The position numbers were made by a program, and so were the translations under genes. From Luteibacter mycovicinus (GTDB lineage Bacteria; Pseudomonadota; Gammaproteobacteria; Xanthomonadales; Rhodanobacteraceae), in the NCBI RefSeq assembly GCF_000745235.1, contig NZ_JQNL01000001.1, forward strand, positions 434,001-498,000: a stretch of DNA of 64,000 nucleotides, read 5' to 3'. Under the pieces are notes generated by a model that did not search any database, was not told the DNA's origin, and saw only the letters and a list, made by a program, of their open reading frames with translations. The first letter of the stretch is position 1, and each line of letters starts with the position of its first letter. Positions 1-64,000 of the stretch are shown here, piece after piece.

Positions 1-76
1 TGTTCCGCCATCGGTCGCCACAATAACTTGCCGACTCGTGCAAACTAGCGCCCCCGACCACCCCGCCCTGGATGTC

Positions 77-736
77 ATGCGTCCGATCCGCACCCTGGCC
101 AGCCTGCTCAGCGTCACCCTGGCCACCGCCGCGGGTGCCGAGCCCGTGGCCGTGCCGCGAAGTGACAAGACACTCGTCGAGATCGTCAACGCGACCATGG
201 GCACCCTGCCGAACGCCGTCGACGCCCTGTCGCGCAAATTGCCCGGCGGCCTGCACGCCACCGCCGATGCGCCGCCGCAGATCGTCCGCAGCCAGCCCTT
301 CGTGACCCGCGACGGTTACCGCGTCAGCGCCTTCGAGGCACGTGGTTTCAACGAGGGCGGCGACGTGCCGATGGTCCGCTTCACGTCGATCCAGCTCGAG
401 CAGCGTCCCTGCTTCGCCCATGCCGAGGTGGCCGGAAGTTTTCATGCCACGGCGTCGGAAACGAACCTGCCGACGGCGCCATCGATGCTTCCCAACCGGT
501 ACACCGTGCTGCAGATGCCCTGGGGACGGCTGTCCTTCGGGACATCGCAGGAAAGCGGCGGCTGCGTCATCGCCATCGTCGGCGACGCGACGGGCGGCGC
601 CATGGGTACGCGCATGCCGCTGCCGCTGCCGCAGCCGACGAGCATGCCCGGCATGCCCGACCTGCGGCGCACGTGGCCGATGCCGGCCGACGCCTACCCT
701 CCCGATACGGCGGTGCCGGTCGAAGGCAGCAACTGA
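77..736 (+). CDS. Secreted protein of unknown function
   Basis: A 219-residue protein that I do not recognise. From the ATG at 77 it opens with a Sec-type signal peptide: an Arg-containing n-region, a Leu/Ala-rich core and an AGA-EP cleavage-like site near residue 21. This start is preferred over the in-frame GTG at 38, which would put 13 polar residues before the signal. The mature part has two well separated Cys residues (PCFAHAE and GGCVIA) that could form a disulfide, and a Pro/Met-rich C-terminus. It is convergent with the PAS-GGDEF-EAL gene, and the two coding ends overlap by 43 bp. A periplasmic or outer-membrane-associated location is inferred from the signal only. Confidence 0.7.
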   Translation: MRPIRTLASLLSVTLATAAGAEPVAVPRSDKTLVEIVNATMGTLPNAVDALSRKLPGGLHATADAPPQIVRSQPFVTRDGYRVSAFEARGFNEGGDVPMVRFTSIQLEQRPCFAHAEVAGSFHATASETNLPTAPSMLPNRYTVLQMPWGRLSFGTSQESGGCVIAIVGDATGGAMGTRMPLPLPQPTSMPGMPDLRRTWPMPADAYPPDTAVPVEGSN

Positions 737-2370
737 GCCACGCGTTCGATGCGATCTTCGGGCACGCCCGGGGAAAACAGATAACCCTGCAGCTCGTCGC
801 ACCCCGCCTCGCAGAGGAAGGCCCGCTGCTGTTCGGTTTCCACGCCCTCGGCGACCACGGATAACCCGAGCGCCGCGCCGAGGTTGGACACCGCACGCAC
901 GATGGCGGCCGAGTCTTCCGCCGTCGGCGCCATCTGCACGAACGAGCGGTCGATCTTGACCTTGTCGACGTCGAGGTCCTTCAGCAGCGTCAGGCTGGAA
1001 TAGCCGGTGCCGAAGTCGTCCAGCGAGACACGCACGCCGACCTGGCGCAGTTGCTTGAGAAGGCGCACCGCCATGCCATCCGCATTGACGATGGCCGTCT
1101 CCGTGATTTCGAGCTCGAGACGGCTCGGTGGCAGACCGGTCCTCTTCAGCACACCCAGCACCATGTCGGCAAAACCGTCGTCGCGCAACTGCACGGCGCT
1201 GACGTTTACCGCGACGAAGAGGTCGTCCACCCCCACTACGCGCGCGCACGCCGTACGCAGCACCCACTCGCCCAGCCGGTCGATCAACCCGGTTTCCTCG
1301 GCTACGGGAATGAACTGCACCGGCGGTATCACACCCAGACGCGGATGCCGCCAGCGCGCCAGTGCTTCCAGACCGATGATCTTGCCGTCGCTCGCACGCA
1401 CGATCGGCTGGTAGTGGCAGCTGAGGCCTTCGCCCGTGACCAGCGCGTCGTCGAGCAACCGCTCCACGTCGCGGCGATGGGCCAGTGCCGCATCGAGCTC
1501 ATCGTTGTAAAGCACATACCGGTTGCGCCGCTTCTTCGCTTCGTACAGCGCACTGTCCGCCTTGCGCGCCAGTTCGCCGCCGGCGACGGCGCTCGCGTCG
1601 GCGGTGATGACACCCACCGAGGTACCGACGAACGCCGTGGTCGACAGCACGCCAAAGGGCCTGGCCGCCAGTTTGACGAAGCTTGCGGCCATCGTCTCCG
1701 CATCGAAGTCGTCCCGTTCCTCCACGAGCACGGCAAACTCATCGCCGCCGATACGTGCGACCGTATCGGCCGCATCGACCACCTCACGCAGACGCTTGCC
1801 GAACTGGATCAGCAGCTCGTCGCCGGCGAGGTGGCCCCAGGTGTCGTTGACCTTCTTGAACCCGTCGAGGTCGAGGTAGAACAACACCGAACGCGCGCCA
1901 CCCGAAGCCGCTTTCGCGATGGCGGATTCGATGCGGCTGAACAGCGCCGTGCGATTGGACAAACCGGTCAGCGCGTCGTGGCAGGCCAGCCAGCGCACAT
2001 AGGCTTCGGATTCACGCAGATCGCTGATGTCGGTCACCGAGGCGAGGACATGCGGCTCACCGTCCAGATCGATGCAGGTCTTGCGGGTGATCAGCGTGCG
2101 CACTCTCCCGTGCGGGTCGGTCACCGATTCTTCCGACTCGACCACCTCGTGGCTGCGCAGTACCGACTCGTCCCCCGCGGCCATGCGCGCCGCCTGCTCC
2201 GGCGGAAACAGTTCATCGTCGGTCCGGCCGATGACATCATCGACGCTCAGACCGAAATAGGTGCAACCCATGCGGTTGACCAGTACCCAGCGATGTTCGG
2301 CATCGCGCACGAACATCGCCGTGGGCATCAATTCAAGCACGGTCGACCAGCCCGCCAGATCGTATTGCAC
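694..2370 (-). CDS. PAS-GGDEF-EAL c-di-GMP turnover protein
   Basis: A 558-residue cytosolic signalling protein. An N-terminal PAS domain (about residues 1-118) is followed by a diguanylate cyclase domain with intact GGDEF at 208-212 and an EAL phosphodiesterase domain with intact EAL at 335-337. The loop-6 motif DDFGTGYSS lies at 451-459 and there is an NVSA element near 389, so both activities look possible. The residues upstream of GGDEF read DAAD where an RxxD inhibitory site would sit, so product inhibition through the I-site is probably absent. No membrane segment is seen. The substrate roles (GTP to c-di-GMP, c-di-GMP to pGpG) come from the families; the ligand of the PAS domain is unknown. 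Confidence 0.93.
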   Translation of the reverse strand: MQYDLAGWSTVLELMPTAMFVRDAEHRWVLVNRMGCTYFGLSVDDVIGRTDDELFPPEQAARMAAGDESVLRSHEVVESEESVTDPHGRVRTLITRKTCIDLDGEPHVLASVTDISDLRESEAYVRWLACHDALTGLSNRTALFSRIESAIAKAASGGARSVLFYLDLDGFKKVNDTWGHLAGDELLIQFGKRLREVVDAADTVARIGGDEFAVLVEERDDFDAETMAASFVKLAARPFGVLSTTAFVGTSVGVITADASAVAGGELARKADSALYEAKKRRNRYVLYNDELDAALAHRRDVERLLDDALVTGEGLSCHYQPIVRASDGKIIGLEALARWRHPRLGVIPPVQFIPVAEETGLIDRLGEWVLRTACARVVGVDDLFVAVNVSAVQLRDDGFADMVLGVLKRTGLPPSRLELEITETAIVNADGMAVRLLKQLRQVGVRVSLDDFGTGYSSLTLLKDLDVDKVKIDRSFVQMAPTAEDSAAIVRAVSNLGAALGLSVVAEGVETEQQRAFLCEAGCDELQGYLFSPGVPEDRIERVAQLLPSTGTAVSGG

Positions 2371-2451
2371 CGATTCCCCTCCCGATGAGCACGTGGACGA
2401 AAAATGAGACGCCGTCCGTGATGCCGGTGTGTCGGGAACCTCAGGACGCCT

Positions 2452-4722
2452 TCAGGGGCGCTTCGTCAGCGGCCGCAGCGATTCGAACTTGCGCTGGTAC
2501 TCGTCCGTGACCTGTTTGGCCTCGTCACCGTTGGTGATGACGCGCGGCGTGATCAGCACGATCAGCTCGGTACGGTCGCGGCTGCGGGTCGTTGAGCCGA
2601 ACAATCGGCCGAAAACGGGTATTCGGTTGAGTCCGGGGATGCCGGTATCGGTGGTCGCATCGTTCTGCTTGATGAGGCCACCGAGCAAGACCGTCTGGCC
2701 GCTCTGCACGGCGACCTGGGTGGCGACCTCGCGTTGCTGGATGGGGAAGTTGCCCGTCGTGGTGTCGACCACGCCTGGCGAACTCACGACCTGGTTCACG
2801 TTGAGGTAGACCAGGCCACCGGGATTGACGCGCGGTCGCACATTGAGGATCACGCCGGTGTCCTTGTACTCGACCTGGCCGATCGTGTTATCCGTATTGG
2901 CCGTGGTGTTGACGTAGGTCTGCGTGATCGGAATCTGGTCGCCGACCTCGATGTGCGCCTTCTGGTTGTTCAGCACCACCAGCGACGGCGCGGACAGAAC
3001 CTTGGTATTGCCGTTCTGCTCCATCGCATGCAGCGCGACGGAAACGTTGTTGTTGACGAACGAGTAGAAGAAGCTGTCATTGGTCGAGTTGTATGACGCT
3101 CCGCCGTTGCCCAGTGCCCACTGCTGCTTGTTGCCAGGCTGCGTGGGCGACCCGTTGGTGGTACCGACCAGACCCTCCAGATACCACTGCACGCCGAACT
3201 GGAACTCGCCCTTGAGTTCGACCTCGAGAATGCGGGTTTCGATCTGCACTTGCAGCGGCACGGCGTCGAGACGCTTGATCGCCTGCTCGATCTCGGCCCA
3301 TTGCGCGGGACGGCAGCGCACCATGATCTGGTTGTTGGCGTCGACCGAGGTGATGCGCACGCCGTCGTCGGTGGTGGTCGCGGAATGGCTCTTTCCCGCC
3401 CCGCCGTCCGGCGATGACGAGCCGGAGTCGCCGAGGCCGCTCACGGACATCCCGCTGCCGCCGCTACCGCCAGGGCCGTTCGTACCCGATGTACCCGGGC
3501 CGATACCGCTCGTGCCCGTCGACGATGAGCCGCCGTTACCGAACGAACCCGTCGTGCTGCCGAGAGCCGAGCCACCGCGATTGCCCAGATCGCTGTCGCC
3601 GCCGCCGAGCGTGCCCGGGGAAAGGCCCGGCCCGACCCTGCCACCGCGGTCGCCGGAGCCACCGCCCTTCGCACCGCCGCCGTAGATGTCCGAAAGATAG
3701 TCCGCCATGTCGGAGGCTTGCACGTTGCGCACGTCGTACACGTAGAGCTGCGGTTCGTTGCCGCCGCCGTGATCGATGCGATCGATCCAGCTGCGCACTT
3801 CGTCGAGGTATGCGGGCTGCGGACTGATCACCACCAGCGAATTGGTGCGCTCGATAGGGATGAAGCGAAGCAGGCCCGCCATGGGCGTGTTGCCTTTCTC
3901 GCCGAAGATCGCATCGAGCTGCGGCTGCAGCTCCTTCACCTGCGCACGCTGCAGACTGAACACGCCCACCGACATGCCACGCAGCCAGTCGACGTCGAAC
4001 GTCGCCACGGTGCGCTGATAGTTGTCGAGCTCGGTGGGCGTGCCCGCCATCACGATGACGTTGCGGGTGGGATCGGCCAGCAGCGTGGCATCGGGCCGTG
4101 CGAACGGTTTGATCAGCTTCTGCATCTCCGTCGCGGAGATGAAGTGCAGCGGGAACAGACGCGCCTGCAATCCGCCGGGCGGTGCGTTGGCGCCGATGCT
4201 CGGCACGAGATTCCCGGCGACGGCATCCTTCGCCGGCATCACGACGTAACGGCCGTTACTGTGCACCAGCGCGTTACCGGTCCACGACAGCAGCGTCTCG
4301 AGGATCGGCAGCGCCTGTTCGGCGGTAACCGGCTGCGAGGTCGAGAAGGACACGTTGCCCTGCACGCCAGGGGTGATCGAATAGTTCTCGTGCAGCAGAT
4401 CGCCGAGGATGGCTTTCACCACGGACTCGACCGGCTGATTCTCGAAATTGAACGTGACCGTGCCGGTGCCCTGGTCGACCGGCTTCGGTGTCGCAAGTCC
4501 TGACGATTTGACGAATTCGCCGGTGCCGGTGGTGATCTGGGGCTGCGAGATCGCCGGTGTCGTCGGGTTGGTCGAGGCAAGGATGCGTGGACCCGGCACC
4601 GGGAGCTCGGTGCCTGCCAGAGCTTCGCGTTGCAGCGCGCCGTCGTCGCGGGGCTGGGGCAGCGTGGAGCAGCCAGCGATAAGCACGGTGGCGACGATCG
4701 AGACAAGCAGATAGGTACGCAT
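2452..4722 (-). CDS. gspD: Type II secretion outer-membrane secretin, lipoprotein type (GspD/XpsD-like), copy 1
   Basis: A 756-residue secretin. The N-terminal signal ends in a lipobox (LIAGC, Cys about residue 18), as in the Xanthomonas XpsD lipoprotein secretins. Next come N0-N3 periplasmic domains (about 90-480), interrupted by a Gly/Ser-rich low-complexity linker (about 345-445), then the secretin barrel core ending in the conserved VPVFGRLFGSTTRS-like and ELIVLITPRVI segments. The family forms the outer-membrane channel through which folded exoproteins leave. It lies immediately downstream of a close paralogue (4793-7138) with long identical protein blocks. No gspE-N genes are in the window, so the inner-membrane machinery must be encoded elsewhere. 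Confidence 0.92.
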   Translation of the reverse strand: MRTYLLVSIVATVLIAGCSTLPQPRDDGALQREALAGTELPVPGPRILASTNPTTPAISQPQITTGTGEFVKSSGLATPKPVDQGTGTVTFNFENQPVESVVKAILGDLLHENYSITPGVQGNVSFSTSQPVTAEQALPILETLLSWTGNALVHSNGRYVVMPAKDAVAGNLVPSIGANAPPGGLQARLFPLHFISATEMQKLIKPFARPDATLLADPTRNVIVMAGTPTELDNYQRTVATFDVDWLRGMSVGVFSLQRAQVKELQPQLDAIFGEKGNTPMAGLLRFIPIERTNSLVVISPQPAYLDEVRSWIDRIDHGGGNEPQLYVYDVRNVQASDMADYLSDIYGGGAKGGGSGDRGGRVGPGLSPGTLGGGDSDLGNRGGSALGSTTGSFGNGGSSSTGTSGIGPGTSGTNGPGGSGGSGMSVSGLGDSGSSSPDGGAGKSHSATTTDDGVRITSVDANNQIMVRCRPAQWAEIEQAIKRLDAVPLQVQIETRILEVELKGEFQFGVQWYLEGLVGTTNGSPTQPGNKQQWALGNGGASYNSTNDSFFYSFVNNNVSVALHAMEQNGNTKVLSAPSLVVLNNQKAHIEVGDQIPITQTYVNTTANTDNTIGQVEYKDTGVILNVRPRVNPGGLVYLNVNQVVSSPGVVDTTTGNFPIQQREVATQVAVQSGQTVLLGGLIKQNDATTDTGIPGLNRIPVFGRLFGSTTRSRDRTELIVLITPRVITNGDEAKQVTDEYQRKFESLRPLTKRP

Positions 4723-4766
4723 GCCTGAAGTCTCGCAGCATCGGATGACAGCGGAAAGCGGATTCG

Positions 4767-4776
4767 CCCCCCCCCC
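4767..4776. repeat. C10 homopolymer upstream of secretin copy 1
   Basis: A run of ten C residues lies in the 70-bp gap between the two secretin genes, about 45 bp upstream of the copy 1 start codon. Tracts of this kind can slip during replication and alter promoter or leader spacing. Phase variation is only a hypothesis here. Confidence 0.6.
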
Positions 4777-4792
4777 GGGTCCGGCACGCTCC

Positions 4793-7138
4793 TCAGGGAT
4801 GCAACGGCACCGTCACCGTCGGCTCCCCGTTCCCCGTCCGTGTCACGCCCGCCGGCTCCGTCGTCGTAGCCGCCTTCCCGCGATAGGGCTGCAGTGACTC
4901 GAACTTCCGCTGGTACTCGTCCGTCACCTGCTTGGCCTCGTCGCCGTTGGTGATCACGCGTGGCGTAATGAGGACGATCAGCTCCGTGCGGTTACGGCTG
5001 CGGGTGGTCGAACCGAACAGCCGGCCGAACACCGGGATGCGGTTCAGCCCCGGAATACCGGTGTCGGTCAGACCTTCGTCCTGCTTGATCAGACCGCCCA
5101 GCAACACGGTCTGCCCGCTCTGCACCGCGACCTGCGTGGCCACTTCACGCTGCTGAATCGGGAAATTGCCGGTCGCGGCGTCCTTCTGACCCGGCGAGCT
5201 CACGACCTGATTGATGTTGAGATAGACGAGGCCACCGGGATTCACACGCGGCCGCACGTTCAGGATCACGCCGGTGTCCTTGTACTCCACCTGGCCGATC
5301 GTGTTATCGGTGTTTGCCGTGGTGTTGACGTAGGTCTGCGTGATGGGGATCTGGTCGCCGACCTGGATGTGCGCCTTCTGGTTGTTCAGCACCACCAGCG
5401 ACGGCGCCGACAAGGTCTTCGTGTTTCCGCTCGTTTCCATAGCCTTCAAAGCCACGGAAAGATTGTTGTTGACGAAGGAGTAGAAGAAGCTCTCGCCACC
5501 GTACGTGTTGCCGCCGTTACCGAGGGCCCACTGCTGCTTGTTGCCCGGCTGGCCGACGGACCCGTTGGTGCCTCCGACAAGACCCTCGAGATACCACTGC
5601 ACACCGAACTGATAGTTGCCGGTCAGCGCCACTTCGAGAATGCGGGTTTCGATCTGCACCTGCAGCGGCACGGCGTCGAGGCGCTTGATCGCCTGCTCGA
5701 TCTCGGTCCATTGCGACGGACGCGCGCGCACCATCAGCTGGTTGTTCGAATCCACCGAGGTGATCCGCACGCCGTCGTCCGTGGTGATCGGTCCGTTGCG
5801 CTGGCGGCGCGACGATTCGTCATCGCCAAGGCCGTTGCCACTGGATCCCATCGAACCGCCGCCACCAAAGCTGGAACCGCTGCCCGAGCCGTACGAGTTG
5901 CCACCCAGCCCGCTCGAGCCATTGTTGAGACTCGAACCGGACGACGAGGTGTTGCCGAAGGTATCCGTGGTACTGCCGAGACCGGAGCCATTACGGTTAC
6001 CGGAATCGCTGTCGCCCCCCAGCGTGCCCGACGAAAGTCCCGGGCCCACCTTGCCGCCGCGATCGCTGGACCCGCCGCCGCTGGAGCCACCGCCGTAGAT
6101 GTCGGAAAGGTAATCGGCCAGATCGGACGCCTGCACGTTGCGCACGTCATAGACGTAGAGCTGCGGCTCGTTGCCACCACCGCGATCGATGCGATCGATC
6201 CAGCTGCGCACTTCGTCGAGATAAGCCGGTTGCGGGCTGATCACCACCAGCGAATTGGTCCGCTCGATGGGGATGAAACGCAGCAGACCGGCCATGGGCG
6301 TATTGCCCTTGTCGCCGAACAGCTTGTCCAGCATGGGCGTGAGGTCCTTGACCTCCGCGCGCTGGAGACTGAAGACGCCCACCGACATGCCGCGCAGCCA
6401 GTCGACATCGAAGGTCGACACGGTGCGCTGGTAGTTATCCAGTTCCGTCGGCGTACCGGCCATGACGATGACGTTGCGCGTCGGATCGGCGAGCAAGGTG
6501 GCATCGGCTCGCGCGAACGGCTTGATGAGCTTCTGCATCTCGGTCGCCGAGATGAAGTGCAGCGGAAACAGCCGCGCCTGCAGACCACCGGCCGGCGCAC
6601 TCGCGCCAAGGCTGGGAACGAGGTTGCCGGCGACGGCATCCTTGGCCGGCATGACCACATAGCGTCCGTTGCTGTGGACCAGCGCGTTACTGGTCCATGA
6701 CAGCAGCGTTTCGAGGATCGGCAGGGCCTGCTCGGCCGTCACCGGCTGCGAGGTCGAGAAGGACACATTGCCCTGCACGCCCGGCGTAATCGAGTAGTTC
6801 TCGTGCAGCAGATCGCCCAGGATGGCTTTCACCACGGACTCGACCGGCTGGTTCTCGAAATTGAAGGTCACCGTGCCGGCACCTTCGGCGACCGGCTTCG
6901 GCCTGGCCAGACCCACCGGCTTGACGAATTCGCCCGTGCCGGTGCTGATCTGCGGCTGGGCGACCGCTGGCGTGGCCGGATTGGTCGACGGAGCGATGCG
7001 GGGCCGCGGCGCGGGCAATTCGGTGCCGGCCAGCGCCTCGCGCTGCAACGATCCATCGTCACGCGGCTGCGGCAGCGACTGGCATCCGGCAAGTGCGACC
7101 GCCAGCGCCGTGGCGCCGATCAGGGGCTTTCTCAGCAT
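4793..7138 (-). CDS. gspD: Type II secretion outer-membrane secretin, lipoprotein type (GspD/XpsD-like), copy 2
   Basis: A 781-residue paralogue of the adjacent secretin with the same architecture: signal with lipobox ALAGC, N-domains, a longer Gly/Ser/Asn-rich linker, secretin core and a C-terminal S-domain-like tail. The ATG at 7138 is chosen because it starts directly at the lipoprotein signal and has a GAGGGAG ribosome-binding site; upstream in-frame codons would add 19 residues before the signal. Much of the protein is identical to copy 1, including the block after VTFNFENQPVESVV, while the linkers and C-termini differ. The pair is transcribed in one direction with a 70-bp gap. It could provide two outer-membrane gates for one T2SS or serve two different systems. 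Confidence 0.92.
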   Translation of the reverse strand: MLRKPLIGATALAVALAGCQSLPQPRDDGSLQREALAGTELPAPRPRIAPSTNPATPAVAQPQISTGTGEFVKPVGLARPKPVAEGAGTVTFNFENQPVESVVKAILGDLLHENYSITPGVQGNVSFSTSQPVTAEQALPILETLLSWTSNALVHSNGRYVVMPAKDAVAGNLVPSLGASAPAGGLQARLFPLHFISATEMQKLIKPFARADATLLADPTRNVIVMAGTPTELDNYQRTVSTFDVDWLRGMSVGVFSLQRAEVKDLTPMLDKLFGDKGNTPMAGLLRFIPIERTNSLVVISPQPAYLDEVRSWIDRIDRGGGNEPQLYVYDVRNVQASDLADYLSDIYGGGSSGGGSSDRGGKVGPGLSSGTLGGDSDSGNRNGSGLGSTTDTFGNTSSSGSSLNNGSSGLGGNSYGSGSGSSFGGGGSMGSSGNGLGDDESSRRQRNGPITTDDGVRITSVDSNNQLMVRARPSQWTEIEQAIKRLDAVPLQVQIETRILEVALTGNYQFGVQWYLEGLVGGTNGSVGQPGNKQQWALGNGGNTYGGESFFYSFVNNNLSVALKAMETSGNTKTLSAPSLVVLNNQKAHIQVGDQIPITQTYVNTTANTDNTIGQVEYKDTGVILNVRPRVNPGGLVYLNINQVVSSPGQKDAATGNFPIQQREVATQVAVQSGQTVLLGGLIKQDEGLTDTGIPGLNRIPVFGRLFGSTTRSRNRTELIVLITPRVITNGDEAKQVTDEYQRKFESLQPYRGKAATTTEPAGVTRTGNGEPTVTVPLHP

Positions 7139-7289
7139 GGAACAACGTACTCCCTCGTTGGACGCGGCGCGCAGCACCGACCCCTGGTGCTGCACTTATT
7201 CCGCCAACTCTAAAGGGAGCATCCTACAAAGCGCCAGCGTTCCCCTACAGACCCGTGACGCCGGTCCGCTCAAAAGCCTCGCTCGGGGC

Positions 7290-7320
7290 GCGGAAACCCC
7301 CATGGCGCGGGGGCTTCCGC
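7290..7320 (-). terminator. Candidate terminator after gnd
   Basis: A 12-bp stem (7290-7301 with 7309-7320, one mismatch, GC-rich) lies just downstream of the gnd stop codon on the minus strand. A short CTTTT run follows only after another 15 or so bases, so the U-tract is weak. Confidence 0.4.
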
Positions 7321-7334
7321 CTTGAACGCGTCGT

Positions 7335-8750
7335 TCAGCCTTCGGCCCACTCCGCGTGAAAACTCCCTTTCTCGTCCACACGCTCGAAGGTGTGAGCACC
7401 GAAGAAGTCACGCTGAGCCTGAATGAGGTTCGCCGGAAGCGTTTCGGCCCTGTAACTGTCGTAGTAGGCCACCGCGGCCGAGAAGCCCGGCACCGGCACG
7501 CCGACACGCACCGCTTCGCCGACGACCTCGCGCAGTGCGACCTGATACTGCTGCGCGATGTCCTTGAAATACGGATCGAGCAGGAGGTTCCTCAGTGCCT
7601 TGTCGGTCTTGTACGCGTCGGTGATCTTCTGCAGGAAGCGCGCACGGATGATGCAACCGGCGCGGAAAATCTTCGCGATGGCGCCGTAGTCGAGGTTCCA
7701 CTCGTTCTCGTCCGACGCGGCGCGCAGCTGGGCGAAGCCCTGCGCATACGAGATAATCTTGCTCAGGTACAGTGCACGGCGCACGGATTCGATAAACGCC
7801 TTGCGATCCCCACTGAATTTTTCCGCCTCCGGGCCCGCCAGCTGCTTGCTCGCCGCGACACGCTCCTCCTTCATCGAGGAAAGCACGCGTGCGAATACCG
7901 ACTCGGTGATCAGCGTCAGCGGCACGCCGAGATCCAGCGCACTCTGACTGGTCCACTTGCCGGTGCCCTTCTGCGCGGCGCGATCCAGAATCACGTCGAC
8001 CAGCCGCTTGTCGGTCTTGTCGTCTTTCCGGGTGAAGATCTTCGAGGTGATCTCGATCAGGAAACTGTCGAGCTCGCCCTCGTTCCATTCACGGTAGACA
8101 TCGGCCAGTTCGTCGTTGGACAAGCCGAGCACATGCTTGAGTACCGCGTAGCTCTCGGCGATCAGCTGCATGTCGCCGTACTCGATGCCGTTGTGCACCA
8201 TCTTGACGTAGTGCCCGGCACCGCCCGGGCCGATGTAGATCACGCAGGGCTCGCCGTCCGGCGCCTTGGCGGCGATCTCGGTGAGAATCGGGGACACCAG
8301 GTCATAGGCCTCACGCGGGCCGCCCGGCATGATCGACGGGCCTTTCAGCGCGCCCTCCTCGCCGCCGGAGACGCCGGTGCCGATGAAGTGCAGACCGTCC
8401 TTCGCCAGCTCTTCGCCGCGGCGCACCGTGTCCTTATAGAAGGTGTTGCCGCCGTCGATGAGAATGTCGCCCTTGTCCAGCAAGGGTCGCAGCTGCTCGA
8501 TCACCGCATCGGTACCCTTGCCAGCCTGGACCATCAGCAGGATGCGTCGAGGCTTCTCCAGCGAATCGACGAACTCTTCGAGACTGTACGTCGGCACGAG
8601 CTGCTTACCCTCGCTCTCGGCCATGACGTCGTCCGTCTTCTCTTTGGATCGATTGAAGATGGACACCGCGTGGCCGCGGCTCTCAATGTTCCAGGCGAGG
8701 TTGCGGCCCATGACGGCCATACCGATCACGCCGATCTTCTGTTTGCTCAC
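7335..8750 (-). CDS. gnd: 6-phosphogluconate dehydrogenase, decarboxylating (NADP-type, dimeric form)
   Basis: A 471-residue enzyme of the oxidative pentose phosphate pathway that converts 6-phosphogluconate to ribulose 5-phosphate and CO2. It has an N-terminal Rossmann start ([14 protein letters not shown]), the substrate signature [12 protein letters not shown], the [12 protein letters not shown] segment and the helical [13 protein letters not shown] motif with the catalytic Lys. The length matches the long, dimeric family. The start is a GTG at 8750: GGAG lies nine bases upstream and the protein begins SKQKIGVIG. Longer in-frame readings add over 300 residues antisense to the CoA-transferase gene and are rejected. 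It stands alone, divergent from the CoA-transferase pair. Confidence 0.96.
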
Positions 8751-8966
8751 GTCGGAATACTCCAGGCTCGGGTTCACAGGAAAACTGGGGGCGCACCGTA
8801 AGCCATCAAAGCGCCCGATCCTCGCGGGTTCTTGCACGATCCGATGGTGGCGTCCGCCCCGGCACCCTTGGGAGATTGACCCCCTCGCGTACCACGGAAC
8901 GTGACGACCCTCGGCTATGATGGGCGGCGAACCGGCGGCGGGCCCGACCGGATGGACTCGACACGC

Positions 8967-9686
8967 ATGAACCAGGTGAAGTCGCCTTCCCGCGACAAAC
9001 GCGTCGCCACCGCCGCCGAGGCGCTGGCCGGCCTCGTGGCCGATGGACAGATCATCGCCGTGGGTGGCTTCGGCCTCTGCGGCATTCCCGAACTGCTGAT
9101 CGAGGCGCTGCGCGATTCCGGCGTCAAAGGCCTGACCGCCGTTTCCAACAACGCCGGCATCGACGGCGTGGGGCTGGGCTTGTTGCTGGAGACCCGGCAG
9201 ATCCGCAAGATGGTTTCGTCCTACGTGGGCGAGAACAAGGAATTCGAGCGCCAGTATCTGGCCGGCGAGCTGGAAGTCGATTTCACCCCGCAGGGCACGC
9301 TGGCCGAGAAGCTTCGCGCCGGCGGCGCCGGCATCCCCGCGTTCTTCACCCGCACCGGCTACGGCACCCAGGTGGCCGAGGGCAAGGAGACCCGCGAGTT
9401 CGACGGCAACATGTACGTGATGGAGCGCTCGATCGTCGCCGACGTCGCGCTGGTCAAGGCGTGGAAAGCGGACCCGTCGGGCAACCTCGTCTATCGCAAG
9501 ACCGCGCGCAACTTCAATCCGATGGCCGCCACGGCCGGCAAGGTCTGCATCGCCGAGGTCGAGATCATGGTCGAGGTCGGCGAACTCGACCCGGACCAGA
9601 TCCACACGCCGGGCATCTACGTAGATCGCATCGTGCACAACCCCGCGCCGTCCAAGCGCATCGAACAGCGCACCGTGCGCGCCTGA
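8967..9686 (+). CDS. scoA: 3-oxoacid CoA-transferase, subunit A
   Basis: A 239-residue alpha subunit of a family I CoA-transferase. The [10 protein letters not shown] segment near the N-terminus, the SNNAG motif and the GRAGG-like [15 protein letters not shown] stretch are characteristic. With subunit B it moves CoA between succinyl-CoA and a 3-oxoacid such as acetoacetate (ketone-body and short-chain acid use); the exact acid cannot be read from sequence. Starts at 8952 and 8967 are both possible. The latter gives the usual family N-terminus, but neither has a clear Shine-Dalgarno. Its partner begins 10 bp downstream, so the two are co-transcribed. Confidence 0.93.
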
Positions 9687-9696
9687 GGAGAACACC

Positions 9697-10335
9697 ATGG
9701 CCTGGACCCGCGAACAGATGGCGCAGCGCGCCGCCCTGGAACTCTCTGACGGCGACTACGTCAACCTTGGTATCGGCTTGCCGACCCTGGTCGCCAACCA
9801 CCTGCCCGATGGCGTCGACGTCTGGCTGCAATCGGAAAACGGCCTGCTCGGCATCGGTCCGTTTCCGACCGAAGACGAAGTCGACGCCGACCTGATCAAC
9901 GCCGGCAAGCAGACCGTCACCGCCCGGCCGGGCGCGTCGTACTTCTCCAGCGCCGACTCCTTCGCGATGATTCGCGGCGGCCACGTCGACATCTCCATTC
10001 TCGGCGCGATGCAGGTCACTGCCGAGGGCGATATCGCCAACTGGATGGTGCCCGGCAAGATGGTCAAGGGCATGGGCGGCGCGATGGACCTGGTCGCCGG
10101 CGTCAAGCGCGTCGTCGTCGTGATGGAGCACACCGCGAAGGACGGCACCCCGAAGATCCTCACCGAGTGCTCGCTGCCGCTGACCGGCAAGGGCGTGGTC
10201 GACCGGATCATCACCGACCTGGCCGTGTTCGATGTCACCCCGGACGGGCTCGCGTTGATCGAGCTGGCTCCGGGTGTGGACGAGGCGAAGATCCGGGCGA
10301 CGACGGAGTGCGATTTCGTGTCGCGGGTGGGGTAG
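9697..10335 (+). CDS. scoB: 3-oxoacid CoA-transferase, subunit B
   Basis: A 212-residue beta subunit of the CoA-transferase. The SENG motif supplies the active-site Glu that forms the enzyme-CoA thioester, within the typical [11 protein letters not shown] and [12 protein letters not shown] context, followed by the [14 protein letters not shown] and [18 protein letters not shown] blocks. A strong GGAG ribosome-binding site precedes the ATG, 10 bp after the subunit A stop. A cluster of REP elements starts directly after the stop codon, as is common at operon ends. Confidence 0.95.
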
Positions 10336-10342
10336 AAGAGCT

Positions 10343-10423
10343 TCGCGCGCAGGGCGCGCTCCTACAGGTAGGAGCGCGCCTGCGCGCGATTCTGCCCCAT
10401 GTAGGAGCGCGCCCTGCGCGCGA
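10343..10423. repeat. Cluster of three REP elements (GTAGGAGCGCGC type)
   Basis: Three copies of an imperfect palindrome beginning GTAGGAGCGCGC and ending GCGCGCGA lie in tandem: one reversed (10343-10365) and two forward (10368-10389 and 10401-10423). The first two are head to head, two bases apart, as in a REPIN. The GTAG head and stem-loop match the REP family mobilised by RAYT transposases in gammaproteobacteria. No RAYT gene is in the window. Confidence 0.85.
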
Positions 10424-10645
10424 TTGCCACGTTCCGGCCGCACAAAGAAAGTCGCCCCGGAGCAAACGCCTCGATATGGGCCTCGGGGGGGGAGGTAGGC
10501 CAGATATCGGTGATTAGCGTCGCTACGGGGCGAGGGACCTACCGACCCAGGGGGAGGGGTTGGTGGTAGGCCGAGACGAAGCATAGATTTCCTAGGAAAT
10601 TCTCGCCAATATATCTTTCAGCGATCACTTATATGAAATTCGACT
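10424..10645. promoter_or_regulatory. Control region of the LysR gene with a 14-bp palindrome
   Basis: The gap between the REP cluster and the LysR gene turns AT-rich after 10580. It contains a perfect palindrome, ATTTCCTAGGAAAT (10587-10600), 46 bp before the start codon. LysR regulators usually bind dyads of about this size near their own promoter, so this may be an autoregulatory site. No protein gene is seen here. Confidence 0.45.
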
Positions 10646-11560
10646 ATGTTCGATCTGCGGCAACTGCGCTACTTCGTTGAAGTGGCGGAAACCCTGAGCT
10701 TCACCCAGGCGGCGCAGCGACTGCATATCTCGCAGCCCCCGCTGTCCCAGCAGATCCAGGCCCTCGAGGCGGATCTGGGCGTGCGCCTGCTCGATCGCAA
10801 CCGTCGCCGCGTGGCGCTGACCGAACCGGGTCGTCTCTTTCTCGTCGAGGCCAAGGCCATCCTCGCTCGCGCCGAGAGCGCGCGCACCGTGGTCAGCGAG
10901 GCGGCGGCGGGGTTCACCGGTCAGCTCCGGCTGGCCTACGCGGTCTCCGTATCGTTTCATCCCGCGCTTCCGGAAACCTTGCTGCGGTTCTCACATGAAG
11001 CGCCCGGCGTCAGCCTGCACCTCGGCGAGATGCTCACCGGTGCCCAGTACGACGCGATTCTCAGCGGCCAGATCGACGTCGGCCTGCTGCGCGCCCATCC
11101 CGAAGGCGTGGCGAACGCGCGCCAGCTGAATGTGGAAGTGATCGACCACGAGCCGTTGGTCATCGCCCTGCCCCTCGACCATCGTTTCGCCCGACGGAAG
11201 TCGGTGCGCATGGAGGAACTGGCGTCCGAGCGCTGGGTCGCGCCGCCACGTGCACACGCGGCCACCCTTATCGATCGCCTGAACCTGTTGGCCAACAAGG
11301 CGCGCTTCCGACCGAACGTTCGACAGGAAGCACAGCAGATCCCTTCCCTGCTGCCTCTGGTCGCTGCAGGCCTGGGCCTTGCACTGGTCCCGGCATCGCT
11401 GCGCGCGGTCCACCTGGACGGTATCGCCTTCGTTCCCGTCGACGACCCGGAGGCCCACCTCTTGCTGGCGGTGGCCTCACGCGTGGACAATACGTCCCCG
11501 GTGCTCGACAGTTTCCTGCGCACCGTCCGCCAGGCCCGCGGCAAGCTCGGCCTCGGCTGA
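10646..11560 (+). CDS. LysR-family transcriptional regulator
   Basis: A 304-residue regulator. It has an N-terminal winged helix-turn-helix (residues 1-60, with [19 protein letters not shown]) and a C-terminal periplasmic-binding-like effector domain (about 90-295). The DNA-binding part resembles the BenM/CatM and CynR type. The effector is unknown. The gene follows the CoA-transferase operon in the same direction but after a REP cluster and its own AT-rich upstream region, so it is probably transcribed separately. It may still control that operon, though LysR genes more often regulate divergent neighbours and none is present here. Confidence 0.93.
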
Positions 11561-11581
11561 AACCCGAATCTTTCCGAGCGC

Positions 11582-11610
11582 TTGCGTTAAGCAGGCCAGA
11601 TGGCTACAAT
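11582..11610 (+). promoter_or_regulatory. Sigma-70 promoter of rpmJ
   Basis: A good housekeeping promoter: -35 TTGCGT (11582-11587), a 17-bp spacer, and -10 TACAAT (11605-11610). It lies 38 bp upstream of the L36 start codon, indicating independent transcription of rpmJ. Confidence 0.75.
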
Positions 11611-11648
11611 TCCGTTTTTCCTTGTCCTTAAAGTTTCAGGAGCTGGCC

Positions 11649-11774
11649 GTGAAGGTGCTTTCCTCTTTGAAGTCCGCGAAGTCGCGTCACCGTGACTGCA
11701 AAGTCGTACGCCGTCGCGGCAAAGTGTTCGTGATCTGCAAGAGCAACCCGCGTTTCAAGGCTCGTCAGCGCTGA
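11649..11774 (+). CDS. rpmJ: 50S ribosomal protein L36, C-minus (YkgO-like) type
   Basis: A 41-residue basic protein beginning [14 protein letters not shown] and ending [12 protein letters not shown]. It matches the alternative L36 paralogue (YkgO type) that lacks the full zinc-binding Cys/His set of classical L36 and can replace it when zinc is scarce. The start is GTG at 11649, with a CAGGAG ribosome-binding site. It has its own promoter and a strong rho-independent terminator, so it is a monocistronic unit. Whether a zinc-binding L36 also exists in the genome cannot be seen from this window. Confidence 0.93.
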
Positions 11775-11792
11775 TCAGCTGCAGACGGGTTG

Positions 11793-11821
11793 AAAAAAGG
11801 CCGCGAAAGCGGCCTTTTTTT
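11793..11821 (+). terminator. Rho-independent terminator of rpmJ
   Basis: A perfect stem AAGGCCGC / GCGGCCTT with a GAAA tetraloop, preceded by A6 and followed by T7. It lies 18 bp after the rpmJ stop, and the A/T tails make it potentially bidirectional for the convergent GGDEF gene. Confidence 0.92.
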
Positions 11822-11863
11822 ATGGACGTTTGCCAGGTTTGAACCGGCATCGCCGCACGCCTC

Positions 11864-13672
<1,809 letters not shown>

Positions 13673-13676
13673 TGAA

Positions 13677-13982
13677 TCAGGCCCCGGGTCCGCCCAGCGG
13701 GATCTTCGAAGGACGCGGCTTACCGTCACCCTCGTCTTCATCGCCGTCTTCGTCTTCGCCTTCTTCTTCCTCGTGATCCGGCTGGATGGGCATCAGGCTC
13801 GAAAAGTAGATGCCTTGCCCCATCACCGCGCGCAGCGCGTCGGCGTCGCGCGCACCCAGGGGTTCGCGAACGTCGTCACCGAGATCTTCTTCATTCATGG
13901 CGAGCGCCAGCGTTTCCGCCGTCGCGTGCCTCAGCGACGCGTCTCCCCCGACGCGCGCCAACCAGCCGACAACACTGCCCAT
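13677..13982 (-). CDS. Candidate split-borosin precursor peptide
   Basis: A 101-residue small protein in three parts. Residues 1-57 form a predicted helical domain (WLARVGGDASLR, then ETLALAMNEEDLG, then DADALRAVMGQG) that resembles, from memory, the borosin-binding domain of split precursors such as Shewanella SonA. Residues 58-69 (IYFSSLMPIQPD) are a short hydrophobic stretch where the methylated core would lie. Residues 70-86 are almost entirely Glu/Asp/Gly, and 87-101 form a basic Pro/Gly-rich tail. It lies 123 bp downstream of the borosin-type methyltransferase on the same strand, with AAGGGA before its ATG. The acidic tail after the putative core is unusual for the family. Function is inferred from neighbourhood and layout; peptide modification is not shown. 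Confidence 0.75.
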   Translation of the reverse strand: MGSVVGWLARVGGDASLRHATAETLALAMNEEDLGDDVREPLGARDADALRAVMGQGIYFSSLMPIQPDHEEEEGEDEDGDEDEGDGKPRPSKIPLGGPGA

Positions 13983-14105
13983 GTGCGATTCCCTTGGGCG
14001 CAGAGGCCTTACCCCTGGCCGATGTCCGGCGATCCTCCCCTCGAGGCGCCTGGACCGGATGATATCCCTATGACAGCACGGGTTGTAGTAGGCCGCGTGG
14101 CCGGG

Positions 14106-14948
14106 TCACGCGGGGTGTGACGCAGGCGGCGCTGGCACGGGAACGGCAGCCTCGTCCGCGGCGAGCGCCTGCAGACGCGCCCGCATCCCGGGTGCGGGAT
14201 CGAGCGCACGTCCCGGGGGAATGGCCAGGGTCTCCGAGGTGCTGATAGCACTTTCGGCCAGGCGCGAAAGCGGCAGGCGCCGGATCGAGGGAGATTCGAT
14301 CGGCAGCGTCGGCGCCTTGTACAGGATCACCTCATGGTCCACGGCGAAATGTTCCGACAGCACGTCGACCAGCACCCGGCGATAGCCGGGCCCGGTGCCG
14401 CGCCGGGCAAGCGACAGGTCGCCGACATGTCCCACCTGCCACAGGAACAACCAGGCCGATGGATCGATCATCCGCCGGTACAACAGGAACTGCGTCGCTT
14501 CGAAGTGCTGGCAGCCGTACGTACCGGGATCGATGCCCAGATCGGCATACATACAGTCCTCCGCGGATATCCCGGGCTCCATACGTGCGTCGAAGCCCTC
14601 GCTGCGTGCGCGCTCGATCGACCGGTGCGGGGCCAGGGCGAAGACGCCCGGGTGACCGTAGAACACCCCGCACACACGCCTGCCTTGTCGCACCTCGGCG
14701 AGGATGACCTCGACCATGTCGGCATAGGTGTCGCTACGGGATCGCCCCTCGGCGTAGTACGACTGCAGGCTGCGCACATCCGCATGCATCTCGCGCAGCC
14801 ACATCTCCACGAGAGGATCGGACACGCCCGCGAAGACGACATCGGCGCGATCGATCTCACTGCGTGCCAGCGGCGTGAGATGCGAGCCAAGCGTCATGCC
14901 CACACCCACGCAGACAAGACTGCCGCGCGACTCTTCCGTCCCTGTCAT
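14106..14948 (-). CDS. Borosin-type peptide backbone alpha-N-methyltransferase (TP-methylase fold)
   Basis: A 280-residue SAM-dependent enzyme of the tetrapyrrole-methylase fold, closest in motif pattern to borosin N-methyltransferases (OphMA, SonM) and not to cobalamin or sirohaem enzymes. Visible hallmarks are GSLVCVGVG at 9-17, the YYAEGRSRSDTY block at 64-75, FYGHPGVFA at 96-104, and GISAEDCMYADLGIDP at 126-141 followed by GCQHFEATQFL. Tyr65, Arg71, Tyr75 and Tyr97 line up with OphMA Tyr66, Arg72, Tyr76 and Tyr98. The cobalt-corrin GxGPGD loop is absent. There is no fused C-terminal peptide as in fungal borosins; a separate precursor gene lies downstream. The start at 14948 gives the same short N-terminal extension as OphMA. 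It is 32 bp downstream of the MFS gene. Confidence 0.88.
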   Translation of the reverse strand: MTGTEESRGSLVCVGVGMTLGSHLTPLARSEIDRADVVFAGVSDPLVEMWLREMHADVRSLQSYYAEGRSRSDTYADMVEVILAEVRQGRRVCGVFYGHPGVFALAPHRSIERARSEGFDARMEPGISAEDCMYADLGIDPGTYGCQHFEATQFLLYRRMIDPSAWLFLWQVGHVGDLSLARRGTGPGYRRVLVDVLSEHFAVDHEVILYKAPTLPIESPSIRRLPLSRLAESAISTSETLAIPPGRALDPAPGMRARLQALAADEAAVPVPAPPASHPA

Positions 14949-14980
14949 GGCTCGCCCCCCGGTATGCATCCAGACGCCCG

Positions 14981-16594
14981 TTATAGCAGGGCCGCCGCCT
15001 TCTGCAGCGCGATCCACACGCCGATCAGGAACGGGATCCCGACCGCCAGCCACGCGAGTACACCCAGGATGCCGAACGAACCGCGCGCCGCGGATGCCAC
15101 GCTGGCGTCGGTGCTCTGCGTTTCGTGCTGCAACGCCCGCTCGTGCCTCAGTTCGTCCTCGGTCATGTGCAGCTTCGGATCCACCGGGCGAACCAGAAGG
15201 TTGCAGATGAGACCGACCAGCAGCAGCCCGGCCAGGATGTAGAGCGTACGGTCATAGACCAGGTTCTTCGCCACCCCCGCGCTCAGCTGCGCCTCACGGA
15301 TCCCGGCGATCAGCACGGGACCGATGACCCCGGCGACCGACCAGGCGGTGAGCAGGCGCCCATGAATGGCGCCGACCATCTGCGTACCGAAGATATCCGC
15401 CAGGTAGGCGGGCACGGTGGCGAAGCCGCCGCCGTACATCGAGAGGATCAGACAGACGGTAATGACGAACAGCGCGGCCAGCCCCATGTGCCCCAGCGTC
15501 GGCAGCGTGCAGTAAAGGATGATGCCGAGAATGAAAAACACGCAGTAGGTGTTCTTGCGGCCGAGAAAATCCGACGCCGAGGCCCAGGCCAGGCGGCCGA
15601 CGGAGTTGAAAAGGCTGATCAGACCGACGAGACCGGCGGCCGCGGCGGCGATCGCCGTCTTCTGCGCCGTACTCAGTTCGGTGCCGGGGTCGACCCCGAG
15701 CAGCCGACCGCCGAACACGTCCTGCAGCATGGGGCTGGCCATGGAGAGCACGCCGATACCCGCCGTCACGTTCATGCACAGCACGCCCCAGATCAGCCAG
15801 AACTGCGGCGTCTTCCACGCGCGGCTGAGGTGGACGTGGCCATGCGACATCAGGGTGGCCTTCGAGGCGACGGGCTGGTAGCCCTCAGGCTTCCAGCCAC
15901 TCGGTGTGACGCGGAATCCGAACGCACCCAGGGTCATGGCCACGAAATAGATGACACCCATGCAGATCAGCGTCTTCGAGACGCCGGCGATGTCGCCGTC
16001 CTTGAACACGCTCATCAGCTTGACGGCGATCGGCGCACCGATCATCGCGCCGCCGCCGTAGCCCATGATGGCGAAACCGGTGGCCAGACCACGACGATCC
16101 GGAAACCATTTGATCAAGGTGGACACGGGCGTGATGTACCCCAGCCCCTGCCCTACGCCGCCCAGGAACCCGCAACCCAGATAGACCAGCCACAGCTGGT
16201 GCATCGACACGCCGATGCCGCCGATGACCAGACCGCCACCCCAGCAGCACGCGGCGATGAAACCCGCCTTACGCGGACCGGCGTGCTCCAGCCAGCCGCC
16301 CCAGATCGCGGCGGCGAGGCCCAGCATGGCGATGAACGTTTCGAAGATGTGGTTGACCGAGGGCACCGTCCAGTTACAGGTCGTGGTGGTCAGCTGATCG
16401 AGGAAGCCCTGGGTCGCGCACGCGCCCGCGTCGGCACCCGGCACCAGCGTGGTCATCGGCAGCCAGAAGACGGAGAAGCCGTAGGCCATGCCGATGCACA
16501 GATGGATGGCGAGCGCAGCGGGCGGAACCAGCCAGCGATTGAACCTCGGTCCCGCGATCGTGCGCTCACGCGCAAGCAAGCCACCGGTTGCCAT
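14981..16594 (-). CDS. OFA-family MFS transporter
   Basis: A 537-residue polytopic transporter with about 12 membrane segments. It resembles the oxalate/formate antiporter (OFA) family and E. coli YhjX: AIHLCIGMAYGFSVFWLP in helix 1, the GVGQGLGYITPVSTLIKWFPDRRG loop, and the second-half GRLAWASASDFLGRKN motif. A large insert (about 65-95) and a cytosolic C-terminal tail ending in an extra hydrophobic helix are visible. Substrates in this family are small organic acids; the substrate here is unknown. The start at 16594 has AGGGG upstream. It is the first gene of a minus-strand run leading into the borosin-like pair, 32 bp away, so it may be co-transcribed with them, but OFA proteins are not known as peptide exporters. 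Confidence 0.88.
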   Translation of the reverse strand: MATGGLLARERTIAGPRFNRWLVPPAALAIHLCIGMAYGFSVFWLPMTTLVPGADAGACATQGFLDQLTTTTCNWTVPSVNHIFETFIAMLGLAAAIWGGWLEHAGPRKAGFIAACCWGGGLVIGGIGVSMHQLWLVYLGCGFLGGVGQGLGYITPVSTLIKWFPDRRGLATGFAIMGYGGGAMIGAPIAVKLMSVFKDGDIAGVSKTLICMGVIYFVAMTLGAFGFRVTPSGWKPEGYQPVASKATLMSHGHVHLSRAWKTPQFWLIWGVLCMNVTAGIGVLSMASPMLQDVFGGRLLGVDPGTELSTAQKTAIAAAAAGLVGLISLFNSVGRLAWASASDFLGRKNTYCVFFILGIILYCTLPTLGHMGLAALFVITVCLILSMYGGGFATVPAYLADIFGTQMVGAIHGRLLTAWSVAGVIGPVLIAGIREAQLSAGVAKNLVYDRTLYILAGLLLVGLICNLLVRPVDPKLHMTEDELRHERALQHETQSTDASVASAARGSFGILGVLAWLAVGIPFLIGVWIALQKAAALL

Positions 16595-16682
16595 ATGTGT
16601 CCCCTGCCGTTGAAGTGGTACTGCCCCGGGTCGCATCTTAAGCGGGTTTCGGGTTGCCGCCACCCTACGTTGGTCTTAGGGC

Positions 16683-16709
16683 CGTCACAAAACGCATGGC
16701 GATCTCGTC
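16683..16709 (+). promoter_or_regulatory. ECF41-type promoter of the CMD-family gene
   Basis: CGTCACA (16683-16689), exactly 16 bp, then CGTC (16706-16709). This differs at one base from the published ECF41 consensus TGTCACA-N16-CGTC. It lies 54 bp before the ATG of the carboxymuconolactone decarboxylase-family gene and pairs with an even better copy in front of the sigma factor gene. Confidence 0.85.
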
Positions 16710-16763
16710 TGACATGTGAAGCCGATCCTTTCGGCCTCCATCACTCACTTCAAGGATTTCGCC

Positions 16764-17264
16764 ATGACCCAGCGTCTCGATTACCAGCAGCAGTCCCCGG
16801 AACTGACCAGAAAGCTGACCGAGCTCAGCATGGCCGAGGGCAAGGGCTCGATCGAAGAATCCCTCCGCCTCCTCGTCCATATCCGCGCGTCGCAGATCAA
16901 CGGCTGCGCCTTCTGCGTGGACATGCACGTGAAGCAGGCCGTCATTCACGGCGAGCACGACCTGCGCCTGCACCACGTCGCCATCTGGCGCGAGTCCAAC
17001 CTCTTCACGCCTCGCGAACGGGCCAGCCTGGCCTGGACCGAAGCGCTGACCCGGATCCCCGCGCAGGGCGTGCCGGATGACCTCTACGAGCGTGTGCTCG
17101 GCCAGCTTTCCGAGAAGGAAGTTTCCGACCTGACCTTCGTGATCGCGGCGATCAACGCGTGGAACCGCCTCAACGTGGCCTTCCGCACCGTGCCTGGCAC
17201 GATGGACAAGGCCTGGGGACTCGACAAGGCCGGCCTGTCCGATGCGGCGGCCGTAGCCGCCTGA
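16764..17264 (+). CDS. Carboxymuconolactone decarboxylase/AhpD-family protein
   Basis: A 166-residue all-helical protein of the CMD/AhpD-like family. It has the redox CxxC motif in GCAFCVDMH, where the downstream His acts as proton relay in AhpD-type peroxidase partners. Members reduce or isomerise small substrates; the substrate here is unknown. The ATG at 16764 has AAGGA upstream. An ECF41-type promoter lies in front, and the next gene encodes an ECF41 sigma factor. This linkage, in which the sigma factor controls a carboxymuconolactone decarboxylase, oxidoreductase or epimerase gene, is the classical ECF41 arrangement. Confidence 0.93.
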   Translation: MTQRLDYQQQSPELTRKLTELSMAEGKGSIEESLRLLVHIRASQINGCAFCVDMHVKQAVIHGEHDLRLHHVAIWRESNLFTPRERASLAWTEALTRIPAQGVPDDLYERVLGQLSEKEVSDLTFVIAAINAWNRLNVAFRTVPGTMDKAWGLDKAGLSDAAAVAA

Positions 17265-17302
17265 CGCATCCGGCGCGACTCGGCGTGCGACACTCCGGGC
17301 GA

Positions 17303-17329
17303 TGTCACAAATGCCCGGGGTGCGCCGTC
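17303..17329 (+). promoter_or_regulatory. ECF41-type autoregulatory promoter
   Basis: A perfect match to TGTCACA-N16-CGTC: -35 at 17303-17309 and -10 at 17326-17329. The -10 element ends only 8 bp before the ATG at 17338, so transcription should begin at or within a few bases of the start codon, giving a leaderless or near-leaderless mRNA. Confidence 0.9.
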
Positions 17330-17337
17330 TTATGGGT

Positions 17338-18222
17338 ATGAACCAGGCCACGACTACGTTCTCGACGCTGCGCCCTCGCCTCCACGGCATCGCCTATCGC
17401 ATGCTGGGCTCCGTGGCCGAGGCGGAAGACCTCGTGCAGGATATCTGGCTGAGCTGGAATGCCGCCGACCAGGCCGCGATCGGTAACAGCGAAGCGTGGC
17501 TGGTGGCGGCAACGACCCGCCGCGCCATCGACCGCCTGCGCGCCGCACGGGTGCGCCGCGAGGAATACGTCGGCATATGGCTTCCCGAGCCGATTCTTAC
17601 TGACGAGGGCACCTCGCCGGAGGATCTGCACGAGCTGGACAGCGACGTCTCAGTCGCCTTTCTGCTGGTGCTCGAACGCTTGTCTCCCGACGCGCGCGCC
17701 GCGTTCCTGCTGCGCGAGGTCTTCGACGAGGACTACCCGGAGATCGCGCGCGCCATCGGAAAGAGCGAAGCCAGCTGTCGGCAGCTCGTGCACCGGGCGA
17801 AGGATCAGTTGCGTGACGCACGCCCGCGCGCCGGGTTGCCCCGCGACGACCACCTCGACCTGATGCGCCGCTTCGCCGGTGCGCTCACGGCGGGCGACTT
17901 TCCCGCCATTCGTTCGATGCTTGCGCCGGATGCGGATCTCACCGGTGATGGCGGAGGCAAGGTCAACAGTTTCCCGAAGCCCATGCTGGGCGCGCAGCGG
18001 ATCGCGCAGGTGTTTTATGCCGCCCACCTTCGTTATCTCGATCGGGTGACGGTGAGGCTTACGCGAATTAACGGCGAGTGGGCGTTGCTGCGGTACATCG
18101 AAGGGAAACTCGAATCGGCGCAGACGTACGTCACAGACGGACGGATGATCCAGAGCATTCATGTCCAGAGGAACCCGGACAAGCTGGAGCGGATTGTGAG
18201 AGGTCAGCAGGGGTTTTGCTGA
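17338..18222 (+). CDS. ECF41-family RNA polymerase sigma factor with SnoaL-like C-terminal domain
   Basis: A 294-residue sigma factor. Regions sigma2 (about 7-75) and sigma4 (about 103-160) are followed by a SnoaL-like regulatory domain in place of a separate anti-sigma factor. All three ECF41 signature motifs are present: WLPEP at 81-85 in the linker, DGGGK at 204-208 and NPDKL at 279-283. The C-terminal domain both restrains and supports activity in this group. ATG 17338 is chosen over 17332 and 17302 because the promoter -10 box ends at 17329, so the 17302 reading is impossible from that promoter. Autoregulation is expected from the promoter match. Confidence 0.95.
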   Translation: MNQATTTFSTLRPRLHGIAYRMLGSVAEAEDLVQDIWLSWNAADQAAIGNSEAWLVAATTRRAIDRLRAARVRREEYVGIWLPEPILTDEGTSPEDLHELDSDVSVAFLLVLERLSPDARAAFLLREVFDEDYPEIARAIGKSEASCRQLVHRAKDQLRDARPRAGLPRDDHLDLMRRFAGALTAGDFPAIRSMLAPDADLTGDGGGKVNSFPKPMLGAQRIAQVFYAAHLRYLDRVTVRLTRINGEWALLRYIEGKLESAQTYVTDGRMIQSIHVQRNPDKLERIVRGQQGFC

Positions 18223-18310
18223 GGCGAGATGAGGCTTTGTTTGGCGGGTTCGGCTCGGGCTCGGCTTCGCCATCGCGTTTGGCTTGCCGCGCTCGCGAGG
18301 CATCGGTAAG

Positions 18311-18545
18311 AGCCGGCGGGTGCCACCCTCGCGTCCACGCCTGCGGCGCCCCCTCAGGGAAAGGCGGCTACCGCCGCCGTGTATCAATGGCCTTCGGCCG
18401 GGTCGGGCTTCGCCTGGGGGTTTTCGAGTCGGCTGTCCCTGCCTCCCCGAAAACGGCCGGTCATCCCTGACCGGCCCCCTGCGGGCCTCTTCCAGCCGGC
18501 GCCCTCGCCTGCGGCTACCGGACGCGAGGGTGGCACCCGCCGGCT
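18311..18545 (+). repeat. Palindrome-ended repeat unit, copy 1
   Basis: A 235-bp unit bounded by perfect 26-bp terminal inverted repeats (18311-18336 and 18520-18545). Internal hairpins include GGCGGC-taccGCCGCC-type and CCGGTCA-tccc-TGACCGG stems. It resembles in size and layout a MITE or a large structured intergenic repeat; no transposase is encoded. The second copy at 18800-19037 is in the opposite orientation. Confidence 0.8.
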
Positions 18546-18652
18546 CTTTCGGACGGTGAGGCGGCGTGGGGACGAGCGGCGGTGCGCTTCGTTGGCTGGA
18601 CCGCTCGCTTGCCTGGGGTGCATGGCCTCGTTCGCCTTAGTGAGGCTGAGGG

Positions 18653-18736
18653 TTCGCGAACAGGGTTCGCTCCTACCGCACGGCGACCGCAATGGTGGGA
18701 TACATGGCGGCCTGTAGGAGCGCGCCCTGCGCGCGA
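18653..18736. repeat. Two REP elements in inverted orientation
   Basis: A reversed REP variant (18653-18676; on the minus strand it reads GTAGGAGCGAACCCTG followed by TTCGCGAA) and a forward GTAGGAGCGCGCCCTGCGCG copy (18714-18736) lie between the two palindrome-ended repeats. The two have different stems (GCGAA versus GCGCGC), so they belong to related but distinct REP subfamilies. Confidence 0.75.
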
Positions 18737-18799
18737 AAAGCCAACGAAGCGAAGAAGCCACACCCCGCTCGACCACCAACCCACCTCGGTACACCAAAG

Positions 18800-19037
18800 A
18801 GACGGCGGGGGTGACCCTCGCGGCCGGTAGCCGCAGGCGAGGGCTTCGACTGGACAAGGCCGCGCAGGCGGGGCCGGTCAGGGATGACCGGCCGTTTTCG
18901 GGGAGGCAGGGACAGCCGACTCGAAAACCCCCAGGCGAAGCCCGACCCGGCCGAAGGCCATCGATATACGGCGGCGGTAGCCGCCTTTCCTTGAGGGGTC
19001 GCCGCAGGCGTGGCCGCGAGGGTCACCCCCGCCGGCT
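18800..19037 (-). repeat. Palindrome-ended repeat unit, copy 2
   Basis: A 238-bp inverted copy of the 18311-18545 unit, bounded by 26-bp terminal inverted repeats (18800-18825 and 19012-19037) with one mismatch. Compared with copy 1, four positions of the terminal repeat differ, and every change is matched on the opposite arm, so pairing is kept. The central 80 bp, including the segment around GGGGAGGCAGGGACAGCCGA, is nearly identical between copies. Confidence 0.8.
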
Positions 19038-19117
19038 CTCCAACGCACACGACACGCAGCGACAAAGCCAAACGCGATGGCGAAGCCGAGCCCGCAGCAC
19101 CGCCCCATGTATGCCGC

Positions 19118-19147
19118 AAAAAAAACGCCCCGACAAAGGGGCGTTTT
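19118..19147 (-). terminator. Rho-independent terminator of carAB-greA
   Basis: On the minus strand a stem AACGCCCC / GGGGCGTT is followed by a run of eight T. It lies 22 bp beyond the greA stop codon and ends the carA-carB-greA run. Confidence 0.9.
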
Positions 19148-19169
19148 CAACCGCGGGCAAACGCACAAA

Positions 19170-19648
19170 TTACTTGTAACGCACACCCTTGATCTCATAC
19201 GTCTTCGTGCCATTCGGCGCGACGAAGTCGAACTCGTCGCCTTCGCTCTTGCCGATCAGCGCACGCGCGATCGGCGACGACACCGCGATCAGGTTCTTCT
19301 TGATGTCGGCTTCCAGGTCGCCAACGATCTGATACGTCACTTCCGTATCGTTATCGAGGTCGATCAGTTCGACGATGGCACCGAACACGATGCGCGAGCC
19401 CACCGTGAGGCGCTCCGTATCGATGATTTCGGAATTGGACAGCGCCGCTTCCAGCTCGTTGATACGGCCTTCGTTGAAGCCGTGCATCTCGCGTGCGGCG
19501 TGATACTCGGCGTTTTCCTTCAGATCGCCATGCGCACGCGCTTCCGCCACGGCGGCGACGATCTCGGGACGCTTCACGCGCTTGAGGTACTCGAGTTCGT
19601 CACGAAGACGGTCGGCACCGATGGCGGTCATGGGCGGACGGGTCGGGC

Positions 19649-19652
<4 letters not shown>
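19170..19652 (-). CDS. greA: Transcription elongation factor GreA
   Basis: A 160-residue Gre factor that enters the RNA polymerase secondary channel and triggers cleavage of backtracked RNA. The N-terminal coiled coil carries the acidic tip [14 protein letters not shown] with the key Asp and Glu residues. The C-terminal FKBP-like domain contains [10 protein letters not shown]. The start codon overlaps the carB stop as ATGA (19649-19652), so translation is coupled to carB. The residues before [13 protein letters not shown] are a short extension compared with E. coli GreA. Confidence 0.97.
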
Positions 19653-22876
<3,224 letters not shown>

Positions 22877-22927
22877 GGTATCTCTCGCAAACGAAGCGGA
22901 TGGATGAACGGAAGGGCCAGCGGCGCG

Positions 22928-24070
22928 TCAGGACGCGCGCTTGGCCTTGTGCTCTTCCATCGAGGCGATGAACGTGTCGAACAGGTAACCGACGTCCTCC
23001 GGGCCCGGGCTGGCTTCCGGATGACCCTGGAAACAGAACGCGGGGCGGTCCGTCAGGGCGAAGCCCTGCAGCGAGCCGTCGAACAGCGAGGTGTGGGTGA
23101 CGCGCACGTTGGCCGGCAGCGTGGCCGGATCCACCGCGAAGCCGTGGTTCTGCGAGCTGATCAGCACGCGGCCGGTGTCGTGATCCTTCACCGGATGATT
23201 GGCGCCGTGGTGGCCGAACTTCATCTTCAGCGTCTTCGCGCCGACGGCCAGCGCCAGGATCTGATGTCCCAGGCAGATGCCGAACAGCGGGATCTTGGTA
23301 TCGAGGATCCGCTTCGTCGCTTCGATCGCGTAGTCGCACGCGGCCGGGTCGCCCGGGCCATTGGCCAGGAAGACGCCGTCCGGATTCATCGCCAGCACAT
23401 CGTCGGCGGGCGTCTGCGCCGGCACCACGGTGATGTCGACACCGCGGCCGGCGAGCAGGCGCAGGATGTTCTGCTTCACACCGAAGTCGTAAGCGACGAC
23501 CCTGAACTTCTTCGGCGCGTTGTAGAACGCCTGCTTGTCGAGGTCGTACACACCTTCGGACCACTGATAGGTCCGGGTGGTGCTGACGACCTTGGCGAGG
23601 TCCATGCCATTGAGGCCTTCGAAGCCGCGCGCCTTGGCGACGGCGGCATCGGCGTCGATCGCGTCACCGGCGACGATGCAGCCGCTCAGCGCGCCCTTCT
23701 CGCGAAGGATGCGTGTGAGGCGACGCGTGTCGATACCGGCGATGGCGACGATGCCGTTGCGCTCGAGATACTGCGGCAGGGGCTCGACGCTGCGCCAGTT
23801 GCTGGCAAGGCGCGGCACGTCGCGGACGATGAGGCCCGCCGCGTGGACGCGGTCGGCTTCGACGTCGACATCGTTGGTGCCGGTGTTGCCGATGTGCGGA
23901 TAGGTCAGCGTGACGATCTGACGGGAGTACGAGGGGTCGGTCAGGATTTCCTGATAACCGGTCATGGCGGTGTTGAACACCACCTCACCAATCGTCTCAC
24001 CACGGGCACCGACCGCGTGGCCGTGAAAAATGCTGCCGTCTTCGAGAGCAAGCAGAGCAGGAGTACGCAT
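22928..24070 (-). CDS. carA: Carbamoyl-phosphate synthase small (glutaminase) subunit
   Basis: A 380-residue class I glutamine amidotransferase subunit. The N-terminal CPSase domain starts [19 protein letters not shown]. The C-terminal triad domain has the nucleophile Cys in [13 protein letters not shown] and the His/Glu pair in [13 protein letters not shown]. It hydrolyses glutamine and passes ammonia to CarB. The ATG at 24070 gives the standard N-terminus; longer readings through the upstream region are rejected. First gene of carA-carB-greA, divergent from the 2OG oxygenase gene across a 217-bp intergenic region. Confidence 0.97.
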
Positions 24071-24287
24071 GGGATGGCCGCCTTCGGGTGCAGCAAAGCC
24101 CGCAAGCCTGCATTTAGCGGCTCGTGGGCCTTGGGGATATAGGGGTCGCTGGGCGGGTAAGAATGATAGGCGCCAGGGCCCGTTTTGTCCACCGCAAAAC
24201 GATGAACGACCCTGCGGCGGAATATCGCTGGTGAACAGGTCCGACGCGATACAATGGCGCCCGAGCCAGACCACCGAGAACCACCGC

Positions 24288-24971
24288 ATGCTGCTCGACC
24301 CCGCCCGCCTGGACCGTCCCGACACCGACATCCGGCACGAGCCCTTTTCGTTCATGATCGCCCACGGCCAGCTGCCGGACGAGTCGCGATCCGAACTGGA
24401 CCGCGACTTCCCGCAATACACCAGCGCCGGCTTCTTCCCCTACGACGCCAGCGACTGCGGCCCGTCCGTGAACGAGCTGGTCAAGCAGATGACCTCGCGC
24501 CAGTTCTCTTCCGCCATCGGTAAACACCTCGGCATTCCCGGCCTGGAGAACTATCCCACCCTGGTCACGATCTGCCGCCTGCTCAACCGCCGGCACGGCA
24601 CCATCCACACCGACAGCAAGTCCAAGATCGCCACCGCGCTGATCTACCTCAACCCGATGTGGCCGGATACCAGCGACGGCTGCCTCCGTTTCCTCAGCTC
24701 GATCAATGACATCGACGACATCGTCGCGCCGGAGCTGAAGCCGCTTTACGGGGAGTTCGCCGTGTTCCGCCGGGCCGAGAACTCCTTCCATGGTCACCTG
24801 CCCTATGAGGGCGAGCGCCGGGTCATTCAGGTCGCCTGGCTGACCTCCGAAGAGGAGAAAGCCCGCAAGACCAAGCGGGGCAAGTTCTCGCGGGTGTTCA
24901 AGAAGATCTTCGGAAAGCTGGACCGGAAGGTGGGTGCCGATCGCGACCGGAACGCCTCGCATCCGGACTGA
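24288..24971 (+). CDS. 2-oxoglutarate/Fe(II)-dependent oxygenase
   Basis: A 227-residue enzyme of the prolyl-4-hydroxylase-like 2OG-Fe(II) superfamily. The HTDSKSK segment supplies the HxD iron ligands, and NSFHGHLP gives the distal His, followed by [10 protein letters not shown] with the 2OG-binding Arg. The last 35 residues are Lys/Arg-rich, which suggests contact with nucleic acid or membrane. The substrate is unknown. ATG 24288 is selected because the oxygenase fold begins just after it; TACAAT at 24250-24255 is a plausible -10 box. Divergent from carA, convergent with the cation exchanger. Confidence 0.85.
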
Positions 24972-25025
24972 GTTTGGCTGAATTCGTCGGCGGGCGGGCT
25001 CTCGCCAGAGCCGATCTTCCGTCCC

Positions 25026-26033
25026 TCACCGCACCCCGAACCACCAGCCGACGAACACGGCAAACACGCCGTACAGCGCGCCGATCGGCATCAGCCAGCG
25101 CGCTTCCACCGACCCATGCCGGAACATCGCCCACAACGCGATCACCGCCACCATCGTGACGCCGCCAGCCACGATCAGCGGCGTATCGAACAGCCACGGC
25201 GTAGCGAACAACGCCATCGAGCTCGGAATGGTCGCCTGAATCATCATGGCGCCGGAGATGTTGGCCAGCGCCAGCCGCTCCTTGCCCTGGCGCACCCAGA
25301 TCAGTGCGTTCACCGTTTCGGGCAGTTCGGTCGCCACGGGGCTCAGCACCAGCGCGACGATGTGCGGCGACAGGTGGAAGAATTCACCGAAGGCTTCAAG
25401 CTGCCACACGAAGGTGCGCGACGCGATGGCGATGACGATCAACGCCAGGCTGGTTTGCAGCGCGATCCAGCCCATCGTCGGATCGGCGTCATTCGGGCGG
25501 AAGGTCAGAGGCTCGAGCTCTTCCTCCTCAGGCGCCGTGCTGTCGTCACGCATCTCGCGCCACACGTAGGCCACGTACGCGAGCAGGAAAAGCACGCCGA
25601 GCCAGGGCTTCCATGCGAACGCGACGAGACCCAGGCCGACTTTTACGACGAAGATCGCAAGGAACCACGACTGATCGCGCGCGAGACGCTGGTTATCGAC
25701 ACGCACCCGGAGGTCGGGGCGCTTCAGGCGCTTACGGCCCGCATACAGAGCGAATCCGACCACGGCGTACGCGATGGTCGCGAGTACCAGTGGTCCCCCG
25801 AGGGCCGCACCGACGCCGATATCCTTAGCCGCGGCATCCTTACCGAACATCACGGCGACGAACGTCACCGCGCTTTCGGGAAGCGCCGTACCGAAGGCCG
25901 CGAGGACCGTACCGGTAGCGGTGGCGCCGAGGTTGAGCTTGCGCCCGAACCATTCGACGCCGTTGACGAAGTATTCGCACGCGAAATAGATGGCCCCGGC
26001 CGAAACCAGGAAGAGAAAGCATGTCAGCAGCAT
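25026..26033 (-). CDS. CaCA-family sodium/calcium (cation) exchanger
   Basis: A 335-residue membrane protein with about ten helices in two halves. Each half carries an alpha-repeat: GTALPESAVTFVAV near residue 50 and SPVATELPETVNALIW near 235, with the Glu residues that bind Ca2+ in NCX proteins. An acidic loop (PEEEELEP, about 170) separates the halves. It should export Ca2+ or Mn2+ in exchange for Na+ or H+. A yybP-ykoY riboswitch in the leader points to manganese-dependent expression and therefore to a role in Mn2+ or Ca2+ efflux. There is no clear Shine-Dalgarno before the ATG at 26033. Confidence 0.92.
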   Translation of the reverse strand: MLLTCFLFLVSAGAIYFACEYFVNGVEWFGRKLNLGATATGTVLAAFGTALPESAVTFVAVMFGKDAAAKDIGVGAALGGPLVLATIAYAVVGFALYAGRKRLKRPDLRVRVDNQRLARDQSWFLAIFVVKVGLGLVAFAWKPWLGVLFLLAYVAYVWREMRDDSTAPEEEELEPLTFRPNDADPTMGWIALQTSLALIVIAIASRTFVWQLEAFGEFFHLSPHIVALVLSPVATELPETVNALIWVRQGKERLALANISGAMMIQATIPSSMALFATPWLFDTPLIVAGGVTMVAVIALWAMFRHGSVEARWLMPIGALYGVFAVFVGWWFGVR

Positions 26034-26044
26034 GTTTTATCTAA

Positions 26045-26096
26045 GGCCGAGCGAGCGAGAAAATACCGATGGCTCAACGACACCGCTCGCCCGGCC
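26045..26096 (-). promoter_or_regulatory. Expression-platform hairpin between riboswitch and exchanger start
   Basis: On the minus strand, a 13-bp stem with one G-U wobble pairs GGCCGGGCGAGCG (26084-26096) with CGCTCGCTCGGCC (26045-26057) around a 26-nt loop, 11 bp before the exchanger ATG. It is placed where an expression platform would act. No U-tract follows, so control of translation is more likely than termination. Confidence 0.55.
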
Positions 26097-26107
26097 TGGG
26101 TAAGCAT

Positions 26108-26246
26108 GTCGCTGGCCAAAGGTCTCGCCGGGCCGGCAACGCACCGTGTGTGCGTCGCTGCCGTTCGCGCCATGGGGCACAAGGCCACCAAGTCTGTTGA
26201 CGCGAACTCTCCTGGGTACGGAGATGGCTACTCCCCAATGACTTCG
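26108..26246 (-). ncRNA. yybP-ykoY (Mn2+) riboswitch
   Basis: The leader of the exchanger gene carries the two invariant loops of the yybP-ykoY class in the right order: GGGGAGTAGCC (26226-26236) and GCGTCAACAGAC (CGTCAACA at 26195-26202). These are followed by GGCGAGACC (GAGACC at 26121-26126). Expected stems can be drawn: P2 TCTCC/GGAGA, P3 GTTCGCG/CGCGAAC, and a GC-rich arm ACGCAC/GTGCGT. The class senses Mn2+ through cross-helix contacts between the two loops and usually switches on export genes. Confidence 0.9.
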
Positions 26247-26302
26247 GGGCGGATGTTAACACGTGCTCTCAGATCAGGTGAGAGCGATTCTTACGCAGAG
26301 CA

Positions 26303-27097
26303 TCAAACCTTTGCGGCGATCACGTCTTCGATCGTCCAGGTCCCCGGCGCACGCCCGGCGATCCACGCTGCGGACTCCAGCGCGCCGCGCGCAAAGATGG
26401 ACCGATCCGTCGCGCGATGCCCCAGCTCGATACGCTCGCCCTGCCCCATCAGCAACGCCTGGTGCTCGCCGACGATATCGCCGCCACGTACGACGGCGAA
26501 GCCGATCGTCCCTGCCTTACGCGCGCCGGGACGGCCCTCTCTCGAATAGACGGCCAATTCATCCAGCGTCGCGCCACGCCCCGCGGCAGCGGCATGCCCC
26601 ATTGCCAGCGCGGTACCCGACGGAGCGTCTTCCTTCCGGTTGTGATGGGCCTCGACGATATCGAGGTCCCAGCCAGGCAGTGCCGCGGCGGCTTCACGAA
26701 GCAGCCGCGTCAGAACGGCGACACCGAGACTGAAATTGGCGGCATGCAGCACAGCGATGCGTTCCGATGCTTTCGCGAGGCGCTCGGTCTGCTCAGGACC
26801 GAGGCCGGTACTGCCGGTCACCAGTGACGCACCACTCGTCTCACAGTAGTCCAGCGCGGAGGCGAGACCCTCCGGACCGCTGAAGTCGATGACGACGTCG
26901 ATGTCGGAAGCGTCGGTCCAGTCGCTGAAGCGAAGCGCCGACACGTCGCCATAGGCTGCCTTGCCCAGACGCACGGAGTTCGACGAGACGATGGCGCGAA
27001 CGAGTTCGAAGCGTTCGTCGTCGCGGACAAGACCGAGCAGCGCATGGCCCATCCGGCCGGAGGCGCCGCTGACGGCGAGACGGACGGGACGGGTCAT
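26303..27097 (-). CDS. dapB: 4-hydroxy-tetrahydrodipicolinate reductase
   Basis: A 264-residue NAD(P)H-dependent enzyme of the lysine and diaminopimelate pathway. The Rossmann start [13 protein letters not shown] binds the nucleotide. The [16 protein letters not shown] segment is the family signature, with the catalytic His pair and the Lys. The start overlaps the dnaJ stop as ATGA (27094-27097), so it is the last gene of the hrcA-grpE-dnaK-dnaJ-dapB run and translationally coupled to dnaJ. Confidence 0.97.
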
Positions 27098-28224
27098 GAA
27101 GTGACCCTGGACCAGAAGTCTTTCACCCCATCGATGAACGTCGTCGAGCGCGGCGTATGCTTCGCCGCCTCTTCGCCGACGAACGTCGCTTCGAGCTGGG
27201 TAAGCAACTCGCGCTGCTCCTTGGTCAGGCGAACCGGCGTCTCGACCACGACGGTGCACACCAGGTCACCCGTACGGCCGCCGCGAACGGACTTCACCCC
27301 CCGACCGCGCATGCGGAACTGATGTCCCGTCTGCGTCTCGGGCGGCACGTTGACGGCCACTTCGCCCTCGAGCGTCGGGACCATCAGTTCGGTACCGAGC
27401 GCGGCCTGAGCGAACCGAATCGGCACTTCGCAGTACAGATCGCTGCCATCGCGCTGGAAGATCGCGTGCTCGCGCACACGGACTTCCACGTAGAGATCAC
27501 CCGACGGCGAACCGGCCGGACCGGCTTCGCCCTGCCCGGTCAGACGGATGCGGTCGCCGTTGTCGACACCGGCCGGAATCTGCACCGACAGCGTGCGTTC
27601 TTCTTCCAGACGGCCTTCGCCGTGGCATTTCTTGCAGGGCTTGTCGATCTTCTGGCCGGAGCCGTGACAGGTCGGGCAAGCCTGCTGAATCGAAAAGATG
27701 CCGTTCTGCATGCGCACGCGGCCATGGCCGGCGCAGGTGCTGCATTTGGAGACCTTGCCGTCTTCCGAACCGCTCCCGTTGCAGTGATGGCAGTTGACCT
27801 GGGTCGGAATCTCGATCTTCTTCTCGACGCCGAACACGGCTTCTTCGAGATCCAGATCCATCATGTAGCGCAGGTCGGCACCGCGACGCGCACGCTGGCG
27901 TCCGCCGCCACCGCCGAAGATGTCCCCAAAGATATCGCCAAAGATATCGCCGACGTCGCCAAAACCGGCGCCGCCGCCACGACCAAAGCCACCGCCTTCG
28001 AAGGCGGCATGGCCATGCTGATCGTACGCCGCGCGCTTCTGCGCATCGGACAGCACGTCGTAGGCCTCCTTGGCTTCCTTGAATTTCTCGATCGCAGTCG
28101 GATCGTCCGGATTGCGGTCGGGGTGGTACTTCATCGCCACGCGACGGAAGGTCGTCTTGAGGTCGCCCTCGGTCACGGTGCGCTCAACACCGAGAATTTC
28201 GTAGTAGTCGCGCTTGCTGCTCAT
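27094..28224 (-). CDS. dnaJ: Chaperone protein DnaJ
   Basis: A 376-residue type I Hsp40. The J domain (1-70) has the HPD motif in [10 protein letters not shown]. It is followed by a Gly/Phe-rich region (about 77-110), a zinc-finger domain with four CxxCxGxG repeats ([33 protein letters not shown]) and two C-terminal substrate-binding domains. It delivers unfolded clients to DnaK and stimulates its ATPase. It lies 127 bp after dnaK, with a strong hairpin in between, and overlaps dapB by four bases. Confidence 0.98.
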
Positions 28225-28301
28225 TACACGCTTGCTTTCCCTGGACGGACGAACGCGCCGAGAGGTTTCCCTTCGACGCGATCATACCGGTTAACCGTTG
28301 T

Positions 28302-28330
28302 CACACCGCGGGCGCCGGGCCCGCGGTGTG
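28302..28330 (-). other. Strong intercistronic hairpin between dnaK and dnaJ
   Basis: A perfect 12-bp GC-rich stem (28302-28313 with 28319-28330) and 5-nt loop lie 21 bp after the dnaK stop. There is no following U-tract, so full termination is unlikely. It may protect the 3' end of a dnaK-only transcript and explain higher DnaK than DnaJ output. Confidence 0.6.
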
Positions 28331-28351
28331 CCGTTGCTCTACAGGACGAAA

Positions 28352-30280
<1,929 letters not shown>

Positions 30281-30409
30281 TGAAGTTGCTCCGTATTTCT
30301 AAGCGGCCCCCGCGGCCGCGACTGGTTTGGAAAATGGGGGTGTGCCCCATCGATTCAATATCTGGTGAGACTCCCCGCGGCGCGAAACCGACGCCGGACG
30401 GGGTTTGGT

Positions 30410-30946
30410 TCAGTTGTCGCGAACCACCGCCACGAGAGCCGGACGCAACAGGCGGTCGTTCAGCACGAACCCCTTCTGCACCACGGCCACCACGGTGTTC
30501 GGCGCGTGCTCGTTCGATTCGACCGAGCTGATCGCCTGGTGATGCTCCGGGTTGAACGGCTGGTGCAGCGGGTCGACGACCGACAGGCCGTTGGCCTGGG
30601 TCACCTTCTCCAGCTGCTTCAGCGACATTTCCAGCCCCTCGCGCAGCGTCTTCGCGTCGGCCGTCTGATTGGCCAGGCCCAGCGCGATGCCGTCGTACAC
30701 CGGCAGCAGGTCGCCCAGCAGCTTCTCGTTGGCGAAACGGCGGGCCTGGTCGAGGTCACGCTGCATGCGGCGGCGCTGGTTCTCGATCTCCGCCTTCTCG
30801 CGCAGGACCGTCTCGCGGGCCTGGGCCAGCTCGACTTCCATCGCGGCAAGCTGGGCGTTCAGCGCGTCGAGCTCGGACTGTGCGCCGTTCTCGTCGACAC
30901 CGCCGTCCTGCGCCTGATCCGGCGCATGGGGATCGTTGTTCTGCAT
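30410..30946 (-). CDS. grpE: Nucleotide exchange factor GrpE
   Basis: A 178-residue protein. It has an acidic, poorly ordered N-terminus, a long coiled coil (about 25-85, NAQLAAMEVELAQARETV) and a C-terminal beta-domain with GLEMSLKQLEKVTQANGL and FNPEHHQAI. It releases ADP from DnaK. ATG 30946 is chosen because GGAG lies seven bases upstream; the longer reading from 30997 crosses an intercistronic hairpin. Confidence 0.97.
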   Translation of the reverse strand: MQNNDPHAPDQAQDGGVDENGAQSELDALNAQLAAMEVELAQARETVLREKAEIENQRRRMQRDLDQARRFANEKLLGDLLPVYDGIALGLANQTADAKTLREGLEMSLKQLEKVTQANGLSVVDPLHQPFNPEHHQAISSVESNEHAPNTVVAVVQKGFVLNDRLLRPALVAVVRDN

Positions 30947-30969
30947 GGTTACTCCAAATGTCAGCTTCA

Positions 30970-30992
30970 CGGCCCTCCCTCGAGGAGGGCCG
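30970..30992 (-). other. Intercistronic hairpin between hrcA and grpE
   Basis: A perfect 9-bp stem CGGCCCTCC / GGAGGGCCG (30970-30978, 30984-30992) lies 23 bp before the grpE start. No U-tract follows, so it is probably an mRNA processing or stability element. Confidence 0.55.
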
Positions 30993-31032
30993 AACATTCG
31001 CGGGAAATACTAAACCCGCCTCCCGTGCCGGT

Positions 31033-32094
31033 TTATGAGGTCGCCGCGGCGCGATTCAAGGCGTCACTGAGCAGTCCGGCCGTGGCTTGTACCACGGGAA
31101 TCACCCGCTCATATGCCATACGCGTCGGTCCAATAACTCCGATCGCGCCCAGCATCCGGCCGCTGGTGCCGTAGGTGGCGGTGACGATACTGCACCCGTC
31201 GAGGGCGGAAAAACCGGATTCCTCGCCGATGAACAGGCGCACGCCGGGCGCCTGGACGCACATTTCCATCAGCTGAAGCAGATCGCGCTTCTGCTGGAAG
31301 GCGTCGAAGAGGTCGCGCAGCCGCTCGATATCGGCCAGCTCCGAGTACCCCATGAGATTGGTCTGACCGCTCACCAGCACGTCGTCCGCATCCTCGACGG
31401 GGGTGAACGACGCGGTGGCCAGCTCCACCACGCTGGCCAGCTGGCGATTGAGCTCGCCCCCGGCCTCGCGCAGTTCGGTGGCGAGGTGCGCCCGGATGTC
31501 CGCTAGACGGAAGCCGGCGAACTGAGCGTTGAGATAGTTGGCCGCCTGCTCCAGCTCCGTGGCATCCAGCGGCCTGGCCAGCTGAACCACCCGGTTCTGC
31601 ACCTGGTTGTCCGAGAACACCAGGATCACGAGGACCCGGGCGTCGGGCAGATTGACGAAGTCGATGTGGCGCAGCGGAAAATCGCCCTGGCGCGGCACCG
31701 TGACCACGCCGGCGAAGCGGGTCATCGCCGAAAGCAGGTTCGAGACATTGCCCAGCAGGTCGCGCGTGGTCGTCTGATGCGGAGGCAGCCCGCCCTGCAG
31801 GCGGGCCATGTCGTCGCGCGGCAACGGCTTCAGTTCGAGCAGGCTATCGACGAACAGACGAAGGCCGCGCGGCGTCGGAATACGCCCCGCCGAGGTGTGG
31901 GGCGATGCCACGAGGCCCGCTTCTTCCAGGTCCGCCATGATGTTGCGGATGGTCGCCGGACTCACTTCCAGGCCGGACGAACGCGCCAGCGTGCGTGAGC
32001 CCACCGGCTCACCGTCGGAAAGGTATTGCGATATGAGGGTCCGCAGCAGCCGGCGCGCTCGTGCATCGATGTCGTGACCGGAGAACGGATTCAT
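31033..32094 (-). CDS. hrcA: Heat-inducible transcription repressor HrcA
   Basis: A 353-residue repressor. It has an N-terminal winged helix (about 1-75, with GSRTLARSSGLEVSPATIRN) and a GAF-like C-terminal domain with the HTSAGRIPT motif. HrcA binds CIRCE operators, but none (TTAGCACTC-N9-GAGTGCTAA) is visible before this operon, so its targets are probably elsewhere, for example groESL. ATG 32094 gives the family N-terminus. First gene of hrcA-grpE-dnaK-dnaJ-dapB, divergent from recN. Confidence 0.96.
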   Translation of the reverse strand: MNPFSGHDIDARARRLLRTLISQYLSDGEPVGSRTLARSSGLEVSPATIRNIMADLEEAGLVASPHTSAGRIPTPRGLRLFVDSLLELKPLPRDDMARLQGGLPPHQTTTRDLLGNVSNLLSAMTRFAGVVTVPRQGDFPLRHIDFVNLPDARVLVILVFSDNQVQNRVVQLARPLDATELEQAANYLNAQFAGFRLADIRAHLATELREAGGELNRQLASVVELATASFTPVEDADDVLVSGQTNLMGYSELADIERLRDLFDAFQQKRDLLQLMEMCVQAPGVRLFIGEESGFSALDGCSIVTATYGTSGRMLGAIGVIGPTRMAYERVIPVVQATAGLLSDALNRAAATS

Positions 32095-32136
32095 GCGCCT
32101 GGCTGGTGTGGGAAAGGGGTTGGAAGCTCGCGCTAT

Positions 32137-32165
32137 CAATAAGGTCTCGCCGCCTCGCTTGCAAG
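32137..32165 (-). promoter_or_regulatory. Candidate sigma-32 promoter of the hrcA operon
   Basis: On the minus strand CTTGCAA (32159-32165) is followed after 14 bp by CCTTATTG (32137-32144), about 43 bp before the hrcA start. This approximates the heat-shock consensus CTTGAAA-N11-15-CCCCATNT, with a good -35 and a weaker -10. Confidence 0.45.
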
Positions 32166-32228
32166 TCTCGGCTTATGCGACTCGCCTCCCGCTACAATCG
32201 GCGCGATTCCATCCGCCGCCTGGTTCTC

Positions 32229-33899
32229 ATGCTCACGTCGCTCTACGTCCGCCAGTTCGCCGTCGTCGAAGAAGCCGAGATCGCCTTCGGTCCGGGCCTC
32301 ACCGTGGTCAGCGGCGAGACCGGCGCGGGCAAGTCCCTACTGGTGGATGCCCTGATGCTGCTGGCGGGCGCCCGCGCGGACAGCGGCATGGTCCGGGCCG
32401 GCAGCGACCGCGCCGAGCTGGCCGCCGAATTCGACCTCACCGGCCTGCCCGAAGCCACCCAGTGGCTCCGCCAGGAAGAACTGGACGATGGCGAGACCTG
32501 CCAGCTGCGTCGGGTGATCCGCACGGAAGGCAGCTCGCGCGGCTGGATCAACGGCCGCCCGGCCAGCCTCGCCCAGATGTCGGCGCTGGCCTCGCTGATC
32601 GTCGAGATCCACGGCCAGCACGAGCACCAGGCCCTGCTTTCGCGCCAGCATCAGATGGCTTTGCTGGACGCCTACGCGGGTAACGAGGTCTTGCAGACGA
32701 GCGTCCGCGACACGGCCAAAGCCTGGCGCGACGCCGTGGCGCGCATCCGTACGCTGTCCGGCGGCGATGACCGCGAGCGCCAGATCGAGCTGCTCGCCCA
32801 CGAACTGGAAGAACTCGACCGCTGGGCCCTCGCGCCCGCCGCGCTCGAAGACCTCGAAGCCCAGCATCGCCGGCTGGCCAACGCCGGCCGGCTGGCCGAG
32901 GGCGCCAATGGCGTCGTTGAAATCCTCGACGGCGAAAGCGAATTCGCTGTCGGCCGCGCCCTTTTGCGCGCCCATGCCGAGGTGTCGCGCCTGGCCGAGC
33001 TGGACGCCTCGCTCGTCCCGACCCTCGAGCTGCTCGACAGCGCCCAGATTCAGGTCGGCGAAGCCGTCGACGGCCTCAGCCGCTACGCGCAGGATGTCGA
33101 ACTGGATCCCGAACGGCTCGCCGAGGTGGATACCCACCTCACCCACCTTCATGACCTCGCCCGCCGCTACCGCCTGCCCATCGAGGAACTGACGGCCAAG
33201 GCCGAGGAAGTCCGCGAGCGCCTTGCCGAACTGGAAGGCGCCGGCGATGCGCTCGACCGCCTGGGTCGCGAGCGCGATCGTCTGCGCAAGGCATGGGATG
33301 ACGCCGCGTCGTCGCTGTCGAAAGCCCGCGCCGACGCCGCCGGTCGACTCGGCGGCACGGTGGCCGCGTTGATGGGCGAGCTCGGCATGGGCGGCGGCCG
33401 TCTCGAAGTGTCGCTCGAACCGGCCGAGGGCGACGACCCGGATCCGCAGGGCCGCGAGCGCTGCGAACTGCTGGTCAGCGCCAACCCCGGCCAGCCACCA
33501 CGCCCGTTGCGCAAGGTGGCCTCGGGTGGCGAACTCGCCCGCATCAGTCTGGCGATCGAAGTCGCGACGCTGGGCAACGACAACATCGGCTGCATGATCT
33601 TCGACGAAGTGGACACCGGCATCGGCGGTGCCGTCGCCGAGGTGGTCGGCCAGAAGCTGCGTGCGCTGGGCGAGAAGGTGCAGGTACTCTGCGTCACCCA
33701 CCTGCCGCAGGTGGCGGCGCAAGGTCACTCACACCTGCGCGTGGCCAAGGAGAGCGACGGCGATTCGACCCGTACGCGTATCCATCCGCTGGATGCATCC
33801 GGCCGTCGTGACGAGCTGTCGCGCATGCTGGGTGGGGTCGAGATTACGAAGGAGACGCGGGCGCACGCGAAGAAAATGCTGGATCGGGCTCAGGGGTGA
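32229..33899 (+). CDS. recN: DNA repair protein RecN
   Basis: A 556-residue SMC-like ATPase acting in double-strand-break repair. Walker A is SGETGAGKS near residue 35; long coiled-coil arms span about 150-380. The signature SGGELARISLAIE and Walker B CMIFDEVDTGIGG lie near the C-terminus. The ATG at 32229 is the normal RecN start (LTSLYVRQFAVVEEAEI). No LexA box could be recognised upstream by eye. Divergent from hrcA. Confidence 0.97.
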   Translation: MLTSLYVRQFAVVEEAEIAFGPGLTVVSGETGAGKSLLVDALMLLAGARADSGMVRAGSDRAELAAEFDLTGLPEATQWLRQEELDDGETCQLRRVIRTEGSSRGWINGRPASLAQMSALASLIVEIHGQHEHQALLSRQHQMALLDAYAGNEVLQTSVRDTAKAWRDAVARIRTLSGGDDRERQIELLAHELEELDRWALAPAALEDLEAQHRRLANAGRLAEGANGVVEILDGESEFAVGRALLRAHAEVSRLAELDASLVPTLELLDSAQIQVGEAVDGLSRYAQDVELDPERLAEVDTHLTHLHDLARRYRLPIEELTAKAEEVRERLAELEGAGDALDRLGRERDRLRKAWDDAASSLSKARADAAGRLGGTVAALMGELGMGGGRLEVSLEPAEGDDPDPQGRERCELLVSANPGQPPRPLRKVASGGELARISLAIEVATLGNDNIGCMIFDEVDTGIGGAVAEVVGQKLRALGEKVQVLCVTHLPQVAAQGHSHLRVAKESDGDSTRTRIHPLDASGRRDELSRMLGGVEITKETRAHAKKMLDRAQG

Positions 33900-33902
33900 C
33901 CG

Positions 33903-34532
33903 TCAGGTCCTGATGAGCCCCCGCTCCTGAGCCATCCGATAAAGGTCCAGCTCCGACCCGGCATTGAGCTTGTTCATCACCGCCGCCCGGTGGATGTAAA
34001 TCGTCTTCTGCCCGATCCCCAGTTCCGCCGCGACCTGTTTCGGCGCGCGCCCGGCCGCGAGTAAGAGGAATACCTCCCGCTCTCGTGCCGTCAGGCGGCT
34101 AAACGGATCCAGATCCGCCGAAGGCCGTCCCGAGCGCCGCTGCCGCAGATCCGAACTGAGATATTGCTCACCGCTAAGCACCGAACGCACCGCGGCGACA
34201 AGTTCCTCGGGCGCGACACCCTTGGTCACATAGCCGCGCGCACCGCGACGCAGCGCCTCGGAAACGTAAGGTTCGCCGTCGTGCATGCTCAGGACGACGA
34301 TCTTCATCCCGGGCGAAATGCTCGCGAGATGCTCGATCAGCGGGAGGCCGCTACCGTCGGGAAGCGACAGATCCACCGCCACCAGGTCGGGGCGATGCTG
34401 GGTGACCGCATCGACAGCCTCGTCGGCATTGCGGGCTTCGGCAACGACGTCCAGATCGGGTTCAAGCTCGATGAGTCGCTTGAAACCCTCACGGACGATG
34501 GCATGGTCATCTACAAGAGCGATTCTTGGCAT
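33903..34532 (-). CDS. NarL/FixJ-family response regulator
   Basis: A 209-residue two-component regulator. The receiver domain has DD at 8-9, the phospho-acceptor Asp54 (VAVDLSLPDG) and Lys in YVTKGVAP. The LuxR-type helix-turn-helix (about 145-205) has LTAREREVFLLLAAGRAPKQVAAELGI. It resembles UhpA. ATG 34532 is preferred because the protein then begins MPRIALVDDH. It is divergent, across 86 bp, from the histidine kinase that is its likely partner. Targets are unknown; the sRNA candidate downstream of the kinase is a possible one. Confidence 0.94.
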   Translation of the reverse strand: MPRIALVDDHAIVREGFKRLIELEPDLDVVAEARNADEAVDAVTQHRPDLVAVDLSLPDGSGLPLIEHLASISPGMKIVVLSMHDGEPYVSEALRRGARGYVTKGVAPEELVAAVRSVLSGEQYLSSDLRQRRSGRPSADLDPFSRLTAREREVFLLLAAGRAPKQVAAELGIGQKTIYIHRAAVMNKLNAGSELDLYRMAQERGLIRT

Positions 34533-34618
34533 GCACAGAATGTAACAGGCAATCCCGACGCGTGCGTATGGGCGACGCCGAGCGTCGGGCCGGCACATCC
34601 GCCGTGTAACATTCGGGC

Positions 34619-36238
34619 ATGCGACTACACGCGCCTTCCCGATTCGCCGGTCCCCTGCTAGCGCTCGCCTACGCGGCGATCTGGATCATGCTCTGGCCTA
34701 CCGAGCAGCCCTACTGGGTGCTGCCGTTTGGCCTGCGATTCGGTGCGCTGCTACTCACCCGCACCCGCAACTGGTTCTGGATCCTCGGAGCGGAACTCGC
34801 CGGCAGCATGATCTGCGAATGGCGCAGCGGCCTGCCCATCGGCGGCGCCGGCTTTCTGCTCGGCGACGCGCCGGAGCCCCTCATGGTCGCCGCGTGCCTG
34901 TGGCTGCTTCGTCGCGCCCACCTGCACGCCAGCCTGGGCACCCCGGAAGACGTCGCCCGCCTGCTGCTCTCGGCGATGGTGACGGCCACGGTCGCCACCG
35001 CCGGCAACGCCGCCATGATGGCCTCGCTGCACCCGGCCGCGCCGGTCGAGATGCTAGGCACCACCTTCGGCAGCGACCTGCTCGGTAACTACCTCGGCGT
35101 ACTGCTGGTCGTGCCGGTGATGATCCTCGTCTTCCGCGAGCGCCCCACGCAATCGTCCATGGCCGAGCTCCTGCTCGACGGCCTGCTCGTCATGCTGCCC
35201 TCGCTGGCCATCCTGATCACCCTGGCCGAGTATTCTCCGCAGCCGCAGTTCGCCCGCGTGCTGTCACTGGCACCGGTGCTCTTCTTCGCCTTCCGTCATG
35301 GCTGGCGTGGCGCGGGCCTGGCCATGCTCATAACAAGCGTGGGCCTGAATGTCACCGAAGACATGATCGGCCGCGGCGCTCCCACGGCGGCGGCCCATCT
35401 GTTCCTTGCCGTGGCCGGCACCGGCACGCTGATGCTCGGCGCAGCCACCGACGCGCTTCGCCGCAGCAGCGAGCGCGTCGCCCAGCAGAACACCCACCTC
35501 GCCGCCGCCAACCAGCGCCTGGATCAGCTGGCCCGTCAGCTGCGCGACGCCGCCCGAGGCAACCTCCAGGCGGAGGAAAACCTGCGCCGACACATGGCCG
35601 CCGAGCTGCATGACGAACTCGGACAGAACCTCACCGCGATCCAGACCCACCTGAAACTGGCCCAGGCGCGGCTAGGCAGCGCGGGCATGGAGGACATCGG
35701 TAAATCCATCAACGGCATCCTCGGGCACATGCGCAAGGCGCTGCACAAGATGCTCGACAGCCTGCGCCCCTCGGTGCTCGACGAGTTCGGATTGCTGCGC
35801 GCACTGGACGAAGGCCCGATCCGCGACATGCTCACCGCCGCAGGCATCCACTACGTCACCGACCTGCGGGGCGAGCCCCGCCTGTTGGACGAGGACACGC
35901 TGACCGCTATCTATCGCGTCGTCCAGGAGAGCGCGACCAACGTCGTCCGACACTCCGGCGCAAGCCGGATGGCCCTGCGCCTGCGCATCGGCATGCGCGA
36001 CAGCGGCCCGGTCGCTATCCTCGACATTCGTGACGACGGCACCGGCCTGCCCTCCACCCCCAAACCCGCAAGAACCGACGGCGGTGGGCGCGGACTACAG
36101 GGCATGAGTGACCGAATCACCGCCCTTGGAGGGCTCTTCCGGATCCGTCCAGAACCCGTCGGACTGCACCTTCGCGTGTTGCTCCGCAGCACAAGTATCG
36201 GAATGAGCATAGGAAATTTTCCAATACCGGGTCAGTGA
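34619..36238 (+). CDS. MASE1-type membrane sensor histidine kinase (UhpB-like)
   Basis: A 539-residue kinase. Residues 1-275 form about eight membrane helices of MASE1 type. A coiled coil (about 280-320) leads to a HisKA_3 dimerisation domain with phospho-acceptor His331 in AAELHDELGQNL. A HATPase_c domain follows, with VVQESATNVVRHSGAS and DDGTGLP. It should autophosphorylate and pass phosphate to the divergently encoded NarL-type regulator. The signal sensed by the MASE1 part is unknown. Confidence 0.93.
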   Translation: MRLHAPSRFAGPLLALAYAAIWIMLWPTEQPYWVLPFGLRFGALLLTRTRNWFWILGAELAGSMICEWRSGLPIGGAGFLLGDAPEPLMVAACLWLLRRAHLHASLGTPEDVARLLLSAMVTATVATAGNAAMMASLHPAAPVEMLGTTFGSDLLGNYLGVLLVVPVMILVFRERPTQSSMAELLLDGLLVMLPSLAILITLAEYSPQPQFARVLSLAPVLFFAFRHGWRGAGLAMLITSVGLNVTEDMIGRGAPTAAAHLFLAVAGTGTLMLGAATDALRRSSERVAQQNTHLAAANQRLDQLARQLRDAARGNLQAEENLRRHMAAELHDELGQNLTAIQTHLKLAQARLGSAGMEDIGKSINGILGHMRKALHKMLDSLRPSVLDEFGLLRALDEGPIRDMLTAAGIHYVTDLRGEPRLLDEDTLTAIYRVVQESATNVVRHSGASRMALRLRIGMRDSGPVAILDIRDDGTGLPSTPKPARTDGGGRGLQGMSDRITALGGLFRIRPEPVGLHLRVLLRSTSIGMSIGNFPIPGQ

Positions 36239-36261
36239 ACACTTCGTTACGATCCCATTAT

Positions 36262-36458
36262 CGATGTGGGGGAGCCGCCGTCGAGAGACGGTGAGCCCAG
36301 GTCGGTCGTGGGGACGATCGACCTGATGAGGCGACAGGATGTCGGCCTCGCCGGTTCGAAGTGGGCAGACGTGAATCCAGCGAGCAACTCGCGATCCACG
36401 TTCCACAACGAAGCGGATCAAGCCGCCGGTGGACAGGAGTCCGCCGGCGGCGTTTTTT
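36262..36458 (+). ncRNA. Candidate structured small RNA with GGA-bearing loops
   Basis: About 200 nt without a protein gene but with a chain of stable hairpins: CCGTC-GAGA-GACGG (36278-36291), a 12-bp stem capped by GGGG (36298-36325), CGACA-GGA-TGTCG (36332-36344), GCGAG-CAA-CTCGC inside a longer stem (36369-36401), and a 13-bp terminator stem with loop AGGA followed by T6 (36422-36458). Two loops display the same ACAGGA sequence. The layout suits a free-standing sRNA, possibly a CsrA/RsmA-binding one. The 5' end is approximate and no strong promoter was recognised. Confidence 0.65.
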
Positions 36459-36510
36459 ATGGGCGCCCGAAATGTCGTCGCCAACGCCCCTTGCCTGAAT
36501 CACGCCCACG

Positions 36511-36533
36511 AAAAAGGCCCCCGAAGGGGCCCT
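36511..36533 (-). terminator. Rho-independent terminator of fur
   Basis: On the minus strand AGGGCCCC-TTC-GGGGGCCT is followed by T5, 24 bp beyond the fur stop. Confidence 0.88.
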
Positions 36534-36556
36534 CTCACCGCGAGCGAAAGCCTGAC

Positions 36557-36970
36557 TCAGCGCTTCTTCTTGGGCCGCACGTACAGCACCAGGCTGTGGT
36601 CTTCGATGACGTATCCGTGGCGGTCGGCGATCTCGTGCTGGAGGCGTTCGATCTCCTCGCTGATGAACTCGATCACTTTCCCGCTGTCAACGTCGATCAT
36701 GTGGTCATGATGCTTGCCGCGGTCCAGCTCGTAAACGGCCTGCCCACCTTCGAAGTTGTGCTTCATCACGATGCCGGCAGCTTCGAACTGGGTCAGCACC
36801 CGATACACCGTGGCAAGCCCGATGTCCTCCTGGTGCGCAAGCAGACGCTTGTAGATGTCTTCAGCCGTGAGGTGGCGCTCGTCCGCCTCTTCGAAGATCT
36901 GCAGGATCCGCATGCGCGGATGTGTGACTTTGAGCCCCGCCCTGCGGAGCTCTTTGGTTTCCTGGTCCAT
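36557..36970 (-). CDS. fur: Ferric uptake regulator Fur
   Basis: A 137-residue iron-responsive repressor. The N-terminal winged helix contains LKVTHPRMRILQIFE and the recognition helix IGLATVYRVLTQFEAAGIV. The C-terminal dimerisation domain has the metal-binding HHDHMIDVDSGKV cluster. The CxxC zinc site seen in E. coli Fur is absent, as in many xanthomonads. Divergent from bamE/omlA, the arrangement described in Xanthomonas. Confidence 0.97.
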   Translation of the reverse strand: MDQETKELRRAGLKVTHPRMRILQIFEEADERHLTAEDIYKRLLAHQEDIGLATVYRVLTQFEAAGIVMKHNFEGGQAVYELDRGKHHDHMIDVDSGKVIEFISEEIERLQHEIADRHGYVIEDHSLVLYVRPKKKR

Positions 36971-37042
36971 ATAGACCCCCTCGCGGTGCCGTCAGGCGCT
37001 TAGTGTATCATCGCAGGCTTCACGATCCGGACGTTACTACGC

Positions 37043-37504
37043 ATGCATAAGCTCATCCGCACGCTGGGTTTGGCCATGATGGCGGTTGCCATCGCGGGCT
37101 GTGGCCTCGTCTATACCCCCGACGTGCAGCAGGGCAACCTGCTAGACAAGAAAAACGTCGACCAGCTGCAGCCGGGCATGACGAAGCGTCAGGTCCTGGT
37201 GCTGCTGGGCACCCCCTCGGTCACCTCGCCTTTTGACCAGGATCGCTGGGATTACGTGTCCACCTTCTCCCACCGCGGCCAGAAGATGACGACCCGTACG
37301 CTCACCCTGACCTTCAACAACGACACGCTGGTCCGCACCGAAGGCGATTTCTTCGCCCAGGACGCTCAGCAGCTGCTGAAGGACTCCGAAAAGTACAAGG
37401 CCAATCCGGTCGGCGGCGCCCAGGGTGACAAGAACACCAGCGCTGACGACAAGAAGGACGACGGTGGCGTGTTCGGTGGCGGCTCGTCGGACGACAAGAA
37501 GTAA
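37043..37504 (+). CDS. bamE: Outer membrane assembly lipoprotein BamE (OmlA/SmpA)
   Basis: A 153-residue lipoprotein with lipobox AIAGC (Cys 20). The BamE fold has VYTPDVQQGN, LQPGMTKRQVLVLLGTPS and FDQDRWDYV. BamE is a small subunit of the BAM complex that inserts beta-barrel proteins. The last 35 residues are a low-complexity Gly/Asp/Lys tail. Divergent from fur; the shared 72-bp region has a TATCAT -10-like box. Confidence 0.95.
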   Translation: MHKLIRTLGLAMMAVAIAGCGLVYTPDVQQGNLLDKKNVDQLQPGMTKRQVLVLLGTPSVTSPFDQDRWDYVSTFSHRGQKMTTRTLTLTFNNDTLVRTEGDFFAQDAQQLLKDSEKYKANPVGGAQGDKNTSADDKKDDGGVFGGGSSDDKK

Positions 37505-37517
37505 GAAGCCGGCAGGT

Positions 37518-37796
37518 TCAGGCGCCGCGTTTCGCGCGGCGCCGCCTGGCCTCCATCGGATCCAGGGTCAGCGGCCGGTATATCTCCACCCGGTCGCCTT
37601 CCTTCAGCACACGATCCGCATCCACCTTCTTCGAGAAGATGCCCAGACGGGTAGCATCGGGCGCCACACCTTCGGGCAGCTGAGCACGGGCCAGCTCAAT
37701 GGCCTGCCAGACGGTCGTCCCTGACGGCACGACGAGGCGAACTACCCGCTGCGCTTCCGGTCCCGCGTAACCCACTTCGACGTTCAGGTCAGCCAT
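37518..37796 (-). CDS. rnfH: RnfH family ubiquitin-like protein
   Basis: A 92-residue beta-grasp protein with LVVPSGTTVWQAIE, GIFSKKVDADRVLKEGDRVEIYRPL and an Arg-rich end. RnfH (UPF0125) is nearly always paired with ratA; its role is unclear. It overlaps the end of ratA by eight bases on the same strand. Confidence 0.93.
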   Translation of the reverse strand: MADLNVEVGYAGPEAQRVVRLVVPSGTTVWQAIELARAQLPEGVAPDATRLGIFSKKVDADRVLKEGDRVEIYRPLTLDPMEARRRRAKRGA

Positions 37797-38217
37797 ACTC
37801 GCGGCGTGCCTCGTCGCAGAAGTCGTCGACCATCCGGTTGGCGAGTTGCTGAAACCCCATCTTCAGTACGGACCCGCCGAGGCCGGCGTAGTCGAAATCC
37901 AGTGCCAGGGCTATCTTGCAGCCCACGTCACCCAGGGCCTGGAAGGTGAACAAGCCATCGAGCGAGCGGAACGGCCCCTCCACGAACTGCATGGTCAGCC
38001 GCTCCGGCCGCACCGTGGTGTTACGGGTGGTAAAGCTCTGCCGCATGCCGGCGAACTTGAGATCCAGCCGGGCGACCAGCACATCGTCACCCCGCTCGAT
38101 CACGGTGGCCGCGTCACACCATCCGAAGCGCTTTGGGTATGCTTCCACATCGTTGACCAGGTCGAACATCTGCGCGGGCGTGAAAGGCACGATCGCACTG
38201 CGGCGGATTTCAATCAT
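37789..38217 (-). CDS. ratA: RatA family START-like protein
   Basis: A 142-residue helix-grip protein of the polyketide cyclase/START family, starting EIRRSAIVPFTPAQMFDLVNDVEAYP. E. coli RatA has been reported to block 70S ribosome formation; in other bacteria the family (Coq10-like) is linked to quinone binding. It forms a conserved pair with rnfH and is divergent from smpB, the same neighbourhood as in E. coli. Confidence 0.93.
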   Translation of the reverse strand: MIEIRRSAIVPFTPAQMFDLVNDVEAYPKRFGWCDAATVIERGDDVLVARLDLKFAGMRQSFTTRNTTVRPERLTMQFVEGPFRSLDGLFTFQALGDVGCKIALALDFDYAGLGGSVLKMGFQQLANRMVDDFCDEARREYG

Positions 38218-38296
38218 GAACTGACCTCGTCTTATGTGCCGGCAAACGGACCCGCCGGCCTTGTATCAGGGACTCGAGAGACCGATTTTAGCGGAC

Positions 38297-38797
38297 ATGG
38301 CAAAAGCGAAACCGAAGGACACGGAAAAAGAAGGCGGCGGCACGATCGCGCTGAACAAGCGCGCGCGCCACGAATACCACATCGACCAGCGCTTCGAATG
38401 CGGCATGGCCCTCGAGGGCTGGGAGCTGAAGTCGCTGCGTGCCGGCCGGATCAATTTCGGCGAAGGTTGCTACGCGATCATCCAGCACGGTGAGGTCTTC
38501 CTCGTCGGGGCCCAGATCCCGCCCCTGATCAGCGCTTCCACCCATGTGATCGCCAACGATCGCCGCACCCGCAAGCTGCTGCTCCACCGCGAGGAAATCG
38601 ATCGTCTGATCGGTGCGGTCGAGCGGAAGGGCTACACGCTGGTGCCCACCGCGATGTACTGGAAGCACAACAAGGTGAAGTGCGAAATCGGCCTGGCCAA
38701 GGGCAAGCAGGAGCACGACAAGCGCAACACGGACAAGGAGCGCGAATGGGCGATCGACAAGCAGCGCGTCATGCGCTCGCACAATCGCATGGGCTGA
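38297..38797 (+). CDS. smpB: SsrA-binding protein SmpB
   Basis: A 166-residue OB-fold protein that carries tmRNA to stalled ribosomes. It has [24 protein letters not shown], a central [15 protein letters not shown] segment and a basic C-terminal tail ([16 protein letters not shown]) that enters the decoding centre. The ATG at 38297 begins MAKAKPKD; the longer reading lacks family support. Its RNA partner ssrA follows 81 bp downstream. Confidence 0.97.
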
Positions 38798-38878
38798 CCT
38801 GAACGGTCAGGCGGCGCCCATTGTGGGTCTTCCTCCCCGCCCATATACTGAGTGATGTAGTTCCACCACGTTTTCCCC

Positions 38879-39271
<393 letters not shown>

Positions 39272-39277
39272 GTTCAG

Positions 39278-39312
39278 GCCGGTAAGTGATTGATTCGCTT
39301 ACTGGCCTTTTT
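39278..39312 (+). terminator. Rho-independent terminator of ssrA
   Basis: Stem GGCCGGTAAG / CTTACTGGCC (one G-U pair) followed by T5, 6 bp after the tmRNA end. Confidence 0.88.
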
Positions 39313-39414
39313 ATTTAGTTGGTCTGGATTGGTCCCCAATGGGCTCCGTTTGGTCAACGTTTGGTCAACATTTGGTCACCATTTCGAGTCGGGCGCGCAC
39401 AGACTGGGCGCCCC

Positions 39415-40413
39415 TCACGCGCGCGGCAGAGACCGGCGGACCAGCCGACGGCACTCCCTTCCCTTCAATTCCATGTGCCACGCGTGATCCAAGACTCCGT
39501 CGTAATGAATTGGGAAGACGTATCGCTCCGAGGCGGCGCACCGCGCTACCTCGTGGGCCCAGTCGAGTGTTTCGTGGCGCCTCTGTCCGTATAGGTAGGT
39601 CTGCAGAAGACTGAGCAACAGCACCAGGGCGATGAGAATCCCCTCGATCCGCTCGGCGCTGGCCAATCCGTAGATCAGGAGCCACGACAGCAAAAGGTAG
39701 GGGTAAAAGAAGTACCGCGGGCCATCGGTAAAGGCTGACACCCACTGCAGCGGGGCGCGGGCCATTGAAGCGGCGACTGCGGCAAGAAGAATATATCCGA
39801 GAACCAAAAGGCCGAAATCCGGTGAACGTCGAATACCGAATAAGGCGACGACGATAATCGCTGCGCCCAGCCACGCACCAATGGCCACCCCTTCGATTCC
39901 GGGGAAGAACATGTACCAGCCTACGAACTTTGCCAGCACGTCTGGGATGGAGATGGCAGCGAGCGCGGCCCCTGGGATCGGAACCGGAGTGGTCAGGTAC
40001 ACCAGCGCCACCTGCACGACCGCCCAGAGGACCGCGATGATGCAGATAAGGGTCTCGCGCCGGTCTCTGAGACGCAGCGCACGGACGATGAATATGGGTG
40101 CAAGAATCACCGTCATCGGTGAAGACAAACCACCGACCACCGTAAAAAGTGCCCGCAGCGGCACCTGATCAATCGCATCGTCGCGCCAAAGCGCTGATAG
40201 GAAAATGAGCAGCGACCCGAACCAAAACGCGTATTCCGATACTGCGTATACCTCGGAGTTTATCGGCAAGAGCAACAGGGCGCTTGATGGAACAGACTCT
40301 GACCGATTGATCGCCGAGCATATCGAGGGCTCGAAGCACGGATGGTACTGAGGGAGGGACGTCGCCATAGGCCGCGGTCGGCCTATCAACCAACACAACT
40401 CAAGATCGGGCAA
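39415..40413 (-). CDS. Polytopic membrane protein, probably 5'-truncated
   Basis: Up to 332 residues with at least seven predicted membrane helices. The first 45 or so residues are not hydrophobic and do not look like a natural N-terminus; the hydrophobic part begins with LLLLPINSEVYAVSEY, a sequence style found in the middle of glycosyltransferase- or polymerase-like membrane proteins. It probably lost its 5' end when the island was rearranged. A short Cys/Arg-rich cytosolic tail closes the protein. No function can be assigned. It is divergent from the LprI-like gene across 41 bp. Confidence 0.5.
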   Translation of the reverse strand: MPDLELCWLIGRPRPMATSLPQYHPCFEPSICSAINRSESVPSSALLLLPINSEVYAVSEYAFWFGSLLIFLSALWRDDAIDQVPLRALFTVVGGLSSPMTVILAPIFIVRALRLRDRRETLICIIAVLWAVVQVALVYLTTPVPIPGAALAAISIPDVLAKFVGWYMFFPGIEGVAIGAWLGAAIIVVALFGIRRSPDFGLLVLGYILLAAVAASMARAPLQWVSAFTDGPRYFFYPYLLLSWLLIYGLASAERIEGILIALVLLLSLLQTYLYGQRRHETLDWAHEVARCAASERYVFPIHYDGVLDHAWHMELKGRECRRLVRRSLPRA

Positions 40414-40454
40414 CCGTAGCCGATAAACGACGATCCGAACCTGCTTGTGTCTCC

Positions 40455-41114
40455 ATGACTGACCTGCCCGACGCCTTCGCCCACTTGACCCAACCCATGC
40501 AAGTGATAGGCGTGTTGATTGTCGCGGCCTTGACGGCGATCGCTACGATCGTGCGTAGCTGCGCGAAGTCGCCCGATATGCCTTTGCAGCAGCGGCGTCT
40601 CATGTGGGTAGCGCTCTTCTTCGCCGTGGTGCTGCCGGCCGCCGCGAGCACGCTCATCGCTTTTGGAGGTGGCGCTGTTGCAGCAGCTCGTCCGCCCGTC
40701 GCACCTCAAGCTGGCGGTTCGATAGCGCCCCAGACCGAGGTGCGACCTGACACTATCTTGCCCGAGCGGCGGGTGGCCGTCCCCGACCTGGAGTCGCCCA
40801 CGAGCGCTGGTCAATCCGGGCCCGAAAGTTCGACACGCATGAATGCGCCGCGGCCCTCGTTCGACTGCGCCAAAGCTGGCTTTGCGGACGAGTCCGCCAT
40901 TTGCGCCGATGCCGGGTTGCGTCAGGCCGATGGCGCGTTGGGGCGGACGTATCGTGCGGTGCTCGCGACCCTCACCGTTTCCGCTCATGCCCAACTCGTG
41001 GCGACACAGCGCGCCTGGATTGTCGAACGCCGGGCACGATGCGGCGCTAGCGTGTCCTGTCTTCGCAAAGCCTTGCAGTTACGATCCTCACTCTTGGAAT
41101 CTATGCTGCACTAG
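40455..41114 (+). CDS. Membrane-anchored protein with LprI-like (DUF1311) domain
   Basis: A 219-residue protein. It has two membrane helices (about 17-36 and 50-72), a Pro/Ala-rich linker (about 75-130) and a C-terminal LprI-like domain (about 133-215) with the typical spaced Cys residues (FDCAKAG, ICADAGL, ARCGAS, SCLRKAL) and AQLVATQRAWIVERRARC. The domain is named after a mycobacterial lysozyme inhibitor, and most members are uncharacterised. The start at 40455 has no clear ribosome-binding site. A cell-envelope role is inferred. Confidence 0.7.
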   Translation: MTDLPDAFAHLTQPMQVIGVLIVAALTAIATIVRSCAKSPDMPLQQRRLMWVALFFAVVLPAAASTLIAFGGGAVAAARPPVAPQAGGSIAPQTEVRPDTILPERRVAVPDLESPTSAGQSGPESSTRMNAPRPSFDCAKAGFADESAICADAGLRQADGALGRTYRAVLATLTVSAHAQLVATQRAWIVERRARCGASVSCLRKALQLRSSLLESMLH

Positions 41115-41301
41115 ACCTGCTAAAGGCGTTCGCCGCGGGTCGTAATCTCCCATCTACGATCAGGATGCACCCGACGAGCGCGACCGGGTCGCCGAGCACA
41201 TCCATGGGTGGAACTGCGCCGGATCATGGACGCCGTGAGCGGTCGCTCAGACGTTTGGAGTTTCTCGCTACCCCTACTTCCGATTGCTCTCCCGCTGACG
41301 G

Positions 41302-41805
41302 GTGACCCTCCCGGTCGACTTACTGGCGCAGGCTCAGCATCTGCTGATGCGAGACCGCACACGTTCGCAGCAAGCGAATCTGCGGCGCAGCGTCTCGACC
41401 GCTTACTACGCTCTTCCATCTCCTGAGTGAGGCCGCCGCGGCCCGCATCTGCGCCGGGCAATCGACCGCTCTGATCCAAAGTGCGCGTCGCGCCTTGACC
41501 CTACCGACATGGCCAATGCGGCCAGAGGCTTGCGTCGCACCACGCTCCCAAGAGCTTACAAGCTCCACATGACCGGCCCAGTGCCTCCCGACTTGCTCGT
41601 GGTCGCCGCAGCCTTTTCCGATTTGCAACAAGGTCGCCATGTGGCCGACTAAGATTTCGCGAAAAATATGACGCGCTCCGAAGCCAAAACGCTGGTCGAC
41701 CTCGCGGTGGACGCGTTTACCAGTTGGCAGCGCGTGTGCAATACGGCAGAGGGCAGGGTCTTTTTGACCATGCTGTATCCGTGGAAGCCGCTCCAGGGTC
41801 GCTAA
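41302..41805 (+). pseudogene. HEPN-domain protein, frameshifted and interrupted
   Basis: Reading across frames recovers a HEPN-type protein. A GTG start at 41302 gives VTLPVDLLAQAQHLLMRD, then LRRSVSTAYYAL near 41380, a frame change within CTCTTCCATCTC, then HLLSEAAAARICAGQ. Further on VVAAAFSDLQQGRHVAD is followed by a TAA where Tyr is expected, then DFAKNMTRSEAKTLVDLAVDAF and an end at 41805. The gene is therefore dead. Such HEPN proteins often act as toxins with nucleotidyltransferase (MNT) antitoxins; no partner is visible. Confidence 0.7.
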
Positions 41806-42122
41806 CCCGGCGCCGCCTCCACGCTGTTCGGGCATGGCCGAACTGATCAGCAGAGGCCTCTCCTGCCCGACCGTTCTGATTTCCCCTTGGCCTCAAGCAG
41901 GGTGACCACCGTGATGAATCAAGACGGCGTTGGGTGAGCTGGAACGCCTATTCCAGAATCGTTCCGGTGTAGATATGACCGAAGGTCAGGCCGGACGGCA
42001 AGATTTTCTAACCGGGCGACCTGGAACGTCGTCGATGAGTCTTCCGTGCTCCTTTGACGACTCCCCCCAACAAGCTCGAGACCCTGCCAGAGACGCTCGC
42101 TTGGGCTCTTTGCAAGGAGTCA
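41806..42122. other. Gene-free island segment
   Basis: About 320 bp between the HEPN pseudogene and the RHS immunity gene. I see no start, family motif, hairpin or repeat that would support a feature. Confidence 0.5.
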
Positions 42123-42713
42123 TCAGCGGATGCCAAAGGCCTGACGATTTTTCTGGATTACCGTTTCCAAGAGCGCGGCCGCGGACTCACCACTTTGTCC
42201 AAGCCTCATCAGGAGGCTGGCTCCGTGTTCTGCATCACGCTTGCTCAGCCGGTTCGCCATCGTCGCGAACATCGATTCGAGCGCAGCATTCGCACGCGCG
42301 TATTCCTGATCGAGTACCAATCCCGATGCAAAGACAAGGCGCGCATGCGGATTCAACATCGCTTCTGCCCCCTCCAGATACTCAAGAAAATCACACGTCC
42401 GAGCCGGTGGCCCGGGGCGCAACACGTCGACAAGCTCTGGATGATTCACGACGTGCTCGACGATGGCTTCGTCAGACAGCTTGCCCTTGGCGATAACCCC
42501 GCCCTCCTGCAAACGATTGCTGTAAAGCAAATTCTCGCCAAAGTCATCGAACAGCGGGAAGCGAAAGTGCCAAAGGTGGACCTCTTGAGGCCGATACTCC
42601 AAAAGCACCCCATCCAGCACCAACTCCACGTTCTGACGAAAGAAGTATCCGCCAAGCTGGCTGAGCCCCTCCACGCGCTGATGCATCAGGCGAGCAATCG
42701 CACGTTTATTCAT
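42123..42713 (-). CDS. Putative immunity protein of RHS module 1
   Basis: A 196-residue soluble protein with no family I recognise. The helical C-terminal half (ANAALESMFATMANRLSKRD) follows an N-terminal part rich in aromatic residues. It begins three bases after the stop of the RHS toxin gene on the same strand. In RHS loci that position is occupied by the cognate immunity gene protecting the producer from its own C-terminal toxin. Function rests on this position alone. Confidence 0.65.
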   Translation of the reverse strand: MNKRAIARLMHQRVEGLSQLGGYFFRQNVELVLDGVLLEYRPQEVHLWHFRFPLFDDFGENLLYSNRLQEGGVIAKGKLSDEAIVEHVVNHPELVDVLRPGPPARTCDFLEYLEGAEAMLNPHARLVFASGLVLDQEYARANAALESMFATMANRLSKRDAEHGASLLMRLGQSGESAAALLETVIQKNRQAFGIR

Positions 42714-42716
42714 GTG

Positions 42717-45314
42717 TCAACGACCTACGGGGTAAATGGGTGCAACGACGGTGCCCACCGGCAGATTAGCACCGTAAGCATTTGCCTGTGCCCTGCTGAT
42801 GTAGCCCCATCCGGTCTTGAGGTCATAGACGGCAATGGGCGCCGCCTTGGGACCCAGGACCACATCCGCCCTCGACGAGTCGGGATACCCATATCGGACC
42901 TCGATGTGATCGTAGTAGCTGACCTCGGTGTGATACAGCGACTGCGGGCACTGCGCATCGACGAGCCGCTTGAACTCGCTGTGAATAAGCGTACCGCGAA
43001 TCCATGGCAGGCGGCACAGACCCGTGCATGACTTGTCGACCGTGTTAGCGGCTTGCGTGGCCAGCTTCGTCAAGAGTTCCTCTGCCGCCAGCATTTGAGG
43101 CGTGGGAGCTACCCGTTGATACTCGTATTTTTCGCCGGCGAGCCCGAGCGAGTCCACTGCGCCCAACGGATTGGAGTCAGTGTAAGCATAGGTGCTGATT
43201 CCGCCCATTAGCCCGATGGGGTCGCTCTGCAGATACCGGCCCGTCAACGCGTCGAAGTACCGATACCCGTTATAAACGTTGCCCGACTCGCGGTCGAAAT
43301 ACTGGCCCGCGAACCGCAGATTCAGCACATAACCGCTGGTCGAGGTCGGCCCCTGCTCACCAAACGGATTGCCCTGGTAGGCCCACGACCACACCAAGGC
43401 GCCGGTGGCGTTGGTGACCGCGCGGGGCGTGTTCAGGCCATCGGCATGCACGAAGGCCACGGTGGTGCCGTCGACCACCGCCACCGGAGTGTCATCCATC
43501 CACACATAGTCGCGCGAGGCCGCACCGTATTCGCCCAGCAACCCACTGGGACCATACGCAAAGCGGGTGGTGGCGGAACCGACCGTTTTGGCAACCCGAT
43601 GCGCCGAGGCGTCGTAGGCATAGGTCGCCACCGTCGTGCCGCCCTGCTGCAAGACGGTCAACTGCCCGCGTCCGTTGTATCCATACCCCCAGGAGGTGCC
43701 GGCACTGGCGTTGCCGGTCGTAGAGCCGTTGGCATCATAGGTGCGCGAGCCGGTGCCGATGCTGGTCAACCAATGGGTGCCAGCCTGGTAGCCATAGGCA
43801 CCCGTGGCCAAGCCCGGTGCGGTTTTGGTCAGGCGATCACCGGTCTTTGAGTAGGTGTAAGCCTCCACCACCGCACCGCTGGCGCTCTTGAAGCCCGTCA
43901 GGCGATACAGCGCATCGTAGCTGTAGGTCTCAACGGCCGGAGTCGCCCCCGGCGTGCTACCCAAGGCCACAATGTTACCCACCGCATCCCGTGCCACGTG
44001 GAGATTGAGCGCGGGGCTGGTGATGTCAATGGAGCGATAATTGGCATCGTACGTGCGGGTGACGGTCTGGCCATTGCCCAGGGTGTAGCTGGCGATGGGT
44101 CCGAAGGGCAAATAGGTTGCCGCGCGGACCACGGTGCTTCCCGCACCCTTGGCCGGCGTGATGGTGACCGTGGTGATCTGCCCGGCCGCGTCGCGCGCGT
44201 ATTCCGTCACCAAGCCGCTGGGTGACGCGACCGCCGCCAGACGGCCGGCCTTGGTGTAGACATAGTCGGTGCTGTCAGTGACCGCGCCTTGCGTCTGGCG
44301 CTGCTCGGTGACGCGCCCTTGGTTGTCATAGCAGTACACGGTTGTCACAACGCTTTCCACCACGCGGGTCAACCGACCGGCTGGGAAGGAATTGGCGCAC
44401 CCGGTGACGCTGTTGGCCTCGTCGTAATGGAACGCCGCATTGAGCTTGGTGTCGGTGTAGCTGACGGCGGTGCGGCGGCCGAGCGCATCGAAGGCTTGTG
44501 TCGCGACTGTGGCCTTGGCGTCGGTCTGCGTCAGCGGATTGCCCGCCGCGTCGAAGGTGGACGCCTGCGTGCCCGTGTCGGGGCTGACCTGGCCGGTGGC
44601 ATTGCTCAGGCCGTCGAGGCTGTAGCTCGTCACCAAGCCGTCGGGGTCGGTAACGGACTTCAGTTGATCCAGCGCGTCCAAGGTGAACACGCTGGTGGTG
44701 GCTTTGGTCGCCGCATTGGTGCCGTTGGCATCGGCGACGCTGGTGACCAGGCGGTCCAGCACATCGAAAGTATTGTTCTGCACCGTGCCGAGCGCATCCT
44801 TGGCCGACACCAAGTTGCCGTTCGCGTCGTAGCTGCCGCTCGCGGTGGCGTCGAAGACCACATGGCCGAGCCCATCGGTCACACTGACCAGTTGGCCGCG
44901 TGTGTTGTATTTGCGAGATACGCTGCGCCGAGATAGGCCTTCGGCGTCGAAGGTCTCTTCTTTGATGCGATTGCCCGAAGCGTCGAGCGTGTAATGAATG
45001 TGCTCGCCCAGTCCATTGGCCATATCGACCAAACGGTGTGCGTCGTCGTAGCTGTAGGTGATCGCCACCCCATCGGGGTCCGTTACCGACTTGAGCGCAC
45101 CCACGGCGTCATAGGTCAGGGTGGTCGTGGCGTCCCCGGCTGCGGGCACCCCGGTTGCATTGGCGCGCACCGTGCGGCTGGCCAACCACCCACGGGTGGT
45201 GTAGGTCACATCGGTGATGACGCCATTGGCATCCTTTTGGCGCACCGGCCGCCCGTGGCGATCGTAGGCGAGCGTGGCGGTGATGTGGCCCGCCGCGTCC
45301 GTGATTTGCGCCAC
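42717..45314 (-). CDS. rhs: RHS protein, C-terminal part with PD-(D/E)xK-like toxin domain (module 1)
   Basis: 865 codons of YD/RHS repeats (many GYDANG- and TYSYDALYRLTG-like units) end at the core closure DPIGLMGGISTYAYTDSNPLG. A variable tip of about 140 residues follows. The tip contains TLIHSEFKRL, SRADVVLGPK and VYDLKTGWGY; the Asp and DxK spacing fits a PD-(D/E)xK nuclease. The reading frame is cut at 45314 by the IS element and continues beyond it at 46506, so the original gene is split. The N-terminus with secretion signals is missing, so the toxin tip is probably not expressed as a full RHS. It shares its core with module 2. Confidence 0.75.
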   Translation of the reverse strand: MAQITDAAGHITATLAYDRHGRPVRQKDANGVITDVTYTTRGWLASRTVRANATGVPAAGDATTTLTYDAVGALKSVTDPDGVAITYSYDDAHRLVDMANGLGEHIHYTLDASGNRIKEETFDAEGLSRRSVSRKYNTRGQLVSVTDGLGHVVFDATASGSYDANGNLVSAKDALGTVQNNTFDVLDRLVTSVADANGTNAATKATTSVFTLDALDQLKSVTDPDGLVTSYSLDGLSNATGQVSPDTGTQASTFDAAGNPLTQTDAKATVATQAFDALGRRTAVSYTDTKLNAAFHYDEANSVTGCANSFPAGRLTRVVESVVTTVYCYDNQGRVTEQRQTQGAVTDSTDYVYTKAGRLAAVASPSGLVTEYARDAAGQITTVTITPAKGAGSTVVRAATYLPFGPIASYTLGNGQTVTRTYDANYRSIDITSPALNLHVARDAVGNIVALGSTPGATPAVETYSYDALYRLTGFKSASGAVVEAYTYSKTGDRLTKTAPGLATGAYGYQAGTHWLTSIGTGSRTYDANGSTTGNASAGTSWGYGYNGRGQLTVLQQGGTTVATYAYDASAHRVAKTVGSATTRFAYGPSGLLGEYGAASRDYVWMDDTPVAVVDGTTVAFVHADGLNTPRAVTNATGALVWSWAYQGNPFGEQGPTSTSGYVLNLRFAGQYFDRESGNVYNGYRYFDALTGRYLQSDPIGLMGGISTYAYTDSNPLGAVDSLGLAGEKYEYQRVAPTPQMLAAEELLTKLATQAANTVDKSCTGLCRLPWIRGTLIHSEFKRLVDAQCPQSLYHTEVSYYDHIEVRYGYPDSSRADVVLGPKAAPIAVYDLKTGWGYISRAQANAYGANLPVGTVVAPIYPVGR

Positions 45315-45358
45315 CGACGTCCCCCCGCCTTCAGTAGCGGTCCGGTTTGAGTCCGGAA

Positions 45359-46176
45359 TTACTGTAACTGTTTTGCATAGGCGGCGGGCGTCAGTCCGCC
45401 CAGTGCTTTTTTCGGTCGCTCCTCGTTGTATTCACGGCGCCAGTTTTCGATTTCTGTGCGGCGTGCAGAAGGCTGGGAAACCAGTGCTCGTTGAGGCATT
45501 CATCGCGTCGCCGTCCGTTGAACGATTCGATGTAGGCATTCTGGTTCGGCTTGCCGGGCTCGATAAGCCTCAATTGCACGCCACGGTCGTGAGCCCAGGC
45601 GACCATCGCCTTGCCACAGAACTCCTTTCCGTTATCGCTACGAATTACCCTGGGTAGGCCGCGCGTGACGGCTAGGCGATCCATGACGCGCGTCACGCCG
45701 ATGCCCGAGATGGCTCGTTCGATTTCTATGGCGACAGCCTCATGCGTCGCGTCGTCGACGATCGTCAGACATTTGATGACGCGGCCCTCGGCGGTGCGGT
45801 CAAACACGAAATCAATCGACCAAACCTCGTTCGCAGCCGCCGGGCGAAGCAGCGGCTGCCTTTCGGCCGGCGGGACTTTCTTTCGCTTGCGCCGCCGCAC
45901 CTGGAGGCTGGCCTCCTGATACAGGCGCTCGACCCGCTTGTAATTCACTGCGTGTCCGGCCTGGCGAAGCTTCAAATAGATCATGCCCACGCCATAGCGT
46001 TTATGGCGATTCGCCAGCGCGAAGATCATCTCGCGGAGTTCGACGTTACGGTCCGGGCGCGGCTCGTAGCGGTAGGCGCTTGCGCTCATGTCGGCAATCG
46101 CCAGCGAACGGCGCTCGCTCAACTCTCGGCCGACAAGATAGCGCACCAGCTCACGCCGATCCGGTGCGCTCACCAT
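45359..46176 (-). pseudogene. IS3-family transposase OrfB, frameshifted near its end
   Basis: The DDE integrase-type transposase has HTH_21 and rve segments: [23 protein letters not shown] with the first Asp, RSDNGKEF with the second, and [14 protein letters not shown] with the Glu. Continuous reading stops at 45391 with an aberrant end ([12 protein letters not shown]). One base earlier or later in frame, the expected [17 protein letters not shown] and a terminus at 45359 appear. A single base was therefore lost near 45470, either a true inactivating mutation or a sequencing error. Confidence 0.8.
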
Positions 46177-46439
46177 TTTTTTCGCAGGGCATCCTTGATG
46201 ACCTCATTTTCCAGAAGCTGCTCGGCCAGCAGCTTCTTCAGCCGGCCGTTCTCAGTCTCCAGGTCCTTCAGTCGCTTGGCCTCCGGCACGCTCATACCGC
46301 CGAACTTGCTTCGCCACAGGTAGTAGGAGGCTTCACTGAAGCCGTGCTTGCGACACAGGTCTTTGACCGCCATGCCGGCCTCGACCTCGCGTAGGAAGCC
46401 GATGATCTGTTCTTCGGAAAAGCGTTTCTTCACATCCAA
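46170..46439 (-). CDS. IS3-family transposase OrfA
   Basis: An 89-residue helix-turn-helix protein ([38 protein letters not shown]) with a leucine-zipper-like end ([18 protein letters not shown]). Its end overlaps orfB at an A7 run on the minus strand (46176-46182), the slippery site used for -1 frameshifting to make OrfAB transposase. Confidence 0.92.
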
Positions 46440-46505
46440 TCTCCTTCTCGTGGGGGATTGGACTCGAAACCGGGCCGCTACTCAAATCTGGGGGGACGTC
46501 GCCAC

Positions 46506-47484
46506 GTCACCGGCGCGGTGGCAGGCGCCATCCACGGTACCACAGCCGCTTTCATCGGTTGTGGGGAAATAGCCGTACTGGGTCGGATCGGTGACATCGG
46601 TGCGCGGGCCATCCACGCTGAGCAACAGACCGACCTGGGGGCACTGCGTGCCGTCCACCGCATCGCAGTAGCTATACCGGGTCTGGCGGATGCCCTTGGG
46701 CGCGTGCGCTTGGCTGCCGCACGCGTAGGTCACCGTCACGGCGGGGTTCACCGCGCATTCGGCAGTCACTTGCCCGCGGGCGTTGTAGGCCCATGTGCTT
46801 TTGGCAACCACAATGCCCTTGGCGTTGGCCGTCGCGCGGATCAACGGCACGCGGTGCACCGCATCCCACGTGGAGCTGGTGGTCCGCTGCGCATCCGTGC
46901 CGGACGCCTCAACCTGGCGGGTCAGCAATCCATTGGCGTCATAGGTGGTGGTGGTAACGGTGCCCTTGTAATCCGTGGTCGTGGCCGGGTAGCCATTGGC
47001 GTCGTAAGTGATCGCCTTATCGGTCTGGTTGCACTGATTCCCGCAATAGGTGCTCGTGCCGCTGGATTTGAGCGTCTGGGCACCATCATCGGCAAACCCC
47101 AGGGTGACCACCAGGCCAAGCGGCGTGGTGAGGTCGGCCGGCGTGCCGCCGTTCTGATAGTAATTGGCGTAGCTCAGCGTGATTTTGTCGGCGCCGCCGG
47201 CAAACTGATTGCTGATGGCGCGGTTGTATTCATTGAAAGTCGTCGTCTCGTAACGCACGCCCTTCTCGTCGATGATGCCCGTCAGCTCGCTGGGATAACT
47301 GGTCGGAGAGGCGGCGTAGGCGGCTTCGGCGTACAGATACTGACGACTGTTGCCGTCGGCGAAGGTCACCTTAGCGAGGTTGCCGCTGTCGGCATAGGCA
47401 TACACGGCGGTCTGGCCAGCCGGGTCGATGACTTGACTCAGCCGGCTCTTGGCGTCGTAGCGCAGGTTGAGCACGCGCCCTTGC
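46506..47484 (-). pseudogene. rhs: RHS module 1, upstream fragment (N-truncated)
   Basis: An in-frame stretch of RHS repeats from GRVLNLRYDAKSRLSQVID to ESGCGTVDGACHRAGDV continues, across the IS element, into 45314. The segment 46914-47484 is identical at every base to 51698-52268 in RHS module 2. Upstream of 47484 the similarity stops abruptly and no RHS N-terminus follows, so this is a partial gene copy. Confidence 0.85.
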
Positions 47485-48032
47485 ATATACCGGTCGGAAT
47501 CGCCCGACGGTCTGAAACAGAGCGACCACCATAATGGTTTACGCGTCATCCGCGTGACGAGCGACACACATTCCAAATAAAGCGTCGACTGCGTCCGCTT
47601 CCACAGAGGTCGTTGACGGGCACCGGGGCTTGTCCGGGGGCGACACCGACCAGCGGGGCCTGCGTGACCCCGACGATGCCGGCCAGCGCTGACCATCACC
47701 CCGAACGGCGAGACTTTCTTGGCAGGACCGGCAGCGGTCCTGCGCTTCACCACGATGAGCTATTCGGCCGTAGCGGTCGCCCCGCGCACCAGCGCCAGCA
47801 CCGCGAGCAGTTGCCGGCGCTGATACGGCTTGGACAGGAAGACCGCGCCCGGTGGCACCCGGACCGCATCGTCCCGGTATCGGCCGGAGTGGATATTCTG
47901 GCTGGCCCTAAGCATGGTTCCGGAAATCAATGCTTATCGGAATGAAAATGCCCGTCGCCTCGCGTGACTTGCAGCACATGTTGTACAGCCACGAGCCCGA
48001 GGGCGGCAAAGCCCCGAACCCGCATCGACCCA
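47485..48032. other. Junction region between the two RHS modules
   Basis: About 550 bp without an intact gene. It starts at the RHS breakpoint and includes a receiver-domain fragment (see 47760-47910). The remainder shows no supported feature. Confidence 0.5.
47760..47910 (-). pseudogene. Response-regulator receiver fragment
   Basis: On the minus strand about 48 codons ending at a TAG at 47760-47762 read VPPGAVFLSKPYQRRQLLAV, like the C-terminal end of CheY-like receivers in hybrid kinases (the conserved Lys-Pro followed by an amphipathic helix). Nothing upstream continues the domain, so it is a gene remnant. Confidence 0.5.
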
Positions 48033-48578
48033 CTAAGCCTCGGGCGCCTTGAGCGAAAGCTCTCGCGGTGCATCCAACCGTTGAGTGAGATTCCACCCCG
48101 CTTGCAACGCTTCAAACGCCTGGGGCCCCACCCACGCATAGTCCACGCGTCGGAAGTGCTTCTTCAGCGCGGTCGTGGCACGGCGATACAAGGTCTTGGA
48201 GCGGTCCGTGAGTCCCATCGTCGCGAAGCGACCATAAATGATGGCATTCCCATCGAACGCGCCGGACGGAGAAAAACTGACGCTGGTCGGATTGACTCCT
48301 TCGAAGACGCCGTAACGCTCGAAGTCAGGGAACACCTTGTGCTCGAATCCGACGGCTTCTTCCGCGTCGAGCATCAGATACGAGGCGCCTCCCAGCCAAT
48401 CGGGCGCCGCCGCACGGCCCAAGTCCGGAATGTCTTGATAGCTTCGATAAATGGGGAAATCGAGCGCAGGACCAAAACCGACACGCACATATTTCAACGG
48501 CTCTCCCTTCCGGTGTTCGAGGACATCCAGCACCGGAAGCAGATCGTGGTCCATCGCATAAAAGTGAAGCTGACTCAT
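48033..48578 (-). CDS. Putative immunity protein of RHS module 2
   Basis: A 181-residue protein starting MSQLHFYAMDHDLLPVLD. Its start overlaps the RHS stop codon as ATGA (48575-48578), so it is translationally coupled to the toxin gene. It resembles proteins found beside RHS tips, with WVGPQAFEALQAGW near the C-terminus. No catalytic motif is visible. Assigned as immunity protein by position and coupling. Confidence 0.72.
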   Translation of the reverse strand: MSQLHFYAMDHDLLPVLDVLEHRKGEPLKYVRVGFGPALDFPIYRSYQDIPDLGRAAAPDWLGGASYLMLDAEEAVGFEHKVFPDFERYGVFEGVNPTSVSFSPSGAFDGNAIIYGRFATMGLTDRSKTLYRRATTALKKHFRRVDYAWVGPQAFEALQAGWNLTQRLDAPRELSLKAPEA

Positions 48579-51500
48579 CGCTTAGGAACCAAAATGAGGA
48601 CATCGCTCGGGGCTGCTTGCCGAATCGCGTCTGCTGCTGCGGCTTCGCCACGGGTCGGGGTAACCCCGTCAGCGTAGGTCGAGACGGTCTGCACACGCAA
48701 GCGCACAGGATTTGCTCCGGGCTGATTGTATTCCATCGTCATGTCCGCGTAGCGGCCACCGTTGGCGGTGGGAATGTATTCCTCAGGACCATATCCTGCC
48801 CCAGCAACCGGCGTGAACCCAAGCCCCTCCAGCTCCAATCGCAAGTCAACATTCTGCGCCCGCGTCGCCGCCCCACCCCAACGCCCACCGCTGCCGTTCA
48901 AGTAGCGCTGTTGATACTCGAAGCGACGCTGCGCCTCGCTTTCACCTGGCTTGTTTTCGCGGAACTCCGGCTCACTGCCGCACTCGCCGTTGCGCATCTC
49001 GTAGTCGAAATTGGCGCGAGCCAGGGACATGCCGGCCATGTTCGGTCCCTGACGCGGGGCCAGGAACTCCATGAACCGTTCGCGCTCCAACTCGTCTTCG
49101 TCGCGCGCTTCTTCTTCCAGGCCTGATGGGTCAACCGCGTGATTGGGGTTGCCGCTCACATAGGCGTAGGTCGAGGCACCCGCGCGGAGCCCCGCAGGGT
49201 CACTCTGAAGGTAGCGACCGGTCGCCGGGTCATAAGCGCGGTGCCCGTTGTGCACCAACTGGCTTTCGATATCGAAATACTGCCCTGGGAAGCGCAGATT
49301 GAACTTAAGCGTGCCCGTCGGCGCCGATTCCCCGAAGGGATTGGCCTTGACCGGCCACGCCCACTGCACGGTACCGGCTGCGTTGGTCAGCGCCCTCGGC
49401 GTGTCGTGGGCATCTGCATGCACATACCACACCGCTCCATCGTCCACCGCGCCGACTGGCGTGGTGCCCAGCCAGATGTAGTCCCGGCGCGTGGCGCCCA
49501 ACTCGGCGAGCAAGCGACCTTCGGCGGCGTAGGCAAAACGGGTGGTGGCCGAACCGACCACCTTTGCGACGCGCTGGTCCAGCGCGTTGTACACGTACGT
49601 CGCCACGGTGCCGCCACCCTGCTGCACCACCGTCATTTGTCCACGGCCGTTGTACCCGTAGCCCCAGGCCATGCCAGCACTCGCGTTGCCGGTCGTCGAC
49701 CCATTGGCATCGTAGGTGCGTGACCCGGTGCCGATGCTGGTCAGCCAATGGCTGTTGGCCTGATAGCCGTATGCACCGGTTGCCAGTCCAGGTGCTGATT
49801 TGGTCAACCTATCACCGGTGCGGTTGTAGGTGTAGGCCTCCACCGCCTTGCCGCTGGCATCGTTCACCGAGGTGAGGCGGTACAGAGGGTCGTAGGTGTA
49901 AGTTTCCGCTGCCGGGTTGGCACCGGCCACGTCGCCCAGCGCAGTCACATCGCCCGAGGCATTGCGTGCCCAATGGATGGAGAGAACGGGGCTGGTGACA
50001 TCGCTTGCCTGATAGTTCGCATCGTAACTGCGGCTGACCACTTGGCCGCTGCCCAAGGTGTAAGCGGTCAAAGGCCCGAATGGCATGTAGGTCGCGCTGT
50101 TGACGACGACCGTCGCCGCACCCTTGGCCGGGGTCACCGTCACTTTGATGGGCTGGCCTGCGGCATCGCGGGCGTACTCGGTCACCAAGCCGGTCGGACT
50201 GGCGACCGCCGCCACGCGCCCGGCCTTGGTGTAAACATAATCCGTGATGTCGGTGACCGTTCCTTGTGTTTGCCGCTGCTCGGTCAAGCGACCCTGGTTG
50301 TCGTAGCAATACACCGTGGTGACGGCTGCTTCCACCAAGCGCGTCAGACGACCCACCGGGAACGAGTTGACACAGCCCGTGACGCTGTTGGCCTCGTCAT
50401 AATGCAGGGCCACATTGAGCTGCGTGTCGGCATAGACCGCAGAGGTTTTCCGCCCCAGCGCGTCAAACCCCTGAGTGACGACGGTGCCCTTGGCATCCGC
50501 ATGCGTTAGAGGATTGCCCGCAGCATCGAAGGTTCCGGTTTGCGTGCCGGAATCGGGACTGGTCACGCCCGTCGCGTTCTGTAGCCCGTCGAACGCGTAA
50601 GTCGTCGTGAGGCCATTGGGGTCAGCCACGGACTCGAGGTGGTCAAGCGCATCGAACGTAAACACCGTCGAAGTGGTTTTTGTGTTTGCATCTGCGCCGT
50701 TCGCGTTGGCAACACTGGTCACCAAGCGGTTCAGTGCATCGTAGGTGTCGTTGCGCGCGATGCCCAACCCGTCCTTCGCCGCGGCCAAGTTGCCGTTCGC
50801 GTCGTAGCTGCCGCTCGCGGTGGCATCGAAAACCACATGACCGAGCCCATCGGTCACGCTGAGCAGCTGGCCGCGCGTGTTGTATTTGCGAGACACGCTG
50901 CGCCGCGATACGCCCTTGGCATCGAACGTCTCTTCCTTCAGGCGATTGCCCGAAGCATCGAGCGTGTAATGAATGTGCTCGCCCAAACCGTTGGCCATAT
51001 CAACCAAGCGGTGGGCATCGTCGTAGCTGTAGGTCACCGACACGCCATCGGGGTCAGTCACCGACTTGAGCGCACCCACGGCATCGTAGATCAGGGTGGT
51101 CGTGGCATCGCCGGTCGAGGCCGAGCCGTCCGCATTGGCACGCACTGTCCGACTGGCCAACCAGCCCCGCGGCGTGTAAGTCACATCGGTGATGACGCCA
51201 TTGGCATCCTTTTGGCGCACCGGCCGCCCCTGGCGGTCGTAAGCCAGGGTGGCGGTGACGTGCCCGGCCGCATCCGTGACCTGCGCCAGGTCACCCGCGC
51301 GGTGGCAAGCGCCACCCACGGTGGCACACCCGCTCTCATCGGTTGTGAGGAAATAGGCGTACTGGGTCAGATCGGTGACATCGGTGCGCGGGCCATCCAC
51401 GCTGAGCAACAGGCCTGCCTGTGGGCATTGCGTGCCATCCACGGCATCGCAATAGGTGTACCGGGTCTGGCGGATGCCCTTGGGCGCGTGCGCCTGGCTG

Positions 51501-52921
51501 CCGCAGGTGTAGGTCACCGTCACCGCAGGGTCCACGGCGCATTCTGCCGTCATTTGGCCACGCGCGTTGTACGACCAGCTGTTCTTGGATACCACGATGC
51601 CCTTGGCGTTCGAGACGGCCTGCGTCAGCGGTACGCGGTGCAGTACGTCCCAGGTGCTGCTGGTATTGCGCTGCGCATCCGTGCCGGACGCTTCGACCTG
51701 GCGGGTCAGCAATCCATTGGCGTCATAGGTGGTGGTGGTAACGGTGCCCTTGTAATCCGTGGTCGTGGCCGGGTAGCCATTGGCGTCGTAAGTGATCGCC
51801 TTATCGGTCTGGTTGCACTGATTCCCGCAATAGGTGCTCGTGCCGCTGGATTTGAGCGTCTGGGCACCATCATCGGCAAACCCCAGGGTGACCACCAGGC
51901 CAAGCGGCGTGGTGAGGTCGGCCGGCGTGCCGCCGTTCTGATAGTAATTGGCGTAGCTCAGCGTGATTTTGTCGGCGCCGCCGGCAAACTGATTGCTGAT
52001 GGCGCGGTTGTATTCATTGAAAGTCGTCGTCTCGTAACGCACGCCCTTCTCGTCGATGATGCCCGTCAGCTCGCTGGGATAACTGGTCGGAGAGGCGGCG
52101 TAGGCGGCTTCGGCGTACAGATACTGACGACTGTTGCCGTCGGCGAAGGTCACCTTAGCGAGGTTGCCGCTGTCGGCATAGGCATACACGGCGGTCTGGC
52201 CAGCCGGGTCGATGACTTGACTCAGCCGGCTCTTGGCGTCGTAGCGCAGGTTGAGCACGCGCCCTTGCGGGTCGGTCACGGCAATCAACAGGCCCGCAGC
52301 CGGCGCAATCGCCGGTGCGGTGGTGGCATCGCTGTAGGTCAGCGCGGTGACCCAGCCATTGTCATCGCTGATGGTCAGCAGGCGGCCGGTCGCGTCATAA
52401 CGCTCGGTCTCGTTGGTGGCCGCCAGGCGCAAGGTGTAGCCGGTCCGTACGCCTGTCGTTGCGTCCTTAGTCTCAGTCAGGGTCTCCGCCGCGTCGGTGT
52501 CGGCCTTCCACAGGCCATTGGCGCTGTAAAAGCGGACCATGGACCCGTCAGGGCGGCGGGCATACAGCTGACCGCCATCCGGGCCGCTGTTCGGCATCAG
52601 GTCCAGTCGACGGTCAAACGAGTGCCGCCACTTCGGGCCCATGGTGCTGGACGGGACGAAGCTGGACGAGTTGTAGAAACGGCGGAAGGTCAGCCAAGGC
52701 GACGAACTGACATCCGTGTCCTGGCGATATTCGTTGCCATTGGCCGCGCTGATGGGGTCACCAATCAGCGGCGTGCGGTGGTCGGTTCCCTCGTGCTTGA
52801 CCGTGCCGTTGCCGAAGCTACCCCCGCGGGCCCAGGGAGTCTTGTTTGCCACCGTTGCCTGCCGTGCACATCGTGCGGCACCCACCGGCATTCTTCGGCT
52901 GAAAGCCGCTGCCTGTGACAT
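48575..52921 (-). CDS. rhs: RHS repeat protein with C-terminal toxin tip (module 2), main reading frame
   Basis: A long RHS/YD-repeat protein. The frame includes GTDHRTPLIGDPISAANGNEY-like N-terminal core, more than 20 YD repeats and the closure DPAGLRAGASTYAYVSGNPNHAVDPSGL. A variable tip of about 170 residues follows, with a charged linker (EEEARDEDELERERF) and an end containing GRYADMTMEYN and TPTRGEAAAADAIRQ. The tip may be a nuclease-like domain, but no metal-binding motif is certain. The N-terminal signal peptide and first 150 residues lie in another frame (52818-53279), so the gene is split by a one-base shift. RHS proteins are encapsulated-toxin effectors in bacterial competition. Confidence 0.85.
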   Translation of the reverse strand: MSQAAAFSRRMPVGAARCARQATVANKTPWARGGSFGNGTVKHEGTDHRTPLIGDPISAANGNEYRQDTDVSSSPWLTFRRFYNSSSFVPSSTMGPKWRHSFDRRLDLMPNSGPDGGQLYARRPDGSMVRFYSANGLWKADTDAAETLTETKDATTGVRTGYTLRLAATNETERYDATGRLLTISDDNGWVTALTYSDATTAPAIAPAAGLLIAVTDPQGRVLNLRYDAKSRLSQVIDPAGQTAVYAYADSGNLAKVTFADGNSRQYLYAEAAYAASPTSYPSELTGIIDEKGVRYETTTFNEYNRAISNQFAGGADKITLSYANYYQNGGTPADLTTPLGLVVTLGFADDGAQTLKSSGTSTYCGNQCNQTDKAITYDANGYPATTTDYKGTVTTTTYDANGLLTRQVEASGTDAQRNTSSTWDVLHRVPLTQAVSNAKGIVVSKNSWSYNARGQMTAECAVDPAVTVTYTCGSQAHAPKGIRQTRYTYCDAVDGTQCPQAGLLLSVDGPRTDVTDLTQYAYFLTTDESGCATVGGACHRAGDLAQVTDAAGHVTATLAYDRQGRPVRQKDANGVITDVTYTPRGWLASRTVRANADGSASTGDATTTLIYDAVGALKSVTDPDGVSVTYSYDDAHRLVDMANGLGEHIHYTLDASGNRLKEETFDAKGVSRRSVSRKYNTRGQLLSVTDGLGHVVFDATASGSYDANGNLAAAKDGLGIARNDTYDALNRLVTSVANANGADANTKTTSTVFTFDALDHLESVADPNGLTTTYAFDGLQNATGVTSPDSGTQTGTFDAAGNPLTHADAKGTVVTQGFDALGRKTSAVYADTQLNVALHYDEANSVTGCVNSFPVGRLTRLVEAAVTTVYCYDNQGRLTEQRQTQGTVTDITDYVYTKAGRVAAVASPTGLVTEYARDAAGQPIKVTVTPAKGAATVVVNSATYMPFGPLTAYTLGSGQVVSRSYDANYQASDVTSPVLSIHWARNASGDVTALGDVAGANPAAETYTYDPLYRLTSVNDASGKAVEAYTYNRTGDRLTKSAPGLATGAYGYQANSHWLTSIGTGSRTYDANGSTTGNASAGMAWGYGYNGRGQMTVVQQGGGTVATYVYNALDQRVAKVVGSATTRFAYAAEGRLLAELGATRRDYIWLGTTPVGAVDDGAVWYVHADAHDTPRALTNAAGTVQWAWPVKANPFGESAPTGTLKFNLRFPGQYFDIESQLVHNGHRAYDPATGRYLQSDPAGLRAGASTYAYVSGNPNHAVDPSGLEEEARDEDELERERFMEFLAPRQGPNMAGMSLARANFDYEMRNGECGSEPEFRENKPGESEAQRRFEYQQRYLNGSGGRWGGAATRAQNVDLRLELEGLGFTPVAGAGYGPEEYIPTANGGRYADMTMEYNQPGANPVRLRVQTVSTYADGVTPTRGEAAAADAIRQAAPSDVLILVPKR

Positions 52922-53279
52922 CTGCCGCCCAGATGTAGGCGAAAAACTCGCTGGTGCTCGTCCCGGTGCTGCTCACATGGCTGATGGTGATGGTCGCAGC
53001 CGTGCCGCTGCTGCTGCCGTTGTAGGCCACCGAAAACGTGTGGGGCGCACAGGTCAACGTGCCGTCGGTGCAGTCGGTCTCATAGTGGCCAATGAGCGAG
53101 TTGACCGCGCCGTCCACCGACAAAAACCCGTTCTCCGAGCCCCAGGGCGTGTTGTAGTTGTAGGGCGGCCCGTAGACATACGCGGCGTGGGCTGACCAAC
53201 TGCCCAACGTCATCAGTGCCAATGCCCCAAGCCGTCGCCAGAGCGACCGACTGCCATGACGCCTTGCGGAGAATTCCAT
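52818..53279 (-). pseudogene. rhs: N-terminal part of RHS module 2 (frameshifted from main frame)
   Basis: 153 codons with a signal peptide (RRLGALALMTLGSWSAHAA) and an N-terminal domain containing YVYGPPYNYNTPWGSENG and CAPHTFSVAY, a style common at the start of xanthomonad secreted RHS proteins. It ends at a TAG inside the RHS frame. Removing one G from the G5 run (C5 at 52821-52825 on the plus strand) would join PRG directly to SFGNGTVKHEG of the main frame. Confidence 0.75.
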
Positions 53280-54158
53280 GACCGCACCCCTTTGAGAAAA
53301 TTCGCAGAACTTTACGTGGCACCGTTTGTAGGGGTGGGCTGATTTCCATGTAGGGGTATTCCTACATGGCCTGACCAGCGCCTTGCCACGCGAATGCTAA
53401 TCGTCAACCCGCGGCCCGCACCAACGTGTTGGGCCCAAACCTACGGGTTCGCACGAGAGGGCTCTTCCATGCAGATGTCAGCGACGTGACACGCTGCCTG
53501 TGATACACGTCACACTAGGCGATGGTGCTTTCCGCGCAGGTCGACGTTGCGCTACCGCGCGCTTCTGCGGTGGTGCAGCGGCGGCCCGCCGAAGGCAAGG
53601 TGGTCGTAGTGCCGTGTCTGCCCTGGCTCCAGCTCACACGGCCGGTCCGGTTCTGCGTGACGGCTCCGGTATGAGCACCAACGCCGGCTTCGGCGTGCGG
53701 AGCGTGACGCTCACCTCGTCCTAAGAGGACAGTGTTTTCGGAACGGACATCCAGGCGGCCGCAAGCAGCGCCATTCTTGGCCGCCGCGTCAAGCGACTAC
53801 AAACGGGAAGAGATCAGGCGAAGTGTCTCGACGCTCGCTGGAGATACGCAGGCCCGACGAAGGGGCGTTTCTAGCGTGCCTGTATGGGTCCGGCACCACT
53901 TCCGCGAGAGGAAAGAATCAGTCTGTCATGCTGCCGCAGGCATGGCGCGGTTGAGGGGTCTATTTGAGGCGGCTCGTCCTGACTGCTCGTAACGGGTCGG
54001 TCATCTTCGCCGCCCGTGCGATGCCTTCCACCGACGATTCGTCTTGCGTCGATGCGCTAAGCGATCAATGATCGGTACGGACTGAGGTACGGTTATCGTC
54101 GCCCTACCCCATGGCGAACACGTTGCTGATCAGAGGTCTGTAGCGTTTCCCGACAGGG
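53280..54158. other. Gene-poor right arm of the island
   Basis: About 880 bp upstream of RHS module 2. The first 200 bp should contain its promoter. A plus-strand stretch near 53520-53670 reads VLSAQVDVALPRASAVV then VQRRPAEGKVVVVPCLPW and stops at TGA. It could be a fragment of a lost gene but has no start or recognised family. Nothing else is supported. Confidence 0.45.
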
Positions 54159-54175
54159 TCCCGCCACCTCCACCA
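54159..54175 (+). other. attR-like copy of the ssrA 3' end
   Basis: An exact 17-bp repeat (TCCCGCCACCTCCACCA) of the tmRNA 3' end. Flanking bases on both sides differ from those at ssrA, so the match is confined to the attachment core. Confidence 0.8.
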
Positions 54176-54451
54176 ACACCTGCGGCGAGACCGCGATAAA
54201 TCGTTGTTTCGCCGTTTCTTTTTGCGGCAACGCCACGCCCGAAACGCCGTTCCCTCAGGTGTCGCTTTAGCTGCCGTTTGTGCCCAGACCCTTGTTTGTT
54301 CAACGTCCGTCCGGCCTCTACGTTCGCTTTCTCATGCCTGTCCACGCCGGACAGGTCTGGGGCTAACCGCTCCGGTGCACGCGAAGAGCCCGACACATGG
54401 CGACCAGCCGGAACTCACGGAGATGATCGCAAATGAACGCGTACCTGGCCC

Positions 54452-54715
54452 TTACCCGTTGGCAAAGCACGCGGCGGCTTTTTTGGCGATGTCACTCTCC
54501 TCGGCGACACGCTGCAGCTCAGGCTGTAGGCGTCGAACCTCGGCGCTCTGATCCAGCTCCGCACGCTTGCCGATCGTGGGCTTGGAGAAGGCCTTCTTCT
54601 AGCCATACAGGCTGTGGCTCGTAATGCCTAGCCGCTGGGCAACGTCGAGCACCGGCCGCCCGTGCTCTCGAACTGCCTTGATCTTGAACTGATCCGTATA
54701 ACGCTTGCCACTCAT
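54452..54715 (-). pseudogene. IS3-family OrfA relic with internal stop
   Basis: From the ATG at 54715 the minus strand reads MSGKRYTDQFKIKAVREHG, then RPVLDVAQRLGITSHSLYG, a TAG (54599-54601) where Trp is usual, then KKAFSKPTIGKRAELD and a leucine-rich end stopping at 54452. Downstream, about 80 bp resemble the start of an orfB (ICDHLREFRLVAMCRALRVHRSG) before decaying. It lies just outside the island border. Confidence 0.75.
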
Positions 54716-54801
54716 AGAGACCTCCTCAACTGCCATAAATTATGGCTTCAAGTGGTCTACGAAAGTCTGGGCGGTCCAGCTCGCCGAAATCGGGGCTCGC
54801 T

Positions 54802-55260
54802 TTAGCGCGCAGCATTGTTCGTTAAAGCCACTCCTGACCTAGCCGTTTTAGCTACCAGCATGTCGGTTTTGAGTGGAATTTCACGAGAGTCGTCGAATGT
54901 TTTTGTGACTGTGATGGTCCCCGTCAACGCCGCCGGTTCGTTCACTGCGCCCGCAGCGTCGCGAAACAACCACGCCTGTTCGACGTCCGCTGGGGAAAGC
55001 GCCGCGGCACCGACGATGATCGCGCCCGAGAGGTCCATGTTGCCCGCTGGGTCGGTGTCAACTTTGAAGCTCCATCCATTTGGAACGTGCACGACGCTGC
55101 CCAAGGTCAGATGTTTTCCATGCATCTCCAGGCCAACGATCCGTTCGCCCGGACGCACATCAACGCCTTTGAGTGACAGGACATATTCCCTGGCTGATGC
55201 CGCAGACGACGCGCACACCAGCGCCATGACCAACACTACCGCGCTGACACGCTGTTTCAT
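54802..55260 (-). CDS. Secreted protein of unknown function
   Basis: A 152-residue protein with a clear signal peptide (KQRVSAVVLVMALVCASSAASA, cleavage before REY). The mature part is beta-rich (GERIVGLEMHGKHLTLGS, NGWSFKVDTDPAGNMDLSG) with no Cys pair and no catalytic motif. No family is recognised. It stands alone between an IS relic and the alpha/beta hydrolase. Confidence 0.7.
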   Translation of the reverse strand: MKQRVSAVVLVMALVCASSAASAREYVLSLKGVDVRPGERIVGLEMHGKHLTLGSVVHVPNGWSFKVDTDPAGNMDLSGAIIVGAAALSPADVEQAWLFRDAAGAVNEPAALTGTITVTKTFDDSREIPLKTDMLVAKTARSGVALTNNAAR

Positions 55261-55422
55261 GACTTAAATCCTTCAGGAACGGTGACCGTACCATTGTGCA
55301 AACGGCCCTGTCACAGTTCACCTCCCGGCGGTTTGAACGCGGCCGGCGTCAATCGATGACGTCGATGGCATCCGACTGCAAAAATAGGCACGAAGGGACA
55401 ATCGCCCCCGTGCCCGCATCCG

Positions 55423-56259
55423 TCAGATGCTGCCTTGCAAGAACGACACGAGGTCGCGATTGAAGTCATCCTTGTGCGTGATGACGAGGGCGTGTGGCGC
55501 GCCATCATATTCTTTCAGCACCGAGCCTGGAATCTCCCTGGCCAGGCGGCGCGCGCTGGCGTCAATCGGGATGACCTTGTCATCATCGCCGTGGATGATG
55601 AGCGTCGGGACACGGATAGATGAGATGTCCTGACGGAAGTCGGTTTTGCTGAACGCATCCACACAGTCGAGCGTGCCTTTTTTCGATGCCTGCATGGCCA
55701 CCATCAGGCTCGAATCAAGCGTCGCCTGGCTTACCGGATGGGACAACATGCCCTGGCCAAAAAACTGCTTGCCAAATGCTTCAAGGAAAGCGGGACGTTC
55801 ATCGCGAAGTTTTTCTTTCATCTCCATGAAGACGTCGCCGTCTACGCCATCGGGATTGTTGTCGCCCTTGAGCAAGTACGGTGTCACTGCCGACGCAAAC
55901 ACGACGCTGGCAATCCGATCGGCACCATGGCGCGACATGAAGCGCGCCACTTCACCGCCGCCCATCGAAAATCCGACGAGGGTGACGTCTCTCAAGTCGA
56001 GTGTTTCCAGCACGGCGTTCAAGTCATCGGCAAACGTGTCGTAGTCGTAGCCGGCTGCCGGATGGTCGGACCGCCCGAATCCCCGACGGTCATACGCGAT
56101 GGCACGAAAGCCGGCGTCGGCCACCGCACCCATCTGGTACTCCCACATAGCCGAGCTCAGCGGCCATCCGTGAATGAACACAACCGGGCGACCTTCGCCC
56201 ACCTCTTCATAAAAAAGCGTGGTCGGTTGAGCTGTGGATTTGACGGTCACGAATGGCAT
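55423..56259 (-). CDS. Alpha/beta hydrolase (chloroperoxidase/arylesterase type)
   Basis: A 278-residue serine hydrolase. The oxyanion region VVFIHGWPLSS is followed by the nucleophile Ser98 in LVGFSMGGGE, an acid Asp in IIHGDDDKVIP and the base His in GAPHALV. This pattern belongs to cofactor-free haloperoxidases and arylesterases, which hydrolyse esters and perhydrolyse short acids. Cytosolic, no signal. ATG 56259 has AGGAG at seven bases. The natural substrate is unknown. Confidence 0.93.
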   Translation of the reverse strand: MPFVTVKSTAQPTTLFYEEVGEGRPVVFIHGWPLSSAMWEYQMGAVADAGFRAIAYDRRGFGRSDHPAAGYDYDTFADDLNAVLETLDLRDVTLVGFSMGGGEVARFMSRHGADRIASVVFASAVTPYLLKGDNNPDGVDGDVFMEMKEKLRDERPAFLEAFGKQFFGQGMLSHPVSQATLDSSLMVAMQASKKGTLDCVDAFSKTDFRQDISSIRVPTLIIHGDDDKVIPIDASARRLAREIPGSVLKEYDGAPHALVITHKDDFNRDLVSFLQGSI

Positions 56260-56429
56260 GGGCAACTCCTCTGGTTGGATGCCAACGTTGGCAAGCACCA
56301 CATCAACAGCGAGAGAAAGACCTGCATGCGCTTGAACGACGTCCGTGAGTCACAAAGCGACGTATCGATGCCTCATGTCATGGTAGCGTTTCGGTGTCAG
56401 CGAATAGCGCCCTGCCGCGGAGCGTCAGC

Positions 56430-56606
56430 ATGTCTCGCATGAGAAATAAGGCCGACCTGCCTCATAAAACCTGCGCCGCCTGTGGGCTCCCCTTCAGCTG
56501 GCGCCGAAAGTGGGCGAAGGATTGGGAGCAGGTCAGGTATTGCTCCGAGCGGTGCCGACGCTCGAAACCCGATATCAAAGGGTCTGTCATTCCCAGCCTT
56601 CGGTAG
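56430..56606 (+). CDS. DUF2256 zinc-ribbon-like protein
   Basis: A 58-residue protein with the DUF2256 pattern: [19 protein letters not shown] followed by YCSERCRRS, giving two CxxC-like pairs that probably bind zinc. Function is unknown for the family, which is often found near photolyase or cryptochrome genes; none is in this window. ATG 56430 has GGAG eight bases upstream. Confidence 0.88.
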
Positions 56607-56692
56607 TCACGCGACCTTGACCCGAAATCACCCGGCCGGTTGTGTTACATCCAAACACACGGGCAAACCGTTACGTTGACGGAAACACGGCG

Positions 56693-57097
56693 ATGGTGCA
56701 TGAACAGACATTGGATGCCCCCACTGTGCAAACCTCAGAAAAAACGACCTGCCTGCTCGTCGAAGACAACGCCTTCGTATCCGATGCGTATCAAATCGTG
56801 CTTGAAGGTGGCGGCTTTCGTGTCTGCCAGGTCGCCGCATCCGAACCCGACGCCATCGATGCCATCCTTACACGCAGGCCTGACGTCGCTCTGGTCGACA
56901 TCGACATCGACGGTGGCGATTCGCTCGGCGTCGCCACGGCGCTCATCGCCAAGGACGTTCCGGTGGCGTTCGTGACGGGACACCCGAGGTCCGTCTTGCC
57001 AGCGCCCTTCTCCACTTTGCCCTACCTGCAAAAACCGGTCTCGCGCGCCGCGTTGCTTGCGCTCGTCCAACGCCTGGAAGAGATGCGGGACAAATGA
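56693..57097 (+). CDS. Stand-alone CheY-like receiver
   Basis: A 134-residue single-domain response regulator. Acidic residues VEDN at 23-26, phospho-acceptor Asp69 in VALVDIDIDGG, Thr in AFVTGHPRS and Lys in LQKPVS are all present. There is no output domain, so it passes or absorbs phosphate, perhaps in a hybrid-kinase phosphorelay. The first 15 residues before the receiver are polar. No kinase gene is adjacent. Confidence 0.9.
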   Translation: MVHEQTLDAPTVQTSEKTTCLLVEDNAFVSDAYQIVLEGGGFRVCQVAASEPDAIDAILTRRPDVALVDIDIDGGDSLGVATALIAKDVPVAFVTGHPRSVLPAPFSTLPYLQKPVSRAALLALVQRLEEMRDK

Positions 57098-57124
57098 GCC
57101 GCCCGGGCCGATCGGCCAGCGGCT

Positions 57125-57337
57125 TTATTCGCGAATGATTTGCCAGGTTCCGTCGGCGCCTTCCTGACGGACCTGCACGTCGAAACCCATTTCCTCGAGC
57201 GCGCGGGCGCGATCGCACGCGGCATGCATGGCTACCAGCCCATCCTGGTACGACTCGCCGTCCCTCCCCTGCTCCGACACGTGCCAGTGGCCGCCGGGTT
57301 GCGAGGGATGCAGGATGAATATCCGAACGAGTGACAT
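57125..57337 (-). CDS. Small protein of unknown function (DUF2188-like)
   Basis: A 70-residue protein, MSLVRIFILHPSQPGGHWHV then a polar centre and EMGFDVQVRQEGADGTW. The pattern of an N-terminal strand, a helix (HAACDRARALEE) and a C-terminal strand resembles small DUF2188-type proteins, but I cannot confirm the family. ATG 57337 is preferred to 57409, which would add a low-support extension. Confidence 0.6.
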   Translation of the reverse strand: MSLVRIFILHPSQPGGHWHVSEQGRDGESYQDGLVAMHAACDRARALEEMGFDVQVRQEGADGTWQIIRE

Positions 57338-57468
57338 GAGCGCTTTTCCGGCAAAAAAACTTCCGGAAGAATACTGATTGCTCCGCGCCCTCTCAACGGC
57401 AAAATTCATTCAACCGCGCAGTGGAAAGACATTGCGGGTTACTCGGGCACGGAGCGCGTTGCGAATCC

Positions 57469-57663
57469 TCATCTCAGGCGCGAAACGGCCATCTGACCAA
57501 GGCTCCAGATGCTCGCCCAGGCGAGCTGAAGCGTGGCATGAGCACTCCCGTCGGCACCGTTTTCGACCACCACGCCACGGTGGTCGAACACTTGAAACGA
57601 GCCCCGAAACCCTTCGCCTTGCGAGGCATGAACGGAGTACCCGCATGTCAATTGGCCAGCCAT
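57469..57663 (-). CDS. Small hypothetical protein
   Basis: A 64-residue protein MAGQLTCGYSVHASQGEGF, then RGSFQVFDHRGVVVENGADG and AHATLQLAWASIWSLGQMA. The residue pattern (short strands, then an amphipathic helix) looks like a real compact domain and recalls the neighbouring 70-residue protein. No family assignment. The alternative reading from 57888 overlaps the chemoreceptor gene. Confidence 0.5.
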   Translation of the reverse strand: MAGQLTCGYSVHASQGEGFRGSFQVFDHRGVVVENGADGSAHATLQLAWASIWSLGQMAVSRLR

Positions 57664-57754
57664 CGTACAAATGTACAACATCCGCCTGAATTTGTCGTCA
57701 CGTGCCCGGTGGATCGAATCCCCGCGCCCCCTGGGAAGGATGCATCCAGCACCC

Positions 57755-59413
57755 TCAGAAGTCTCGCCAAACCGACGCGGCCATGGCGACCGTGGCCGGT
57801 GAGGAGGGCGACTGCAGGACCGGTGGGGTCGGAGTGCGGCCGGCTGGCGCAGGACGTTCGGCATAAGGAGCGGTGTCCTCCCCCGCAAAGCGGAAGACAG
57901 CGACCTGGAGCATCAGGCCTTCAGCTAGCTCGCTGGCTTGCTGACTGGCCGCACTGGCTTCTTCGACGAGGGCCGCATTTTGCTGGGTGACCGAATCGAG
58001 CTCGGTCACCGCCATGTTGACCTGATCGATTCCGGCCGCCTGCTGGGCATTGGCCGTGGCAATGTCGGTGACGAAGCTTGCCACCTTGACCGCACCCGCT
58101 TGCATATCGGCCAGAGCGTCCGTGGTACGCGTCAGGAGCGCAGCGCCAGCTTCCACGCGCTCGCCGCTCGATGCGATCAGCACCTTCACGTCCTTGGCAG
58201 CCACAGCACTTTGCTGGGCGAGACGACGGACCTCTCCGGCCACGACCGCGAAGCCCCGCCCATGTTCTCCGGCCCGTGCGGCTTCGACGGCGGCATTCAA
58301 GGCCAGCAGGTTGGTCTGAAACGCGATCTCGTCCATCGTCGTGACAATGCCGCTGATTTCGCGACTGGCATCGCTGACCCTGATCATCGCATCCGACGTT
58401 TCCCCCGCGAGCCCGCGCGTCGTCGCGGCCTGGGACGTCAACAATTCAGCCAGCGCCCGGGCCGCCGCAGCGGAGTCGGCATTCTGACGGACCGAGGCGG
58501 TCATCTCTTCCATGGAGGCTGCCGTCTCTTCCAGACTCGATGCCTGCTCCTGGGTGCGCGAAGACAACTCATCGTTGCCGGCAGCGATGTCCCTGGCCGC
58601 GGCGTTCACCTGGCTGGCGTTGTCGCGCACTTTCCGGACGATGCCGGCCAGCGTCGTGTCCATCGCGACGAGCGATCGCAGGGTGTCGCTGACCTCGTCC
58701 TTTCCCTTGACGTCGATGGCGTGACCGAGTTCGCCGTCGCTGATCGAGGCAGCCAGTTCGCGCGCCTGAATCAGGGGTCGCATGATGGAACGCGCCAGGA
58801 AGACGCCGCACGCAACGAGGGCCGCCGCGCCCACCACGAGCCCGATGACGACCAGGACGAACGCGTGGCGCTCGATGTTCTCCGACTGGGCAAACGCCTG
58901 CGCGGCTTCGTTGACGTTTTCCTGCACGATGGCGTCGATCGCACTCGATTCGGCGGAAAAAGCGGGGCCCACAGCGGTAAGCATGTACTGCACCGCTTCG
59001 TCCCGTTTCCCGCTCGCCATCAGCGGATCGAGACGGGCGTTGAGCTCACGGGCGTGCGCCTGCGCCGCGATGAACCGGTCAGCTTCCGCTTTTTCCTCAG
59101 GCGAGGAGACCATGTTCGGGTAGTAGCTTGCCCAGAGGGCGTCTATTTTTTTCGCCGCCGCGGCGTTGTCCGCCTGCTCCGCCTTCGCCGCGTCCACCGT
59201 GCCCACCAACAACGCCCGGTTGAGCCCGGTGCGCGTGTCATTGAAAAGCGCACGAACCCCGGTGACATCCACGATTGGCTCGAGTGACGTGCGGTAGATG
59301 GCTTCCGTCTGCGCGCCGGTCTGGCGAAGAGCCATCAGGCCCCCGACGCCGACCGAGAGGGCGATAACCACGGAAATGGCGATGAGAAGCGCGATGCGCT
59401 GGCGAACAGTCAT
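57755..59413 (-). CDS. Methyl-accepting chemotaxis protein
   Basis: A 552-residue chemoreceptor. Membrane helix 1 (about 8-30), a four-helix-bundle periplasmic domain (31-185), membrane helix 2 (about 186-208), a HAMP domain and a long cytosolic coiled coil with the hairpin tip [20 protein letters not shown] follow in order. The C-terminal tail ends in VWRDF, an xWxxF pattern like the pentapeptide that tethers CheR/CheB. The signal sensed is unknown. It is monocistronic. Confidence 0.95.
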
Positions 59414-59546
59414 GGAAACACTCCAGGCGGGGACATTCCGCTATCGGCGGGTGCCCACGCTGCTGAAGTAAATTTGACAAAATTGATGAAAATCGTTCAT
59501 GCGCGATTAAATCGACCGAAAGGCTGGCGAAAGGAGGTCGTATTCA

Positions 59547-59570
59547 GGGCCGCGAGGCCCGATTTTTTTT
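59547..59570 (+). terminator. Orphan rho-independent terminator-like hairpin
   Basis: GGGCC-GCGA-GGCCC followed by a run of T9 on the plus strand, with no plus-strand gene before it. It lies in the 276-bp gap between the chemoreceptor start and hsp20 end. TTGACA at 59474-59479 could be a -35 box of a short transcript, but no fitting -10 was found. Confidence 0.5.
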
Positions 59571-59654
59571 TGTTTCTGCCGCCGACCGCACACGCTACGA
59601 GTACCTAGTCTGGCGACACGGAGTACCGTACCGACCCGTCGCCACGAGCTCCAT

Positions 59655-59682
59655 AAAAAAGGCCCCGCTTCATGCGGGGCCC
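59655..59682 (-). terminator. Rho-independent terminator of hsp20
   Basis: On the minus strand GGGCCCCGC-ATGAA-GCGGGGCC is followed by T6, 8 bp after the hsp20 stop. Confidence 0.9.
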
Positions 59683-59689
59683 TGGTGCA

Positions 59690-60163
59690 TCATGCGGCGG
59701 CGTTATCGAGAAGTTGCCGGACGCTGTGCTCGGCCTGGGAGCCCGATGCGATGTCGATACGTCGCGGCTTCATCGCTTCGGGAACCTCGCGCTTGAGGTC
59801 GATCGTGAGCAGTCCGTTGACCAGGCGGGCGCCAGTCACCTGCACGTGCTCGGCCAGTTCGAACCGACGCTGGAAGGGACGCGTGGCGATGCCCCTGTGC
59901 AGGTACTCGCCTTCCGGTTCTTCCTTGCGTTCGCCCGAAACGGTAAGCCAGTTCGCCTGGGCGGTGACCTCGATATCCGCTTCGCCGAAGCCGGCGACCG
60001 CCATGGCGATACGGTACTGATCATCCGCAAGCTTGATCGAGTCGAAAGGCGGGTAATTGTCGGATGTCTGGCCCCTTGCGGCCGCGGCCTCGAGCAGATC
60101 GAACACGCGATCGAAGCCGACGCTGGAACGATGTAGCGGTGCAATATTCAGAAGAGTTCGCAT
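59690..60163 (-). CDS. Small heat-shock protein Hsp20 (IbpA-like)
   Basis: A 157-residue alpha-crystallin-type holdase. The N-terminus MRTLLNIAPLHRSSVGFDRV resembles IbpA; the alpha-crystallin domain (about 40-130) has YRIAMAVAGFGEADIEVT, GERKEE and LVNGLLTIDLKREVPEAMKP. It binds unfolding proteins for later rescue by DnaK. ATG 60163 is chosen because AGAGGA lies seven bases upstream; the ATG at 60169 would be too close. Heat-shock control is indicated by the upstream promoter and a ROSE-like hairpin over the ribosome-binding site. Confidence 0.95.
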   Translation of the reverse strand: MRTLLNIAPLHRSSVGFDRVFDLLEAAAARGQTSDNYPPFDSIKLADDQYRIAMAVAGFGEADIEVTAQANWLTVSGERKEEPEGEYLHRGIATRPFQRRFELAEHVQVTGARLVNGLLTIDLKREVPEAMKPRRIDIASGSQAEHSVRQLLDNAAA

Positions 60164-60170
60164 GACCATA

Positions 60171-60183
60171 TCCTCTTGAGCAA
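60171..60183 (-). promoter_or_regulatory. ROSE-like RNA thermometer hairpin at the hsp20 ribosome-binding site
   Basis: The leader reads TTGCT-CAAG-AGGA: the UUGCU motif typical of ROSE elements pairs with the AGGA Shine-Dalgarno through a tetraloop, leaving the hallmark G-G opposition in the stem. A second stem CCGACCGCTTCGGGGTCGG (60231-60249) lies upstream in the same leader, separated by a G9 run. Confidence 0.6.
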
Positions 60184-60260
60184 CATGGGATGGGTTCTCT
60201 CTGCCCCCCCCCTTTCGGCGAGTGGCGAGGCCGACCCCGAAGCGGTCGGCGGGCACTAAT

Positions 60261-60286
60261 TTATGCAGCGCCTGAAAAATTTCAAG
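60261..60286 (-). promoter_or_regulatory. Sigma-32 heat-shock promoter of hsp20
   Basis: On the minus strand CTTGAAA (60280-60286), an exact -35 match, is followed after 11 bp by CTGCATAA (60261-60268), which keeps the CAT core of the heat-shock -10 (CCCCATNT). It lies about 100 bp before the hsp20 start, leaving a leader for the thermometer. Confidence 0.7.
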
Positions 60287-60425
60287 ACCCGGAATTCAGC
60301 CGTTATTTAAGCGGTTTTCCGTGCCGATCAGGCCCGTGAACGAGGCAGGGCCCGCCCATCCCACATGCACGCGGCATGCCGGCCGTGTCACAGTGCGTTC
60401 AAGACCCGTGACGTGCGCCGATCCT

Positions 60426-62870
60426 ATGACCGCCCTCATCGCCCTCATCTCGCGCCGCTCGTTATGCCTCGGCGCCCTCGTCGCCCTGAACCTCATCGGT
60501 ACCAGCGGCGCCATGGGTCAAACATCGTCGACGACACCCGCGATCGTAACGGCGCCAGTGACCGCGCAACCTCTCGCCCTGGAGGAGATCCTGGCACGGG
60601 CGGACGAGGATCAGGAGCTGCTCAGTCAGGTGGGACGATTGCTCGCCGGCCCGGATCCGGTGACCGCGATGAGTCCGACGCTCGACGCCATCACCCGTTC
60701 CGTCGACAGCCAGGCTCGTCTCGCTTCCATCGGCGACCTTCGCGGCGTACCGGTGATGCGGCTCGAAAGCCTCGCGCGCCAGTGGGCATTCAACGCGCGG
60801 CGGTTCAGCCGCTGGGAGGCGTCGGAACGACGCGCGTTTTCGCCGTATGCCGACCAGGCGATACGCCTGGCGCAGCGACGCGCCGTGTGGTCCGCCACGC
60901 GCGCGCAGGGCATCCTCGACGGGCTGCCCCCGGTGCTGACTCAACGGGTCGATTCGATATTGCAGCAGATCGAAGCCTCGGAGGCTGCGCTGAGCGCCGC
61001 GCTGTCACGGCAGGATGCGCTCAAGCAACGTGCCGGCATGCTGAAGGCGCGCCTGCAAGCCGGTGAGGCGGCAACGGCCGACGCAATCGACCACATCGAT
61101 CGTCAACTGCTTCGACTCGATGTTCCGCCGCTATGGTCCGGCTCGACCTGGACGTCGCACACCAACGCCAGGACCGCGTTCGACGCTGCGGACCAGGGCC
61201 TCGATATCGAAAGCCAGTTCGCCAGCGATTACCACGCGGCGGGAGGAAGCAATCAGGATGCGCTGAAGCTGGTCCAGTTCCTGCTCATTCCACTCATCGG
61301 CTGGCTTGCCTTCGAGGTGCGGCGCGCTCGACAAACAGCCAGTTCCACGAGCGTCGTACGCGCACTACGGCGTCCGCTGTCCACGTGGCTGTTGCTCTCC
61401 ATGCTCGCCGTCCTCGTGCTGGAGCCGGACGCGCCGTTGCTGGTGGAGGAGTTCGTGCTGTTGATCGCACTCATCCCCGCGTTGCGTCTGTTGCCCGGCG
61501 GCATCGTTCGCCAACTGGGCGGATGGCCCTACGTCGCCGTCGTGCTGTATGTAGTCGACCGCATGGGTGTAGCTGTCGTCGGCGACGCGTCGCTCTACCG
61601 GTTGTTCGGTCTGGGCCTGGCATGCATGGCGCTCGCACTTACGCTATGGCTGCTCCACCGCGCGAGGGCATCGACAGCGCTACCGCAACCCGGCTTGATG
61701 CGCTTCGTCCGCCCCGCGGCGAGCGTCGTGGCGATTCTGCTGGCCATCGCCGTCATAGCCAATGTCATCGGCAATGTCTCGTTGGCCGAAACGCTGACCA
61801 GCGGGGTGATCGACACCGGTTATATGGCGCTCGTGCTTTATGCCGCGGCAGCGGCCATTGTCGGTATCGCGGGCGCACTGGTGGCTCGCCCCGCCGTGGC
61901 GGGAAGGCGCTTCTTCGTGCGTCACAGCGGGTCGCTTCGGCGCATCGGAACCCGGGCCCTGATGATGGCCGCGCTGGTCGGCTGGCTGTTCTACGCCATG
62001 ACCCGTTTCCGTGTGCTGCGTCCGCTGTACCGCGCGGGGGCGTCGATCTGGGAGCTGGGCATCGATGTCGGCGAGGTGTCCATCCACATCGGCGACGTCG
62101 TCGTCTTCGTGTTCGCCACCTGGCTCGCGTTCTGGTCGGCCCGGGGCTTGCGCATGCTGTTGCGGGAGGAACTGCCCCGGTATGCCTCGCTCCCACGCGG
62201 CGCCGGCAACAGCATCGCCTCGCTCACCTACTACGCGATCCTCATCCTGGGGTTTCTCCTGGCGCTCTCCGCCGCTGGCTTCAAGCTGAGCCAGCTGGCT
62301 CTCATCTTCGGCGCGCTGGGCGTGGGTATCGGCTTCGGATTGCAGACCGTGGTCAACAACTTCGTTTCCGGCCTGGTGTTGATGGTCGAGCGCCCCATCC
62401 AGCCGGGTGACGTGGTCGATGTGGCCGCGAGCTCCGGTACGGTTCGCGCCATCGGCCTGCGCGCCACGGTGATCCGAACCTTCGAAGGTGCCGACGTGGT
62501 GGTACCGAACGGCCTGTTACTCAGCGGCAACCTGACCAACTGGACGATGTTCGATCGCACCCGGCGCATCGAGGTCATCGTCGGCGTCGCCTACGGAGCC
62601 GACCCCGGCAAGGTCATCGAGGTCCTGCTTACCGCCGCCGGTAGCACGCCGGGTGTCTCGGAAGACCCGAAGCCCTCCGCGCAGCTCATCGGATACGGCG
62701 ACAGCGCCCTGCAGTTCGCGCTGCGCGCCTGGACCCACGACCTCGGCGCGCTGGGCGATGTCCGCAGCGACCTGCTCGCTCATACCCTGGTCGCTGTCGA
62801 CGCGGCGGGCATCGAGATTCCGTTTCCACAAGTCGAGGTCCATCTGCGCGACCCGGCGGCGCCAGAATGA
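60426..62870 (+). CDS. MscS-family mechanosensitive channel with DUF3772-type N-terminus
   Basis: An 814-residue membrane protein. A signal peptide (about 1-32) precedes a periplasmic helical domain of DUF3772 type (about 50-260), then about ten membrane helices and the MscS pore and beta domain. The pore helix and following sequence read ALGVGIGFGLQTVVNNFVSGLVLMVERPIQPGD, matching the MscS signature. It should open on membrane tension and release solutes. ATG 60426 is used because the signal begins there. The C-terminal domain ends with IPFPQVEVHLRD, the usual MscS terminus. Confidence 0.93.
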   Translation: MTALIALISRRSLCLGALVALNLIGTSGAMGQTSSTTPAIVTAPVTAQPLALEEILARADEDQELLSQVGRLLAGPDPVTAMSPTLDAITRSVDSQARLASIGDLRGVPVMRLESLARQWAFNARRFSRWEASERRAFSPYADQAIRLAQRRAVWSATRAQGILDGLPPVLTQRVDSILQQIEASEAALSAALSRQDALKQRAGMLKARLQAGEAATADAIDHIDRQLLRLDVPPLWSGSTWTSHTNARTAFDAADQGLDIESQFASDYHAAGGSNQDALKLVQFLLIPLIGWLAFEVRRARQTASSTSVVRALRRPLSTWLLLSMLAVLVLEPDAPLLVEEFVLLIALIPALRLLPGGIVRQLGGWPYVAVVLYVVDRMGVAVVGDASLYRLFGLGLACMALALTLWLLHRARASTALPQPGLMRFVRPAASVVAILLAIAVIANVIGNVSLAETLTSGVIDTGYMALVLYAAAAAIVGIAGALVARPAVAGRRFFVRHSGSLRRIGTRALMMAALVGWLFYAMTRFRVLRPLYRAGASIWELGIDVGEVSIHIGDVVVFVFATWLAFWSARGLRMLLREELPRYASLPRGAGNSIASLTYYAILILGFLLALSAAGFKLSQLALIFGALGVGIGFGLQTVVNNFVSGLVLMVERPIQPGDVVDVAASSGTVRAIGLRATVIRTFEGADVVVPNGLLLSGNLTNWTMFDRTRRIEVIVGVAYGADPGKVIEVLLTAAGSTPGVSEDPKPSAQLIGYGDSALQFALRAWTHDLGALGDVRSDLLAHTLVAVDAAGIEIPFPQVEVHLRDPAAPE

Positions 62871-62894
62871 CAACCACCGATTCACGGCGGAGGC

Positions 62895-64000
62895 TCACCC
62901 GCCTGTACGCACCTCATGGAGGCGCGCGCGGCCGCCCCACCACAGCCCAAGCGATCCCATCGAAACGGCGCCGAGACACAGGAACGCGCCGTGGAATCCG
63001 ATCGTCTCGGCAAGCCATCCGCCCAGTGCGGGACTGAGTGCCGCGCCGACGCCCTGCATCGTCATCACCGCGCCCTGCGCGACGTTGACGCGCCCGGTGC
63101 CCTGCATCAGACGCGCTACCAGCGCAGGCACGGCCACGCTCTGCAAACCCGCGCCGATACCATCGAGCACCTGTACCGGAAAGACGCCCCAGCGGTTGAT
63201 GAAGAACGCGGCAAGTGCTCCGCGCAGCGGCAACGCAAGGAAGGTCACGAGGATGACCTGCCAGTAGCCCCGCGTGCGGATCAACCGCATCGCCAGCAGT
63301 GAGGTTCCCACCATCACCAGTTGCGCCACGACGATGGTCAGCGCCGTGAACGAGCTGGGCTCGGCCTGGTGCGCGGCGACCACCGCCATACCGTAGAGCG
63401 GCAACATCGCCGCGTTGCCGAGGTGAAACAGCGCGAGCGCGGCGGCCAGGATCAGCAGCGGCCGGCAGGTCACCAGGATCGATACGCCCGAAGGCGCGTC
63501 GTCGTTATCCCCGTCGTCCGATTCGAGGCCACGCGCGGCACGGTGATCGATCGCATCGGCCGGAATCAGCAGCGTCGACACCACCGCCAGCACGCCGAAT
63601 ACGCCTGCAACCAGGAATACACCACCGAAACCGAAACGCCAGCCGATGAACCCGGAAACACCGGCGCCGACGACGTTGCCAGCGTGGTTGGCCACCTGGT
63701 TGCGGCCGAACTGCCGGTCGAAGCCCCGCGCGCGGGCTATGCCGAGGGTGACGCCCGCGATCGCCGGCCCGAGCAGCGCGCCGGCGATCGCCGTGGCCAC
63801 CTGCGAGAGCACCACCATCGGAAACGAATGCGCGTACCAGACGATGCACGACGCGATCACCGTGCAGATCGACGACACGACGATCGCCAGCCGCTTGTAA
63901 CGCGTCGCATCGACCACGGCACCCGCCGGCGCCGTGACCAACAGGCCCGCGACGCCACCGATCGTCATCACGGTGCCGATGGCTCCGGTCCGCCAGCCGG
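62895..64000 (-). CDS. MFS transporter, N-terminus beyond the window
   Basis: At least 368 residues of a major facilitator transporter. The visible part starts in the first helices (GWRTGAIGTVMTIGGVAG runs off the right edge), has GPAIAGVTLGIARARG in the cytosolic loop, a central acidic loop (ESDDGDNDDAPS) and the second half of six helices. The frame stays open to base 64000, so the ATG at 63971 is not the true start. Substrate is unknown. Convergent with the MscS gene, 24 bp away. Confidence 0.88.
   Translation of the reverse strand, partial: GWRTGAIGTVMTIGGVAGLLVTAPAGAVVDATRYKRLAIVVSSICTVIASCIVWYAHSFPMVVLSQVATAIAGALLGPAIAGVTLGIARARGFDRQFGRNQVANHAGNVVGAGVSGFIGWRFGFGGVFLVAGVFGVLAVVSTLLIPADAIDHRAARGLESDDGDNDDAPSGVSILVTCRPLLILAAALALFHLGNAAMLPLYGMAVVAAHQAEPSSFTALTIVVAQLVMVGTSLLAMRLIRTRGYWQVILVTFLALPLRGALAAFFINRWGVFPVQVLDGIGAGLQSVAVPALVARLMQGTGRVNVAQGAVMTMQGVGAALSPALGGWLAETIGFHGAFLCLGAVSMGSLGLWWGGRARLHEVRTGG

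Follow-up and report, generated by a model that had tools for sequence, protein, structure and literature searches.

The window analysed here, a stretch of 64,000 nucleotides from Luteibacter mycovicinus, contains three genes on the minus strand that are ordered in the direction of transcription as methyltransferase (14948-14106), precursor (13982-13677) and sensor (13672-11864). For the first two genes, strand and coordinates are as in the initial annotation, which had stopped at 13677; the unit extends past this point, and the gene at 11864-13672 belongs to it. The features are listed below, with the type of evidence in parentheses.

14106..14948, minus strand: borosin alpha-N-methyltransferase, 280 aa (solved-structure search, residue mapping, Pfam PF00590)
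13677..13982, minus strand: split-borosin precursor, 101 aa (family profile, homologues, dN/dS)
13821..13982, minus strand: precursor residues 1-54, borosin-binding domain with five predicted helices
13782..13820, minus strand: precursor residues 55-67, presumed core around IYFSSLMPIQ (pattern in orthologues)
13680..13781, minus strand: precursor residues 68-101, acidic tail (D+E content)
11864..13672, minus strand: sensor, 602 aa, with a signal peptide, a TPR domain (~53-326), a membrane helix (~396-412) and a GGDEF domain with a GGEEF motif at 504-508 (Pfam, hydropathy, AlphaFold2)

In a search of solved structures, the enzyme matched SonM best (E 2.3e-69; 112/251 aligned residues identical), followed by the fused fungal borosins of the OphMA type (E 1e-47 to 1e-52). 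The sole tetrapyrrole methylase among the 26 sequences listed was 2e0k (E 8.8e-6). Cobalamin or sirohaem methylases as best hits, an outcome that the initial annotation had named as contrary to its reading, were not what this search returned. The borosin motifs it had quoted are present, and Tyr65, Arg71, Tyr75 and Tyr97 align with SonM Tyr58, Arg67, Tyr71 and Tyr93, residues that PMC8429565 reports as important in SonM. The alignment with SonM stops at residue 258 of 280, and therefore no clasp or core is fused to the enzyme, as had been proposed for the core. These matches place the enzyme among the borosin backbone N-methyltransferases of the SonM kind, with methyl transfer as its predicted activity. 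Pfam does report a tetrapyrrole methylase domain (PF00590, E 2.4e-18), a point in favour of the rival view that the small gene is unrelated and its neighbour an ordinary tetrapyrrole methylase. However, the E-values of SonM and OphMA are ahead of the best tetrapyrrole methylase by more than 40 orders of magnitude, the active-site residues are conserved and a SonA-like precursor lies next to the enzyme, which makes this explanation exceedingly improbable; we ruled out a tetrapyrrole methylase identity on the solved-structure E-values (2.3e-69 against 8.8e-6).

An MFS transporter gene (window 14981-16663) adjoins the methyltransferase gene. Three related loci (L147, L149 and L152) have an MFS gene upstream of precursor and sensor but give no match to a methyltransferase, which looks as though the methyltransferase gene had been lost or gained there. 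Elsewhere, an acetyltransferase-like gene is found beside the methyltransferase (L102:4916-5440, by Pfam), and genes that look similar to it by eye occur at L079, L082, L103-L105, L169 and L170; they possibly represent another tailoring step.

Methyltransferase and precursor are encoded by separate genes, the trait by which PMC8429565 defines split borosins in its description of the class. The locus resembles SonM/SonA of Shewanella oneidensis, a type IV system: the methyltransferases share 45% identity and have their active-site residues in common, and the precursor is likewise a separate protein with a five-helix binding domain. Unlike SonA, which ends with its core, the window precursor has a core of different sequence that is followed by a 34-residue acidic tail. 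A separate methyltransferase, with binding domain and core together in one protein, is also the arrangement labelled 'class 3' in a figure legend of PMC11395268, and the lack of a fusion sets the locus apart from the fused fungal borosins (OphMA, dbOphMA).

We searched 101 related genomes and found 93 methyltransferases, leaving out three weak matches (E 1e-4). A profile of the precursor family matched the SonA chains (E 4e-5) and detected homologues within 1.5 kb downstream of 79 of the 93 methyltransferases; absence of the small gene from related genomes, another outcome that would have spoken against the initial annotation, was thus not observed. Overall dN/dS is 0.20-0.40 in six precursor ortholog pairs, five of which come from loci without a nearby methyltransferase (overall 0.20-0.30). 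The recurrence of homologues at these loci and the low dN/dS show that the small ORF is a genuine gene. Judging from its sequence, the 101-aa protein is a precursor with a SonA-like five-helix binding domain, and the original split-borosin reading, an enzyme with SonM as its best match plus a separate precursor with such a domain, holds. Most of 17 aligned precursor orthologues, 13 of which sit at loci without a methyltransferase, share the core pattern aromatic-F-x-x-Q/L-M-P. By analogy with SonA, the IYFSSLMP region is the putative methylated stretch. We found no signal peptide in the precursor.

The sensor ATG follows the TGA stop of the precursor after a gap of four bases. Pfam identifies GGDEF (E 8.8e-37) and TPR_12 domains in the sensor, its AlphaFold2 model has a pLDDT of 88 and its GG(D/E)EF motif is intact (GGEEF). 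By hydropathy, 22/22 sensor homologues have two hydrophobic segments, the first of them N-terminal, and in these homologues two cysteines of the TPR part (full-length positions 191 and 221) are also invariant. We predict a membrane protein of the diguanylate cyclase type that synthesises c-di-GMP. Rap proteins, which with Phr peptides belong to the RRNPP family, are cytoplasmic. The window locus may be like such systems in its TPR superhelix, which has a similar shape, and in a candidate peptide-receptor gene pair, but its TPR domain is predicted to be periplasmic and coupled to GGDEF; identity to Rap-type TPRs is 10-12%, and at 10% the similarity is that of a common fold. Because N-terminal and second membrane segments are predicted, we do not file the sensor as an RRNPP receptor. 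Inclusion of this third gene, which the initial annotation had missed, shifts the likely function of the locus from a natural product to a signal with its sensor.

Within its own genome, the sensor matches 21 places, three of which align over TPR plus GGDEF; all three are neighbours of the genome's two methyltransferases. The second borosin locus of this genome (L146, G000:C1:2483916-2488762) has a 56-57% identical methyltransferase, two TPR-GGDEF genes in tandem and a precursor whose tail is an Asp/Lys repeat.

Among the relatives, a borosin-type methyltransferase is present in 64 of the 101 genomes, so that backbone N-methylation, described as rare in bacteria in the initial annotation, is not rare in this group. 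A full-length sensor (E 1e-38 or better) lies within 8 kb of at least 85 of the 93 methyltransferases, and 100/100 such sensors are on the same strand as the methyltransferase. Homologous sensors are linked to at least 87 of the 93 when two further loci are counted: L111 (5288-7867), in which the methyltransferase is fused to a TPR-GGDEF sensor in a single 859-aa frame, and L112, which has two weaker sensors. These sensor counts are lower bounds, since no more than 13 candidates per genome were scored; three matches whose alignment does not begin until residue 271, 304 or 371 were left out. The six sensor-less methyltransferases comprise four without a sensor nearby in 12-13 kb of clean context (L093, L097, L100 and L101), one with a GGDEF match that lacks TPR (L110) and one at a contig end (G090). 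By genome (n = 101), and among the matches listed, 62 have both genes, two only the methyltransferase, two only the sensor and 35 neither (Fisher p 2.5e-22, not corrected for kinship).

The sensor also occurs at 25 of 26 named loci (Luteibacter, Dyella, Povalibacter, Arsukibacterium, Alteromonas and others); the contig of the 26th ends at the methyltransferase. In the order reached via the Alteromonas locus, a SonM relative is present in 94 of 394 genomes, and 20 loci picked from it contain a precursor with either a TPR-GGDEF sensor (17) or a TPR-histidine kinase (three). Two of these 20 loci have methyltransferases 98% and 99% identical to SonM and are therefore presumably Shewanella loci; their sensor frame starts at the base after the sonA stop, so a sensor gene directly after the precursor is a further likeness between the window and SonM/SonA. 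Outside the order the sensor link is patchier: a TPR sensor was present at 2/7 sampled class-level loci (L143 and L145) and no such sensor at the other five. At L164, the sensor gene is broken into two ORFs (413 and 154 aa).

We ran a profile of the TPR part only on 685 ORFs of at least 300 aa from wide loci. It hit six proteins without a GGDEF motif, namely five histidine kinases in these clusters (E 1e-35 to 3e-8), all with TPR, HisKA and HATPase domains by Pfam, and one interrupted sensor. The TPR part is retained while the output domain is exchanged, as expected of a receptor.

Gene order varies among the loci. L106 and L109 read precursor, sensor, methyltransferase; L108 reads sensor, methyltransferase, precursor, sensor; and in L104 one methyltransferase is shared by two precursor-sensor pairs. 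No methyltransferase lies within 8 kb of 36 of the 136 sensors listed. Twenty of these 36 lone sensors have a precursor within 900 bases upstream, and 16 have no detectable precursor in that interval; two lone sensors (G007:C385 and G088:C39, the latter among the 20) are at contig ends, where a methyltransferase could be just beyond. All 20 lone pairs have a methyltransferase elsewhere in the same genome, and no precursor was seen in G095 and G100, the two genomes that have a sensor and lack a methyltransferase. We infer from these arrangements that the methyltransferase can act from a distance on lone pairs. Because lone pairs persist, the precursor is under purifying selection and the core pattern is kept, precursor and sensor form a unit kept by selection.

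That the sensor gene stays with the precursor suggests that the peptide is a signal. We consider it somewhat more probable than not that the three genes form one unit, with the N-methylated core acting as ligand for the TPR sensor and switching its c-di-GMP output. The binding domain of the precursor would dock on the methyltransferase, which would methylate the core at backbone nitrogens in the IYFSSLMP region. Either released or attached to a portion of the precursor, the core would then reach the periplasm and bind the TPR domain there, so that the cytoplasmic GGDEF domain is switched and c-di-GMP changes. A TPR domain of this kind would act on a histidine kinase in some relatives. Neighbourhood of genes does not prove binding, and binding of the core to the TPR domain is a prediction. 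Counting against the proposal are the 16 of 36 lone sensors in which no precursor was detected, the six of 93 methyltransferases with no sensor found nearby, and the five of seven class-level loci outside the order that show no such sensor. Export is left unexplained by this proposal because the conserved unit contains no transporter or peptidase gene and the precursor no signal peptide. A search of the window's own genome for a shewasin-like peptidase (Pfam PF00026) gave no match, and the control also matched nowhere.

Lantibiotic sensors watch or regulate production of their own peptide. The product could likewise be a conventional bioactive natural product whose production the sensor merely watches or regulates (autoinduction, immunity or stress). 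Regulators are frequent in RiPP clusters, the varied cores of tail-less tandem precursors (at least 12 per locus, L095) resemble a product library, and review sources on Shewanella class such peptides as natural products. However, no transporter, peptidase or additional tailoring gene is conserved in the unit, precursor and sensor are kept without a neighbouring methyltransferase, and the conserved core of the locus is the precursor-sensor pair, not enzyme plus precursor. We regard a conventional natural product as fairly unlikely. A sensor gene that remains paired with the precursor, comes right after sonA itself and can swap its output domain provides a direct, testable role, with a methylated peptide in and c-di-GMP or phosphorelay out; if true, bacterial peptide signalling would gain a new chemistry.

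A 2023 paper reportedly announces a split-borosin product in its title. Split borosins were described in 2021, none then being tied to a final product according to PMC8429565, and were later typed in a scheme of borosin types 0 to XI (PMC11395268). The words GGDEF, cyclase and tetratricopeptide are absent from the main text of PMC8429565. Full-text literature searches combining borosin with GGDEF, diguanylate cyclase, c-di-GMP or quorum sensing returned one relevant mention, a figure legend, and no text on the pairing, lone pairs, kinase variants or tail rule. The legend in PMC11395268 names a GGDEF-sequence-containing domain, so the GGDEF neighbour has probably been drawn before.

The acidic stretch that the initial annotation had noted behind the core is real (D+E 39% of the tail), whereas evidence for the basic Pro/Gly tail it had added is weak, K+R making up 3-20% of tail residues across 17 precursor orthologues. 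Its view that this architecture is new did not hold, as an acidic tail is present in 70/97 precursors found at related loci and tracks sensor adjacency. The 133 unique precursors scored in the order, with one cut by the locus end left out, show an acidic tail in 90 of the 100 directly before a sensor and in 1 of the remaining 33 (Fisher p 7e-21, without correction for kinship). Of the ten exceptions next to a sensor, six are SonA-like, two at L098 are Pro-rich and two more were misjudged, or nearly so, by the scoring window (L079, L192). The acidic tail marks precursors adjacent to a sensor gene.

Sensor adjacency and acidic tail going together would also suit a methylated precursor that never leaves the cell and, as a small protein, partners the sensor or the methyltransferase there. 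SiaC is such a small partner of the cyclase SiaD. The missing signal peptide, the coupled translation of precursor and sensor (4-nt gap) and the fused sensor-methyltransferase, which puts the methyltransferase in the cytoplasm with the GGDEF domain, all point the same way. Yet the obvious partner, the TPR domain, is predicted to lie outside the cytoplasm, with two hydrophobic segments in 22/22 homologues, and we hold an intracellular partner to be quite improbable.

Returning to an exported signal, a broader proposal has somewhat less than an even chance in our estimate: many proteobacterial split borosins, SonM/SonA included, may be backbone-N-methylated signals and not antibiotics. Each sensor-linked precursor would be the ligand of its adjoining TPR receptor, one methyltransferase would serve several pairs in trans, the output would be c-di-GMP or a phosphorelay, and the acidic tail would mark receptor-coupled precursors.

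Docking of the tail on a basic TPR surface found no support, as most sensors carry a net negative charge on the TPR part (group means from -5.7 to -14.9; -14 for the window sensor), a further point against the main proposal. Tandem tail-less precursors and tailed ones share core elements, such as PQATQS (L095) and PQISQS (L022). At L094, L095, L100 and L101, tail-less precursors whose cores vary form long tandem arrays, with at least 12 in tandem at L095. Unusual precursor tails include a Lys-rich one (L123:7417-7845), Pro-rich ones (L098) and repeated acidic units (L041).
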